Positions 1 through 64,000 of a stretch of DNA of 64,000 nucleotides are shown in pieces; positions within the stretch are counted from its first letter, which is position 1, and each line of letters opens with the position of its first letter. The stretch spans positions 9,669,968 through 9,733,967 of the forward strand of contig CP141141.1 of the NCBI GenBank assembly GCA_035235625.1, read 5' to 3'. A program made the position numbers and the translations under genes. The stretch comes from Saururus chinensis. Lineage: Eukaryota; Streptophyta; Magnoliopsida; Piperales; Saururaceae. Under the pieces are notes generated by a model that did no database searches, was not told where the DNA came from, and saw only the letters and a list, made by a program, of their open reading frames with translations.

Positions 1-424
1 TTCCGATTGTAAATTTTTCATTCTATATGTGTTGCATCGGATTCAAGGTCCGATTGTGAATGTTCTATCCTGCGAGTAATTTAACGGATTTAATGCGAAC
101 TCCGATTTTATGGATTTTGATTTTAAATCAGAAACGATTTGAAATGTTTGGCTTGCATGTGTTGCAAGGTATTTGATGTGAGCATTGATTTTATAAATTT
201 TGATTTCAAGTTAGGAATTATATAAAATTTCTGTCTGAGTTAGTTTGATTGGGTTTTATACGAATTCCGCTTTCGAATTAAATTCAATCGGAATTATGTG
301 TTCTAAACACATTATGTGATTTTCTGAAAATGTTTTAAGTGACTTCAATTTTGAATGGTTCATGTGTTGAACTTCGATTTTGAATGATTTGAAATTTAAG
401 AACAGACTTCAAATTATTTGGAAG

Positions 425-993
425 ACGGTTTGACTACCTATAAGAAACCACCAAAACACCCACAGTAGGGGATGTGTGGTGGAATGCTCTAGGATTTGTT
501 CTACCGATGAAGTTCAAAACATAGGTATTTCAAAAGATTCGCTGAAGGCGAATTTATCAAGAAAATTATTTTGATAAAAGGTAGAACTCCCTATGAGGAG
601 CCACCAAACGCTTGTGGTATGGGACACACAGTGTTAGTGGATCACTCTAAGGATAGTTCTGCTAGCATTTTGAAATAAAATTTCAAAATGATTCATATTT
701 TGAAAGTTCGCCTTAACTTAAGGCGAAGTTATTTTGAAAGCCAGTAGCATTCCTGAAGAGGAACTGCCTAACATTTGTGGTATGGGACATGCAATGTGGG
801 TAGACCACTCTACAGTTGAGTCTGCCGGTAGTTTTATTCTAAAAAGTTAATTTCAAACCTTATGTATTTTGAAAAACGATTTGAAATTATAAAAGCGTCT
901 CAATGGCCAGTAGAATTACTAAGAGGAAACCATCAAATGCCCGTGTTATGGGACATGCGGCGTAAATGAGTATCCCTTTAGTAAATCGACGCA
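425..993 (+). repeat. Four diverged ~160-bp tandem units
   Basis: Four units begin near 425, 581, 741 and 905. Each reads: a short 'ccta-agaggaacc' block, 'gtggtatgggacac', 'ccactcta', 'gttctgccg' and then a run resembling 'ttttgaaa'. Identity between units is moderate, so the array is old. It lies in the 3' non-coding part of the Gypsy-like element. Confidence 0.7.
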
Positions 994-1519
994 TATATTG
1001 AGACAAAGTTTTAATTTCAAGTCTGTTTTGTCTTGGTATGTGTCTTTGAGTTGGGATGTGAATGTAGAATGGTTGTTTTAAGCGGGATTGAATCTTGAAG
1101 GTTGGTTGTTATGACGATGTTTTGATCGAGCCAAATTTATGGCTCTATTTTCAGAAAGAAAATTATGTTTTCTGAAAATGATTTGGTGCGTACGATGGTA
1201 TGTGAGTGTTGATGCGTTTTGATTTTGTATGAGCCATTTAATGTTTTGGTTTCATACAGTGATGTGATTTGACTTCGTACGAGCCATTGAATATTTTGGT
1301 TTTCGTACAGTGATTTAGCATGGATTTTGCTATGTTTTGAATTATGTGATGATTATTTCATGGGCTTGCGAACATGGAATAATCATAGAGTGATGATGCC
1401 CGCCGAGAAAAATAATCGGCAAGTGGCGTGCACAAGGTAGAGCATCGTGGGAAAGCTCTATCCCTAAGTGGCCCTCGTTTGCCCCATGAGCGCCGAGGGT
1501 AGGCCGTTGGGTGTCACAG

Positions 1520-1880
1520 CTTGTGGTTTTAACTCGAGCACGAGTTTGCGGTTTTGATTCGGGTGTGATTTTGTGGTTTTGGCTCGGGAGTGAGCTTGTG
1601 GTTTTGGCTCAGGTGTGAGCTTGTGGTTTTAACTCAAGCGCGAGTTTGTGGTTTTGATTCGGGTGTGATTTTGTGGTTTTGGCTCGGGAGTGAGCTTGTG
1701 GTTTTGGCTCAGGTGTGAGCTTGTGGTTTTAACTCAAGCGCGAGTTTGTGGTTTTGATTCGGGTGTGATTTTGTGGTTTTGGCTCGGGAGTGAGCTTGTG
1801 GTTTTGGCTCAAGTGTGAGCTTGTGGTTTTGGCTCGAGTGCGCGCTTCTGGATTTTACAAGTTTTGGCTCGAGTGCGAGC
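1520..1880 (+). repeat. 25-bp tandem repeat with 100-bp higher-order period
   Basis: The basic unit is about 25 bp (cttgtggttttggctcgggag type). Four variants (aactcgag, gattcggg, ggctcggg, ggctcagg) follow one another in fixed order. The whole 100-bp set restarts at 1520, 1620 and 1720, almost unchanged, before the pattern decays near 1850-1880. It sits about 390 bp upstream of the LTR. Confidence 0.85.
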
Positions 1881-2272
1881 TTGTGGATTTTATGTGTTTT
1901 GACACGGGGGTGGGTTATGGATGCGATGTGTTTTGGATTCTGTATCTCGATTTATCTGATTTTGATGTAAAAATCAGATTGTGATTCAAGTGTTTTATCC
2001 CGTCACGTGTCATTGGATTACATTGTGACAGTTTATCCAAACTCAAATTATCGAATTTTGATTTTGAGTGCTTAATTCGATTGTAATTATCGGATTTGGT
2101 TTTGTCCTATCCGAGTATGAAGTCTCGGATTGTGTTTCTCAAGTTGTTTTTCAATATTTAAAATTATCGGAATGTTGTTTGTGGTTGCTATCCGATTAAG
2201 ATCGGATTGTGTGGTGAGGTGAGATTTCTTGGGGCGAATTGCGAGGACGCAATTCATTTAAGGGGGGAAGAA

Positions 2273-4635
2273 TGTAACGACCCATTTTCCGGTTACGCTT
2301 AACCTGGGGGAGTTAAGGGTAATCTAATGATTTGTAATTAGGGTTAGGGGGTTTCATTAGGTGAAATCCCTGTATCTAAGTAGAGGTCAGAGTAACAAGC
2401 GTGATGAATCGAAGAACGCACGAAATGGAGGTCGGGAGCGAAAGCTATGGCCTCGGGAAGCGTGATACATGGGCCGGGCTCACTGGAAAAGAGCGGGATA
2501 ACCTACCCATGTGTGGTCTTGTATCGAAGGGCTCGTCAATATGAGTCCATCGATATGTAGAACGCACGATTCCGACTTCGGGGTAAGAAGATATCGCACG
2601 TTGAAGTTTAGATAATTTTAGATTAAAATAATATAGAAAAATATTATTTTAATCAAATAAGGACAGATTAGCTGGCATCATCATGACGCCAGCGGCTGGC
2701 GTCAGCTGCGCCCTCGACGCGCGGTGCAGCGCCGTGTGGTGGGGGGGCTGCGGGCCCGCGCAGATCCTGGATAGGGCCCGCGCGGACCCGGGATAGGGCC
2801 CGCGTCGTGGGCCGGCTCCCGCGCGGCGTGGGGCTGAGCTCCACACGACGCGGGGCGCATCCTCGGGACACGAGCGCAGTGCGCGGCCAGCGCATCACGC
2901 GTCGTGCGTCGCACAAGCACACAACGCGTGGCACGCGCATCTCGGGAGCATCTCATACAACCTCGGCTTCTCCTCTATATAGACGGATCCCGTTTCATTT
3001 TCCAGGAGGAAAATTCTCTCCCACGTTTTCATATTTCTCTCCCACGTTCAGAAACTTCTGTTCTTCATTTCTCACTCATTTAAGTCCGATTCGAGTCGTT
3101 CTTGAGGCGTTCCTAGCTAATTCAAGGGTGATCTATGCAATAGCATAGTCAATTATTCGAGTTGGCGCTCCTATAAGGGAGGAACGACCCGGGGTAAGAG
3201 GAGGCTGTCCGCCACCCTCCTACCCCAAGAGAGAAGAGAGAGAGAGAGATGGCCCGGTGAGAGAGGAGGCTTCGTCCTCCGTTACCAGGCCAAATCAAGA
3301 GAAGTGGCCCGAAGTAGGGGAGGCTTCGTTCTCCACCGAAGGGCCACGATGTGTGAGGAACACCCCGAGTAGGGGAGGTTCTGTCCGCAGCCCACGGGCG
3401 CAAAAAATGAGAAGTCTCCGGGAAAGGGGAGAGTTGGTTGGGTCGTCTTTCGGTGCAAGGCGATGAATGTATGGAGGCTAGAGGAGGCTCTGTCCACTGT
3501 CTCCGGATCTGAAGGGGGAGGACGCCCAGAAACGAGCTTCCCAAATACTGCTACCCCGTGAGACATTAGGGGAGTAAGAGTTTCTTACCTCTTATTTTAA
3601 TTATAGAACGACATGTGCTAGTTATGATGTGTATCGTCTCACTTTGGGTTAGAGAGAGACGGGCTGTGCGTGTGTTTATATTATGATGTGCTTTGCTTAT
3701 ATGCCATGATGTGTGCCGTCTCACTTTGGATTAGAGAGACACGGGTTGTGTGTGTTTTTATATTATGATATGTTTTGCTTATATGCCATGATATGTGCTT
3801 TTATGCCATGATGTGTTCCGCCTCTCTCTAGGTTAGAGAGAGACGGGCTGTGCATGGGTTTATATTATGGTATGTTGTGCTTATATGTCATGATGTGTGC
3901 CGTCTTGCTCTGGGATAGATAGAGACGGGTTGTGCGTGTGTTTATATTATGATATGCTATGCCTTTATGTCATGATGTGTGCCGTCTCGCTCTGGTTTAG
4001 AGAGAGACGTGTTGTGTGTATGTTCAGTCTTGGCTCAGTGATAGAGGGAGACCTATGATTGTGTTCCTTCTCACTCTATGATAGAGCAAGACGTGTGATG
4101 CGTGTGGTCTCAACTAAGTGATATAGCGAGACGTGTGGTGTGTGTTCATTCTCGGCTCAGTGATGGAGCGAGACATGTGAATGTGATGGTCTTGCTCTGG
4201 GGTAGAGTGAGACATGTTGTGGTGGTTGTGTGGTGCTCGTCTCTATGATAGAGCGAGATATGTGTTGTCGGTGTTTTACGGGTTTTCATATAACCCCGTT
4301 TAAATATTCAGAGATACATATTTTATACGTATGTGTTTTTGGTATGCCAGTTGTATGTAGTAGCCAATAGGCAGAACTACGTCCGGATCTGATTGTATCG
4401 GAGTAACATCGTGGATGTTATCCGATATGTACGTTGGCAACCAACGGCAATGCAACGTTGGCCCGGTCTGAATTAGTTATATAATTAGGCTAGTTCTTGC
4501 CTACATGCAATGGAGCGCTAAAGTTCCGTAGCGTGTAGAGGAACGAGAAGACTCTCGCACTCAGAGTGTGCTGCTCTTGGTTCTGGGTTTGGCTTTCATT
4601 AATTTCAGACCCTCGGCCCGGGTCGGGGTGTCACA
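2273..4635 (+). mobile_element. 3' LTR of the Gypsy-like element, family 1 (relic)
   Basis: The LTR starts TGTAACGACCC just after a polypurine tract and ends in GGGTCGGGGTGTCACA, about 2.36 kb. A TATA box (tatatag, 2976-2982) lies in a GC-rich segment, and the transcript start would follow it. The second half holds tandem units. Its start and end, and the 'gtctcggctcagtgatagagcgagac' type motif split over several units, resemble the solo LTR at 29274-31157, so I place both in one family. It is inserted in or next to a MULE transposase fragment. The small reading frames inside the LTR are not genes. Confidence 0.7.
3650..4270 (+). repeat. Tandem repeats inside the family-1 LTR
   Basis: There are two adjoining arrays. 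In the first, four units of roughly 100 bp contain 'tgtgccgtctc', 'gagagagacggg' and 'tatattatgat'. In the second (from about 4025), shorter units of about 60 bp contain 'tcggctcagtgatagag' and 'cgagac'. A shorter version of the second array occurs in the LTR at 29274-31157 (about 30570-30690). Confidence 0.7.
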
Positions 4636-5515
4636 CCTATTGATCCTATTAACTATATACTCCCTAATTTTTCTTGTTTGCTTTCTCAATATAGCTTCCA
4701 CTCTGGGAGTATATGGGGTGGCCATGACAGAGGCATCAGAAGATCGTTTAACAAAAAAATTTATGAGTCGATAAAAGATAGCTGACACTAAAGCCTGCAT
4801 GGGTAAACTTCGTGCCCCCTTCAAGACGCTATTTAAACTTCCAGCTATATTTGTAGTAATCATGCCAAATGTCATAAAACCACTGTGGGCAAGAGATCAC
4901 TATGCAGGATGCAATTCTCCTCCTAAGAAGAGATGTTTTGCCCTAGGGCTCTCTTAACCAAGCAAGTCCATTTTAGTATCAAAGTTTTCTATTATAAGTG
5001 CACAAGCTGCTACCCCAATCAAGTTCGTCAATGTATCATTTTTGAACTCATTAAAATTTACTTTTATGTGACGGATGCAATAACGATGGTGGTACCGAGG
5101 CTTGGGAAGAACCTCAGGCACGGCCTTCTGAAGCGCCTTATGCCGATCTAAAATAATGACAATGTTCGTCATGCCCATTAATACATGATCCCTCAGTTCC
5201 ATTAGAAATCATTTCCGATTGTCTCCATCTTCCTTCCTGACAAGCCCGAATGTAAGAAAATAACTCATTATTTCCATCTGTAGCCGTTGCAGCCATAAGA
5301 GCACTGGGATATCTGCCATACAAGTGAGTGGCATCAATACCAATCACGGGGATGCAATGTCGAAACCCTACTATAGACGACCCAAATGCCCAAGACAATT
5401 GCTTAAATCTCCTACATATGCCACCATTTGCACGATATACTTCATCATCCTCTAAGCGGTAGTAGGTGTTAGGATTCACTTCTTGCACTGCCCTTAGGTA
5501 CATTGGCCCAGTTTG
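4636..5515 (-). pseudogene. MULE transposase catalytic fragment
   Basis: Minus-strand frames spell the middle of a plant MuDR-type transposase. From 5503 down one reads YYRLEDDEVYRANGGICRRF, then VIGIDATHLYGRYPSALMAA, which is the segment around the first catalytic Asp. Next comes a piece with LDRHKALQKAV and YHHRYCIRHI, the usual region before the histidines. Near 4860-4640 it reads TTNIAGSLNSVLKGARSLP, the segment that precedes the SWIM zinc finger in full-length proteins. The pieces lie in different frames, so the gene is broken. N-terminal and SWIM parts are absent here; the LTR at 2273-4635 abuts its downstream end. Homologous N-terminal and SWIM parts without the catalytic domain lie at 8265-9538. 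Whether both came from one ancestral element is open. Confidence 0.8.
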
Positions 5516-5675
5516 AAGATGAAACCGTCTGCACGATGACCCGGTTTTGTCTTTCAGAACGACGAAATCAACTTAAGCTGATTTTGTCGTTCTGAATGAC
5601 GAAACTGCCACACTTGGCTGAATTTAGCCTTCGGTCTCAAAACAACACTGATTTCGTCATTCTAAACGACAAAAT
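5510..5675 (+). repeat. Left terminal inverted repeat of the PMD-MULE
   Basis: The arm includes two palindromic modules (tttgtcgttctgaatgacgaaa and tttcgtcattctaaacgacaaa types) joined by 'aacttaagctga'. Its reverse complement aligns with 10335-10500 over at least 130 bp with roughly 75-80% identity by eye. Relative to the right arm it lacks one short module (about 20 bp) after 'cggtttc'. Confidence 0.75.
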
Positions 5676-5889
5676 CAAAATAATTTTTTTTAAAATTACT
5701 ATTTAAAACTAATTTTATCACATGTCCCTGTTCATTCATTCAAAACATACGCAATACATGCACGACTTCATTCATTCCACCCATAACAAATATCACCAAA
5801 ACAAATATCACCATCACGAATATCACCATAACAAATATCAATAAGGTTCATCATAGACGAGTAACAAATATAGTGCATCACAAGTAATG

Positions 5890-8168
5890 TCATAATCTCC
5901 TATGTCCTTGTCCTCGTCCTTGACGGTGGTGTACGAGCTCCTCATGATCTACTTCTAGCTCTGGCTGTGGCTCTGGTTCTGGCTCGGGCTCGGGCTCCGG
6001 CTGCAACTCCATGTCCCACTCTTGCTCAGGCTCCAGCTCTGGCTCAGCATAAGTAATAGATGGTGCAATACGTTCTGGCCAATGTCTTCTATAATATAAA
6101 ATTGGATCTGGCTAAGCTACATGTGCAGTGTTTGGAAATGATGAACCTGGAGGAGAGCTATATACTGCTAATGATGATGGAATATCAGGGCATGAATAAT
6201 GCATCGGTTGCGTCTAAGCGGCCTCGTCGACAGGATAATCTCGATGAACATCTGTGATCACCGAATGAAGTAGTGGCAAGCTACGAAGGACATCATTAGA
6301 CGCTCTAATCACCGACTCACATGCTGCTGCTAAGTCCTTGCGCGAAGTACAGGTGGCAAGTGCATCACTCAAATATGTATTAGTATGCCGAACCTGACGA
6401 AGCTATAAAAAAATAAATTAAATAATTAAAACAAAATAAGAAAATAATATATGCCTTAATTAACAAAGTTGTACTTACTAGAGCTGCCTCAGATGCTCCC
6501 CTAGGCTGATATGTCATCTCCTTTACATTATCGCGCGGTAAAATATATCGTCGTGTAATCGGTAAATACCACTGCATATAAGTACTATGAACATCTCGCA
6601 ATGTCGTAGCCATCTCCCCTCTAATAACAGTGGCTCTCTTGTCCTCCCATCGAGTAATATACGACCCATGATGTATAGCCTAGTCGGTAATATGGCGGCC
6701 ATGTCGAGTGATGCGATGGACAAACTCGACAATAGAAGGTGGGACTCCTTGCTCCAGGTTAAACTGAAGCATTACATGATCCGACACATACATCTTGATA
6801 ATCTCGTAACATATTAGAGGGGTTCGAGAAAGACACACCTCTCGACCGTCCGTGCAGAGTGGAGGTAACACAGCCAACAAGTCTTCCCAGTATGGCTGCC
6901 AAATAATCTATACAATATATAAAGATAATTTAGTTTAAATAACGACAAATTTTTTTAAAATCATTACATAAAAAAGTTCAACACGGTAATAAAATTACCT
7001 GGTATGGCCGCTAGTGGTCTAACTCCCCTCTATACAATTGAAGGACTCCTTGTGGATTTTCGGTTCTCTTTTTCCGAACATTCCACCTTAAGGAGTTAAT
7101 TTTAAGAAATGAGTTCAACATATGTACATAAAACGTTGCTAAAAAAGTAATGTGGTAAACATAAATACAACCTACCTCGCCCCTAATGGAGCACCCTCAA
7201 CCAAGCGACCCATCTCAGCAGTTGGTCGGTTGATGTGTAAGTGCTCCCATGACCATAACTATGTCATAAAATAGTGATAAAAAATATTAGAGTTAAAAAA
7301 TTATACGTGACTAAAACACCAAGTAAAGTTACACAATTAATTACCTGAAGAAGGGTCGACAGCCCGCAATCCCCGAGGTCATGGCCTGACATGCTTTTCC
7401 TGACTCTCGGTATAAGAATGCGAGAGTAGCACTGCCTCATGAATAAGTGCCAACCATGTCAAAGTCGGCAAAGAGAGAGAGATACAAAACATGCACATAG
7501 CTACTCGTGGTATCCGCAAATATCGTGGCTCCAAGTAAATGTAATAGATAGGCTCGTGCATGCTGCTCGATAACTATCTTTGTAGCATTGGTTGGGAGCT
7601 CGTGAAACTCCTATAAGAGCCATCGTAGGCTCACTCGGCTACCATGCATCACTGTAGTAGGAGGAGCTCTACCAAGAAGTCTAACTAATATGTCCATATG
7701 TGCTCCTCTTGTCTTGCCTGTCATCGGACGCCCATCAATATGAAGTCCTAATAGAACTGCCACATCCATGAGCGTGATGGACATCTCTCCATATGACAAA
7801 TGAAACGTCTGAGTCTCTCTCCTCCATCTCTTAACAAGAGCTGTCAATAGAGGCCGATCGAGATGGACGTACTGTAGATGAATGAAATGGTTGAATCCCG
7901 CTCGCTCGATATAAGGTAAAATATGCTCATCTATGGGCCAATGACGGAGATATTTAAAATGCTCGGTGCACTCAACGCACCCGGGGTCCTATAATAAATT
8001 TTAAAATTATAACATGGCATACTATATCATCCAAAAAATGAAACAAATTTTATAAAAAATTTATCATACCTCTCCTCTCCAAATAGCAACAGACCTATGT
8101 GACTCCTGCTGTATAAATACGGAAGTGTCACTCGGTCCTAGCCCGTAAGAAGGCTCTGCATGATCCAT
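5890..8168 (-). pseudogene. Plant mobile domain (PMD) gene inside a MULE
   Basis: The proposed start is ATG at 8168-8166. Exon 1 (8168-8070, 33 codons) ends at a GT donor. Exon 2 starts at 7988 with DPGCVECTEHFKYLRHWPID and includes the PMD core: RPLLTALVKRWRRETQTFHL, then YGEMSITLMDVAVLLGLHID and GRPMTGK (about 7730-7860). Later blocks read WSWEHLHINRPTAEMGRLVE (7258-7165) and LICYEIIKMYVSDHVMLQF (about 6830-6770), typical of the PMD C-terminal half. The tail near 5900-6040 is rich in EP repeats. PMD is known from host MAIN/MAIL proteins and from plant Gypsy and MULE transposons. Two in-frame stops follow RWLL in exon 2, and the frame into exon 3 does not match, so this copy is probably dead. 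Confidence 0.75.
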
Positions 8169-8264
8169 ATTATCTGCAAAAAATTTCGATCATATCATTA
8201 ATCGGAAGGAATAGATACATACGTAACTAAAAAAATAGAATAAATACAGAGGTTGATTATATGT

Positions 8265-9538
8265 TTACCAATCAATGGGAGGGTTTCTACATGATTTACT
8301 ATTATGCCCACTTTGTTTACACCTCCCGCATTTATATCCTCCTCTACCATCTCTTTCCATTGTTCTACGGTCCATAGTATTCTTAATGGGAACAGACCGT
8401 GGGCGACCAGGTTGCCTTGTTGCTATTGGTGGGTATAACACAAAAGGTATATCCCTCTCCCAATACTCCCGACCACGAGGAGAATAAAATTCTGCGGAGT
8501 ACATATTTTTATAAGTAGAAGATGTGTAAAATAGTGATGCATGGATTGGCTCCCACCACTTTGCCCACACGACGATAAGGTGCGAGCAAGGATAACCATA
8601 AACCCGAGGGATGTTGCATGTACAAGTATGCATCACAGCATTTACTATAACCTTTCGGGCATTTGCTCCACTTACTTCGTCAATATTATCTTCACCTTCA
8701 TTATCCTTATTTTCATCAATATCTTCACCGTAGACATATCCCCCCTATATATAAACATCGCATATGTATTAAATTTCGTAAGCCTAAAAAAGTTAAATTC
8801 ATTTATAAATATATATTTCACCTTTGATTAGATGGTCCAGCATCAGTATGGCCAATATACGTGTAGGGGTAATAAATGCCCATCAAACTTTGAGTTTCAT
8901 ACCATGCACCGCCTTGAGACATTTGAACGCTAAATGGCTCGTGTGCATGCGTCGTGGACCTTCCATATTACACACAAAATCTCAAAATTTAGCTAAACGT
9001 ATTTTCATTAAAGGATAATAATATTCAAAACGTATTCACAACTAAATCAACCTTACCTCCAATTAGGTCCACTTCCATTGTAAATAGGGGCAGACGACCT
9101 ATGATGTTCATTTAAAGCTACTGTCATAGATAAATTTCCTTCTTCTTTGTCGTCCACCGGCATTTGCATATGACTTTCATTGTTCACATTTCTATCCGAG
9201 CTCTTGTGTGAGCTTTTGTGAGAGCTCCTATGTGAACTACTTCGCCTTTCACTAGTCACTCGGGCCTCTTTTTCAAGAAATAGCTCGAAAGAAATTTTGT
9301 CACATGAGTGGTGAAACATAAAAGCCATTGATGCATCATCATTTATGCACATTAGTATCATTCTCGATCCATAGGACGGAATATTACATTTGATAGTAAT
9401 TTTCCATCTTCTTCGATCCAACCCAACCTTACTTGCTACGTGCATCTCAAATTCATCAAATGTAGACGGTTTCTTAATTAATAATCTTTCTGTGCGTCCA
9501 TCGTAGTTAATTAAAAAACTAACCATTTCTTCTGCCAT
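8265..9538 (-). pseudogene. PB1-SWIM-zinc-knuckle MULE protein lacking the DDE domain
   Basis: Exon 1 (9538-9057, ATG at 9538) encodes a PB1-like N-terminus: MAEEMVSFLINYDGRTERLL, followed by a Ser/His-rich stretch (SSSHRSSHKSSHKSS). It ends at a GT donor. Exon 2 (about 8959-8822) continues in phase with HAHEPFSVQMSQGGAWYETQ. Exon 3 (8744-8265) has an acidic segment, a SWIM zinc finger (CTCN...GYPCSH), the GRPRS motif and a CCHC knuckle (CGRCKQSGHNSKSC), then TAA. In full-length MULE transposases a catalytic domain of several hundred residues separates the acidic and SWIM parts; here they are directly joined, so this is an internal-deletion form. The phase between exons 2 and 3 is off by one in my splice model, so the gene is either broken or spliced in a way I did not see. 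Confidence 0.7.
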
Positions 9539-10334
9539 TTCTATTCAATTAATTTATAAACAATAAATTAAATTAATATTAGATTAAGCAAATTAATACT
9601 AATATATACACTAACCAATATATTTTCAAAATATACGCATAGAAACTAATAGATTTACCAAGTATATAAGCATATCATGAAGACTTTATATTAATGAGTA
9701 AATTTCCTAATCAATAAAATTACACAATTAATGCGATAACAGATGCAATGTCATATACCATATAAGCCGTAAAAAAAACACTAAAGCCCCTCAACAAAAA
9801 ATGCTCATTTTTAACTAAATCATCCAAATCGCACATTACACGAAAATACTGAATTAATAAAGAGTTCATAAGCTACTTACCAACACCGAAACAACTTGGA
9901 GCAATACTTCCATAAGAGGCAAAATGCAAAACCTAGACACGTAGTAAATATTTAATTTAAGTACAGACTTTACATGAAGATATTTCTAAATCAATTATTT
10001 AACAAAATGGAGAATTAGGGTACCACGGATTGGGTACGAATTGGGCGCAAGTACGATGGCGGCCAACAGAGAATTCTGTGGGAAGGAGAAATGACGTCGG
10101 CGGTGGGACTGGCAGGGCCAGATGTTAGCAAAGGCGGCGAAGCGAAATGGTGGGATTGGCTACGGGACGGGTGTCGGGACTAGCGGCGGGCTGGATGTCC
10201 GTTGTAGGCTAGACGGCGGCAGAGGCGGCGAAGCAGACTAGACATCGTGGGCAAAACCTGGCGGAGCGAAAACCAACTGGTCGAAGGCACTAGAAACGTG
10301 ACTGGAGGCAGAGCGGATTCGTGTCTATAACAAC
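9539..10334. other. MULE interior without a recognised gene
   Basis: 9539-10010 is AT-rich, probably the upstream region of the minus-strand transposase-like gene. 10020-10330 is GC-richer (ggcggcgaagcgg type runs). A 75-codon minus-strand frame occurs at 10180-10407, but it runs into the terminal repeat and resembles nothing I know. Confidence 0.5.
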
Positions 10335-10545
10335 GATGATTTCGTCGTTTAAAGTGTTGTTGGCGAGACCGAAGGATAAAATGGGTTAAGTGTGACAGTT
10401 TTGTCATTCAGAATTACAAAATCAGCTTAAATTAATTTTGTCATTCTGAATGATAAAACTAGGTCAACTTATAAACGGTTTCGTCGTTTAGAACGACAAA
10501 ATCATCTTCAAACTAATTTTGTAGTTTTAAACGACAAAATTAACT
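10335..10545 (+). repeat. Right terminal inverted repeat of the PMD-MULE
   Basis: This is the counterpart of 5510-5675. It carries three palindromic modules, at about 10400-10455, 10480-10505 and 10518-10540, each a variant of ttttgtc-nnnn-gacaaaat. The following 10545-10720 is AT-rich and resembles the outer arms of the other MULEs in this window (ttggctggc, then runs of ttaaataatt type). Confidence 0.75.
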
Positions 10546-10720
10546 TAAAAAATAAAAAAAAATCACACTAACAGCAACTACTTGGCTGGCACTATAGCAA
10601 AAAAAATACTATTTTATAAAATATTTCTTAAAATAATATATTTTAATAATTTTTAATAATTATTATTTTAATAATTATTTTTAAATAAAAATTTAAAAAA
10701 TAATTATAATAATAAAATAG

Positions 10721-11118
10721 GTTATATTTAAAAGCGGCCTAGCCCTAGCAATCCCGCTTCGCCCCATTAACCCGAATAAACAACACAGCCGTTCTTGGTT
10801 TCTTGATGTTATTCACCGAACCCGGTCGCCTCACTGTTCCGTCGCGTGCGTTATTTTTATTGGGCACTTCGGAGCGCTTCACAGCAGATCCGAACGTCCA
10901 AGTGCTTGTTGGTGGAGCTAGCATAGTTAGTGGAGCTTCTGCCAGTTATCCCGGATACGGACATAATTTTTGTGCACACGAAAACATTTTCGACGAAAAT
11001 CGTCTGCATCTTCTTCAATTTCTCTGAGAAGTGCGAACTCTTGTGTTTGTCGCGCATTCAGACGGATGAGAAGTTGGTGTTGATTCTGCGAATCCTCTGC
11101 TCATCCACCACAGGAGGG
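10721..11118 (+). promoter_or_regulatory. Probable SNF8 core promoter and 5' leader
   Basis: A TATA-like sequence (tatattta, about 10723-10730) lies at the edge of the AT-rich MULE arm, followed by a switch to GC-richer sequence at 10735. If transcription starts about 30 bp downstream, the 5' leader is about 350 bp. The leader contains an ATG at 10806. No other gene candidate separates this region from the SNF8 start codon. The position of the transcription start is inference. Confidence 0.45.
10806..11027 (+). other. Possible upstream ORF in the SNF8 leader
   Basis: ATG at 10806 opens a 73-codon frame that closes 91 bp before the SNF8 start codon. The peptide (MLFTEPGRLTVPSRALFLLG...) matches no family I recognise. 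It would act as an uORF only if transcription starts upstream of 10806; a start after 10830 would remove it. Confidence 0.3.
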
Positions 11119-14100
11119 ATGAGGAGGCGGCCCGGAATCTCTGGGTTGCAGTCGAATCTGGCTGCAAGGGTATTGCTATAAAAAATTTGTTTGTTTCTTT
11201 TATGGGTTCCTCGCACTGTTTTTGATTGATTTTCAAGAGGTTCCTTTTTTAATTTTTCTTTGTTGTTCAGGATCAATATCGTCTGCTGGGCGAAAATGTC
11301 GCCAAGATCAAGACTGATTTGATGAAGGAGCAGCTCGCCACCTTCCGAACCCAGTTGGAGGAATTCGCTCGTAAACACAAAGTTCGAATTTTTACTTGTG
11401 CTTGCACTTTCTATTTCATTGTTAAGTTTTTTTTTCTGTTTGGTTGTTATTTATTGGTATTTTGCATAGAATTGAGTTAACTATTTCACTAGAGAACCTT
11501 AGCTATTTTAAGTGCTAAACAAATTGAGGCAAAACGTGGAGAAACATTTTTCAAATTAACAAATGCAACAGAGCAACTTAACATAGCATCCTAACAATTA
11601 TTCATAGAATTATAATTATAAGCTGATAGATGGTGAAATTCTGTCAATTTTTTTGGAGGTAATATAATAGTGATATCATAATAAGATTGTGGGGCGCCAC
11701 CGCAAACTTACGTAACAGATAGTAGAAAGGTAAGAACCTTAAATAATTACAATCTTATTGCTACGTAATATATTTAGTGAAAGTTGCTTAGATCTTATAG
11801 ATAAAAAATTAATGAAATCGAAGTGGTTAACAGTTAAGGCTTTGTATTCTACTAATTTTTAGCTTAGAATAACAAATCCTCTTCTCTAATACTTTGATCA
11901 GTAGTATACAATCATTTTATCTGTCTTCACTTGTGAAGGGTGGTTGTTACAGCGTCATTATTTTATACTAGGTCTGGGCTACTTGTTTCTCATGGGGGTG
12001 ATTAGGTTATTTCTATGCTTCATTAAATGGACTGATATGTGGAAGTGAAGGCAGCAAAATGTTGGATTATAAGGTTTGGTATAAGGAGAGTTTTGGTCAG
12101 AAACTTGACTTTTGGGTGAGCCACATGCTATTAGAAACCAAGTTTCCTTAAAAGCTTAAATGTTAAGGAACGGCCCAACAATGCATATTAAGCCCAAATT
12201 CGCCCAAAGAGATTGATACTTCCAAATAGATTATCCGATCCCCCCTCCCCATGCACGAGTAATCGTGATTTAATGGATACAAATACTTGCATGTGCACAA
12301 AATGTAGAGGCAGTGGTGAGGATCAAAACTGGGACCTCTTGAACCAAGTTACCTTAAAAGCTTAAGCTGTTTAAGAACAACCTAACAATGTATATCTAGC
12401 CCAAATCGGCCTAAACAGATTGATGCATACAAATATATTATCCAACGCTATAGTTATACTCTAAATCACGCAAGAGTAAATGTTGGGTAACAATTGGTTT
12501 TATGTATAAAATTTTGTATATTTTAAAAATCTATAATGAGGATGCTAAGGTGGATATGTGGTACAACTAAGAAAAATAAGATTAGAAATGAGTATACACG
12601 TGATAACTTAGGAGTAACACATTAGAAGAGAAACTTAGGGAGTGTAGGTTGCATTAATATGGGCATCTACAAATAAGACCAATGGATGCCTTGGTAAGAA
12701 GGTTGGAAGGGTTTTATGTAAATAATGCCAAAATGAGCGGGAAACTTAAGAGAGCTTGGATGAAATTAAAAATAAAGAATATGACTATGCTTCTTACAAA
12801 AGAGTTGGCACAAAACAGGCTAGAATGGAAGTATAAGATCCATGTTGCCGACCCCAAATTGTTGGGAAAATATACTACTTGATTATGATTTAGAAATTAT
12901 ACGGTGAAAAAGATCTAGAAATTATGATAGCCAATGGCATTTGGGGCAGGCACCAACAACTTCAATGTTCATGCTGTAGCTTTAGAAAAAGCTTAAATTG
13001 TTATTATGTGAAAAGAAGATGGATTACTTAAAGAAGGAAACTTGGTGGTAGTGTGAGAAAGTGCAAAGAGTTTTCAAAGAAAAGAAACGTTCCTTTAAGC
13101 AGTGGCAAAAATATAAAAGGAGGGTTGGAAGAGTTATATTAAGGTTAGAAAAGAGGCCAAGAAAGTATTGAGTGAAGCTAGATTTAAAATGTTTGATGAA
13201 TTGTATAATAGATTAGGATCAAAGGAAGGGGAGAGGGATAGCTAAGTTAAGAGAGAAGAGAAGTAAGGATTTAGATTAAGTTAGGTGCATTAAGAGTGAC
13301 GATCGGTTTTAGTAAAGGATGAGGAAATTAAGGAGAGATGGAGAGAGTATTTCTAACATCTTTTGAATAAAGATTTTGGGGGTAGTCTTAATATTGAGTC
13401 TAGTTTTGTTTAAGACATAATTTATGAGATTTACAATAGAAGAGGTAGGAGTTGCCTTAAAGAAAATGAAAAAAGGTTAAACATTTATACATGATGAAAT
13501 TCATATTGAAGTGTGGAAGTGTCTTGGGGGTGTTGACTTAATTTGATTGACTAAGTTGTTTAATAATATTGAAAAGTCAAAGAAGATGCCAGAGGAGTGG
13601 AGAAGAAACACCCTTATACCTTTATATAAAAATATAGCGGACATCCAAAGTTATACAAATAATAGGGATATAAAACTTATGAGTCATACTACGAAGTTAT
13701 GTGGGAAAAAATGGTTGAACGACGCTTGCAAAAAGTAATTAAAGTAACTAAGAACCAATTTGGTTTCATGTCAGAGAGGTTAACAATCGAAGCTTTTGTT
13801 ACGACAATTAGTTGAGAAGTATAAAGATATGAGACAAAACAACTATAGGACCTTTATTGATTTAGAAAAAGCTTATGATAGAATACCTCGAGAGCTCATT
13901 TGGAGTGTCTTGAAGAAGAAAAGAATTATAAGAGGTTACATTGATATTATTAAAGATATGTACAATGAGGTAGACTAGTTTACGTAAAGTTGGGAGAGAA
14001 ACCAAGGAGTTCCCGGTTATAGTAGGTCTACACGAAGAGTCAAGCTTAAGCCCTTATCGTTTTGTTCTAGTTATGGATGAATTAATTGTATATATACAAG

Positions 14101-17100
14101 ATAGGATACCTTGGTGCTTGTTTTTTGTAGATGATGTAATTTTAGTTGACGAGACTATAACAAGGTTAAATGTCAAATTAGAATTGTGGAGGGAAGTTCT
14201 AGAATTAACGGTTTTAAAATAAATAGGACTAAGGCAAAGTATATGAAATTTAACTTTAAGGATAGTAAAATTATAGGTTGAACTTTAGTTGAAATAGATG
14301 GGTAAGATGTAAACAATTCCATTATTTGGGCTCCATTAGCTATAAAGAAGGAGATATCACTAGTGATGTGGTACATGGGATTAATGTAGGGTGGGTAAAA
14401 TGGAGGGCGTTGTCAGAAGTATTGTGTGATAGGCAATTCCTAAATAGGGTTAAAGATAAATTCTATAAAATTGCTATTAGGCCTACAATACTCTATGGAG
14501 GAGCAGAATGTTGGGCATCAAAGAAAAGCCATATAGATAAATTAAATGTAGTTGAAATGTGGATGTTATGGTGGATGTGTGGAATAATTAGAAAAGGTAA
14601 GATTAGAAATGAGTATATACATGAGAACTTAGGGTAACACCTTTAGGGGAGAAGTTTAGGGAATGTAAGTTATGTTGGTACTGGTATGTACAAAGAAGGC
14701 TAATGGATGCCTCGGTAAGAAGATTAGAGCTGTGATGCCAAAAAAGGATGAGGGAGACCTTAGAAAACTTGGATAAAATTAATAAAGAAGGATATGACTA
14801 TGCTATCTCTTACAAAAGAGTTGGCACAAAATAGCCTAAAATGGAGGCGTAAGATCATTGTCTTAGACTCTAAATTGTTAAGAAAAAGTGCTACTTAATT
14901 ATGATTATGATTAAGATGAATTACTTAAAAAAAATAGAAGAGGTAAAAGAAGAACTTTATTGGCATAGGGAATCCACTTAGCGAAAGCTTCCTGTGGGTT
15001 ATTAGCAAAAAAAAAAAAAAGCAGAGAAAAAAAAAGAGACAATAGGGCTTGCGCACTTGTTTTATAAAGAGCTTCTCTTGGCCATACAAGAAAAGGGCAG
15101 AACCTATGATGCTATGTTTCAGATATGTGATGGTAGCTTAACTTCGAGGATCTTTCACTTCAGCACTTGTAGTGATGGTTTGACCTGTAATGGTAACTTT
15201 AAGCCTATGGGGCTCACCATTTTCCCTTTCAGAGCAAGTTTTCATCGACTAATTAATACAACTCCACTATGTTCCTCACACTGCATAAAAATTTCAGATG
15301 GGGCAACTGCCCCACCTTGGTCCACCCTGGATCCATCCCTGGCCTTGGTTTTTAATTACTACGCAATTGGCAATTACTGAGTTCATTGGTTAGAAATGAT
15401 TTTTGCTTTCATGCATTTCCTTGGTATATATTTATGGATTGCTGTGGATCTCTTGTATGGAATTGAATAATTAGATACTAGTCAAAGTGCATGTGCATCA
15501 GCACTTGTATAAATGGGATGGTTTAAATGTAGTAGAACTACTGGTATGGTTAATCAACTCATCAACCCTATCCAGTTCATTTAGGAAAGCTTATTTTTAA
15601 GTCAAACGAACTATTCAGTTAAATATACATATCCAGGGTGGTGTAGCCCAAAGTAGCCACATAAGGTAAGGGTAATGGGAAGAAAGGGGAGCAATTGAGA
15701 GAGAAAGGGGAGAATCAGACGGAGAGGAGGAGAGATAGGTACTAAGAACTGAATTCGATTGATCTGAAAATTCAACTTACAAAACTCTTGGGCAGTCAGC
15801 CCTGTATATTATACTTTCCCAATTACAATCATATACACCTAATTAAACTAGGAAAAACTAAATTTAACCCAAACTAGGAAAGCTAAAAAGCATAATTCCT
15901 ATTCAAACTGGGATTAACCAAAATTATCAAGGTTCAAAATAAGTAAACTTCTCAAGGACCATGGTGGCAATGCTGATGGTAGGGCCATAACACAAGGATG
16001 TTGAATAGGGTACATCAAAGTGGGCCACCTACACAAATCAATTACATCTTATCATCAAGTACTTTTTGAATGATCAATCGATGGTGTAACACCAAAACTT
16101 GTTGAGATGCTGCAACAGTTTCATTGATTAATTGTCCATGATCATAGATATCAATTTCAAATTCCAAATGCATCTTTATCTATTTGCGAGCCTATTGCCA
16201 CTTCATAATGAGAGAGTAAAAGACTTAGCAGCTGTCCAGACACTCAGATTGCACAAAGATCAAATCCATATTGGAAGTCTGAAATAAAAACTCACAAGAC
16301 ACACCTGTTGCCTTAGAGGTGAGGTCTGCTTATTATGACCCATATCTCACAAAAACTTAATTAATGACCAGATAAGAACGATTAAAATTCCAATATCAAT
16401 GACTGCTACCAACAGATACATACAAAAGCAGCCTCCCTTTGTACTATAAGAATGCACGTAACTTGTTAGCTTCGACGTGAACAGAACATCTTTCATTAGT
16501 CTCATCACAATAAAATCTTACTGGTTTGTCAAATGCATGGGAAAAGGTGGAATTACTTTAGTACCTGCTGAGGTATAAAAGTTCAGAATGTGGGCTAAAG
16601 TTAATTAATAATAGTCGCTAGTAAAATCTAGTCATACCAAATTCATCACATGTAAATGAAACTAGCAGAAAGCAGGAATGAGCGGTCAAATATATTATTT
16701 TAAACGTTAAATCTACATCACTTGATGTCTAGAATCAATTGGCACTTTGCTAATAGATTTGATGTGTTGAAGCCTTTCAGTATCGTTTGAAAATTTAACC
16801 AGTGCAGTAGGCAATTTTACAAAAGTAGTTGAGAAGACAAACAGTTGCGCGAGTAGCTTTGACATAAACTGTCAATGCCAAATTGAGTGCAAAAGACCGA
16901 TTAAAGCTATCATAGAAGTGTATGAGAGACACTACCTTTAAATCCTAGGATTCAGTCTGCATTGACTTTCAGGGACAGATTGGACATGCTTGGAGACTGC
17001 ATCTGTCGCGTGTTCTTGGGGAAAAGAGGGTAGCTCCTGATCACCACAGACAAAGGTTGTCAAAGTTGCCTTGTAGATGATCTTGAGGCAACTGAAAGTC

Positions 17101-20100
17101 AAAAACTGGGAGTGGTGCAATGGGTTCCCTTTTCATTATAGGAGGCAACTCATTCTTTGAAGGCAGCAGCTTAAAAAAGAAGAAGAAAATATTTTGATAA
17201 CCCTAGCCAAAGAGAGAGAGAAAGGAGGGAGGGATGGAGCACCTGAAAAAGGGTGAGTCCAGTAATGTAAAACTGCTACTTTTCTCGAGAAGAAAACTTC
17301 CTGATCACAATCACTCCTTAACAAAGCTAGCTTACAACAAATCATTCTTGGGAAGGAAGAAAAGATACAAAGAACAGGATGGTGAGGAGAGGGACATGGT
17401 GTGGAAGAAGAAGAGGAAGAGAGGTGGGGAGATCAGAGATTAGACTTCGAGTTGTGAGTAGATGTAGAGACCCAAATGTCCTTTTACTATTAAATATTTA
17501 TGCGTTATGATGAAACAACGGTACTTAGTAAAGTATGAAGGGCACCGAGGACATATTGATTTGTGAGGGTAGTATAGGGAAAAACAAAATCTATTGTACT
17601 GGGCAGGTTCCTTTTGTGCTTTTATTAGTAGTATGATGATATGAGTTTTGGGTCACAGGATGGAAATTCTTTTTACATTGATGGACCTGAATTCTGTAAT
17701 AGCTGTGAGAGTTGCGTACATATTTGATTTTATATGACGGACAATTCAAAATAACTGAGTAGTTGAATTCTGTGTATTATGATGAATTGTGTCCAATCTG
17801 TGATTATACTAATTTAATTCTTGTAGCAACTATAATTTTTGTGCAGTAATGGATTAGTATATCCGCAACATTTCAGGTTCATGGGTTACAAGTCTTTTTG
17901 GTCTGATGGCATAAATTCGTTTTTAGCCATGAATGTGTTCACTATTTATATTTTGTGTTTGGAATCTATAACTGTAATTGTTTGGAATTACAGATTCGAG
18001 ATCATTTGTCTTTCCCTGTTCATGGGTGGTATTGATTTTGCTTCAATGGGCATCAGTTATGTGTAGCTGTGGATAATCTCTTTATAGTATACAATTGGAT
18101 GATGATGCTTGCGAGCAGCCTTATATTCAATTGCAAGAAGTGGATTTGCTATTGCGGGCATGAATCATGTCCTAGTACGATTATGGTTGCCACCAAGACC
18201 TGAAATTTGCGTGCAGGTAGATGTAGTTGGATCTTGACAAAATTTCAAGTTAAAATCTGAGTCAGGTTCGAACTCAAGAAGTATGACTCAACAGTAACGA
18301 AATATATATATTACTCCATCTAAATCTGAGAATTGCATTCTGCCAGAAAAAAAAAAAGATGAAGCCTTATATTCACTTCCTAATTTGGCTGTACAACCTT
18401 TCCATAGGTCCATCTTAAAATCAATCATAACCTTAGTTGAAAGCAATAGAAATATCTTTGTATTCTGAAACTGAAATTAGCCAAAAATGTGAAAGTTTAT
18501 ATTTGCAGGTTTGAGTTTGAGTCTGAGTCAAATTCTGGTGGACTCAATCTCAAACCTGCAAATCTAAACTTTCACATTCTTGGCTAATTTCAGTTTCAGA
18601 ATACAAAGATATTTCTATTGCTTTCAACTAAGATGGACAAAATCTCAAACTTGCACCCAGTTTTTAATCCGACTTAGATCAGATTCTGGCAAGTCTGAGT
18701 CTGTTCCTCAGACTCAGGTGGTGGCCTTAAGTATGATCTGTTTCTCAGTAACAAGCTAATCTGAACTCTAGCATTTACAAGTTCAACATGAAAATTAGCA
18801 AGCTATACTCTCACTTGGGTTTTTCACATTCATGTTGTAACATCACGCTAAAGTCCCAATGTTGTTGTTTTTTATATTTATATCTGTGGCGTTTATTTAT
18901 TGTGGTGAATTCAGTTTGTATCATAAGATTCAGCCTCTGCTAAAATTAGGACATTCATGCTTTTGATGAGAGTCTCTGAAGTTCCTTCCACAGTTTTGAT
19001 TAGCTATAGAGTTTAGTGAGGGTCATGAGAAGGTGATATGTTTGTGCTATTGGCTGTGTTTGATTAGACTTTCACCATTATTGAATCTCTCTGGAAAATT
19101 TTAAACTAACCTTCCTTTTCATATGTTTGATTTGTGTATTCATGTTTTCTACCGCAATATTCATGACTCTGGATGTTTGATAGCTTTATCTCATTGAGTG
19201 GGAAAGACGAACATTTCATGAATTGTATTGCTCCTTAGATGTTTGTGAATCTGTACACCGTTACATTTAGAATGAAATGACAATGGATTTTGGTTAAACA
19301 TTGTTAGCGATCTCTTTTTCTGTTGCTGTTGTCATATCATTCTAACATTTTCAATTGGGCTACTGCAGAATGACATTCGTAAGAACCCTTCTTTCAGATC
19401 ACAGTTCCATGAGATGTGTGCGAAAGTTGGAGTGGATCCCTTAGCATCAAACAAGGGTTTCTGGGCTGAGCTTTTGGGGATTGGTGACTTTTACTACGAA
19501 CTTGGTTAGTGTGAAATCATTTTTGTTTTAATTGTAACTTATCTTCAGCTTATGACATTGCTGCTGTTAATAATCAATTTACACTCCCTTCTTGAATGGT
19601 GTCAATAAAAGCATTGGTTTCATAGATCAACATTGGATGTGTTTTGGTTTAAAGGCAAAGTTCTCTGTCTTGACCTTCACCGATCCAGGAATGCATCTTG
19701 GATCTCGGCACCATCTTGGTCAGCTGAAGAGAAGATATCTCGGAGAGATTGGGAATCTCTGTTGAGATTTTAGAAAACAATTATTTGTCAGAAAAATACA
19801 AATTTTATGTGTTTAGACACTCTAAAAACATTTAAATTAATGTAAAAGCAGTAAGAAAGGAACACATATACAACAAATACTTATTTGTATATGCAAATAA
19901 GATGATACCATTAGAACTCTTTCAATAGTCAAAATCATAAAGCTTCTGATTATAACACAAATTAGGGTACAAAATGATTAAAACTGTAGTTAATGACAGA
20001 ACCTAATTGACATATAATAGTATGTTAATAGCAAGCTTGATGGAGCAAAAGCAGATAATCACTTGTCAGTGAATTAAAAAACATGAAGCCAAAAAAATAA

Positions 20101-23100
20101 AGATAATCAGTAGATGTGGGTTCCAGGTTAAAACAAAAGAAACACAATAAAAACGTTAAAAAATATCAAAAATAAGTGTTTCATTTAAAAATATTAAAAT
20201 CTGATCTTCTGCACATTGAAGATTCTGTATCTTCATTGGTCAATTACATCAAATTCAACTTTTATTTAAAATTTATATGAAAATGAACATAAACCAAATC
20301 ATTGTTTAGCTTAAAATAGTTCAAAAATTGAAGATAAAAGACTAAAGAGAATTGACTTGCGTAGAATGCTCCAAATCGAACATGTCAAACAGAGTAATTG
20401 TAAATGAAGAAAAGGAAGTTAGAGTTATTATTCACAGCTCGAATGCAACAAGTAGAAGTCAAATTTCAACGAGAACATAATTTTAATCTCAGTATCAGTT
20501 GCTTAAGCTGCATAGTAATTTACAATTCGCCCAAAAAAACCATTTTTGAAAGTTAACATCACCATCCAAAGAAAAACAGTGTACAGAGGAAAATAAATAG
20601 CCTTTTTAAGTTCCATCTGAAGTCTTCATGCAGAACCTACATATGAGAATTAATCGATAACAGAAATTTTAGCTCCTCAATCCCCATGTAAGTCAAAGAA
20701 GCTGCTCACATAATTGTATTGGCAAATTATATTAAATTTTTTTTATTGTAAAAGCCAAACTCAACCTCCAAAAGTAAGATATTGCCTGCATTATGATAGA
20801 TTAATAAAGTTGGGGAATTTGCATTTTAATCCCTCATTTATTTGCAAAAACTATCCTAAAAAAGATATGATTACATAAACTACACAGTTTTATGTCGTTT
20901 GCCAAATTTGACCTCCTGTCATCGTAATTTGGAATAAGTATGGTCACTCATGTTTAATATTTCCCTCTCATCTTTACTGCAGACTTCAGCAATTTTCCGA
21001 TATAAAGTTTTTTATCTAAAAGATAGTGTCAACACCTAGAATTGGTAGACTTCCAGAACAATATAGAAAAGTAGACGCTTGGGAATAATAGCACACAACC
21101 CCTAAGTTGTAAGCAGTAAATGAAGGTTGGCATCTCTTGATTGTCATTGAGGAGAGGAATAGGTATTGTATGTGAGGGACTTGGCAATGCGGGCAACAGT
21201 GATCTATGCATTATGCACAGTCTGTTGGCCTTTGTCTCTATTACAGCAACGTTGTCATTGCCATTTCCAAGGAGAGGGGAATAATGACAATGTCAAGCTT
21301 GGTTTTGATCTTTTGGACCAGCAAATCTTCTTTTAAAAATCACATTGTAGCAAGACAATATTTTTGAACCCAACCTGACGAGCCTAGCCTGATCGGTGGG
21401 TCAAACTGGGTCAACCTTGGCCCCCTCTCCTCTCCATCCCTCCCAACCCTCTTTCAATTGGCTCAGAATTGTAGTTAAGTAAACAATTTTTATTCTAGTC
21501 CAATTTAGCTTAAAGGAATGGTGGGATAGGATTGGGCTCACAATCCATAATCTTAAAGAACCGATTAAAGCTATATAAAATTAAATGAGAACTCTTGCCA
21601 ATATGACCCCTCACCTGCATCCATATATCAGTCATGCAAGCATAACTGATGAAAAAAATTCATATCATCAAAATTTGGGTGTCATAAAAATTTCACTTTG
21701 AAACAAGATAAACTACCAATCAACATAAAATAACAGGTTGAAGAGGACACCCAAAAAGAAAACAGGTGCAAGAGGACACAAAATCATCATTGAGTCATAG
21801 CAGACACAACTGGAACAATACATTAGAAAGGAAATAATCCAAATCCAATGTAGTAAGGGAATTACTGGAATTAGTGTTGGAAGAACTATTCACCTGGAGC
21901 TCTAAGTCAGAAGTGACCTTTGCTACTGAAAGTTGGTAGTTGGGCAATTCATGGCAAAGCTGGAGGTGTGAGGGGTGTTTCAGTAGAGCGATGAAGGGCA
22001 AGTAGAGATTAACTAGGGTTTTTATGGGTTAGATGACTTGCAGAAAATGCCATCACCAAAGTCGACGCCAACCTCTTCTATCTATCTTTTCTTCATTAGG
22101 GAAGAAAAAGGAGTGGCTGGAAGTGAGACTCACTCTTCTGAGGGTTGCACCATTGGTAGTCCTAGACAAGGGAGATCAGAAGTCTTTCCATCCCCTAAAT
22201 TAATAGTAATCAATAGTAGTCCCAAATTACCCGAAAAGCTAACTCCTAAATGAATGTCACATGAGGACAAAATTTGGCTGAAGACAAAAATACCCTTACT
22301 TCTAAATCAAGTTTTCAAATACTTACCCTTTTAAACCCTTTTGAAAAACTAGAACCCACCACTGCCCCCTGGCTGCGGCAGTGCCCTGCAAGTGGCTGCC
22401 CCAACCAAGGAAGCTACAGCTACGATGTTGGCGGCCATGGAGGATGAAGGTGAGATTTTAAAACTAAAACTAAACTTGAAAGGGGATGGGTGAACCCTAG
22501 AGGGCTTTTTGTCAGTTTTTAAATAATGGGTACTAACAACCTTTAAAATGTGGGACTTTGTTTCTTATCTGAAATTTCAATATTTGTTGTAAAACTTTTG
22601 TGACAGGGAATTAAAACAAGGGACTTTTGCATAAAATACTGGCTGACAAAGTTCCTTAGATGAACTTTTCTCCAGTTTTACCTTTTATGGGATGAATAGA
22701 TTTGGAAGCTTGTAGAACCAAAAACCTGAAATCATAATCATAATCAAGTAGCGCCTAACGATTTGGGGTAGGTGACATGTATCTAACGCTTCCATTGTAG
22801 CATGTTTTGTATCAACTCTTTTGTAACATATAGCATATTCACATCTTTTTTTATTAATTTCATCTAAGTTTCTCTTAGGCCTCTTCCTCATTTGACATCA
22901 TTTACACAAAACCCTTTCAACCTTCTTGGCGGCGCATCTATTGGCCTTCTTTGTACATGCTTATACTAACTCAACCTACATTCCCTAAATTACTCCCCTA
23001 AAGGTTTTACCTCTAAGTTCTCACGTATATACTCATTTATAATCCTATCTTTCTTAATTATTCTACACATTCACCTTCACGTCCTCATTTTAGCTACTTT

Positions 23101-26091
23101 AAGTTTATCTATATGATTTTTTTTAGCCCAACATTCTAATCCATTGAGTATTACAGGCCTAATAGCAATTTTATAGAACTTACTTTTAAGCCTATTTGGG
23201 ACTTGCCTATCACACAATACTCTTGATGTCGCCCTCCATTTTACCCATTTTGTATTAATCTTGTGTACCACATCACTGGTGATATCTCCCTATGGGTAAT
23301 GAAGCCTAGATAACATAATTGCTCACATTTAGGCACTTCTTGCCCATGTATTTCGACTAAAGTTCTACCTATAGTTCTACTAATCTTAAAGTTAAATTTT
23401 ATATACTCCATCTTCATCCTACTTATTTTAAAACTTTTTTATTCTAGAGCTTTCTTCCATAATTTTAGTTTGGTATTTAACCCTGCTATAGTCTTTTTAA
23501 CTAAAACTATGTCATCCTCAAAAAGCAAGCACCAAGGTTTCTTATTTTGTATATAGACAGTTAATTCATCTATAACTAGAGCAAAAAGATAAGGCTTTAA
23601 TATTGACCCTTGATGTTGACGTACTGTAACTAGGAACTCCTTAGTTTTTCCCTAATTGAATGTAAACTGGTTGCTACCCCATTGTACATATCTTTAATAA
23701 TATCGATGTAACCTCTTATAACTCTCTTCTTCAATATGCTCTAAATGAGCTCTTAAGGCATTCTTTATCATAAGCTTTTACCAAATTAATAAAGGTCATA
23801 TACAGGTTGTCTTCTGTCCTTATACTTTTTAACTAATTGTCGTAACAAGAAGATAACCTCAATTATTGACCTCTTTGGCATGAAACCAAATTGGCTCTCA
23901 GTTACTTTAGTTATTTTTCACAAGCGTCCTTCAACTACTCTCCTATAACTTCGTAGTATGACTCAAAAGTATTATACCTCTATAGTTTGTACAACTTTGG
24001 ATGTCACCTTTATTTTTATATTGAGGTATAAGGGTGCTTCTCTTCCACTCTTTTAACATATTTTTTGACTTCTAAATATTATTAAACAACTTAGTTAACT
24101 AAGTGAAGCCAACACCCCTAAGACACTTCCATACTTCAATAAGAATTCCATCTAGTCCTAATGCTTTACCTTTCTTTATTTTCTTAAAGGCAAGTCCTCC
24201 CTCTATTGTAAATCTCTTAAAATAAGGTATATTCTTAACAAGACTAGACTCAATACCAAAACCTCTAAAATAATTACAAAAAATATATACTGTCTCTATC
24301 CTACATTAATAACTCCATTTCTTTTTTCAAAATGATTTAAAATTAATTCATTTTGAAAAAACCGAAAGGAGCTATCAATATGGGACATAGGGATTATTTC
24401 TTTTTTATAGTTAGAAACAAAAGGCTAATAATTGAGCATGAAAGTTATTGGTTCTTGTACTATTGTAGGGTTGGATGAATGAAGGTTGAGGTACTCTGCC
24501 TTTTTATGAGAAGTAATTTACCACTGTTTGTCAATGATGTCATAACGGAAGGTCCACATTGTCAGATGGTATTAGACTGTTGAGTAGCTTTTGCAAATAA
24601 ATTGTTTTGAAGGTAATTTTCATAAAAGAATTTAAACAAAGGACTAAATATACAAATACCACAAAAAATTACTAGAACTTTATTTCTAATCCTTTTTCTT
24701 CTGATAGGAATTATGAGAGATAGGGAAGTATCTGGCCATCTTCTGTTAAATGAGGGACTAGTATACAAATATTCCAAAAAAGAAATTGTTATGTCTAATC
24801 CACATATGCCAAGATCTTGTGTGAGAACTATCCACGTTACAAGTTTTGCCATGTGTTGCTTATTCCTTGCGAAAGGAGGAATATACACTCTAAATTAATC
24901 CATACTATCTCTTATTACGAGTTTGTATTACCTACCGAATTGTTTGTGGTTGTTACTTGCACAATCTTATAGTTTAGTATCAATTAACTTCATCCTGAAG
25001 GCAGCCTTCGTTTTGTCTTCTGCATGACCTATTTTTTTCATGTAAAACTGGTTAAAGCTTGTTTATTTAATTTCCAAAGTGTATTAAACTAATGCTAGTG
25101 ACAATATGGCAAAAATATTTAGAAAGACAATGCTGACATTGAAATTTTTTAGATGATGACTGCTGACATTGAATGTATTGAAATGATGACTGTCTCTAAG
25201 ATGAAATTCTATCTTGTTAGACAGGGGTGCAAATTGTTGACATTTGCTTGGCTACCAGGACCCACAATGGAGGTCTGATCAACCTACAGGAACTCTGTAG
25301 TCTACTATGTCAAAGGCGAAAAAATGCTCGAGACTTAGTAACTGAGGATGATTGTTTACGTGCCATAGGCAAGCTCAAGGTAATAGTGTGATGTCATATT
25401 GTCCTGTGTTATCGATCATTTCTGTTTGGCATTGTTGCATTATTATTCAAATAAGAGAAAATTGTACTTTTAGTCCAAATTTTAAATGCTCTTTCCTTTA
25501 CATGCAACGTAACTTGTCAGGTACTAGGTAGTGGTTTTGAGGTAATTTCAGTTGGGAAGAAGAAACTTGTTCGATCAGTCCCTACAGAATTGAATAAAGA
25601 CCATAATGAAATATTGGAGCTGGCTCAGGTCTGTTATATGTTGGCAAATTTTCATTGTGAAGGAACTTTCATGAGGACATTATTAAATGTTCTTTCAAAT
25701 GGCATATTTCTATGGTTAAATTACTGGATAATATACAATTTACAATTGTTACTGTTAGTATGCGTACCTGTAATGTTACTACTGAGTTGTATAATTTTTT
25801 GCTTGTTCATACTCTGAAGCTTGATTAAATTTGCTTAGGCTCACGGATATGTAACGGCTGAAGAAGTTGAGAACAGACTTTCGTGGTCAGCTGGCCGTGC
25901 CTTGGATGCCCTGGAAACTTTGTTGAAAGTCAGTCTGGTTCCTCCTGTTTACTTTGTTATTCCTGTATCAATTGTTTCTGAATGGGCTTTGGAATCTGCA
26001 GGAAGGTCTTGCAATGATTGATGATGGTCATAGAGATGGAATACGAAGGTACTGGTTTCCTTGTGTATCCTTTTCAACCTTGGGAAGCTGA
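11119..26091 (+). CDS. VPS22: ESCRT-II subunit SNF8/VPS22 (EAP30), seven exons
   Basis: Coding exons are 11119-11169, 11271-11381, 19369-19504, 25225-25379, 25521-25628, 25839-25928 and 26002-26091. All introns are GT-AG and the reading frame stays open, giving 246 residues against about 250 in Arabidopsis VPS22. The N-terminus [11 protein letters not shown] is the family signature and fixes the start. Residues 18-60 ([20 protein letters not shown]) form the helical arm. The block [20 protein letters not shown] (about 75-95) and [10 protein letters not shown] begin the first winged helix. [20 protein letters not shown] and [16 protein letters not shown] belong to the second, and RRYWFPC closes the protein. 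In ESCRT-II, one VPS22 and one VPS36 bind two VPS25 on endosomes, bridging ESCRT-I to ESCRT-III during sorting of ubiquitinated membrane cargo into multivesicular bodies. Introns 2 (7987 bp) and 3 (5720 bp) are swollen by repeats. No break is seen. Confidence 0.97.
12137..12450 (+). repeat. Pair of ~110-bp direct repeats in SNF8 intron 2
   Basis: Units at about 12137-12243 and 12342-12450 share aaccaagtt-cctta-aaagctta, 'cctaacaatg', 'agcccaaat', 'gattgat' and 'attatcc'. Similar AAGCTTAAGC-rich stretches are common in dispersed plant repeats. The parent element is not recognised. Confidence 0.5.
12530..12892 (+). mobile_element. 3' fragment of an RTE-type LINE
   Basis: Frames read [23 protein letters not shown] and then [20 protein letters not shown], with [12 protein letters not shown] near the end. 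These are the C-terminal blocks of plant RTE-clade ORFs (…MWMLRWMCG…RNEYI…). It ends in 'tactacttgattatgattta', the simple TTGATTATGATT tail typical of RTE. It is a short, 5'-truncated copy in SNF8 intron 2, same sense as the gene. Confidence 0.75.
13005..14912 (+). mobile_element. 5'-truncated RTE-type LINE in SNF8 intron 2
   Basis: Reverse-transcriptase blocks are visible in order: [19 protein letters not shown] (13565-13625), [19 protein letters not shown] (13660-13720), the [20 protein letters not shown] block at 13852-13912, a FxDD-type [13 protein letters not shown] region near 14120, and [20 protein letters not shown], then [20 protein letters not shown] (about 14425-14545). The C-terminal [20 protein letters not shown] follows at 14560-14620. 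It ends near 14905 in an (ATTATG)n tail. Many frameshifts and stops interrupt it. The APE endonuclease end is missing. The order and tail identify the RTE clade rather than L1. Confidence 0.85.
14913..18431. other. SNF8 intron 2, middle: no gene seen
   Basis: There is an A-rich stretch at 15008-15040, GA-rich stretches at 15680-15740 and 17160-17430, and otherwise ordinary AT-rich intron. The short frames at 15057-15380 and 17234-17443 look like chance. 15640-16060 may be LTR-derived, but I cannot show ends. Confidence 0.5.
18432..18632. repeat. Long near-perfect inverted repeat in SNF8 intron 2
   Basis: Arms 18432-18515 and 18549-18632 (84 bp each) are reverse complements with two mismatches that I can see. 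The 33-bp loop itself contains a TGAGTC/GACTCA pair. If transcribed as part of the intron it would fold into a very stable hairpin. No coding potential and no transposon ends are recognised. The high arm identity means the inverted repeat formed recently or is maintained. Confidence 0.9.
18633..19368. other. SNF8 intron 2, last part: no feature
   Basis: Ordinary AT-rich intron that ends in a pyrimidine-poor but acceptable acceptor (tactgcag). Nothing else is recognised. Confidence 0.5.
19505..22717. other. SNF8 intron 3, first part: no gene seen
   Basis: AT-rich sequence. The reading frames at 21029-21211, 21795-22001 and 22038-22253 are short and match nothing I know. 22330-22520 is GC-richer (ctggctgcggcagtgccctg) and may come from a captured or retro-element sequence of unknown origin. 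Confidence 0.45.
22718..24280 (-). mobile_element. Antisense RTE-type LINE in SNF8 intron 3
   Basis: The minus strand gives RTE blocks: [20 protein letters not shown] near 24130-24190, the VKSYDKE-type catalytic stretch near 23780, and [20 protein letters not shown], then [20 protein letters not shown] (23271-23130). The 3' tail is the (TAATCATAATCA) simple repeat at about 22726-22748. It is the same family as the copy at 13005-14912 but opposite to SNF8 transcription. It is 5'-truncated and interrupted by frameshifts and stops. Confidence 0.8.
24290..24398. mobile_element. Palindromic Stowaway-like MITE
   Basis: The left arm (tctctatcctacattaata..., with ttttttcaaaatgattt) is the imperfect reverse complement of the right arm (aattcattttgaaaaaa...ccctatgtccc type). 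Total length is about 110 bp. The 'ctccatttct' and 'tcctacattaataa' motifs resemble eroded Stowaway termini. It lies beside the 5' end of the antisense LINE. Confidence 0.55.
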
Positions 26092-26446
26092 TTAGTGGAG
26101 CCTTATTGCTGAAGGATTAAAAAAATATAAGAATGTCTATTTTGGTTTTGATGTGGTTTATACCTGCATCCTTGCGTTAAGTTATGTATTTGTGTAACGT
26201 GTTTGGTTATCATATTTGAATTCGAAAGATCAATTTCCAGCTTACACAGCCAGTGTGTGTAAATAATTTACTTTTAATTTCAATCCAAATATAAAACTAT
26301 ATGAGGAGAAGTTATTCGTGGGGAAAGTTGCTTTCAGAGACAAGGGTGCCTAATTCTTTTTTCATGTGTGCTCTTCTCTTATGATTCAACAATTGGCCAA
26401 AAAAAATCAAAAGATAATTGCCTTAGAAATGGCTGTATTATTCAAA
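26092..26446 (+). other. SNF8 3' untranslated region and flank
   Basis: AT-rich sequence after the SNF8 stop codon. A UTR of about 200 bp is plausible, with T-rich and AATAATTT-like elements near 26260-26280 that could serve plant polyadenylation. No canonical AATAAA is seen close by. The next MULE starts at 26447. Confidence 0.45.
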
Positions 26447-26619
26447 GGGATATTTAAACAATAATTTTTAAAAAATAATTACTAAATTAATCTGGTTTGG
26501 AAAGTGTTTTTAACTGATTTCGTCTGTTGGGAGGATGAAATCAAGTTTTAGTTCATTTCGTCTTTTCCAAAAAGACAAAATTGTATAAAAAAATTAAAAT
26601 AATTTCATCATGGGCAAAA

Positions 26620-27480
26620 TCACTCAAAGATGAAATCACTGCCCTTGCAAATTCCACCGATTACCCTTTCGCCCATTGCCAGAAACACAAATCTTAGCTT
26701 AATCAAGCCATGTAGTTTCATGGCTTCATCTGACTGGCGTTCTATCTGCACACTGCCAAGCTTTGTCGACTTTCGAGTTGGTAGGATCATTACTTTTATA
26801 AGGGTTGCTACAACCAAGTTTCATCGTCTTCAATGAGGAAAGGATTCTTTCATTGTAATGCATGTCTAACATGTGTGCTGTTCTCTGACCTAATCATGTC
26901 AGGCTATGTCCGCAATGTGTCATTGAACTAAAATATTGTATGCTTGCTTTATGTAAGTTAGCAACTGGATGGTTTATGCCCTTGACTTGGTTCAAACATT
27001 CAAATAGAACAAAAGAGCTGTCATCTCCACTTGATTCAAATTTCCAACAAAGGAAAGATTGCCTCAGAAGATCACTGTTTGGCGTTAGGAATCAAACTAC
27101 TTCATCTCTGTTCTTTGCCAAACATTGCGGAGTCTCATATATTTCACTTGTATGAAGGTGCGATCTGTCTCCAGCTACAAATCCATGAAGCTGTCCAGCC
27201 ACTTCCAAGCAGCTCCATGCTGGTTTCTTCTTCAACGACCTTTTTGCTCATCATGTTTCTTACAAGAAGATTAAGAGAGAAGACTAAACAGCGAGATTTG
27301 AGCTAACCCAGTTGTACAACCTTCAGCTTCATCGTTTCCTTGATCAAACTGCTTGCTGGTCCTCCACAACGACCGTGGATGCAATCTTGGATTGTTACAG
27401 AATAGGGAAGTATAGTACTGCTACGAAAGTAAAATGAGTCCTCATAGAAAGTTGCATGGCGACAGGCGAATATGGAGAGA
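26620..27480. other. Unidentified cargo inside the second MULE
   Basis: Base composition is more gene-like than the arms, and short frames occur on both strands (26630-26836 plus, 27031-27306 plus, 26620-26817 minus). In sister elements this position holds captured host gene pieces, so capture is likely, but I do not recognise the donor and find no family motif. Confidence 0.4.
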
Positions 27481-28412
27481 TGCCTGGCAGAGCAGCGGGA
27501 AATCGGTTTTTAAGTGGATTTCATCTTTTGGAAGGACGAAATCCACATAACCGTGATTTCATCCTTCCAAAAGATGAGATCTACTCGGTGGTTCTCATAT
27601 TTTGTCATTTGGAATGACGAAATCGACTTAAATGCGACAAAATCAACTTAAATAAGATTTCGTAAATTAATTTTTTATTTATAAAAAAGCCAAGCAAGAG
27701 CTAGCTGTCACGACCTGGTTTTTTAAAACTCTTTTTATAATAAAGGACATGCGATTAATTACGATAATTTTTTTTCTTTCTTAAATATAAAATAAATCAT
27801 CCGATTAAATATCCAAGTCGTGATAACTAAGATTCTCAAATATAAATATCAAAATATATGATATTATTATATATGTCAAAATTCGATAAATAATAGGTTA
27901 ACCCTCTAAGTATAAGTCTGTCATATGAAGGTTATGACCTAGTTAGAGTTGATAGGAAGACATAGATTTTATGTGTTGGTTAAACCCAAGGAAAGCTTTT
28001 TCCGGAGGGCTGTTGGATGGATAAGGAAAAACCCTTACACACGTTTAACATGGGACGTGAGTATGGGTGGAGAAGTGTTGAAATTCGTTGCCCAACAGTA
28101 ATTTATTAAAATGAGTTACGCAACAGAAGCTAGAGTTTGAATGGGATTAGTGCGAAACCCTAAAGAAGGTGAGTGTGGCCTTTAGAGCCAAACTGATTTT
28201 AGAATGGCCTTGGAGAATTGCGGGGACGCAATTCCTTTTAAGAGGGGAAGAATGTAACGACCTGAATTTTGTGGGTTATTAAGTTTGTGTGCTACTTAAA
28301 TTATAAGTTACAGTTGATGTGGTTTGAAAGGGTAGAATGACTTTTGAGTTAAAGGCCAAGCTTGAAAAGGGTTGGCTGTTGCGAGGACGCAATTCTTTTA
28401 AGGAGGGAAGAA

Positions 28413-31400
28413 TATAATATCCCTAATTTTCCTAGGTTTTGAAAATTAAATACGTAGATAATAGGGTGTTTGATCCATTGACATTCTTAGTAGAATAACT
28501 TCCTTCATAAATAGAATTTATGACTAAACCAATTCTACTAGAAAGTAGATAGACAGAGCTTCGAAATGCCACCAAGAACGCGCAAATCGGAGTTCGAATG
28601 AAGGAGACACGACTGTTCAAAGTTGAATATATCATAGAGGGCCCGTTTACCTGATTTATATGTATTTGTGGCCCATTTAAGTCGTCTTGCGGGTCCGGTT
28701 AATTAGAGTTCCGAAATTAATTTTTTAGGTGCCTAATTAGGGTATCTAAGTAAGGAGGTTAGGCCAAAATTCTAAAGGGATGAGGAACCCTAATCCCTAT
28801 GTTTATAAAAGGCCTTCTTAAGGCACAATTTGGGGGGTCTTTGCCTGATGGGAAGAGAGCATGGGGTGAACGGTGAAGCTCCGGTGAGGCTCTGGCGATA
28901 GTGGATCAATCGCAAGCCGGCTATGAAGGTAGGATGGTTATTAATTTTCAAGTTGAGATTATTGCATAGTTTGTTAAATAAATTAAAATATATATTACAT
29001 TATTTGTAATCTTTGCAATTTAATAATTTTTGTGTAATGTTCTCATAATCACGAGGAGCAGTGTTCTATGCAAAACATTCCTGTAATTATGAGGAACAGT
29101 GATATGCGGCTGGATTGCTGCCAGCCGGTAGGTCCCTTTTCATTGGACAGTCTATTGTAACTACCTACCAAACTTTCAGACGTCGGGAAGACCACCCGGT
29201 GTGTGAGCTCGATCGTCAGGGCAAAACAGAGAACACGAAAAAAAAAAAACAAACTGTGGCGGTGCAATGCAACTGTAACGACTCATTTTTTTGATTACAT
29301 CTAACCTGAAGGGTTAGGCCTAATCGGATAATTTTGGGATAGATTTTAGAGGTTTTCAAAAGTTTAAACCTCTGTATATTAGTAGAGTTCGAAGAAACGA
29401 GCTTAACGAATCGAAGAACAGGCAAAACAGAAGTTGGGACTGGAAGTCCCGACCTCGAGAAGCATGAAAAATAAGCGGGACCCACTTAGAAAGAGTACGA
29501 GATACTACATTTAGTGGGTTAGTATTGAAGGGCTTGTTAATACGAGTCCAACGGTACCAAGAACATGCAAATCCGAATCCAGGGTAGAGAGATATGTGTG
29601 TTTGAAAAAAAAACAAAGAAAAGGAATTGGCGTGCAGTGCACTTTTGGGCGCCGTGGAAATGCTCGGGGGCGAAGCGCGCTGTTTCGGGGGGCGAGGGTT
29701 CAGCCCGCACAGTTTTGGCGGGCACCATCACCTGAAACCAGTGGTGCTGCCATGGCAGCGTGACGCCACGGTTTCGGCATAGCTCGGGTATATAAATACC
29801 CGATTTTCCCCATTTTTGAATGAGAACTTTGTTTCCCCCATTTCTAACCGTTCTGAGTCCGATTAAAGCCGTTTAAGAGGCGTTATTAAGTAAATCGAGC
29901 ATGCTCTATGAAATGGAGTGGTTTGTTCTTCGAGTTGGAGACCATATGAAGAGGAAACGCCCTAAGAGAAGGAGAGGTCCTACCCATTGTCCTCTAGCAT
30001 CGACAATCTTCTTTTTCTCTGTTTCTGAGCATCCTAGCTCTGATGTAGTCTATCTAAGAGGCGTTCTTGGCTTAATCGAGCATGCTCTTTGCAATGGAGG
30101 GGTCCGTTATCTGAGTTGGTGATTGTATGATGAGGAGATGCCCCGAGACAAAGAGAAGCCCTACCCGTCGTCCTCAAGCAACAGAGAAAGAATAAGGGGC
30201 CAGGAGCAAGACAGGGTTCTGTCCAAACTTACCAGGCCACAACCAGAGAAGTAATCTCGAGTAGGGGAGGTTCTGCCCACCCTCACTGGCGCAGAAAATG
30301 AGAAGTCTCTGGGAAAGGGAGCATTCATGAGATATCTTTCCATGTAAGGCAAGGAATGTATGAAAGCTAGAGGAGTCTTCGTTCACTACCTTTGGATCCT
30401 AAGGGGAGGACGCTTAGAAGGAACGAGCAACTCTGAATACAATTATCTTATGAGACATGAGGGGAGTAAGTATTTCTGACATCCTGTTTAAGAACTGCAT
30501 GTGCTAAATTAGGATGTACGTTATGCCATGACCCTTTGTGCTCTAATCTGCTATGCTTTGATGTGACATGATGATGTTCCGTCTTGCTCTAGGGTAAAGC
30601 ACGACGTGTAGTATATGTGTATGTTCGGTCTCGGCTCAGTGATAGAGCGAGACGTGTGTATGTGGTTTTGATCCCGCTCTGTGGTAGAGCGAGTTGTACG
30701 ATTTTGTTGACTTATTAACTTCTGCTTGACTCTGATATAAGACTTGTTTTTGTATAACTCCAATTAAATATCAATATATAGGTATTTTAACGTATATGAT
30801 TTTGTGATGCCTGATTTATGTATTAGCCGTTAGGCAGAACTACGTTCGAATCCGATCATGATGGAATAATATCCAATACGTACGTAGGCAACCAACGACA
30901 AGGCAATGTTGGCCCGATCCAAATTAATTATAAATATATGTTTTTATTCTGTTTTACACGCGATGAACTATGAACTTCGTTGTGTGTATGTGTATGTTAC
31001 AACCTAAGTCTACGTATGGGGAAGCCTTTAAGCTCTGTAGGACGTAGACGATTGTTGTACCTCTTGCTCTTGCACACAGATGATGACTCCTGGCTCAAGG
31101 AAAGATCAAATTTTCTATTTGTGATTTTGTGGGCCCGACTCGGCTTGGGTCGTTACAGCAGCCCATGCCGGAAGCCAGACTTGACTTCTTGGAATCGTCG
31201 GAAGAGGGCGATCCATTAAAGCCCAGGCTCATTGGCCGGTCGTGGTGGCCTGCCATTGCGGCACCACTATGCAGTTAACTAAAAAACAAAGCAAAAACAA
31301 AAAGGGGGTTTTGGCCACTGGACGGCGACAGGGCCAACACCATCGGTTCCGCTATGCGCCGGCGGTTTAGAAACCCTTGGGCTGCCCCCTCCTCCACCGT

Positions 31401-33428
31401 AGTGCTGGCGGCATTGCCAGAGGCCGATGAACCTCTTGCCGATCGCGGGGAAGACAACCCACGATGCGGGTCATCTATTCCCTGGACCGGTTCTGGTAAC
31501 ATGACCTGGTTCGGTCAGGCTCTTTAAAAAAACCTTACACTCAACTTGAACCTGGTTCGGTTCAGTGACTTAGAGTAGTGAGAAAATTTAGAAAAAAATA
31601 TTGATGACTATGAGCATGTTCCGAATGTCTTGACCAAGTTGCAGGTACGAAAAAAATCTCCAAGTATGTGAAATGACCAATTTACCCTTTCAAATTGACT
31701 CGTATACCCCTATGTAAATCTCCAAGGAGGCCCTGAACAAAAAGACTGAAATACCCCTATGTAGATCGGCTTGCATTCGCGTGAATGAAATCAATGGGCA
31801 AATGTGATACTAAAACCTTTTGAGAGGTTAACGACTTGCTCGAAAATAGAGATGACCTTATCGATTATTTGATAATTACTTTAATACCCTTAGGTTCATT
31901 ACGACCAATTTTTATAAAGATTTATTAAAGTAACCCAAGGAGGGTTAGGGCTCGATAGCTTGAGTAATTCTTAATATCATTAATAAATTTTATTATTGAT
32001 ATTATGATCTTCTTAGACCTATGTGGTTCTAATTGTTTATGTTGTTCATTGTTTTGATATTTGCTATTAATGTTGTGATAGTAACTTAGCACTAGCTTAA
32101 GATTATTGAAAGATTAATTGATAGGGTTTGATAGCTTTCGATTGGGCAAGAACACCTAATCAAGATAAAGACTAATATACCTTTGAGGGGTCTGAGACTA
32201 GTTCATTGAATGAACAAGGCCTTTGATCTGGTGATTTGCCTTGGTTGATGAACCGATGGTAGTTTTGAGTTTTAAAGCCTAGTCTTGAAGGGACTAATAG
32301 GGTTTGAGATAGTCATTCAAAATCCTAGCTTAATGATGAGCAAGATAGGGTTCAGAATGGTTTCCAGAGTTTTAGCTCTATTGAGGAGCTGCTGATTTGA
32401 CCGTGTAGTTGCACCTCCCCATTGGAGGAAGCTTTACGTGAGCCAGGCTTACTTTCTATCTATTGAGGATCTTTTAGTGTACACGCATTTGGATTAGTTA
32501 ACATTCCTACTTGGTTGGCTTTTCCCGCACTTCTATTTCGGTGCAGTTGTGGGCCATGTCCTTCCATTCGGTCAGGTCCTTCATGGGCTAGGAGGGGTGA
32601 TGGTACTTCCTGGTGGATTCTAGGGTGTTTCGTTATCATTTGTCACTTAAGCTGACATCTGATGAGTTTGTTTGTCATTGGGATTAGACGGGGATATTAA
32701 TTATCGAACAATGATTCGGGAGATAATTAATAACATGGTTTGATATTGCTTATTTAATTAGAACAAGTGAAACAATTAAAGAACTTACATAAAATGTAGG
32801 TTGCTTTAAAATACTTAAGCATTGCATGTGTGATGCTATGCTTCTTAGGATAGAATAGTTTTAAGTAGAACTACGTCTGGATCCATTCTTGTTGGAAACA
32901 CATTGGAAATGTTGTCTGATGAATACATACGCAACTAACATCGGGTGATGTTGGCTCGATCCAAAAAACATTAAATTTTACTTTTGTTCTTTTGAAACAT
33001 TCTTCCAAGGGGAGGAGATATTTGGTTATTGTTTGGTCTTCTTTGTTTGCAAGTTCTTTAGATGGGGACGTTGCGAGATTAAGGCTTTGGTGGGCGTTTG
33101 AGGATGACATTGTACTAATGGGATCTAGCTTCTTGTTTATGTAATCGTGTAAGTAATTATAATTACTAGCATGAGAGCCAACTTTACTTGGTTATTTATT
33201 TTCGAAAATATGACAGACTTGTACTTAGAGGGTTAACCTACTGTTTATCGAATTTTGACACATGTAATAATATCATATGTTTTGATATTCGTATTTTAGA
33301 ACCCCAGTTATAACGACTTGGATATTTAATCAGATGATTTATTTTGTGTTTAAGAAAGAAAAAAAATTATCGTGATTTATTGCATGTCCTTTATTTTAAA
33401 AAGGGTTTTAAAAATCTGGGTCATGATA
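28413..33428 (+). mobile_element. Family-A LTR interrupted by a solo LTR (relic)
   Basis: This sequence is homologous, in opposite orientation, to 37434-40820. Shared landmarks are the segment 'agcttcgaaa-gc-accaaga', 'cggagttcg', the TATA region (tataaaag, 28804-28811), 'ggttgtcttccccgc' and 'acatcgggtgatgttggc' near 32940. The end is 'aaaatctgggtcatga'. Without the insert at 29274-31157 it is about 3.1 kb. It follows a polypurine tract, so it was a 3' LTR. Small reading frames in it are not genes. Confidence 0.65.
29274..31157 (+). mobile_element. Solo LTR, family 1
   Basis: It starts TGTAACGACTC and ends GGCTTGGGTCGTTACA, 1884 bp. Flanks are gcaac (29269-29273) and gcagc (31158-31162), four of five matching. 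A TATA box lies at 29789 (tatataaata). An internal duplication of about 180 bp starts near 29897 and 30078 (gagcatgctct). It shares its ends and the gagcgagac tandem units with the LTR at 2273-4635. No internal region remains, so it is a solo LTR left by recombination. It sits inside a family-A LTR and is therefore younger than that insertion. Confidence 0.8.
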
Positions 33429-33591
33429 GCTTGGCAGGCGCCTACGTGGCCAAAAGTAATACTATTTTGAAAAATATTTCTCAAAGTGCGCAATTTTGAT
33501 AAATATTTTTTTAAAATATTATTTAAATAATTTTTTCTTATTGAAATAATGAAAATTTGGTTGGTTTTTATGGCTGCCATTTAATCAAATA

Positions 33592-33788
33592 CTCCCTCTA
33601 TCTAATATTAATAATTATATTTAAAAAAATTATAATTTTTATTGAATGGTGAAACTCACATTTAAGAGAAAGGAAAATAAGTTGATGATACTTTTTTAAG
33701 TACCCAATCACTAAATTGAATAAAATGGAACTGTTAATATGGAATAATTTTTTTTCTTAAATAGAGCTATGAATGTAAGATGAGGGAG
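33592..33788. mobile_element. Stowaway MITE
   Basis: The ends are ctccctctatc... and ...gatgagggag, flanked by TA on both sides (33590-33591 and 33789-33790). Length is 197 bp. TA target duplication with CTCCCT termini is the Stowaway (Tc1/mariner) signature. It lies just outside the right end of the second MULE. Confidence 0.85.
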
Positions 33789-34234
33789 TATACTGTATTG
33801 AAATAAAGCTGCACCCTGATAATAAATCATAATTTATGGGTCCTTAAACATATGCTGAGCGATATGGAAAAATGAAAAACATGTAAAATGGACATGCCAA
33901 GTACGATAACTTTCTCTTGCCAAAAATTGCGTACACATTAGTTGCTCTTTTGCAATGCTTTTGGATCGAGGTTGAGCTAGGGGTACTAAGACAGGTTGGT
34001 TCTATATCTGAACGCAATGTGCTTTGATCCTTTCAACTTTCATATAGTCTTTTTACTAGGACTGTGTTTAATAAAACTCCGAACCACTGATCAGTCACAG
34101 AAGAGGACCCTCAAGCCAAATGAGTTTTTGCGTCAAATCGGGTTTAGTTTGGGCAATAATTTTTTTTTTTGGAAAACAACAGCAAGCGTGTTAACAACAC
34201 TCTCCATTTGCAGAACCTAGTAATAATCATATTG
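33789..34234. other. Spacer without recognised features
   Basis: AT-rich. A 74-codon plus-strand frame at 33996-34220 has no recognisable motif. Confidence 0.5.
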
Positions 34235-34745
34235 GCAATTTATCGGTAGGTAGGCTGAAATTAGGCGGGGTAGGGCTGGGCTTGAGTGGGGCCTGGGCAA
34301 TAGCCCTCCAATTAAAATTTTAGACCCGGGCTTGGCTTGGCCCAAGGCCCTAAGAATACTTGGGCTGGGCCTAGAAGCATTTTCCTATTAATTTTTTTAA
34401 AAAGAATTTAAATAAAATTTGACTTTTGCATAGGGCCCACAAGGTGGACCTTTGGTTCTTGGGTTGGGTTCTTTGTAGCGAAGGATGAGAATTTTATAAG
34501 TTTTGCACCTCTTAAATGGATCCTCAACGAATCCTTCTCTTCTTATTGATGTAGGATTATCTTCTAAAAAAATGTTTCTTACACTAGTGGGCTTACAACT
34601 TTTTGTTCTTGGGCCCTAGCCTGGCCCTACTTACAACAGACCTAAAATTTTTAGGCCTAACCCATATGCGGATCAGAAAATATTAGGCTCAATCCCCCAC
34701 CATTTTGTAGGCCAAATAGGGTCAAGCCCAACCTACTAATGTCTA
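34235..34745. mobile_element. hAT-like non-autonomous element
   Basis: The left end has 'gtaggctgaaattaggcggg' and 'gggctgggcttgag'; the right end has 'ggtcaagcccaacctac', its rough inverse. Subterminal GGGCTTGG/CCAAGCCC and 'gggcctag' motifs in both orientations, with an AT-rich middle, are typical of plant hAT MITEs. Exact ends and an 8-bp duplication were not found. Confidence 0.5.
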
Positions 34746-36474
34746 CTAGCAAGGCAAATCAGAGGGCCTAAGCCAAGGGATTTACTGAAGTGTAGGTCAT
34801 TGTGTGAAGAATTTTAATTTTTCGGTGTTAGCTACAAGATTTCCCATTTTTCAGCTTTGCACATTTTTTTAACCTCTTTGCCCCCACCCTCATGTCACCC
34901 TTTGTCTATTCTCTTACCTTTGCGATGTCTTTTGTATAGTTCCTAAGTATCCCCTCTTTAGCCTATTTTCCCTCTCTCTCCATAAAAGAAGAGACTTCCA
35001 CCTCTTCGGCAACGGTGGTGGTGGAAGTGCCTCCCTTAGCCTCTCTTCTATGGTTGTATTCTCGTAGATCTCTCTCATTCTCTGGTTGATACCATTCTTT
35101 ATTACGAAATCTTCCATTCTTCTTCTCATCAACAATCGGCGAAAGGCAATTCAGCTCCAACACCAATGATTTCATCTCCTTCAACTTCTCTAACGTTGAT
35201 AATGACAATGGCATAAAGAGGAGAAAAAAGCCCATTGACCTATCAAAGCTGCCCCTCACAAATGATCCCTTCAGCAAAAGATGTATTATCTAGAGATGAT
35301 GGGTGCCTGGAAGTGGCCCAATGCTGAGACTTACATGATGGTGTTTAAGGTGTATAAATAGGAGGAGAAGGCAAAGGAGGGAAATGAGTTATTCGAGGAG
35401 ACAAAGGGCAAGGGTTTTGTTTCGGTTTCAGTGCATATAAGTTTTGACAAATGTGTTAAAAAAATTTGTACTTTTTTCAAATTGTTTGAAGAGTAGGGTT
35501 AAAAAAAATTTATGTTTCTAGTAAAAGTTATTTTTTTTAAACAATGATCACAAGATTTAAACTTTTGAGATGGCACCTCACCTAGTAAACCTTTTTTATT
35601 TTGACGTTATCAAAATGTTCAAGTCATAGGGTTAAAATGTTTTAATTATTTTCCTAAAAGGTTTTCTTTCATAAAAATTGATCACAAGATTTAATTTTAT
35701 AAGATGAAACTTCTTTGTCTAAACTATTTGATTTGATGTTTTTGTCAAAATGACTGAAGAAACAATAGTGTCAAAATATTTTGACAATGGTGATAAGTAG
35801 TTTTAACAATTGTCTCAAAATGTTTTAACAACAGTGTTAAAATATATTGATAGTAGTGTTTGAACTATATATAAAGGGAAACAAGAGGAAGGGAAGGAGC
35901 TGGTGGAGAAAATAAAGGGCAGGGACTTTATGCAAGATGAGAAGGCCATGAGGGAGTAGCTCAATAAGCACAACCCTGTGTTTTGAGGCGTATGGGATTG
36001 CTCTTTGGCAAGAGATTGGACTGAATTGAGGTTTGATTTATGGTTGGAAAGCTCATGGCTAGCTATTTTGCTTGTTATAATTAGCTTAATGTAGGCTTTT
36101 TCTTAATTCTGAATTCTAACTTTTTAGAAACTTAGAACTATTTACTTGTACACTGCACTGTTCTCTATTATATAAGTGTAATACTAGTCCTTGGTGAACT
36201 ATAAAACTATAAAAATTGTGTCTGTGTCATACATATAAAAAGAACAAGCTGCACTTCAGCTTAAAAGAATTGGACTCTTTACACTAGTTCAAGACCTAGT
36301 GCTCTAGAAATTGTCTGTAATATTTTAACCCCATTGTTGCATAAAATTTTTAGAAAGCCCCAACCTCCATCTTCTCTCCATCTTGTGTGGCATGCATGAC
36401 ATCACATTTATTTTGGGTCTTTTCATTTGTTATTTTTTGCACAAGATCCAAACAAATTAAATGATTTTCACTAA
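34746..36474. other. Spacer; one weak minus-strand coding candidate
   Basis: Two overlapping minus-strand frames (34963-35277 and 34914-35135) encode charged, Glu/Arg-rich sequence (NERDLREYNHRREAKGG; RMREIYENTTIEERLREALP). They match no family I recognise and may be part of a decayed gene. 35560-35860 holds loosely repeated 'caaaatgttttaacaa' units. The rest is AT-rich. Confidence 0.35.
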
Positions 36475-36984
36475 CACTACAACAAAAGGACTTTTAGCGA
36501 CCCATTTATGCATCACTAATAGTCCCCAGCAATGCATTTATGCATCGCTAATAGTCCCCAGTGACGCATACAAAATGTCACTATAAAACTAGCAAAATGT
36601 GACGTCGCTATTGCCTATTAGTGACGCATAACACAAAACGTCGATAATAGTGCCTATTAGTGACATATTTATATGTTACTATTAGTAAAACTATGTCAAT
36701 AATAATAAATTATTAGCGACGCTTATATATTAGAGTCGCTAATAATTAGTTATTAGCGACATTATTATATACGTCGCTAATAGAAAAACCATTTTAAAAA
36801 AAAATATTAGAAATAACTTATTAGCCATGTATGCATCGCTAATAAGTCCTTATTAGTGACGTTTTTGTATACGTCGCTAATAAAATATATATTTTTTTAA
36901 AATACTTATTCAAGAAATAGGCTTTAGTGATGCTTAAAAATAACTTATTAGCGACGCTTATATGTGCCGCTAAAGACAAACAAA

Positions 36985-39900
36985 ATCCCGAGGGGGCCGG
37001 AGGACGGCGGGGCGCCGGAATTTGGCCCCCCTCCTTCCCCTCCTCTAAAAATCAGAGGGAGGCATACTAGGGGGGAGTAGGAAGCAATGAAAAGGGGGAG
37101 AGGGGGAGGCGGTGAAAGGGAGGGAGAGGGGAGAGGGGAGAGGGGGAGGAAGGGGTGGGGTGCTGAAACACGGTGGAGGAACCAGATTCCAGCATCCCCC
37201 TCCTCAAGAAGTGGCAAATGAGGGAGGGGGAATGGAACTAAGGGGAGGGGAGGAAAGGAGAGGGGGAGGGAGGAGGTGGGGGAGGGGGAGGAGGGGGTGG
37301 GGTGCCGGAATCAGGCGGGGGAAACAGATTCCAGTAGCTGGAGCCCCCTCCTCCTATGGAGGCAGTGAAAGAGGGGGAAGGGGAGAGAAATGAGGATGGG
37401 AGGGGATGAAGGGAGAGGGGGGGTGTCACGACCCAGATTTTTAAAATCATTGTAAAAAAAACACGAATGGTAAGTAGTGATAATTTTTTTTTCTTCAATA
37501 CAAAACAAATCATTTGATTAAATGTCCAGGCCATGATAATTGGGGTTCACAAATATGGATATCAAATCATATGATATTTACACGTCTCAAAATTTCAACA
37601 ACAGCTCATCCATCTAAGTACAAGTCTATCATCCGTCTAAAAATAAATAACAAGTTGACTTTCACGTTAAAGGTACACTAATGTACCGGAGTTGCAGAAA
37701 TGCAGAAACTTCTTGTGCTCACCTGTCTTGGTCTTACTTGTGTCGCCTGGAGAATCTGCAGCAAACTAAACAAACAACCACCACAACAACAATGGAATCT
37801 CTCCGCCTTTAGGAGAAGAGCTTCCAAAGGACAAAAGGTTTTATTAATATTTTTTGGATCGGGCCAACATCACCCGATGTTAGTTGCCTACGTACTCATC
37901 AGACAACATCTCCAATGTTTCCAACAAGATTGGATCTAGACGTAGTTCTGCCTAGAAACTACTCTATCCTAAAAAACATAGCATTACACATGCAATGCTT
38001 TGGTATTTTTAACCAACCTACATTTTAGTAAGTCCTTTAATCGTTCCACTTATCTAATTAACAAGCAATAACAAATAATGTTATTAATTATCTCATAACC
38101 CATATTAGATAATTAATACTATCAAATCTGTATTCACTTAGAGATAACTCGCCACTTGAGAAATCTCCAGACAAAGGACTCCAACCTTAGAGTAGGCTAC
38201 TTAACAACAACTTGATCCAAATCCCCAGGGCTCTCAATAGCCTACCACGAATATGGAGAAGAGGATCCCAACTGTGCTCATGGACACAGGTTAGCGAGAA
38301 GCACAAGCCTTCCATGATGCTCATACAACTCCGCTTTTCGTACGTACTAAATAGTCCTGGGAAGACCTGCGGGAGACCCATGGTAAAAATCCTCTGGTCA
38401 ATACCCAAACTGTCGTGGCGATGAAGAAGTATATTGCAATCTCCACCATCCCAACTCTAGGAGAAAATGTCTTATAAGATATTACTAATGCGTCTATAGA
38501 AGTCTCAGGTCCTTATGACCATTGACTCCCCCAAACATCCGAAGCTTAGACTAGATTATTTCCATCCAGTCAAGTATCCACTCAACCATTTAAGTCATCT
38601 TCACCTTGTGAATTGGCCCACTAAATAGCTCATCCACTGAGCTATGGCTCGAAGAACATCCTAAAATCACCCTCAGTTCATTAACCAAGGTCTATGTTAG
38701 GGGCCCGTTCACTCCATGAACTAGTCCCAACCCTAAAGAGGGTATTTTAGTCATTATTTTGATTAGGTGTTCTCCCCACAATCTGACGGCAACCCATGTC
38801 TCTTGATTAAACTTCATTAATCTTAAGTTACAGATATAAATCAAAGCATAAAAAATAAAAACATGCATCAGCATAATCAACATAAATAATATGCATTCAC
38901 ACCAATGCATAAATAATGAATAAAGGCCCGTTGCACTCATTTGCAGGGCTAGGGCTCATCTAGTTCAAGCCTGAGAGTATAAACAACTCTAACGCATTAT
39001 GCAAGTTATGTACATAATGCTCCAGTTGGTATTGGGTTGCATACACTTGTAATTTACCGCCTTAAACCCTCAGAATTAGAGTTATTCTCCTTGTTTCCCA
39101 TGACACTACGACCTAATAGGGTCTTCGTATCACTTACTGGTCCCACCCCTTCCATTTGAATCCATTCAACATCATTGTTGCATACCCTAACGTTTAATAG
39201 TTAGGTTATTAGTTTCGACAGAAATGGAACATACTGCCCTTAAGAGCATTAGGGTAATTCTACCACCACCTAGGGTATGATACTCCCTCTTAGGTCATTT
39301 GGTCATCTTACTACTCTTTTATTTATTTTAAGTCATAATCCTCTTTGGAGGTTCCACTCTCAAGCTGACCCGCGCTTCCATTCACACGAATGTGAGCGGG
39401 TCCACTCAAAGGGGTATTTATGTCATTTGGTTTAAGGCCTTAATGACATTTGAAGGGTCCAAAATTGAACTCAAACATACTACTTGACTTCATGAACTCT
39501 GTGTAATTTTCCTGACGTGTGACGGGGTTGTGAACCCCTTGAACCGACCCAGGTTGACTTAATGGTTTACGATTAACCCTAGATTGACACTTTTAGCCCC
39601 ATGAACCGGACCCGGTTCACTGCCCTCCTCAATTCTTTTTTTTATTAAATTGACCCAACATGGTTCGGGTCACCCAACCCGAACTTGGGCAGACAACCCA
39701 CAGCGGGTTGTCTTCCCCGCATCCGACCAGAGATGGAAATGCCTTTGGCGGCGCTGCTGCTTGCCGCCACGGCCGGGCTGCAGGATGGGGTCCACCGGAT
39801 CGCCACCAAGCGGCGATCTCAATGGGCCTGGCCCCCATCGCCGCTCAGTGGCCAGCTAGGGCTAAGGTCGCCCTTTTTTTTGTACTGCTCAGCGTGGCGG

Positions 39901-41467
39901 CCAGCTGCCATAGCCAGGCAACATCCTAGAACCAACCGGATTGCCGGGATCCGGTAATTCTAGAGGTCCAGGCTTGCCGCCCGTCCCTAGTCATCTCCGC
40001 CCTACTGCGAGTCAACAAATTTTTGTCTCTGTTTTTTTTAACTGAATTGAGCGGTCGTAGCCATCGCCGCCCATCATACCCGGCCGCCGCGACCAAGCTA
40101 GGCAAAAATGAAGCGGAACTGGAGGCAGAATCCGGCAATCGGCTGGCCGGCAGGCAGGTGGCAGCAACAGAAAATACTCCAATTTATATAAACAGTGATT
40201 TCTGCAATCACTGTTCATATAAATTACAAAAACAAGTGAATTTGCACATTATTAAATTTTAATTTATTTAGCAAAACCTCTACTAATATTGATTGAAAGT
40301 CCTACCTCAATTGCTGAGTTGTCGTCGATCCGCCACCGCCAACGCCTCACCGGAGTCTTGTCGGAAAATTCTATCATCGCCCTTTCTCCGTCAAAAGCCC
40401 CCTATAAAAACCCTAATTATTTATTTTTATAGGCATGGGATTAGGGCTCCTAATCCCACGAGAAATTGGGCCAAAATCTCTTCAACTCGGCAACCAAATT
40501 GGGCCCTAAAAACACAAATTCGGAATACTAATTAATCGGGCCCGTATAGTGACTTAAATGGACAATTCGCACGTCCAATTCCGGTAAACAGGCCTTGCAC
40601 AATATGTACAACTTCGAACGGTCGTATCTCCGGTATCCGAACTCCGATTTGTGCATTCTTGGTAGCGTTTCGAAGCTCTTTCTGTCTACTTTTGATCCAT
40701 GTAGATTTCAGCCACCAATTCTAAGCATTGATGATGTTATTCCAACAAGAAGATCAAGGGGTTCAACACCCTAATTTCCCGTGGTCAACTTTAGGAATTT
40801 AGAAATTCCCATATGTTACGGGGGGGGGACGAAGTGGTGTGCCGGAATCCAATGGGGGACCGGATTCCGATAGCCCCTCCTCCAGCTGTGGCAAATGAGG
40901 GGGGGGGAGAAATGGAAATAAGGGGAGGGGAGGAAGGAGGTGGGAGAGGGGAGGGAGGAGGGGGTGGGGTGCTAGAATCCGGTGGGGAACCAAATTCGGC
41001 AGCTGGAATCCCCTCTTACGGCGGCGGTAATGAAAGAGGGGTGGGGGATGGAGTGGGGTGCCGAGTCGGCGGGGGGGGACCGGATTCCCACAGCTCCTCC
41101 TCTAGCAGAGGCAAATGGGTGGAGGGGGAGAAATGAAAATAAGGGGAGGGGAGGGGAGGGAAGGAGAGGGGGAGGGAGGAGAGGGGGTGGGGTGCCGAGA
41201 ATGCGGCGGGTGAACCCGGACGGCGGCGGTGGGGGTAGGGCAAGGGGAAGGGAGGAGGGTGGAGGGGAGGGGAAGGATGTGGGGGCAGGGGAAGGGAGGA
41301 GGGCGGGGCGATGAGAAAGGAATGGGGGCAGGGGAGGAGGGGGGGAGGGAAAGGGAGGAGGGTGGAGGCAAAGCTGGGGCAGCGGTGGCGGGGTGGATGC
41401 AGTGAAGTGGTGAGGCAAGACGAAGGGTGTGGGCGACGGCGGTCGGCACGGCGGAGGTGGGGTGGAG
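36985..41467. repeat. G-rich ~140-bp minisatellite (split by an LTR)
   Basis: Units occur at about 37155, 37300, 40840, 40967, 41056 and 41190. Each has 'ggggtgccggaatc', 'accggattcc', 'cccctcctcc' and 'ggcaaatgagggg', then a purine run (aggggaggggagggaagg type). The array lies at 36985-37433 and 40821-41467 on the two sides of the solo LTR. Long proline- or glycine-rich reading frames over it (40813-41554) are by-products of the repeat. The G-runs, for example 41141-41163, fit G-quadruplex motifs. Confidence 0.8.
37434..40820 (-). mobile_element. Solo LTR, family A
   Basis: Read on the minus strand it begins with TAACATATGGGAATTTC and ends AAAAATCTGGGTCGTGACA, 3387 bp. GGGGG flanks both sides (37429-37433 and 40821-40825), consistent with a 5-bp target duplication inside the G-rich minisatellite. 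The minus-strand TATA region is near 40425-40436. A perfect hairpin (cagtgatttctgcaatcactg type) lies near 40194-40215. No internal domain is present. It is the longest complete-looking copy of this LTR family in the window. Confidence 0.8.
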
Positions 41468-42828
41468 TGTCACGAGGTAGCAAAGCAGACTATTCGTGAC
41501 ATGTGTTGGGGCACACACATGTGTGGAAGTGTTGTATACTAGGTGTGTATGCATTGTGGGAATTGCCCATAGTGTTGCATATCATGTATGCAAGCGTTGC
41601 GGGGAAGCCTGCAATGTTGCGCGATATGTGTGCGTAATATTGCGTAGAAAGCAAGCAACGATGCGCACACATAGTTGACTATGTTGGGACTTGTGACCAA
41701 CTGGCACATATTTTGATACTTATGATATCCCCTGTAAGGACCCTCATCTCTAAACCGGTTTTGGTTTTATTTAGTTATTGATTATCGTGAGATTTACGCG
41801 TTTTTTGGTCTAGTCGATAATTTCATGAATAAATAGTATTTAAGATGGTTTTAACCAAAATCAACTTTACGATTAGTGGTTTTAAGTGATTTTAAATCAA
41901 ATGTGATTTTTTGGGAATTTTCAGAATTTTCATAAATTTCCCAAAAATTAGGGTTTTGGCGGGACCCCTGTGGGCCCTGCCGTAGAAAATTTTATTTTTG
42001 TGTCAAATGAACTTAGACATCTACCTAAGGTTATACAAAAATTTTTAGAATTTTATTAGCCTTAATTAGTGCTTAAATTTACAAAATATCCATTTTTAGC
42101 GTACTTTTCCTATTTACACCCCAAAACTTACTCATGCATACCCCAACCCTTACTATAAAAGGGAAAACCAAAGCCATTTACATTATTGGGAATAGGCTAA
42201 GGAAGGAGGCTGGACTAATCCCCACTTAGGCCTGAATTAGAAGCCGATTAAGGTAAGCTTACTCTAATTAAGCACTAATACATGACTTTCTTCTTAATCT
42301 CTTCTAAATCTACCCTTTTCCCCCTGTTTCAATTCGTTTTTGGACATTGAAAGCTACTGATTTGTATTTTACTACAAACCCTAACATTCAAAATTCGATT
42401 TTTACTACCAACAAGCCCTAGATCTAAGATTTAATTAGGGATTTCTTGGGTAAATTGATTTCTATTAGAGTTTAATTCAAACTCATTGTGTTTTCAAGGA
42501 TTTCAAGAAGGGTGACTCTTCAATCCAAGCTTAATCAAGTGCTAAGGTAATGGGTCTTCAAAATCTCTGTTTATCCATGGTAAAAGTCTTCATTTTTGGC
42601 TTATTTCGAAATGGGATGCTTGATTTAGTGTGTTAATGGTAAGATTAGAAAATGGAATTATTTTATCCCGATTTCTTAGGGTTTTGCATTATTATGGTAT
42701 GGTTTGATGTTCTGGAAGTCAAGAAGGATTTTTGATGATGATTAGGGTGTTAGATGTGGATTTGAAGTGTTATCAATAGTGTTTCGGTTTGGATTTGCGA
42801 AGGGAAGAAGATGGACTGTTCTACCTTG

Positions 42829-43005
42829 TTGGCGTTCGAACGGCCCTGCAGGGCGTTCGAATGGCAACACTGTCGGAAAGACAGTTTTCTAGTTCAGCCG
42901 ATCGAACGGCCTGCTGGGCGTTCAAACGGCAGAACTGTAAATTTTAAATTTTTGCATTTAACCGATCGAACGGCCTGAAGGGCGTTCAAACGGCTACACA
43001 GCAGA
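42829..43005 (+). repeat. Three palindromic GTTCGAACGGCC units in LTR B
   Basis: Units of about 60 bp each contain 'ttcgaacggcc', a 5-7 bp centre (ctgcagg, tgctgg or tgaagg) and 'gcgttcgaa' or 'gcgttcaaa'. The first unit is nearly a perfect palindrome. They lie about 680 bp after the TATA box. Confidence 0.75.
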
Positions 43006-44235
43006 TTGATTTTCTAATGCATGATGTTTATTTTGATGATTCCATTTTAGCGTGCCAATTTCATATGAATGTGGTGTGTTTTAAGCTATGTCATGTTACT
43101 AGAAAGGCATGCTATTGAGGGTATGGAATTAAGACATATGCTTAAAAATTTGTGGAATGACTTATGTTTTGTGGCATGATGTTGGAATTGTTATCTTGAG
43201 ATTATGAATGGTTGATTCCCTTTGGTTAAGCATATTTTCAGTAGGACTACAACCTATTATTGGACTGATTTGTAATGATAGATTGTGGTTAGTTGTGTGT
43301 GGATGTTGGTGAATGCCATGACTCAATGATGAAATGAGTGATGTTATACGTGTTTAGCCTTTGTGGTTGAGTTTTGAATTGGGATACGATTTTAACGATG
43401 CTTCTTCTATTATTTCCGTTGGAATTCATGTTTAGATGGAAATTCAAATGTGTAGTGTAGTAGTAAGTTAATTTCAAGCATGTTGAAATGCATTGAGTGA
43501 AGTACTTCTACTAGTTACACACACACATGTGGGGGTTAAATGATGATGTTGAAGCTTAATATTGTGATTATGAATGATACATTAGGGGCTGATGAAAGCA
43601 CTTATCATGGATTAGGATTCATGTATGCCTTGCCCACGTATGTACCATGCTGCATACATCATAAAAATGGATTTCCAATTGAGGCTTCATCGAGGTTAAT
43701 CGAATTTGACCGATTGGATGCAATGTGGTGAAATTGTGTGCCGGATTGATCGATTGTGGATTAATCGAAAGTTGATTGGTCCAAAAGGACATGTTTTGAT
43801 TTGAAGTTCCTGTGTGGAACGAGTGCACTCCCCGGGTTGAGTCTAATTAAATGGAATGATGTGGGGACGAGTTGTGTACTTGTCTTGCGGATTGTGAGAA
43901 TGTTATTATGAGTGTCATCTGGACCCTGAGAATCCAGTGTGGTATGCCGTGTGCACCCCGCTACCACATGTTCTAGGGTTCTCTGTGTGAGAACTCGGGC
44001 TCTTCCCTCCGCAGGAGATGTCCCTGGGCGAACAGCCCTGCTCTAGATTCTCTGTGTGAGAATGGGACATCCTTGGCCAGGATCGTCCAGGGCGAGCAGC
44101 ATTAGGGATTGACAACCCCGATCTTTCTATAATTCTTGTGTAGAATTTTGGATCGTGATACGCCTTCGTGGCCTTGTCTATGCTGCCATTTGTGTGACAT
44201 TAATGTGTGAATTACTCCTTGATGGAGGTTGTGAT

Positions 44236-44640
44236 GATATAATGCATGATGGAATATGTATGTTAGAGATACATCCATGCAAGTTTATTTGATGAAATAC
44301 ATGTGGGAATATGTATGTTAGAGATACATCAATGCAGGTTGATTTTGATATAATGTATGTGGGAATATGTATGTTAGAGATACATCCATGCAGGTTTATT
44401 TGATGGAATGCATGTGGGAATATGGGAATATGTATGTTAGAGATACATCCATGCAGGCTTATTTGATGGAATGCATGTGGGAATATGTATGTTATAGATA
44501 CATCAATGCAGGTTGATTATGATATAATGCATGTGAGAATATGTATGTTAGAGATACATCCATGCAGGTTGATTTTGATATAATGCATGTGGGAATATGT
44601 ATGTTAGAGATACATCCATGCAGGTTGAATTATGCACTAT
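44236..44640 (+). repeat. Seven ~54-bp tandem units in LTR B
   Basis: Each unit carries 'ggaatatgtatgttagag', 'atacatccatgcaggtt' and 'tgatataatgcatg'. Units differ at few positions, and one has an extra 'gggaatat'. Confidence 0.85.
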
Positions 44641-45838
44641 GATGCTGTGTTAGGTGATATGTATATGTGATCAGAAAATGATGCACCATGTAAATCTTTG
44701 ATCTGAATGATCTTATTACTATGTTATCGTGCTTTCGATGTTGATAGTGATGTTAAAACTATTGCTGAGTTTGTTAAACTCACCCCTCTTTTTGTGTTTT
44801 GATTTGGGACTGCGTGGTGCGACACGCAGTCGGACAGGATCTCCTCTTTGAGGAAAGGTCGGAGGTGGCTTGGATGTGATCATGGAGATCGTTGTGTGAC
44901 TAATCTTCTTTGGATTTATGTTTTATGTTAGAACCTTTGTGTAGGGTTCTTTGCTTTGGATTTATGTCATACTTTACAGTTGTGATGCTTATGTTTTATT
45001 TTGAGCCGGTGTGGGCTTTACTTAAACTAAGCTTGTGGGTTTGAGATTGTTGCTTACTTTGTGATAAACAACTCCTTTTCTTCCCTTTTATTTACTCTTG
45101 CTCAAAGTGGAATGTGCGTACTCCATATGTCTGTTAATCGCCCGTGGTTAGGGTTAAGTCTTCCGCTAGATCGTTTCTCAATCTTCACTTTGTCGCCCCC
45201 GCGCACTTGACCGGCCCTTGGACCGGGTTCGGCTCGGGTCGGGCATCGCCGGGGCATGACATCCCCTCCCCCCTATATAGTGTTAGAGTGTCCTTGGGAG
45301 TGATTTTGGGACGTTTGGCAAAGTTTGGTCTGACCATGCTCGTACAGCCACTTTCGTCGCCACTCCAGCATAATGGAGAAAATCTCTTATGCTATATAGT
45401 GGGGGACATGGTGAGCTAAAATGACAAAGTTGTTGGTATGATGCCTAACCATTCAACTGGTTGTCTCAGATGGCAACGAAGGCTTGTTGCCTTGCTAGCT
45501 ATCATGCCAAGAGCCCTGTCTACTGGGGGATGGGGTTGTTTGACCCCTCGAGTGGCCGTTCGGCTTTATGGCCTTCTTAGATACAAAGACCTTGCATGCA
45601 CTTGCCTAAGTTGGATCCGTATATTGCAAGGAGGTGTCCCCTTCCAGCCAGCTCGCTTGGGAAATGTCCTGGCACGTTCGCACGTCCGCCTTGGTACGGG
45701 TTCATTGCTTGGCTTCGCGGGCTGGATGCTTGGACGAATGGCACGAGGTCATGACATTGATGAAGAATGGCTTACTCGCTTAGTTGTTTGGCCTTCCGAG
45801 TCCCGCACGGGTGGCATTCCCCGGGTGCCCCCGTGATA

Positions 45839-46531
45839 GGAGGCAGAGGGAGGCGGGGTGGACGGGCGGCAGAGGTGGGGTGGAGGCGCAGCCGCAGACG
45901 ACGGCTATGGGAACTGGAGAAGAAGAGGAGGGGGAGAGACGGGGGGAGAATAAATATTGCATGATCAAAATTTTGCCCGCACGGTATTTTAATTCACCCA
46001 CGCAGGTGAATGAATATTTCCCATGAGCGCTTTAGCGATGCTTCAATTGAAGTGTCGCTAAAATCTTACATATTGCAACATTTATTTATAAGCATCGCAA
46101 ATGTATAGCTTATTTGCGACGCTTACTACTAAGCATCGCCAATAGTATTTTTTAAAATTAAAATATTCTCATCACCCCTCTCTTCTCTCTCTCCTCTCTC
46201 CTCCTTCCACCTCTCTCCTCACCCTCTCTCTTCTCTCTCTCCTCTCTCTAGATATCTCTCCTCTCCTCTCTCTCCCTCTCCTCTCCTTCTCTCTCCTCTC
46301 ACTCTCTCTCTCTCTCTCTTCACCCTCTCTCCTCCCCCTCCCTCCCTCTCTCTACACACTATCTCTCCTCTAATTTTAATTTTTTATGATTTGATTATTT
46401 TTTAAAAATAATTTTAATTTTTTTTAAAAATAAAATAAAAATTATTATCAATGCATTGGAATATGCATCGCTAATAATATTTATTTTATTTCATTTTTAT
46501 AATTTTAAAATTAATTTAATTTATAAAAAAA
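45839..46531. repeat. CACTA remnant with GCGACG repeats and CT tract
   Basis: 45839-45950 is a G-rich minisatellite remnant. 46020-46145 has subterminal repeats (ttagcgatgcttc, gaagtgtcgctaaa). 46165-46365 is a (CTCTCTCCTCT)n tract followed by 'tacacactatctctcctct'. 46440-46480 has tgcatcgctaata. The tract and its tail are duplicated at 48115-48490. Confidence 0.7.
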
Positions 46532-46677
46532 GGAAAATTATTTAAATAATAATTAAAAAATATAATTACTAAATCAAACCACTTTGGGAAATATTTCCCA
46601 AAAGTAGTATTGCTTTTTTCCACATAGGCGCCTGCATGGTTTTTTTAAAAAAACTTATGTGATTTCGTCTTTCTACT

Positions 46678-46985
46678 ATGCATGGAGCTGTCGTTGCTCT
46701 GGGGGATAGACATCTGCATGATCTCACTGGCGTTGTCGAGCCGACAAGAGCGAGGATGCTGCAAGAGCATCTTAACGACATCGATGCCCCCTCCGGGGGC
46801 ACCAGAGCTGTGGTTGAAATCCCAACGGAAGATCTCGTGGAAGGGGTCGCAGTTGTAGATGCGGAAGCCGCAGTCAGTGCCGGCGGCAAAGTAGTCATGG
46901 TCCTGGTTGAAGGAGAGGTGGAGGGTGGGGAGGGAAGAGGAGTCAGACTCGGAATTGGGGGTAAAATTTTCAGAAAAATCCTAAT
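46678..46985 (-). pseudogene. Captured ATG18 fragment, left arm
   Basis: The minus strand reads [20 protein letters not shown], then [10 protein letters not shown] and [11 protein letters not shown]. This matches the first WD repeat of plant ATG18 (…NQD…[16 protein letters not shown]…), a PI3P-binding PROPPIN needed for autophagosome growth. Only the N-terminal repeat is present and it is disrupted; relative to the right arm it lacks about two bases after MLL. It cannot make a functional protein. The piece past 'ctcttgtcggc' does not match ATG18 as I know it and may be a second capture. Confidence 0.75.
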
Positions 46986-47403
46986 AGTGAAAAGGGGGGG
47001 TGCAAATGGGACAAATTATCTACCACCTCTTAGGGACAAATAAGGTGACTCGGTTGTTTAAGGTGATTTCATCATTGTTGAAAGATGAAATCACCACACT
47101 TAAACAGCCTGCATACTGCAGGCAACAGTGCAGCTTGGTGAAATAGGAAATAAAGGTAAACAAAACAGCATACCGCAGGCAGCAATGCAGCTTGACGAAA
47201 CAAGAAATAAAGGTCAACACGCAAATGATTATGACAAAAAAACACATACAACATGTGCAGCTTGATGTAATTGAAAACATTGACGATTTCATAATTGGCA
47301 CAAAACTCTTAGAGCATTTACTATCCCAAATTTACGGATAGAAAAAGAGTAAAACAAGAGTAGAATAATGAAATGGGAAATAAAACAAAAAATTTTGAAG
47401 TCA

Positions 47404-47803
47404 TCAAGAATTTTGAGAAAGATGGGGCTTGTCGTGGGTTGTTTCTCCGTCCCCCCTCCTTACCCCCTCCAGGATTCCCCCAAAAATTCTACCCGCGACT
47501 TCGAGTCCGACTCCTCTTCCCTCCCCACCCTCCTCCACCTCTCCTTCAACAAAGACCATGGCTGCTTCACCACCGGCACTGACTATCGCTTCCGTATCTA
47601 CAACTGCGACCCCTTCCGTGAGATCTTCTGCCGAGATTTCGACCACAGCTCTAGTGCCCCCGGAGGGGGCCATTAGCGTAATTGAGATGCTCTTTCGCTA
47701 CAACATCCTTGCTCTTGTCAGCCTGACGACACTAACGAGATCATGCAGACGTCTATCCCCTAGAGCAACGACAGCTCCATGCATAACTTCATGTACTTTT
47801 TAA
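47404..47803 (+). pseudogene. Captured ATG18 fragment, right arm
   Basis: The plus strand reads [20 protein letters not shown], then [20 protein letters not shown] and, in another frame, [16 protein letters not shown]. The last block is the ATG18 VEMLFRxNILALVGGG motif. It includes more 5' sequence than the left arm as seen here (from about 47429). The frame change after the Gly-rich block shows it is not functional. It is opposite in orientation to 46678-46985 and similar at roughly 85% by eye. Confidence 0.8.
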
Positions 47804-48097
47804 AAAAAAAATCATGTGATTTAGTCCTTTAGAAGGACGAAATCAACTTAACATGATTTCATCCTTTTAAAGGACGAAATCACTTAATTTTGTTTAAACT
47901 GAAATGACGAAATCAACTTAATCATGATTTCATTTTTTCATAGGATGAAATCATATAAAATTTTTAAAAAACCATGCAGGCGCCAGTGGCTTGGCTAGGG
48001 CCTGCTTAGTAAAAAGTAACATCACTTTGGAAAATGTTTCTCAAAGTGATTCGATTTAGTAATTATTTTTTAAAAATTATTATTTAAATAATTTTCC

Positions 48098-48499
48098 TAA
48101 AAAGATAAATTAATTAATCTCCCTCTCCTCTCTCTCCTCCCTCTCTCTCCCTCTCCTCTCTCTCCCTCTCCTCTCTCTCCCTCTCCTCTCTCACTATCTC
48201 TTCTCTATCCTCACCCTCTCTCTTCTCTCTCCTCTCTCCTCTCTCCTCTCTCCTCTCTCTACCCTCTCTTTCTCTCCTCTCTCCCTCTCTTTACACACTA
48301 TCTCTCCTCTAATTTAAATTTTTTATGATTTTTTATTTTTTAAAAATAAATAAAATAAATATTATTAGCGATGCATAGGAATATGCATCGCTAATACCTA
48401 CCCTATTAGCGACGTATATTTCTATGCATCGCTAATAATATTTATTTTAATTTTAATTTTTAAAATATAATAATTTATAAAAAAATCTTAAAAAATTAG
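48098..48499. repeat. Duplicate CT tract and GCGACG repeats
   Basis: 48119-48300 repeats the (CT)n-rich tract of 46165-46365. 48300-48330 repeats 'tacacactatctctcctct', and 48360-48440 has tgcatcgctaata and ttagcgacgtat. It is a direct duplicate on the far side of the fold-back MULE and presumably belongs to the CACTA element. Confidence 0.7.
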
Positions 48500-48801
48500 G
48501 TATGATGCTGATTATAAATAGGTATGATGTCAATTATATGCGATAAACAATATGTGATTTACCTGTGATGTCGTTTGGATTTACTTTTCGTTATTTAAAA
48601 ACCCTTGTTGAGCTTGTAACTCACCCCTCTTTCTCATGTTTTATTTTGGGGTTGCATGACGTGTCGTTAGGTGGTTAGGATGGACTCTATGAGGAGCATA
48701 TGGGGGTTGTCTCCCACATCGAACGCTACTTAATTGTATTGCGTGCCATCCTCCCCTTAGACTAGGTTCGGCACTAGGTTGGCGGGTGTTGAGGTGTGAC
48801 A
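48500..48801 (+). mobile_element. 3' fragment of a family-B-like LTR
   Basis: The segment 'gagcttgtaactcacccctc' and the following 'ggggttgcatgacgtgtcgt' resemble 44765-44830 of the family-B LTR. It ends GTTGAGGTGTGACA. Its 5' part is missing. It may have replaced the right end of the CACTA element. Relic. Confidence 0.55.
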
Positions 48802-50309
48802 CAAGTTGTGTGTCCCCTTGCGCCTTCAGATCTCAATTCGACGGCTCTCAAAGCTCGGGCTCACACAAATGAGATTTAAGAAATTAATTTAAATTTTTAA
48901 CAAATAATGAATTATGTATTTATATAATGAATAATATATTTATAATTTAAATAATATTAAATATAATATATTAAATTAATAATATATTAGTATTTTTACT
49001 AACAAATGTTGCAAATAATAATATATTAAATTTGAAATATTATAATTAATATATCTTTTAGATTATATAATATATTATTTAATATAAAAATATATAATAT
49101 ATAATTACGTAAAAAAATAAATTAATTTCTTCTATCCTATTTGTGTAAGATTGCGTTGTGCAAAATTGAACCCCGGCTCTTTGGACTCTTTTGGATTCAA
49201 TTGCTAATTAATAATTGACAATACAATAGATAAATAAAGCATACATAAAAAAATTTAACAAAGAAAACCACATAACACTTTGTTCAACCGGAAGATATGC
49301 AATAAGTTAATAAGTTACAAAGTTATAGACTACAAACAATGACTCAACTCAGCCTTATCAATTCCGTTGGTGTCACACCACTTGGACTCCATAGAGTTTT
49401 GAACACCTTGTATGAAAATTCACTCGTTCACATGAATTTTCTCTTGAGTGTCTCTTAATCCTCTGTGCATGCTTCACCCTCTTCAATCTTTGAGTTGTTT
49501 TTGGACCACCACCTTTCCATACTCACATTTCCACGAAGTGTGTGATATGTGATTGATATGTGTCTGGTCATTTAATTCGTGTACTCAATGATGCTAGAAT
49601 CATCCAATTGATTTTTGAATTGAATTCTCTGATCCTATGGCTTGAAACAAATAAATATTCAAAGAAAATAAGCCATGGATGCAAAATAAAGCTTTCATGT
49701 TTGACCAATAACTCTAAGAAAAACTATAGAAAGTTCTAAGAGAGATTACCTATCCCACATTTATAATGCCTTTATGTAGGTTCTTAGGTCGGTGGAAGCA
49801 TATTGTCCTAGTTTGGAAAGGAATTCAAATTGTATTGGGCTCATCTAAGTAAGTTCTCATGCCGTTGGAAGAACCTGATCAATGTTAAATGAAGTCATTC
49901 AATTACATATGATAAAACCATGACCTCAAAAACTCTATGATTATCCTTAGACGAAACCGTATGCATGCAAAGGATAAACCTGAGAGTTTGATTTTCAGAT
50001 TGAACATCCTTTGAACGATTGTGATGAATTGCACAACAATCAATCTCATCCTACATGCTTTTCCTCAATCTTGTCAATTTGTTTTCACACCCAAACATTG
50101 TAATAGATCTTCTAACTCTTAAGTGTGTGATGTATGCTCTTTACCTCTTCTCTTATATGAATTCTTCCTATGATTCACTAAATCTTCATTTGTCTTTTAA
50201 CTTCACTCTGGAATATCCGTCAAGCAAAGACTTCAACTAGTGACTTTCAATGAAAACACAAGGCATTGACTCAATGAATCCAAACTCACACATCTAGATT
50301 GGCATAGTT
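48802..50309. other. AT-rich spacer without recognised genes
   Basis: 48880-49130 is almost pure A/T (ataatatatta type). 49150-50300 may belong to the neighbouring Copia-type relic, but I see no domain. Confidence 0.45.
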
Positions 50310-50875
50310 TTATTCACGAAATAGGCCAATACATTTACATGATTTCATGACTCTACAACTCATTACCAAAGCCAAGCCATCCCAACTTTTTGGCAGTCCC
50401 GACAATACGGCTAGAGCTCGAACCTCATTGTCAAACGAAATTCCAATCAATTCCAACGAATTTACTATCGTGTCAAAAGTGTTGAGATGATCCACAATGA
50501 CAACGTCTTCAACCATCATTAAAGTAAGCAGTTGTTTCATCAAATATAGCTTTTTGACGTCCATGGTTTCTCATGCGTCTTCTCCAACACATCAAACAAC
50601 CCTTTTGTCTTCTTCTTTGTAATATTCAAAGTAACTGATGATGTGAGTGACAATCGCACTGTTCTAAGGGCTTTACAATTTAATAAAGTTCAATCATTTT
50701 CAGTCATTTTCTCACGCTTCTTCCCATAGATTCGTTGCCACATATCCTTCCTATACAAAGAGTCTCTATTTGCATCTTCCATAAACCAAAATTCGTGCAA
50801 TTGAAATTCTCGATCTTCATCCATCATCGTTAGAATTACACTGGCACCCTACCTCCAATTGTTGCAGATAAAGGC
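50310..50875 (-). mobile_element. Copia-type gag relic
   Basis: On the minus strand the frames give MWQRIYGKKRE and LLNCKALRTVRLSLTSSV (about 50740-50640), then LYLMKQLLTLMMVEDVVIVD, a short linker, and FDNEVRALAVLSGLPKSWDG (50550-50380). This is the order of the Ty1/Copia Gag (UBN2-type) region. It is partial and broken. Pol is not seen on either side. Exact element ends were not found. Confidence 0.7.
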
Positions 50876-53800
50876 AACACACAATTTAAAGCACAATAGA
50901 ACGAGAGAAAACAAAGAACAACATAAAAGATAAAACAGGTCCATATGCACCACAATAATCCCTGATCAGCACCACGTTTTACTCATAAATTTATGAGGAG
51001 GTTTATAGGGTTACTGGGGTACTAAAGAGATTATTAAGGTACATATAGACACAATCTAAAGGATGTACATAGACCTATAATTTGCCTACTACCACTATAA
51101 TTCATAAACCAATTTTACTATATTTAAAAAGAATTACAAGAAAGAAGAATAAAAGCACTCAACAATGATGCTCACAACTTTCAATAGAGAAAAAAGAAGC
51201 TTTAGAATACTCTCTATCGCTTTTCTTCCTTGTTCCTAGGCTTATAGTAGTTTATTATACCTAAGAATCCTTAAACACCAAAAATGAAGCAAAATCCATG
51301 TTTCCGAAGTAGCCAAATGCTAACTCGCAGTTAGTTCGGTACAGCTTTGGCTTATCGCTCCAACTTCATTCACCCCACAACAATTCGCTCAACTGCAGCA
51401 TGAGTGCTGTCCAAGCGCTTGTCTTGAGAACGCAATCCAATCGAGTGCAATACCCAGCACTATGCGAGCAAAAGCCAATCATTGTGAAATCCAACTTGAA
51501 TTTCAATTCCTTCATACGAAACCCCTCTCCGATCCTTCAATGATTTTAGGAACATGATTTTTAACGACAAGTCTGCTCTATAGGGGAAACCCTGCACTTC
51601 CATGTAGATGGTAGCTATCCATTGTCGGTGAGCATGACCTTTGAATTTACTTTCCTCATCAATTAGTGTATCCCGTGCCCACCACCCAATCAGAAAAGAC
51701 ACATATATCAATTAAATATAATCTAAGACTTGATGCTCAGCTTAAACTTTTGTTAGATAAAATCCAATTGCATCTTGAGGAGTTCTACTGGTGCAGGTCC
51801 ACTAGAGATCTCCTATCTCATCAAGAATCTAGACAAGAGAGGGTCATCAGTCCCTAAAACCTTTAGTGACATCTTCCAAGAATAGTAAGATCTTTCTAAT
51901 GACTGCAAGCGGGAAATATGCCCCACCGTCTATTTTTAATCACCACTATTATATGCTAATCTCCACAGCAGTCAGGTCTAGTAGTATTAGAAGTTCTCTA
52001 AAAGGAAGTCTAAGCATTTAACTGCTGACTCACCTTCCAATCGTCAGCATGATTGAGGTAAAAAAAACAAAAAAAAAGGTGCCAATATCTTGAAACTTTT
52101 CATGAAATCCATTGTAAAAAAGCCATTATGTTCTCAGTTTTCTATTAATGGAGTCATTAATGTTTGGAAAGCATTTTTTTTAATAAAATTGTACACCAAT
52201 CACATTATTTTTCGAACTATAATGCAATTGTCATATCGAAGTCTTTATATATGAAATATAAAGCTATATCATCATTGAGTTCTTTGTCTTTTGTTGTAGA
52301 ATTGTCTCAATATTGCACCTGTTTTTCAAAGAGTGCGATAAGTAAGAGTCACAGCTCTTGAGACTGCACGTGAGCTGAGGCATCATAAGCCATTAGATTT
52401 TGGGGGACAGGAGGCTCTTGAAATATTCACACGGTTGGATCTTTATATGATGGCTTGCAATGCCCTAGCTCACACAATAGCCGGTGAGCCTGTGCTCATA
52501 TTAACTTTTTTATATTTCAAATAAAACGAACTCATTCTCAAATGCTACCTATGTCAGTAGAAACTCCTTTCCCTCTGAAGAATGAGCGCTAGGGTCTTCT
52601 GCTAGCTATAGTTCTCCCGACCCTCTGGCTGGCCGATTGTGTTTGGTTTAGGCCTTGTGGACGAAAGGCGACATGAGCATATCTCTTAGGGTACGTAGTT
52701 CTTGCCCAGGCAGGATAAACTCCCTCCTGTTGGCCTTTGCATGTCCTCAATAGCGACTGCCCTATCTTCTTCTTCCGCCCTCGTCCCATCTCCCCACCTC
52801 CTATCCCATTTCCCCACAAAAGGCTCACTTTCTCTAGCCTTGTCCTACCCCAAACCCAGCCCCTCCATTGCTACTTGCTAGCCCTTCCATGTCCACTACG
52901 CCTGCATCCTTCCTCCTCCCTCTTCTCCCTTTCGCTGCCTACTCGAGTCTACTATTGTTAAAGTCTACTATTGTTAGAGTTGTTGTTCATTGCTTTAGTT
53001 ACCCTAAGTTTTGTGCTTGCTACCCACCCCCCTTCAGCTGTGGTTGGTTGTTTGTCAATGATTATTTTGTTGGCAGCCTTTCATTTGGACATCCCCCATC
53101 TTCTCTCTAAGCGGATGGGTAGAGGTCCATGAAAACAATGGCTGGTGTTCTCTACTATGGTGGGCGTACAATCCCTTGCCTTGCAATGGTTTATGGTGCA
53201 TGTCGAATTTGGTAGTGGCTCTTCTCCCCCTAAGGGGCATTCATAATCGACTTCTCATTGGCATATGGCCACTCCCTTGGAGCTTGTTCTCGTTGCTTAG
53301 GCTACCCGCCTCCGGCCTCTCTATCGATGCTATGATGCAGCGTATACGGACCCTTCAAAAGATTACCTGTGAAGCTGGAATTTGAGGTCCTATATAACGG
53401 ATGTGGTCTCGTATGCTTGCGATGGGTGTGATTGGGCTTTCTGGGTTTCACTTAGGTTTTAGGGTTTTGATGCAAGGCGATTGTATGGTTCTTGGCGTTG
53501 TTGGGCTCTTCAGGGTCCTCGTGTTAATATCGAACTAGTTCAAATTTTTTTCAAAGTTTTCAATTAAAAATTAGAACGGTTCCATTGAATACCTTCTTGT
53601 AAGATAAACCTACCCCCTAATCACGCATATGCGCGCCACGCATATAAAAGGATCTCTTTAAAAATATCATTTTCCATCGCTACTTCCATGTAATCACTAG
53701 CATAGGTATATAAAGACAGTGATTAAAGACGATTGAGGATCTCTTATCCCAATTGGCAAATATCGTTTTCCATATCTTAAGGCTGTCTCCTTCCTTTTTC

Positions 53801-54391
53801 TTTTCAAAGTCTTTAGCCTACTTTTGACTCATACTAATCAATTTACACTAGATTGCCTACAATCATTAGTGTGATTTAGGGATGATCTTGTTGTCTCTCT
53901 CAAATCTCAAGTTCTGTATTAGTGCAGGATACCCCTGTTCCCGCCGTTAATTTGGTGCTCCTCTTTTTAACACCTTAAAGCCTTAATCCTAGTAACTACT
54001 TTAAGCTTCATAGGTGCTTAGCTCACTCTTTTTGACTTGCAACAGCTTACCATTTTCCTAAATAAATGAAGAAAAAACTTAACAAACTTTGTGCTTATCT
54101 TTGCTGGGCATCTTTCCATCAAAAAATAAAATAAAATAATTATCTATGTTGATGACAAGTTCATTGGAAAATAGCTAAACTGAAATATTTTTAATAAATA
54201 TGGCGCATGAACCATTAGAACACTTTGGAATTACGAATAAATATTTTTTGGAAAGTGATAAGAATTTGGTACCAATTTTTATATTTGAAAAAAAAAATCA
54301 ATAAGTGAGGTGGCTACCCTGATTTTCATTAAAAAATATGAAGAGAATGAATGTTATTTTAGATGTTTGTGTTATTTTCTCAAAAACGTAT
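50876..54391. other. Spacer, possibly LTR-derived in part; no gene called
   Basis: 50880-51480 lies upstream of the gag relic on its strand and may be LTR or leader of that element. 51460-51711 has an 83-codon minus-strand frame without known motifs. 52560-53400 is GC-richer, with pyrimidine-rich plus-strand frames (52737-52961, 52868-53110) that look like low-complexity. The rest is AT-rich. Confidence 0.4.
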
Positions 54392-54494
54392 TCCCTATGT
54401 CCGGTAATAAATGTCTGGATTAGAAAATTAAAATGAACAGATTTTAGTTTATTTTAATTTTCTAATCAAGACACTTATTACCTGATAGAGGGGC
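54392..54494. mobile_element. Short palindromic MITE
   Basis: Arms of about 42 bp are reverse complements: ccctatgtccggtaataa...gattagaaaattaaaat against attttaattttctaatc...ttattacctgatagaggg. The CCCT-TRTCxGGTAATAA termini look Stowaway-like. The arms are about 85% identical by eye. Confidence 0.7.
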
Positions 54495-55176
54495 CAAAGT
54501 GGAGGTACCAATTTGATGCTGGGGGATTATTTTTAATTAAAAAAATGTCATAGAACTTTGCTAATTCAATTTAAGAAAATAATCGGTTTAGACATTGACC
54601 CGAGTGCCATTTGCATTTTGATGTGAAATTAAACGTCTTCTAAGAATCAAACAAATAGACGTTCCTTTCCAAAATTTTTATTGTAAACGACACAGTTCCT
54701 TTTTCAATCAAATCCACTCCACCCATGTCTTGCAACTGTAAGCCCAGATTGTCGCCCTTGATTATCAGCGTGGCCTTAATTAATCAAATCCGTCCAAAGG
54801 CCCCTGCAGAACCTTAAAGAATGCCAAGGGTGGTGCTACTCCTACGTTAACACAACCACGGGATTAGCCTACCGGCTCCTGGATGACCATTCATTCATAG
54901 GGCTCACATTTTGATAAACAGTTATGATCAACTAGATCCAATGCTCGTGAGTTATCATGTAGATAATAGCCCGTGGGTATAGCATTTTTTAGATGCAGCT
55001 AGAGCTGGCCTATGTCTATCCACTTAGGGAAAAATTTTAAGTCAAATTACTGTTCCATCTTGGCTCCTCAATTTTCATCCAAATCAAGAAGTGGAGGTTG
55101 GATCAACTTTAGTAAGTGTCCTTTGGTTATGGTGGACCCCAAAAATGTTGCTAAGTAAGTAATACACTGGAATTTC
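54495..55176. other. Upstream region of the RTFL/DVL gene
   Basis: AT-rich to mixed sequence with no other gene. It is likely to include the regulatory region of the small-peptide gene, but I recognise no specific element. Confidence 0.4.
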
Positions 55177-55291
55177 TATAAGTACATCATTCTCCTTCCC
55201 AGGCCTTTATTGTTAATTATGTCCGTAGCAACACCAGCAGCAGCACTTGTAGACTCCACATCTTAGTCTACAAGGCAAGAAGACGAAGGAA
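55177..55291 (+). promoter_or_regulatory. Possible core promoter and 5' leader of the DVL gene
   Basis: A TATA-like motif (ctataagta) lies near 55177-55185, about 107-115 bp before the start codon, followed by a CA-rich leader (caacaccagcagcagcac) and 'agactccacatctta'. No ATG occurs in the leader before 55292 except within TATG-less sequence near 55220. Inference from position only. Confidence 0.4.
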
Positions 55292-55462
55292 ATGGCAGCC
55301 ATGAAAATGAAGGAGACCATCTGGAACCGGAACTTGTGGCGGCCATGTTGCGGTTTCGGCCGCCGGTGCCGCCGCCTCATCAAAGAGCAGCAGGCCAGAT
55401 TCTACATTCTCCGCCGGTGCGTGGTCATGCTTGTGTGTTGGCATGAATGCAGCGACACTTGA
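55292..55462 (+). CDS. RTFL/DVL (ROTUNDIFOLIA4-like) small peptide
   Basis: ATG at 55292, TGA at 55460-55462, 56 residues, one exon. The C-terminal half carries the RTF/DVL domain: [19 protein letters not shown] (residues 27-45) followed by MLVCWHE (46-52). Known members read ...KQRAKFYILRRC..MLVCWHD, so the match covers the whole domain, including the invariant Cys and Trp. These plant-only, membrane-associated peptides restrict cell proliferation along organ axes when overexpressed in Arabidopsis. The N-terminus ([20 protein letters not shown]) is basic and variable, as usual. In-frame ATGs at residues 4 and 6 are alternative starts. A longer reading frame on the opposite strand (55268-55507) is only its shadow. 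A fold-back repeat starts about 330 bp after the stop and could lie in the 3' UTR or just beyond. Confidence 0.93.
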
Positions 55463-55790
55463 GGAATTGTAGCTGGGATTTTGGAGGCGTGACCATTTTT
55501 GCAGCATGTAACATATATGAAGTTTTTAGTCTCTTTTGAGCTTCTTCATGATAATACAACTTGACTACTTGTATCTTTTTGTTTTTTTCTGATAAAGCTA
55601 TTTGGATCTTCGTTTAGGAGAACAATTGGACATACAAGCAACTATGAAACAATGGTTTGCCTTGATAACTTAATGATCACTGAAGTTTTTTTTCCCTTTT
55701 TGCCTCTGTTCTATGTGTTCAATTTGCTTCAAGTTATGGTCCCAAAGAGGAAGAACTATCTCTATCTCCCTCTTCTCTCTGCATATATCT
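55463..55790 (+). other. 3' flank of the DVL gene
   Basis: T-rich sequence suitable for a 3' UTR; no further ORF. No canonical AATAAA was seen; 'gataatacaac' near 55550 is a possible weak signal. Confidence 0.4.
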
Positions 55791-56120
55791 CGCGCTCTTA
55801 TTATTGGAGAAGTTTTGGGTCGAAATCCTAAACTATGGAAAAGTAGAAATAGCGTAGAACTTTGGCTTCAATTTTTTGACCGTGGAATTTGATTGCTCCA
55901 AGCTTATCCATGATTCATTTTCCTATTGCTTACAGCTGTTGTGTATATTTCAGAGGGAGAATCAAGAATAAGCTTGAAACAATCAAGACAATGAATAATG
56001 AATAAGCTTAGAACAATCAAATCCAACAGTTAAAAATTGAAGATAAAGTTCTATGCTAATTCTACTTTTCCATAGTTTAGGATTTCGACCGGTAACTTCT
56101 CCAATGATAAGACCGAGAGA
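55791..56120. repeat. Fold-back element downstream of the DVL gene
   Basis: Arms of about 135 bp, 55791-55925 and 55985-56120, are reverse complements at roughly 80-85% by eye. Shared blocks are ttattggagaagtt, 'ggtcgaaatcctaaactatg', 'gaaaagtagaa' and 'gaactttg-cttcaattttt'. The loop is about 60 bp. The family is not identified; its outer ends run into pyrimidine-rich (left) and purine-rich (right) flanks, suggesting the palindrome extends further, imperfectly. Confidence 0.8.
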
Positions 56121-56357
56121 GGTACATGGAGGGAGGGAGTTCTTTTTTTCTCTTGTTAGTATGAGCCAGGCGTCACGCGATTGGATGTAAGCTTGGGCAT
56201 CGCAGGCTATTCGATCGAATCCGACAAGATGTGTTACTTAATGGCAGATACCTCTTCAGTAATGTGCATTGTCGGATCTCGTTTCAAACATATCATGATT
56301 ACCCAACTTACAAGGCAACGCGTGAACTTGGGCTCATGTGAACGTAGTTCTTTTGTA

Positions 56358-56561
56358 CTCCCTATATCCTAAATTAATAACTTCATTTAGTAAAAAAATA
56401 AATTTCATATTATTAGCTTTATTTTGTTATATTTAAACAGTTGGGTAATAAAAAAAAAAACGTATTATAACTTTACTTTTCCTTCTCTTAAATAAAGGTT
56501 TCACCATTCAATAGAAATAATTACTTTTTCAAATATAACTATTAATATAGGACAGAAGGAG
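56358..56561. mobile_element. Stowaway MITE
   Basis: The ends are ctccctatatcc and ggacagaaggag, flanked by TA at 56356-56357 and 56562-56563, 204 bp. The interior shares 'aaaggtttcaccattcaata' in inverse with the MITE at 33592-33788 (gaatggtgaaactc), so both are one family. Confidence 0.8.
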
Positions 56562-56694
56562 TATACATTAGGTGAATTACTAGAAATTTTAATCATTACA
56601 TGAGAGTATTTAGTGAAGTTTATATGTGCACTTTAATAATAAAAATAAAATATAATAAAAAAGTTAGTGTTGAGTTGTATTTTAAAAAATATGT

Positions 56695-57450
56695 GCCTAA
56701 TGAATTGCAAGCATGGAAAGCCGTATCGGTTGATATGGCCCTATATCAACCGATATATACCCATATCGGTGGAGACTGATACGGCTATGAGGGTGGTACA
56801 CCCCCACACTAAAAGCCGATATGTATCAGTTGTGCTATGTCGATGTGGCCGATATGTATCGATATGTTATAAAAACTAATTTTTTATTTAAAAAATTATT
56901 TTTAAATTTAAAAAAATTAAACATTTTTTTTAAACAAAAGCACAATTCAAACCCAACTTCTTTGAAAGTTTAAATTTTTGTTATATTAAAAATAAAAATT
57001 TTAAAGTTATATGAGATCAATACAAGTAGGTTCATATAATTTACATAATTATTTTTTTATATATAGTACTCCACAAATGTGAATTTATTTAAACATATAC
57101 ATGCGACTCATATTAAGCATATTATTTATTTTTAAAATAAATTAATTTTAAAGCACTTAATATAAGAAAGAATGAATAATAATTTATATGGGACGGATAG
57201 TATAATAGTGTATGGTTCTAAATAAACTAATTTTAAAATACCTATATCGGTTATTACTGTATTATATGATCATATTATACTTTAAAATAAATATTATAAT
57301 AATATATTATTAATTATAATATATTATTATATTTATAAAAAAATTATACTTATTTCATCGCTTACCAAATGTATCATCAATACATACTTATATTTATAAT
57401 CATCAATGCTATTATTCATATCGATACGACCTTTCATAATTACAAGCTAT
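56695..57450. mobile_element. CCGATA-rich DNA element with short inverted ends
   Basis: The left end (gcaagcatggaaagccgtat) and the reverse complement of the right end (gcttgtaattatgaaaggtc inverse) are similar over about 25 bp. The first 170 bp are filled with tatcggttgatat, gccgatatgtatc and related CCGATA motifs; the rest is AT-rich. Such motifs are frequent in plant hAT or Harbinger MITEs. The superfamily is not decided. Confidence 0.5.
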
Positions 57451-59439
57451 TAGATTATTGTCAGACAAAACATGTCAGATAAAGGGGGTGGGTGGTGTTG
57501 AAAACCCACCTGCTCCTTGAGTTTTATGGGTAGCACGATCATCTGGCACATGTGTTGCAACATGCGCTGAGTACATACTATCGGTAAAATACAAAAGAGG
57601 AGGTAGTAAAGATGGGAAATTCAAATAACAAGACACATTTAATTTGCCACAAATTTTTTGCCGAGTGATTAATATTCCTCAGCTACTGCTGTTGATTTTG
57701 ATTAAGATTATTATTAAATTAAATTTACAAAAGTACAATTGAAATGTCTAATCGAAAATATGTTTCGACAAGAGAGCGTCATCTCAACGTGGATATACCA
57801 TATGGAGGATGAATGGTGCCTATAAAACAAACAAAAATTGTCCATCAAAAAACAGTGTTCTAAGCATTTATAATTGTTTCAAGGCACGCGCATAGATTCC
57901 AAATTTCTTCCAACAAATTTTCCCACTATCTTAATTATTGATTAAGATTCCCGGCATGATTAGCTGATCCAAAGCCAAGCATTGAGTCCCAAGCAATAAT
58001 GAACACTCCATTGACCTGTCCAAGCACAGATCTCTCACAACTTAACTCCATCCACCAAGTCGACATCATGGGATCTTCAAAGAGATGTGATGATGCATCA
58101 GAATACAGTTGAGGAAGTGATTATTTTGGGAGGAAATTGGTCCATTCTTAGTAAAATATGTTGAGAAAAGGATATTTTTTTTATTAAATCAAAATCATGG
58201 GTGTACGTTGTGACACATGACTTCAAAAAGGAAGTGTGATGATTGATGAATTCTCTTTTCTTTTGTCAGAAAAAGAGCAGAAGGGTGCATACTTGATGAA
58301 TTCAACATACAGTAAAATTGACCACTTTCGTCCCATATTCTATTTGCATCATATGGTCATGTTTAAGCTTTCGAAATTAGTAAAAAACAATTAAGTCAAT
58401 CTACCCCCAGCATGGTTATCCAGGTGAACCAGGAACCACTTTAAGGGTTTTACAGCAGCCAAAAGCTCACCTTAATCAAGAGTCTGAGGAGGGATCTATG
58501 CTGCTCATATGCAATTGAATATGTCCCCTATGACCAATACACAAACACGCACTTCTGAACTGTAAATAAATGAGAGCATGGCCCCATTGAAATTCACCAA
58601 GTTGGTTACTGAAATCCTTTCACTTGAATGAGAGCCCTGTAAATGATGGAGGAGTAATTAAAGGGAATATCTCAATGCTAAAATGAATTGAAATTGGAAG
58701 AAGGATTATCAGATCTCCCCTAAGCATGGAAACAATGAGTATCATAGTTCATATAGACAAGGCTAAATGAAGGCTGTCATCCAGTCCCTTGGGTTCCTGA
58801 AAGAAGAGGACCACATGGTGAGGCAGTCAAACACTTACAGACGGATATGTCTATATGTAGATGAAGAAGTGCGAGGAATTGAAGTCATGAAGGGCGTGAG
58901 GAGAGACTGAGCTTGGAGGAGGGGGGTAAAAGAGGAATGCAAAAATAAAGATTACCTCGGAACTAAGTACAGATTTCCATAATATAAGGGGTTATGTGCT
59001 TTTTCACTTTACCTCATGGGGTAAGTGCTATTTATCCTAAAAAAGACAAGAAAAAGCCAAGAAAAAAAATGCAAAAAGAATGATCTTGATGTGATTATTA
59101 ATGTGATGGAAGAAAGTCATCGTTACGGTTGCTTTTTAGAAACATTTGTCCTTCATAAGCAAACTTTCTAGATTTTCTCTTAAGAGATGAAGAGTTTAAA
59201 ATAATTAAATATTCACTAGTAATCATTTAAAACATGACCTCGGCTACATAATATTCCTTAAAATTTACCGAATGTCCTCGAAATGACTGCCCACATGGAA
59301 ATTCACACATAAGAGGAAGGAAATGTCTAAAGCACATCTCCCATCTTTTTGTCCTTTTCAATCCACCACCGCCTTCCCTACGTTATTGCCTGCGGCACCA
59401 ACATAGGATGCGACTTGGAGGTTTTGACATATTTAATAG
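57451..59439. other. Spacer without recognised genes
   Basis: Mixed AT-rich sequence on both strands with no ORF above 60 codons. 58000-59000 is less AT-rich and could hold a non-coding transcript or UTR of an unseen gene, but nothing specific supports this. Confidence 0.45.
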
Positions 59440-59529
59440 TAAAATAAATTAGGTTCGGGTTTAAATATTGACCCAAGTTAGATTTGAATTTTACTTAACC
59501 CGACCTAACTTGACCCGGTATCTACTATT

Positions 59530-59990
59530 TTTCACTCGATTGTCCTAAATTTTTCCCCGATCCAGCAATCCCATTCGGCTATCCCATTTCACTTTAGAGT
59601 CGACCAGTTCGCCACCTTGCCGAACTGTTTTCCCCAATCCGGTGATCCCATTCGGCTATTCCCGTTTTACTTTATAGTCGACCAGTCTGCCATCGTGCCC
59701 TAATTTTTTCCCCAATCCAGCTATCCCATTCGGCCACCGTTTCACTTCACAATCGACCAGCCCACCGCCGTGCCCTCATTTTTCCCCAATCTAATGGTCT
59801 CATTCGGTCATTCCCTTTTCACTTCATAGTCGACCAATCCGCCACCGTGCCCTAATTTTTTCCCCAATTCAGCGATCTCATTTGGCCATTCCCATTGCAC
59901 TTCATAGTCGACCAATCTGGCATCGTGCCCTAATATTTTCCCTGATCCCATTCCCATTTCACGTCACAGTCAATGAATCGACCAGTCCGC
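59530..59990 (+). repeat. Tandem ~80-bp units
   Basis: Five to six units each contain 'ttttccccaatccagc', 'atcccattcggc', 'tttcacttcatagtcgacc' and 'ccgccaccgtgccctaa'. Unit starts are near 59548, 59625, 59705, 59780, 59855 and 59935. No coding frame is conserved across units. Confidence 0.8.
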
Positions 59991-60004
59991 CACTATAGAG
60001 CTCA

Positions 60005-60200
60005 TTGAGACGTCTTCTCCATTTCATTGGTCTGTGGCCTCCAGAGCTCGTCGGACATCTTCTCCATTTCGTCGGTCTGCGGCCTCCAAAGTTCATCGAA
60101 ACATCTTCTCCATTTTGCTGGTGCCTCTTCTCCATCTCGCCAGCATCTCCTCTCTGGCGCCTCCTCTCCATTTTGCAGTCGTCCAAAAGCTCTTCATTTC
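60005..60200 (+). repeat. Tandem ~50-bp units
   Basis: Units contain 'catcttctccatttcgtcgg', 'tctgcggcctccaaagttc' and shorter 'gcgcctcctctccat' variants. They follow directly after the ~80-bp array. Reading frames here (60005-60280 plus, 59959-60186 minus) arise from the repeats. Confidence 0.7.
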
Positions 60201-61339
60201 GCTGTAGACCAAAAGCTCTGCACCTACTCTATGAAACCTACGCTGTGAGTTCTCCATTCTGTGATTTGCTCAAGATATAATGCTAGTTTGGATGGATTGT
60301 GGATTTGAAGTGCTGCAACTGTGTTTTGGTTAAAGGAGGCAAAAAAAAAATTTGGTGGATTTTTTGATACTCTATTATTTTGTGTTTTTTGTTGTATTTG
60401 TGTTGTTTTTGATGATTATGGATAGTTGGTAGTGTGGAATTTGTGAATCATTTTCAATGGTCTGTAGGTGTGTTTAGTGGTTTTATATGAGTGACCGGGG
60501 CAAAAAATATTGTGCAGATGGCAGCGGGGTCCCTTGGTGTAAGGTCTACGTGTTGATTAATAACTCGCATCGTTCAGGATTTTTTTCCTTTCAAAATTTT
60601 AAACATAATATTTAAATTTTGTTTGTTCATCTATGTTATAAAAAATTGGATTTTTTAGTGAAATTAGGTTGGCAAGGAGTTTCAGTATTAGGGGAACTGC
60701 TCTTGTTCAAAATTGTTGATTGTTTCTGCTTTCTATGTTCTATTTGGTACATTATAACATGTTTAGCTTCAAATTTGTGCCTAGGGTGGTAAATTATTCA
60801 GGTTGGGTCAGGTCGAGTTATAGTGTTTGCGGGTTTACATGTTATTCGGGTCGGGTTCGGGTTTTAAATTTACGATTAGGAGTCAGTTTTGGTATAAATT
60901 TTTTAACCCGTGATGGATTTGGTATAGGGTTTAGGTTTTGATTTTTTAAATGGTATCAGAGTCGGGTTTACCAAAACATGAACTGAACCCAACTTGGTGG
61001 CATCACTAAACATCAGCACCAGGCACCAGCTTTGCCTCTTGAACCACAGGCTTTGTCCACAACTCCAGAAACCACAGTCTATAATTGAAAAATCTAAGAA
61101 AAAAAGAGAAAAAAGGGAGAGAAGAAATATAGGAAGAACAAAATAATTAACTAGACTAATTACTGAATTTTTATTCATTGATTAGTATATAGTTGTGCAC
61201 TATATATATTTTATAAAATAATTATAAATTAATCCTACTAGCATAAGAAAAAATAATCTTAGTCTAATTATGAGTTGCAATTAAATCAAAATAGCAAATC
61301 TTATTTAATCTAACAAAGCTGAAGTATAATTCCAATCTA
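60201..61339. other. Spacer; possible hAT-like end
   Basis: 60783-60880 begins tagggtggtaaattattc and is followed by 'gggtcaggtcgagtt' and 'cgggtcgggttcgggtttt', the pattern of plant hAT termini (TAGGGGTGGCAAA, then GGGTCGGGT). A mirror set of acccgac motifs lies at 59450-59520. Ends and target duplication were not found, so I do not call an element. Confidence 0.35.
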
Positions 61340-61440
61340 ATAGGGGTGGAACATGTCATTCCACTACAGCTTCTGCTAAGCTTTGTCCTCAAGGCCGAGA
61401 AGTGTCAATACTCTCGTTGACTTACAAATGGCAAGTGCTA
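61340..61440 (-). mobile_element. Gypsy 3' coding-end remnant
   Basis: A short minus-strand stretch ends in LGLEDKA, which resembles the end of Gypsy integrase/chromodomain frames (LEDK...). It lies on the far side of the solo LTR from the gag/protease relic, on the same strand, with the middle of pol absent. Too short for certainty. Confidence 0.4.
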
Positions 61441-62750
61441 TGTTATGACCCGGATTTTTGAAAGTTTTTAAATAACATGAACGGTAGGTCACGAGAAAAT
61501 GTTTTTTTAAACCGGGCCGAATGGATCAAGTCACCCGGACCGGCTAGAAACTAAACCCGACAACCCGCTACATGGGTAGTCCTCTTTGCAGCTAGCCAAA
61601 GGCTCGGCCTCTGGCGGCGGCGACGCTATGCGGCGTGGTTTCAGTGAAATTGGATCGTCGCCTAGCAGCAATTCCGACTAGCCCAACCCTGTTGTCGTTC
61701 GATGGCCGGTCGGGGCAGAAAAGGGGCTTTTTTTCCTCACTAAGAGGTTTAGTGTATATTGAGGGTACACCTTAAACTCTCATTCAGAATTTTCCTAATT
61801 TTAATATCAATTCATAGGCTCCTGAAATGGAGCCCACTAAGTGGGGTAAGTGAATATTATATAATAATTTAATTATAAGGGGTAAAATAGTTATTTTCAC
61901 ATACTTTGAGATTTTTCCCCAACTTGACACTCAGGACACTCCTACCCCTCTGTAGATACATTAACAATTTTTTATAATTTTTTGGACACTTATACCCCCT
62001 GAACTGGACCTGCTTCACTTCCCTTCCCTTTTTTTCTTTCTAGTTAATAGCATTCGCCACCGGTGGCAAGGCTAGTGTGCCCTCCCGAAATGGGTCCAAC
62101 GACTAGTGGTTGGCCGGTGGCCGGCCGATGTTGGATAATAGAAACAAAATTATATGAACAGTGATTGCAGAAATCACTGTTCATATAAATTACAAATACA
62201 ATTTATATTTTAATTTACTTAATGAAATATATGTTAATCTCAACTCTAAATCCTACCTTAATGGCCGAGTTGTTATTGGTCTACCGCCACTAGAACCTCG
62301 CCAGAGTCTTGCCAGAAAATTCCAACGACTACTCCTCCTCCTTCCCTTAATGGGCAAAGCTAACCCCCCCTTCCATTAGTCCTAATTAGCCTTTTTATAG
62401 GTATAGGGATTAGGGTTCCTAATCCTCTTAGAAGTTGGGATAAATAGGCTACTTGGGCCATTTTTTATTAATTTTCGTCACCATAATTAATCGGGCCCAT
62501 AAAGTAACCTAAACAACCAATTTACAAGTCCAATTGTGCACTATATTCAACTTCAAACAATTGTATCTCTCTCATACGAACTTTGATTCACACATTTTTA
62601 GTGGTGTTTCGAAGCTATTTCTATTTACTTTCCATCTTTAACTACAAATTCCAACTAATGAATAAGTTATTCTCACAATAAGGTCAAGGGGTCCAACACC
62701 CTAATTTCCATGTGGTCGACTTCGGGAATTTAGAATTCCCAAATGTCACA
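61441..62750 (-). mobile_element. Solo LTR, family A (short form)
   Basis: On the minus strand it starts TGTGACATTTGGGAATTC and ends AAAAATCCGGGTCATAACA, 1310 bp. A perfect 5-bp duplication, TGCTA, flanks it (61436-61440 and 62751-62755). It shares both ends, the 'gcttcgaaac-cc-cta' segment, the TATA region (near 62390) and the cagtgatt-aatcactg hairpin (62159-62180) with 37434-40820, but is about 2 kb shorter. No internal region. It sits inside an older Gypsy relic. Confidence 0.88.
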
Positions 62751-64000
62751 TGCTACATGTATCGATAAGAACCATGACACGATGTTTCTCCATTTGTCCA
62801 TTGATATGCTCAGTGTTAGTAGCATTATCACCTTCATAGGCATGAAAGGACAAATATGGGTCAATATCATTGACCAAGGTGGCTAGGGCAGGGTTAAACT
62901 CAGCCACAGGGTTTGAAAAATTCATTGGGTCAAACACATCGTCAACCACATAAGCTTAAAGGGCTTGCAACAATGGCCAAAGGCATACTTTTTATCACAA
63001 TTATAATATAAGCTCTTTGAGCGGCGAGCCCCCATTTTAGCCTGGGATAACCTTTTAAGAGGAATCGTAGTGGGTGAAGTAGGAGGTGTTCTCCCATAGT
63101 AGTGAGTGGACCAATAGCAGAAGAAGATTGCAAGGCTCGTAGAACACGGTATTGATGCTGAAGTTTCTTTTAACACATATTGACAAATTGTCTCCATCAA
63201 GGTATGAACCTTGAGAATGCGCACTGAAGCTTGCAAGTTGGATCGCAACCTACTAAGGAAAGTGATGATCAAAGCACCTTCTAGCCATTTGGAAACTCAA
63301 TTAGACAACTTTTTAAACTCATCCTGATAAGCTTCGACAGTAGTAGTCTAGTGAACACAGGAAAAATAAATATTATAATATTCATAATGAGTCGGTCTAA
63401 AACAAATAAGGGGATCTCGTTCCAAGTCATTTTATGTAGCATGTGGAGTATGAGAAAGAAAATGCTTAAGCCATTGCAATGCACGACTTTCCATGTAAAA
63501 TAAAATAAAATCAATATGCTCATGAACTGAATTCCAGTGAAAGTAAAAAAATTATCAAGCGCAGGATACCCATTTCTCTGGTTCATCATATTTAAAAATA
63601 AAAAAAGTGAATTAAACTAAACGGACTTGGACAATGCCTACATAGTTAGAGTCACTAACATCATAACCAGGTGGACGTCCATGGAGTCAGGGATTGCCAT
63701 TGAAGGACAACCGCCACATTCGTGGTAATCACGATCAATATGAAAGGCTTTGCCTTGATCATACGAAGCGTCCATATAATGATAAGTAAGTATTGAGAAA
63801 AAAAACTAGGGCAACCTAGCCTGATAGGGCCCGTGGGGATGAGCAATTGAATGGCATGAAAGTGCACAAGAGCGCCGTGGTGGATCCTCGTGCGGAAGAA
63901 GCGGTGGGCCACTGGCAGAGATCGAGGCGGGTAAAAGGGGTCTAGAACGGGACCCGCATAATGAACTGCCTGCCAAGAAGGAATGGTTCGAGTAGGGAAT
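62751..64000 (-). mobile_element. Ty3/Gypsy gag to protease relic
   Basis: Minus-strand frames show, in order, a Gag stretch with ESRALQWLKHFLSHTPHATQ (about 63500-63430), a short segment with FLSRLRSNLQASVRILKV (63260-63200), RLSQAKMGARRSKSLYYNCD, then KKYAFGHCC, the Gypsy zinc-knuckle region (about 63040-62960), and GQMEKHRVMVLIDTCSM, the start of the aspartic protease (62805-62755). The 5' end runs off the window. It is broken, with several interruptions, and old; the later solo LTR lies directly after the protease start. Confidence 0.75.

Follow-up and report, generated by a model that had tools for sequence, protein, structure and literature searches.

Two mirrored pieces of a host gene lie close together in the genome of Saururus chinensis, and they raise the question of whether a single transposable element carries both, how captured DNA could become part of the element's own inverted repeat, and whether such a structure might act on the gene from which it came. 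The window, the whole stretch of DNA that was analyzed, is 64,000 nucleotides long (C2:9669968-9733967), and the genome searched comprises 516,460,831 bases in 11 contigs. An earlier note on this DNA had described a fold-back Mutator-like element (MULE) at 46532-48097 with ATG18 fragments in both arms. With the family ends GGG...CCC as a guide, we place the boundaries at 46531-48098 (1568 bp), which agrees with the noted span to within a base; the first and the last base of the element both differ from the family ends. Its parts are as follows.

46531..48098, no strand: whole fold-back Pack-MULE, non-autonomous (family ends, inverted arms)
46531..46618, plus strand: left terminal inverted repeat (TIR), from the TIR match, 84% to the right TIR
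46619..46676, no strand: left spacer from TIR to captured block, far shorter than the right spacer
46677..46739, minus strand: outer flank block U60, left copy, adjoining the 1078 end of the ATG18 piece
46740..47011, minus strand: ATG18 exon-1 piece, left copy, 76% to L048 bases 808-1078
47012..47452, no strand: loop between the gene-matching stretches, 441 bp
47453..47722, plus strand: ATG18 exon-1 piece, right copy, 79% to L048 bases 822-1078
47723..47785, plus strand: outer flank block U60, right copy, 86% to the left copy
47786..48010, no strand: right spacer, containing imperfect hairpin repeats of the form GATTTCGTC... (arrays at 47817-47968)
48011..48098, minus strand: right TIR, from the TIR match

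The inverted arms were recovered by repeat search as pairs at 46786-46942/47514-47670 (157 nt, 83%), 46677-46761/47701-47785 (85 nt, 86%) and 46917-47000/47453-47536 (76%), together with terminal pieces at 46534-46602/48026-48094 and 46516-46554/48075-48113. End-to-end alignment of the left arm with the reverse complement of the right showed matching from the terminus through the ATG18 piece, confirming that the captured DNA is part of the inverted repeat. Extra blocks of about 170 bp in total, present in the right arm only, interrupt this alignment; within the family, the right-spacer sequence belongs to a TIR that can reach about 300 bp. Self-BLAST of the element chained a 461 bp arm at 79%, with the inner block containing the ATG18 piece at 82%, and in their ATG18 part the two arms are 84% identical to each other. 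The fold-back thus consists of 481 bp to the left and 646 bp to the right of the 441-bp loop, in line with the loop of about 0.5 kb that had been described. A transcript of 46640-47985 has a predicted folding energy of -684.6 kcal/mol, compared to an average of -354.8 (SD 10.1) in 20 dinucleotide shuffles (z -32.6), so that the long hairpin anticipated for any transcript is upheld as a predicted fold. This folding energy, 32.6 SD below the shuffles, and the recurrence of the same build in the genome argue that the fold-back did not arise by chance. The longest listed open frames in the element (121 and 124 aa) overlap the ATG18 pieces, and the element carries no transposase, as is the case for Pack-MULEs.

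The element is flanked at 46175-46530 and 48120-48490 by two similar stretches in direct orientation, 78-83% alike where matched, in which a CT-rich tract and an AT-rich tract are followed by a GCGATGCAT...ATGCATCGC palindrome; given this arrangement, the element's insertion site was probably a repeated stretch within another element. Elsewhere in the window, 33429-33534, 26451-26487, 10613-10706 and 5685-5716 resemble the element's TIR and represent other relatives or fragments of the MULE group. Long tandem arrays occupy 1518-1856, 44235-44628 and 59544-59942 (units of 25/100, 56/111/174 and 78/152 bp), and no tRNA was found in the window.

Both arms match exon 1 of an ATG18-type gene in the same genome, C2:56693165 (C2:56.69 Mb), as expected of a Pack-MULE and its parent gene. 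The left arm (46740-47011, minus) is 76% identical to this exon (E 2e-53) and the right arm (47453-47722, plus) 79% (E 6e-63), so the same N-terminal ATG18 piece does occur in both arms in opposite directions. The captured piece spans about 270 bp in each arm, faces outward around the loop and stops in both cases at gene base 1078. A PDB search with the right-arm peptide returned WIPI3 (8.9e-8) and Atg18 (7.8e-6). Exon 1 of the parent gene is open over 897 bp, with its donor site placed by reading, contains a Pfam PROPPIN domain (E 2e-25) and has PDB matches to WIPI3, WIPI4 and Atg18. ATG18-like exon matches that reach the end of the query were found at C2:56693165, C3:44786642, C10:25835885, C6:21572568 and C6:21936705. 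When both sequences were compared, C2:56693165 matched the transposon pieces far better than the paralogue C3:44786642, which was rejected as donor: the window arms match it over only 35 bp and other elements over 32-71 bp. The U60 block had no match in the 7.4-kb ATG18 gene stretch beyond 8-9-bp chance matches, and an origin from the gene stretch compared was rejected. One frame of U60 reads ...EIMQ(T/M)SIP(Q)SNDSSMH and may be a second captured gene piece.

To place the element in its family, we searched the genome with DNA and with protein. The DNA search with the element, in which the best 40 of 2079 first-look candidates were scored (the window and 39 others examined), found fold-backs at five of these 40 loci. 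A protein search with ATG18 exon 1 as query, scoring the best 150 of 343 candidates, left 145 rows in 128 clusters after five rows had been set aside as genes because their matches run to the end of the query. Two ATG18 matches were present in 17 of the 128 transposon clusters among these best candidates, and in all 17 they are ordered minus then plus. These 17 comprise 14 that were fetched, the window, L037, and one at C3:12.75 Mb (matches 3.3 kb apart) that was left out of the examination. Altogether 19 fold-back elements were examined, spread over 10 of the 11 contigs; because scoring was confined to the best candidates, the family will contain at least this many. The earlier note had presented a single unusual element; its description of captured DNA inside the inverted repeat stands, but the element belongs to a large family in which fold-back lineages recur.

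Single-arm members of the family have the order TIR, hairpin-rich spacer, inner sequence, ATG18 piece, U60, spacer and TIR. In 40 of 44 elements the end of the captured piece lies at gene base 1069-1079, and the remaining four (L055, L060-L062) have it at 1044-1050. On its other side the piece extends in many single-arm elements to gene base 692, and in a few it reaches 596-613, a short way upstream of the start codon (632). U60 is present on both sides in 14 of the 19 fold-backs, on one side in L009 and on neither in L055 and L060-L062. Chained arms measure 461-940 bp in 15 of the 17 fold-backs for which both ends were found, compared to 57-315 bp of chained inverted arms in 27 single-arm elements; in L050 and L057 the chain stopped at about 170 bp despite the presence of both ATG18 copies. 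A second type of ATG18 fold-back was observed in L055, L060, L061 and L062, in which each arm carries two gene pieces, 643-708 and about 862-1050; they have no U60 match, and their arms are 86-94% alike. This type goes back either to another capture of ATG18 or to a branch that was rearranged, and six short loci (L087, L095, L100, L101, L102 and L104) look related to it. In addition, two like-oriented single-arm ATG18 elements at locus L021 are separated by 26 bp, and a further TIR comes after them.

The assignment to MULEs was assessed from element ends and target-site duplications. Typical ends read GGGAAAATTATT...AATAATTTTCCC, changed in several copies, and combine long TIRs with outer G residues as MULEs do. 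Both ends were located for 44 elements, with a choice of ends that favoured 9-bp matches and supplied the start points for the later length test. When every length was given equal freedom of end choice, perfect duplications were found in 30/44 elements at 7 bp, 26/44 at 8 bp and 22/44 at 9 bp, dropping to 5/44 at 10 bp and 1/44 at 11 bp, while pairing the flanks of different elements gave 6.5%, 3.1%, 1.3%, 0.6% and 0.2% at 7-11 bp. Among 13 elements with GGG and CCC ends, seven were perfect at 9 bp and all reached 7 of 9. This 9-bp pattern in the relatives is a MULE signature, which together with the long TIRs sustains the class originally proposed. The window copy itself has no clean target-site duplication (7 of 9 at best, in A-rich flanks). 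PF10551 MULE-transposase matches are numerous in the genome (best 150 of 2831 candidates scored). No transposase-bearing element with the same TIR was found among the 41 TIR places and 150 transposase places of these best-listed samples, in which the nearest pair lay 35 kb apart. Four PF10551 matches with long open frames were noted within about 110 kb at C9:33218118-33325853. The window element is a non-autonomous Mutator-like element, a Pack-MULE, carrying an ATG18 piece in both arms.

How the second arm arose can be approached from the breakpoints. Both arms share breakpoint 1078 and U60, and 40 of 44 elements end at 1069-1079, which indicates that one arm was copied from the other; the second arm is probably such a copy and not a second capture. 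We consider it likely that a Pack-MULE captured the ATG18 piece, became a fold-back by end copying and afterwards moved as one unit, with the window copy as an old, inert relic of this process. In such a history, an internal piece of exon 1 of ATG18 (PROPPIN) would have been captured long ago by a non-autonomous MULE, which then spread. In some descendants one end would have been copied onto the other, probably during repair of a break or excision gap for which the opposite terminal repeat served as template, the likeliest route in our judgment. Copying that ran inward through the captured piece would have joined it to the inverted repeat, and of the resulting fold-backs at least one lineage would have kept transposing as a unit. 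For one lineage this movement is directly evident. In six elements (L050-L053, L056 and L063) one arm of each falls in a clade with support 100/100 and the other arm in a clade with 92.3/92, and because the arms occupy two separate clades, the fold-back formed once and was later transposed as a unit. Support along the backbone of the arm tree is poor, and the tree fits one fold-back origin with later arm loss as well as several origins.

An alternative to the copying of an end is that two different single-arm elements fused or recombined head to head, which we regard as somewhat unlikely. The halves of the window element do resemble different single-arm elements: the left arm and loop positions 1-138 match L013, L022, L023, L039 and L045, the left part of the loop being common to such elements as L013, L022 and L023, while the right part of the loop and the right arm match L014 (91% in the loop) and part of L011, and neither tree joins the two window arms as sisters. 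Branch support is, however, low at the relevant nodes, and in L009 the two arms occur together with the entire loop (matching at 74% in one half and 83% in the other). Given this complete plan in L009, single-arm types may just as well descend from a fold-back ancestor by loss of an arm. It is extremely improbable that two separate single-arm insertions or an assembly artefact mimic a fold-back here. Neighbouring separate elements do exist in this family, as in L021 with its 26-bp gap and L019 with two in one locus, but the window element contains no TIR match besides its two ends, and two nested or adjacent elements were rejected at this place. The fold-back build also recurs at 19 loci on 10 of 11 contigs, and a perfect 9-bp match surrounds the whole unit in 11 of the 17 fold-backs with both ends (ends chosen favourably). 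End copying followed by transposition as a unit remains our preferred account.

The earlier note had also suggested that such a hairpin could supply small RNAs against ATG18. A working natural hairpin would be transcribed, fold, be cleaved by a Dicer-like enzyme and yield small RNAs that lower ATG18 expression, and from the sequence evidence we judge this very unlikely for the window copy. Speaking for it are the very stable predicted fold (-684.6 kcal/mol, z -32.6), a total of 13 exact 21-mers shared with ATG18 exon 1 (4 + 9, longest match 29 nt), and the precedents of small RNAs from inverted pseudogenes in rice (PMC2708354, in the part available) and of Mu killer in maize (PMC3440606, likewise in part). 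Fold stability per base is also higher in all 17 fold-backs than in any of the 27 single-arm elements with both ends found. Against it, exact 21-mers to exon 1 are absent from 11 of the 17 fold-backs with both ends, whereas single-arm elements hold 0 to 33 of them (none in 7 of 27) and match ATG18 at least as well as fold-backs do, which indicates that targeting was not kept with the fold-back form. Furthermore, the window arms are only 84% alike in their ATG18 part, and their CHH change (9.6%) lies below the mean of the single-arm units (11.3%). No Rfam match was obtained at the gathering threshold in 45500-49200, and an Rfam-type small-RNA precursor was rejected at that threshold. A role in silencing ATG18 is possible but unproven, and for the window copy a maintained role of this kind is not favoured.

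The state of the copies suggests long decay. Identity to the gene has a median of 79.7% over 75 copies, 48 of which contain in-frame stops, and nearest transposon copies differ at 0.141, 0.102 and 0.147 of first, second and third codon positions. With these stops and with first-position differences close to those at third positions there is no sign of constraint, and a coding role for the copies is not supported. C-to-T changes affect 850/3171 cytosines in CG, 518/2272 in CHG and 469/4958 in CHH context, and these higher rates at CG and CHG than at CHH are consistent with methylation in the past. The window copy looks old, decayed and apparently non-coding, and today it is most likely inert, methylated repeat DNA, where we infer both silence and methylation.

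CHH is the context of small-RNA-directed methylation. Comparison of fold-backs with single copies in this context, in its main form, used copies from the protein search; earlier forms had mixed copies from different searches. CHH C-to-T changes numbered 280/1585 in 28 fold-back arms vs 153/1320 in 20 single-match copies (permutation p 0.0004), compared to 359/1165 vs 277/935 for CG and 145/634 vs 114/504 for CHG; by lineage (6 vs 42 units), p was 0.016 for CHH, 0.35 for CG and 0.27 for CHG. The first 20 controls came from upper ranks, and with 20 lower-rank controls added the contrast was 280/1585 vs 323/2512, with p 0.002 in the raw test and 0.019 relative to CG+CHG. Once the L055/L060-L062 type was left out, the raw CHH test gave p 0.027 and the relative test 0.13. 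The five fold-backs of the DNA search, including the window, had no CHH excess (66/593 vs 306/2483), and the window arms, taken by themselves against single-arm units, had none either.

Controls were taken as single because the protein search lists one match at those places, and L019 (5163), a copy of the L055/L060-L062 type at a truncated locus, counted as single in the tests that preceded the lower-rank controls. Six unpaired copies among the added controls (L087, L095, L100, L101, L102 and L104) have a CHH change of 20-27%, as high as in the fold-backs of the L055/L060-L062 type, and gene ends at 1050-1059. Their resemblance to the L055/L060-L062 type means that part of the excess may reflect lineage and not fold-back shape; an alternative possibility is that these six are fold-backs with an undetected arm. 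Splitting the controls at base 1055 put five of the six with the other type, which makes a separate test of the L055/L060-L062 type unreliable. The CHH excess in fold-backs may thus be a lineage effect. That fold-backs were a source of hairpin small RNAs, with decay faster than in single-arm copies, mainly at CHH, as a readable fossil, we consider improbable; the wider control weakened the contrast and halved an estimate that was already low.

Pack-MULEs were reportedly the subject of a study by Jiang in 2004. The present family shares with the Pack-MULEs described in the accessible part of PMC3310237 its long TIRs, 9-bp duplications, GC-rich first-exon piece, lack of transposase and many copies, but there the captured piece sits once between the TIRs, whereas here it is inverted in both arms. 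Captured DNA inside extended MULE terminal repeats has already been noted in print (PMC3310237, section 4.2, which cites Hanada 2009 and Lisch 2002 for captured sequence in MULE TIRs). The literature searched yielded neither a capture of ATG18 nor a fold-back Pack-MULE whose two arms both hold a gene piece. Plant fold-back MULEs (MuTAnT in Medicago, and FARE in Arabidopsis as cited within PMC4486113) have the same fold-back TIRs, G-run ends and 9-bp duplications, but 90% of MuTAnT elements are 200-300 bp long, and the available text of that paper mentions no captured gene. In Galileo of Drosophila, TIR1 and its inner flank were copied onto TIR2 (TIR1-F1-F1-TIR2), a TIR extension like the outcome that we infer for the window family; Galileo differs as an animal element of the P superfamily, with no captured host gene mentioned in the accessible portion of its description (PMC3573991). 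Mu killer of maize is likewise an inverted duplication of MULE DNA, proposed to yield hairpin RNA, but according to the available text it duplicates a transposase gene and silences a transposon (PMC3440606), where a hairpin of the present family would carry a host-gene piece. Inverted pseudogenes in rice with an 83%, 185-nt stem yield small RNAs, and none were detected from the parent gene in the part of that study at hand (PMC2708354). Where plant MIR genes arise by inverted duplication (Model 1, in the section available of PMC10004981), inverted copies of a host-gene piece could similarly yield small RNAs against that gene; here no Rfam match was obtained at the gathering threshold. The window element is a Pack-MULE fold-back of a known general kind, here documented in many copies and several lineages.

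The message of the window copy itself is modest: it is an old relic and not evidence of ATG18 regulation. The weak CHH lead, if borne out, would link element shape to small-RNA-directed decay; past small-RNA attack could then be readable from the genome sequence alone, and fold-backs could be birthplaces of small-RNA loci against host genes, ATG18 among them. Because this genome also contains the single-arm forms and the parent gene, comparison can test how fold-back Pack-MULEs originate, and the family provides a clear, countable case of MULE TIRs growing inward over a captured host-gene piece, with onward transposition.
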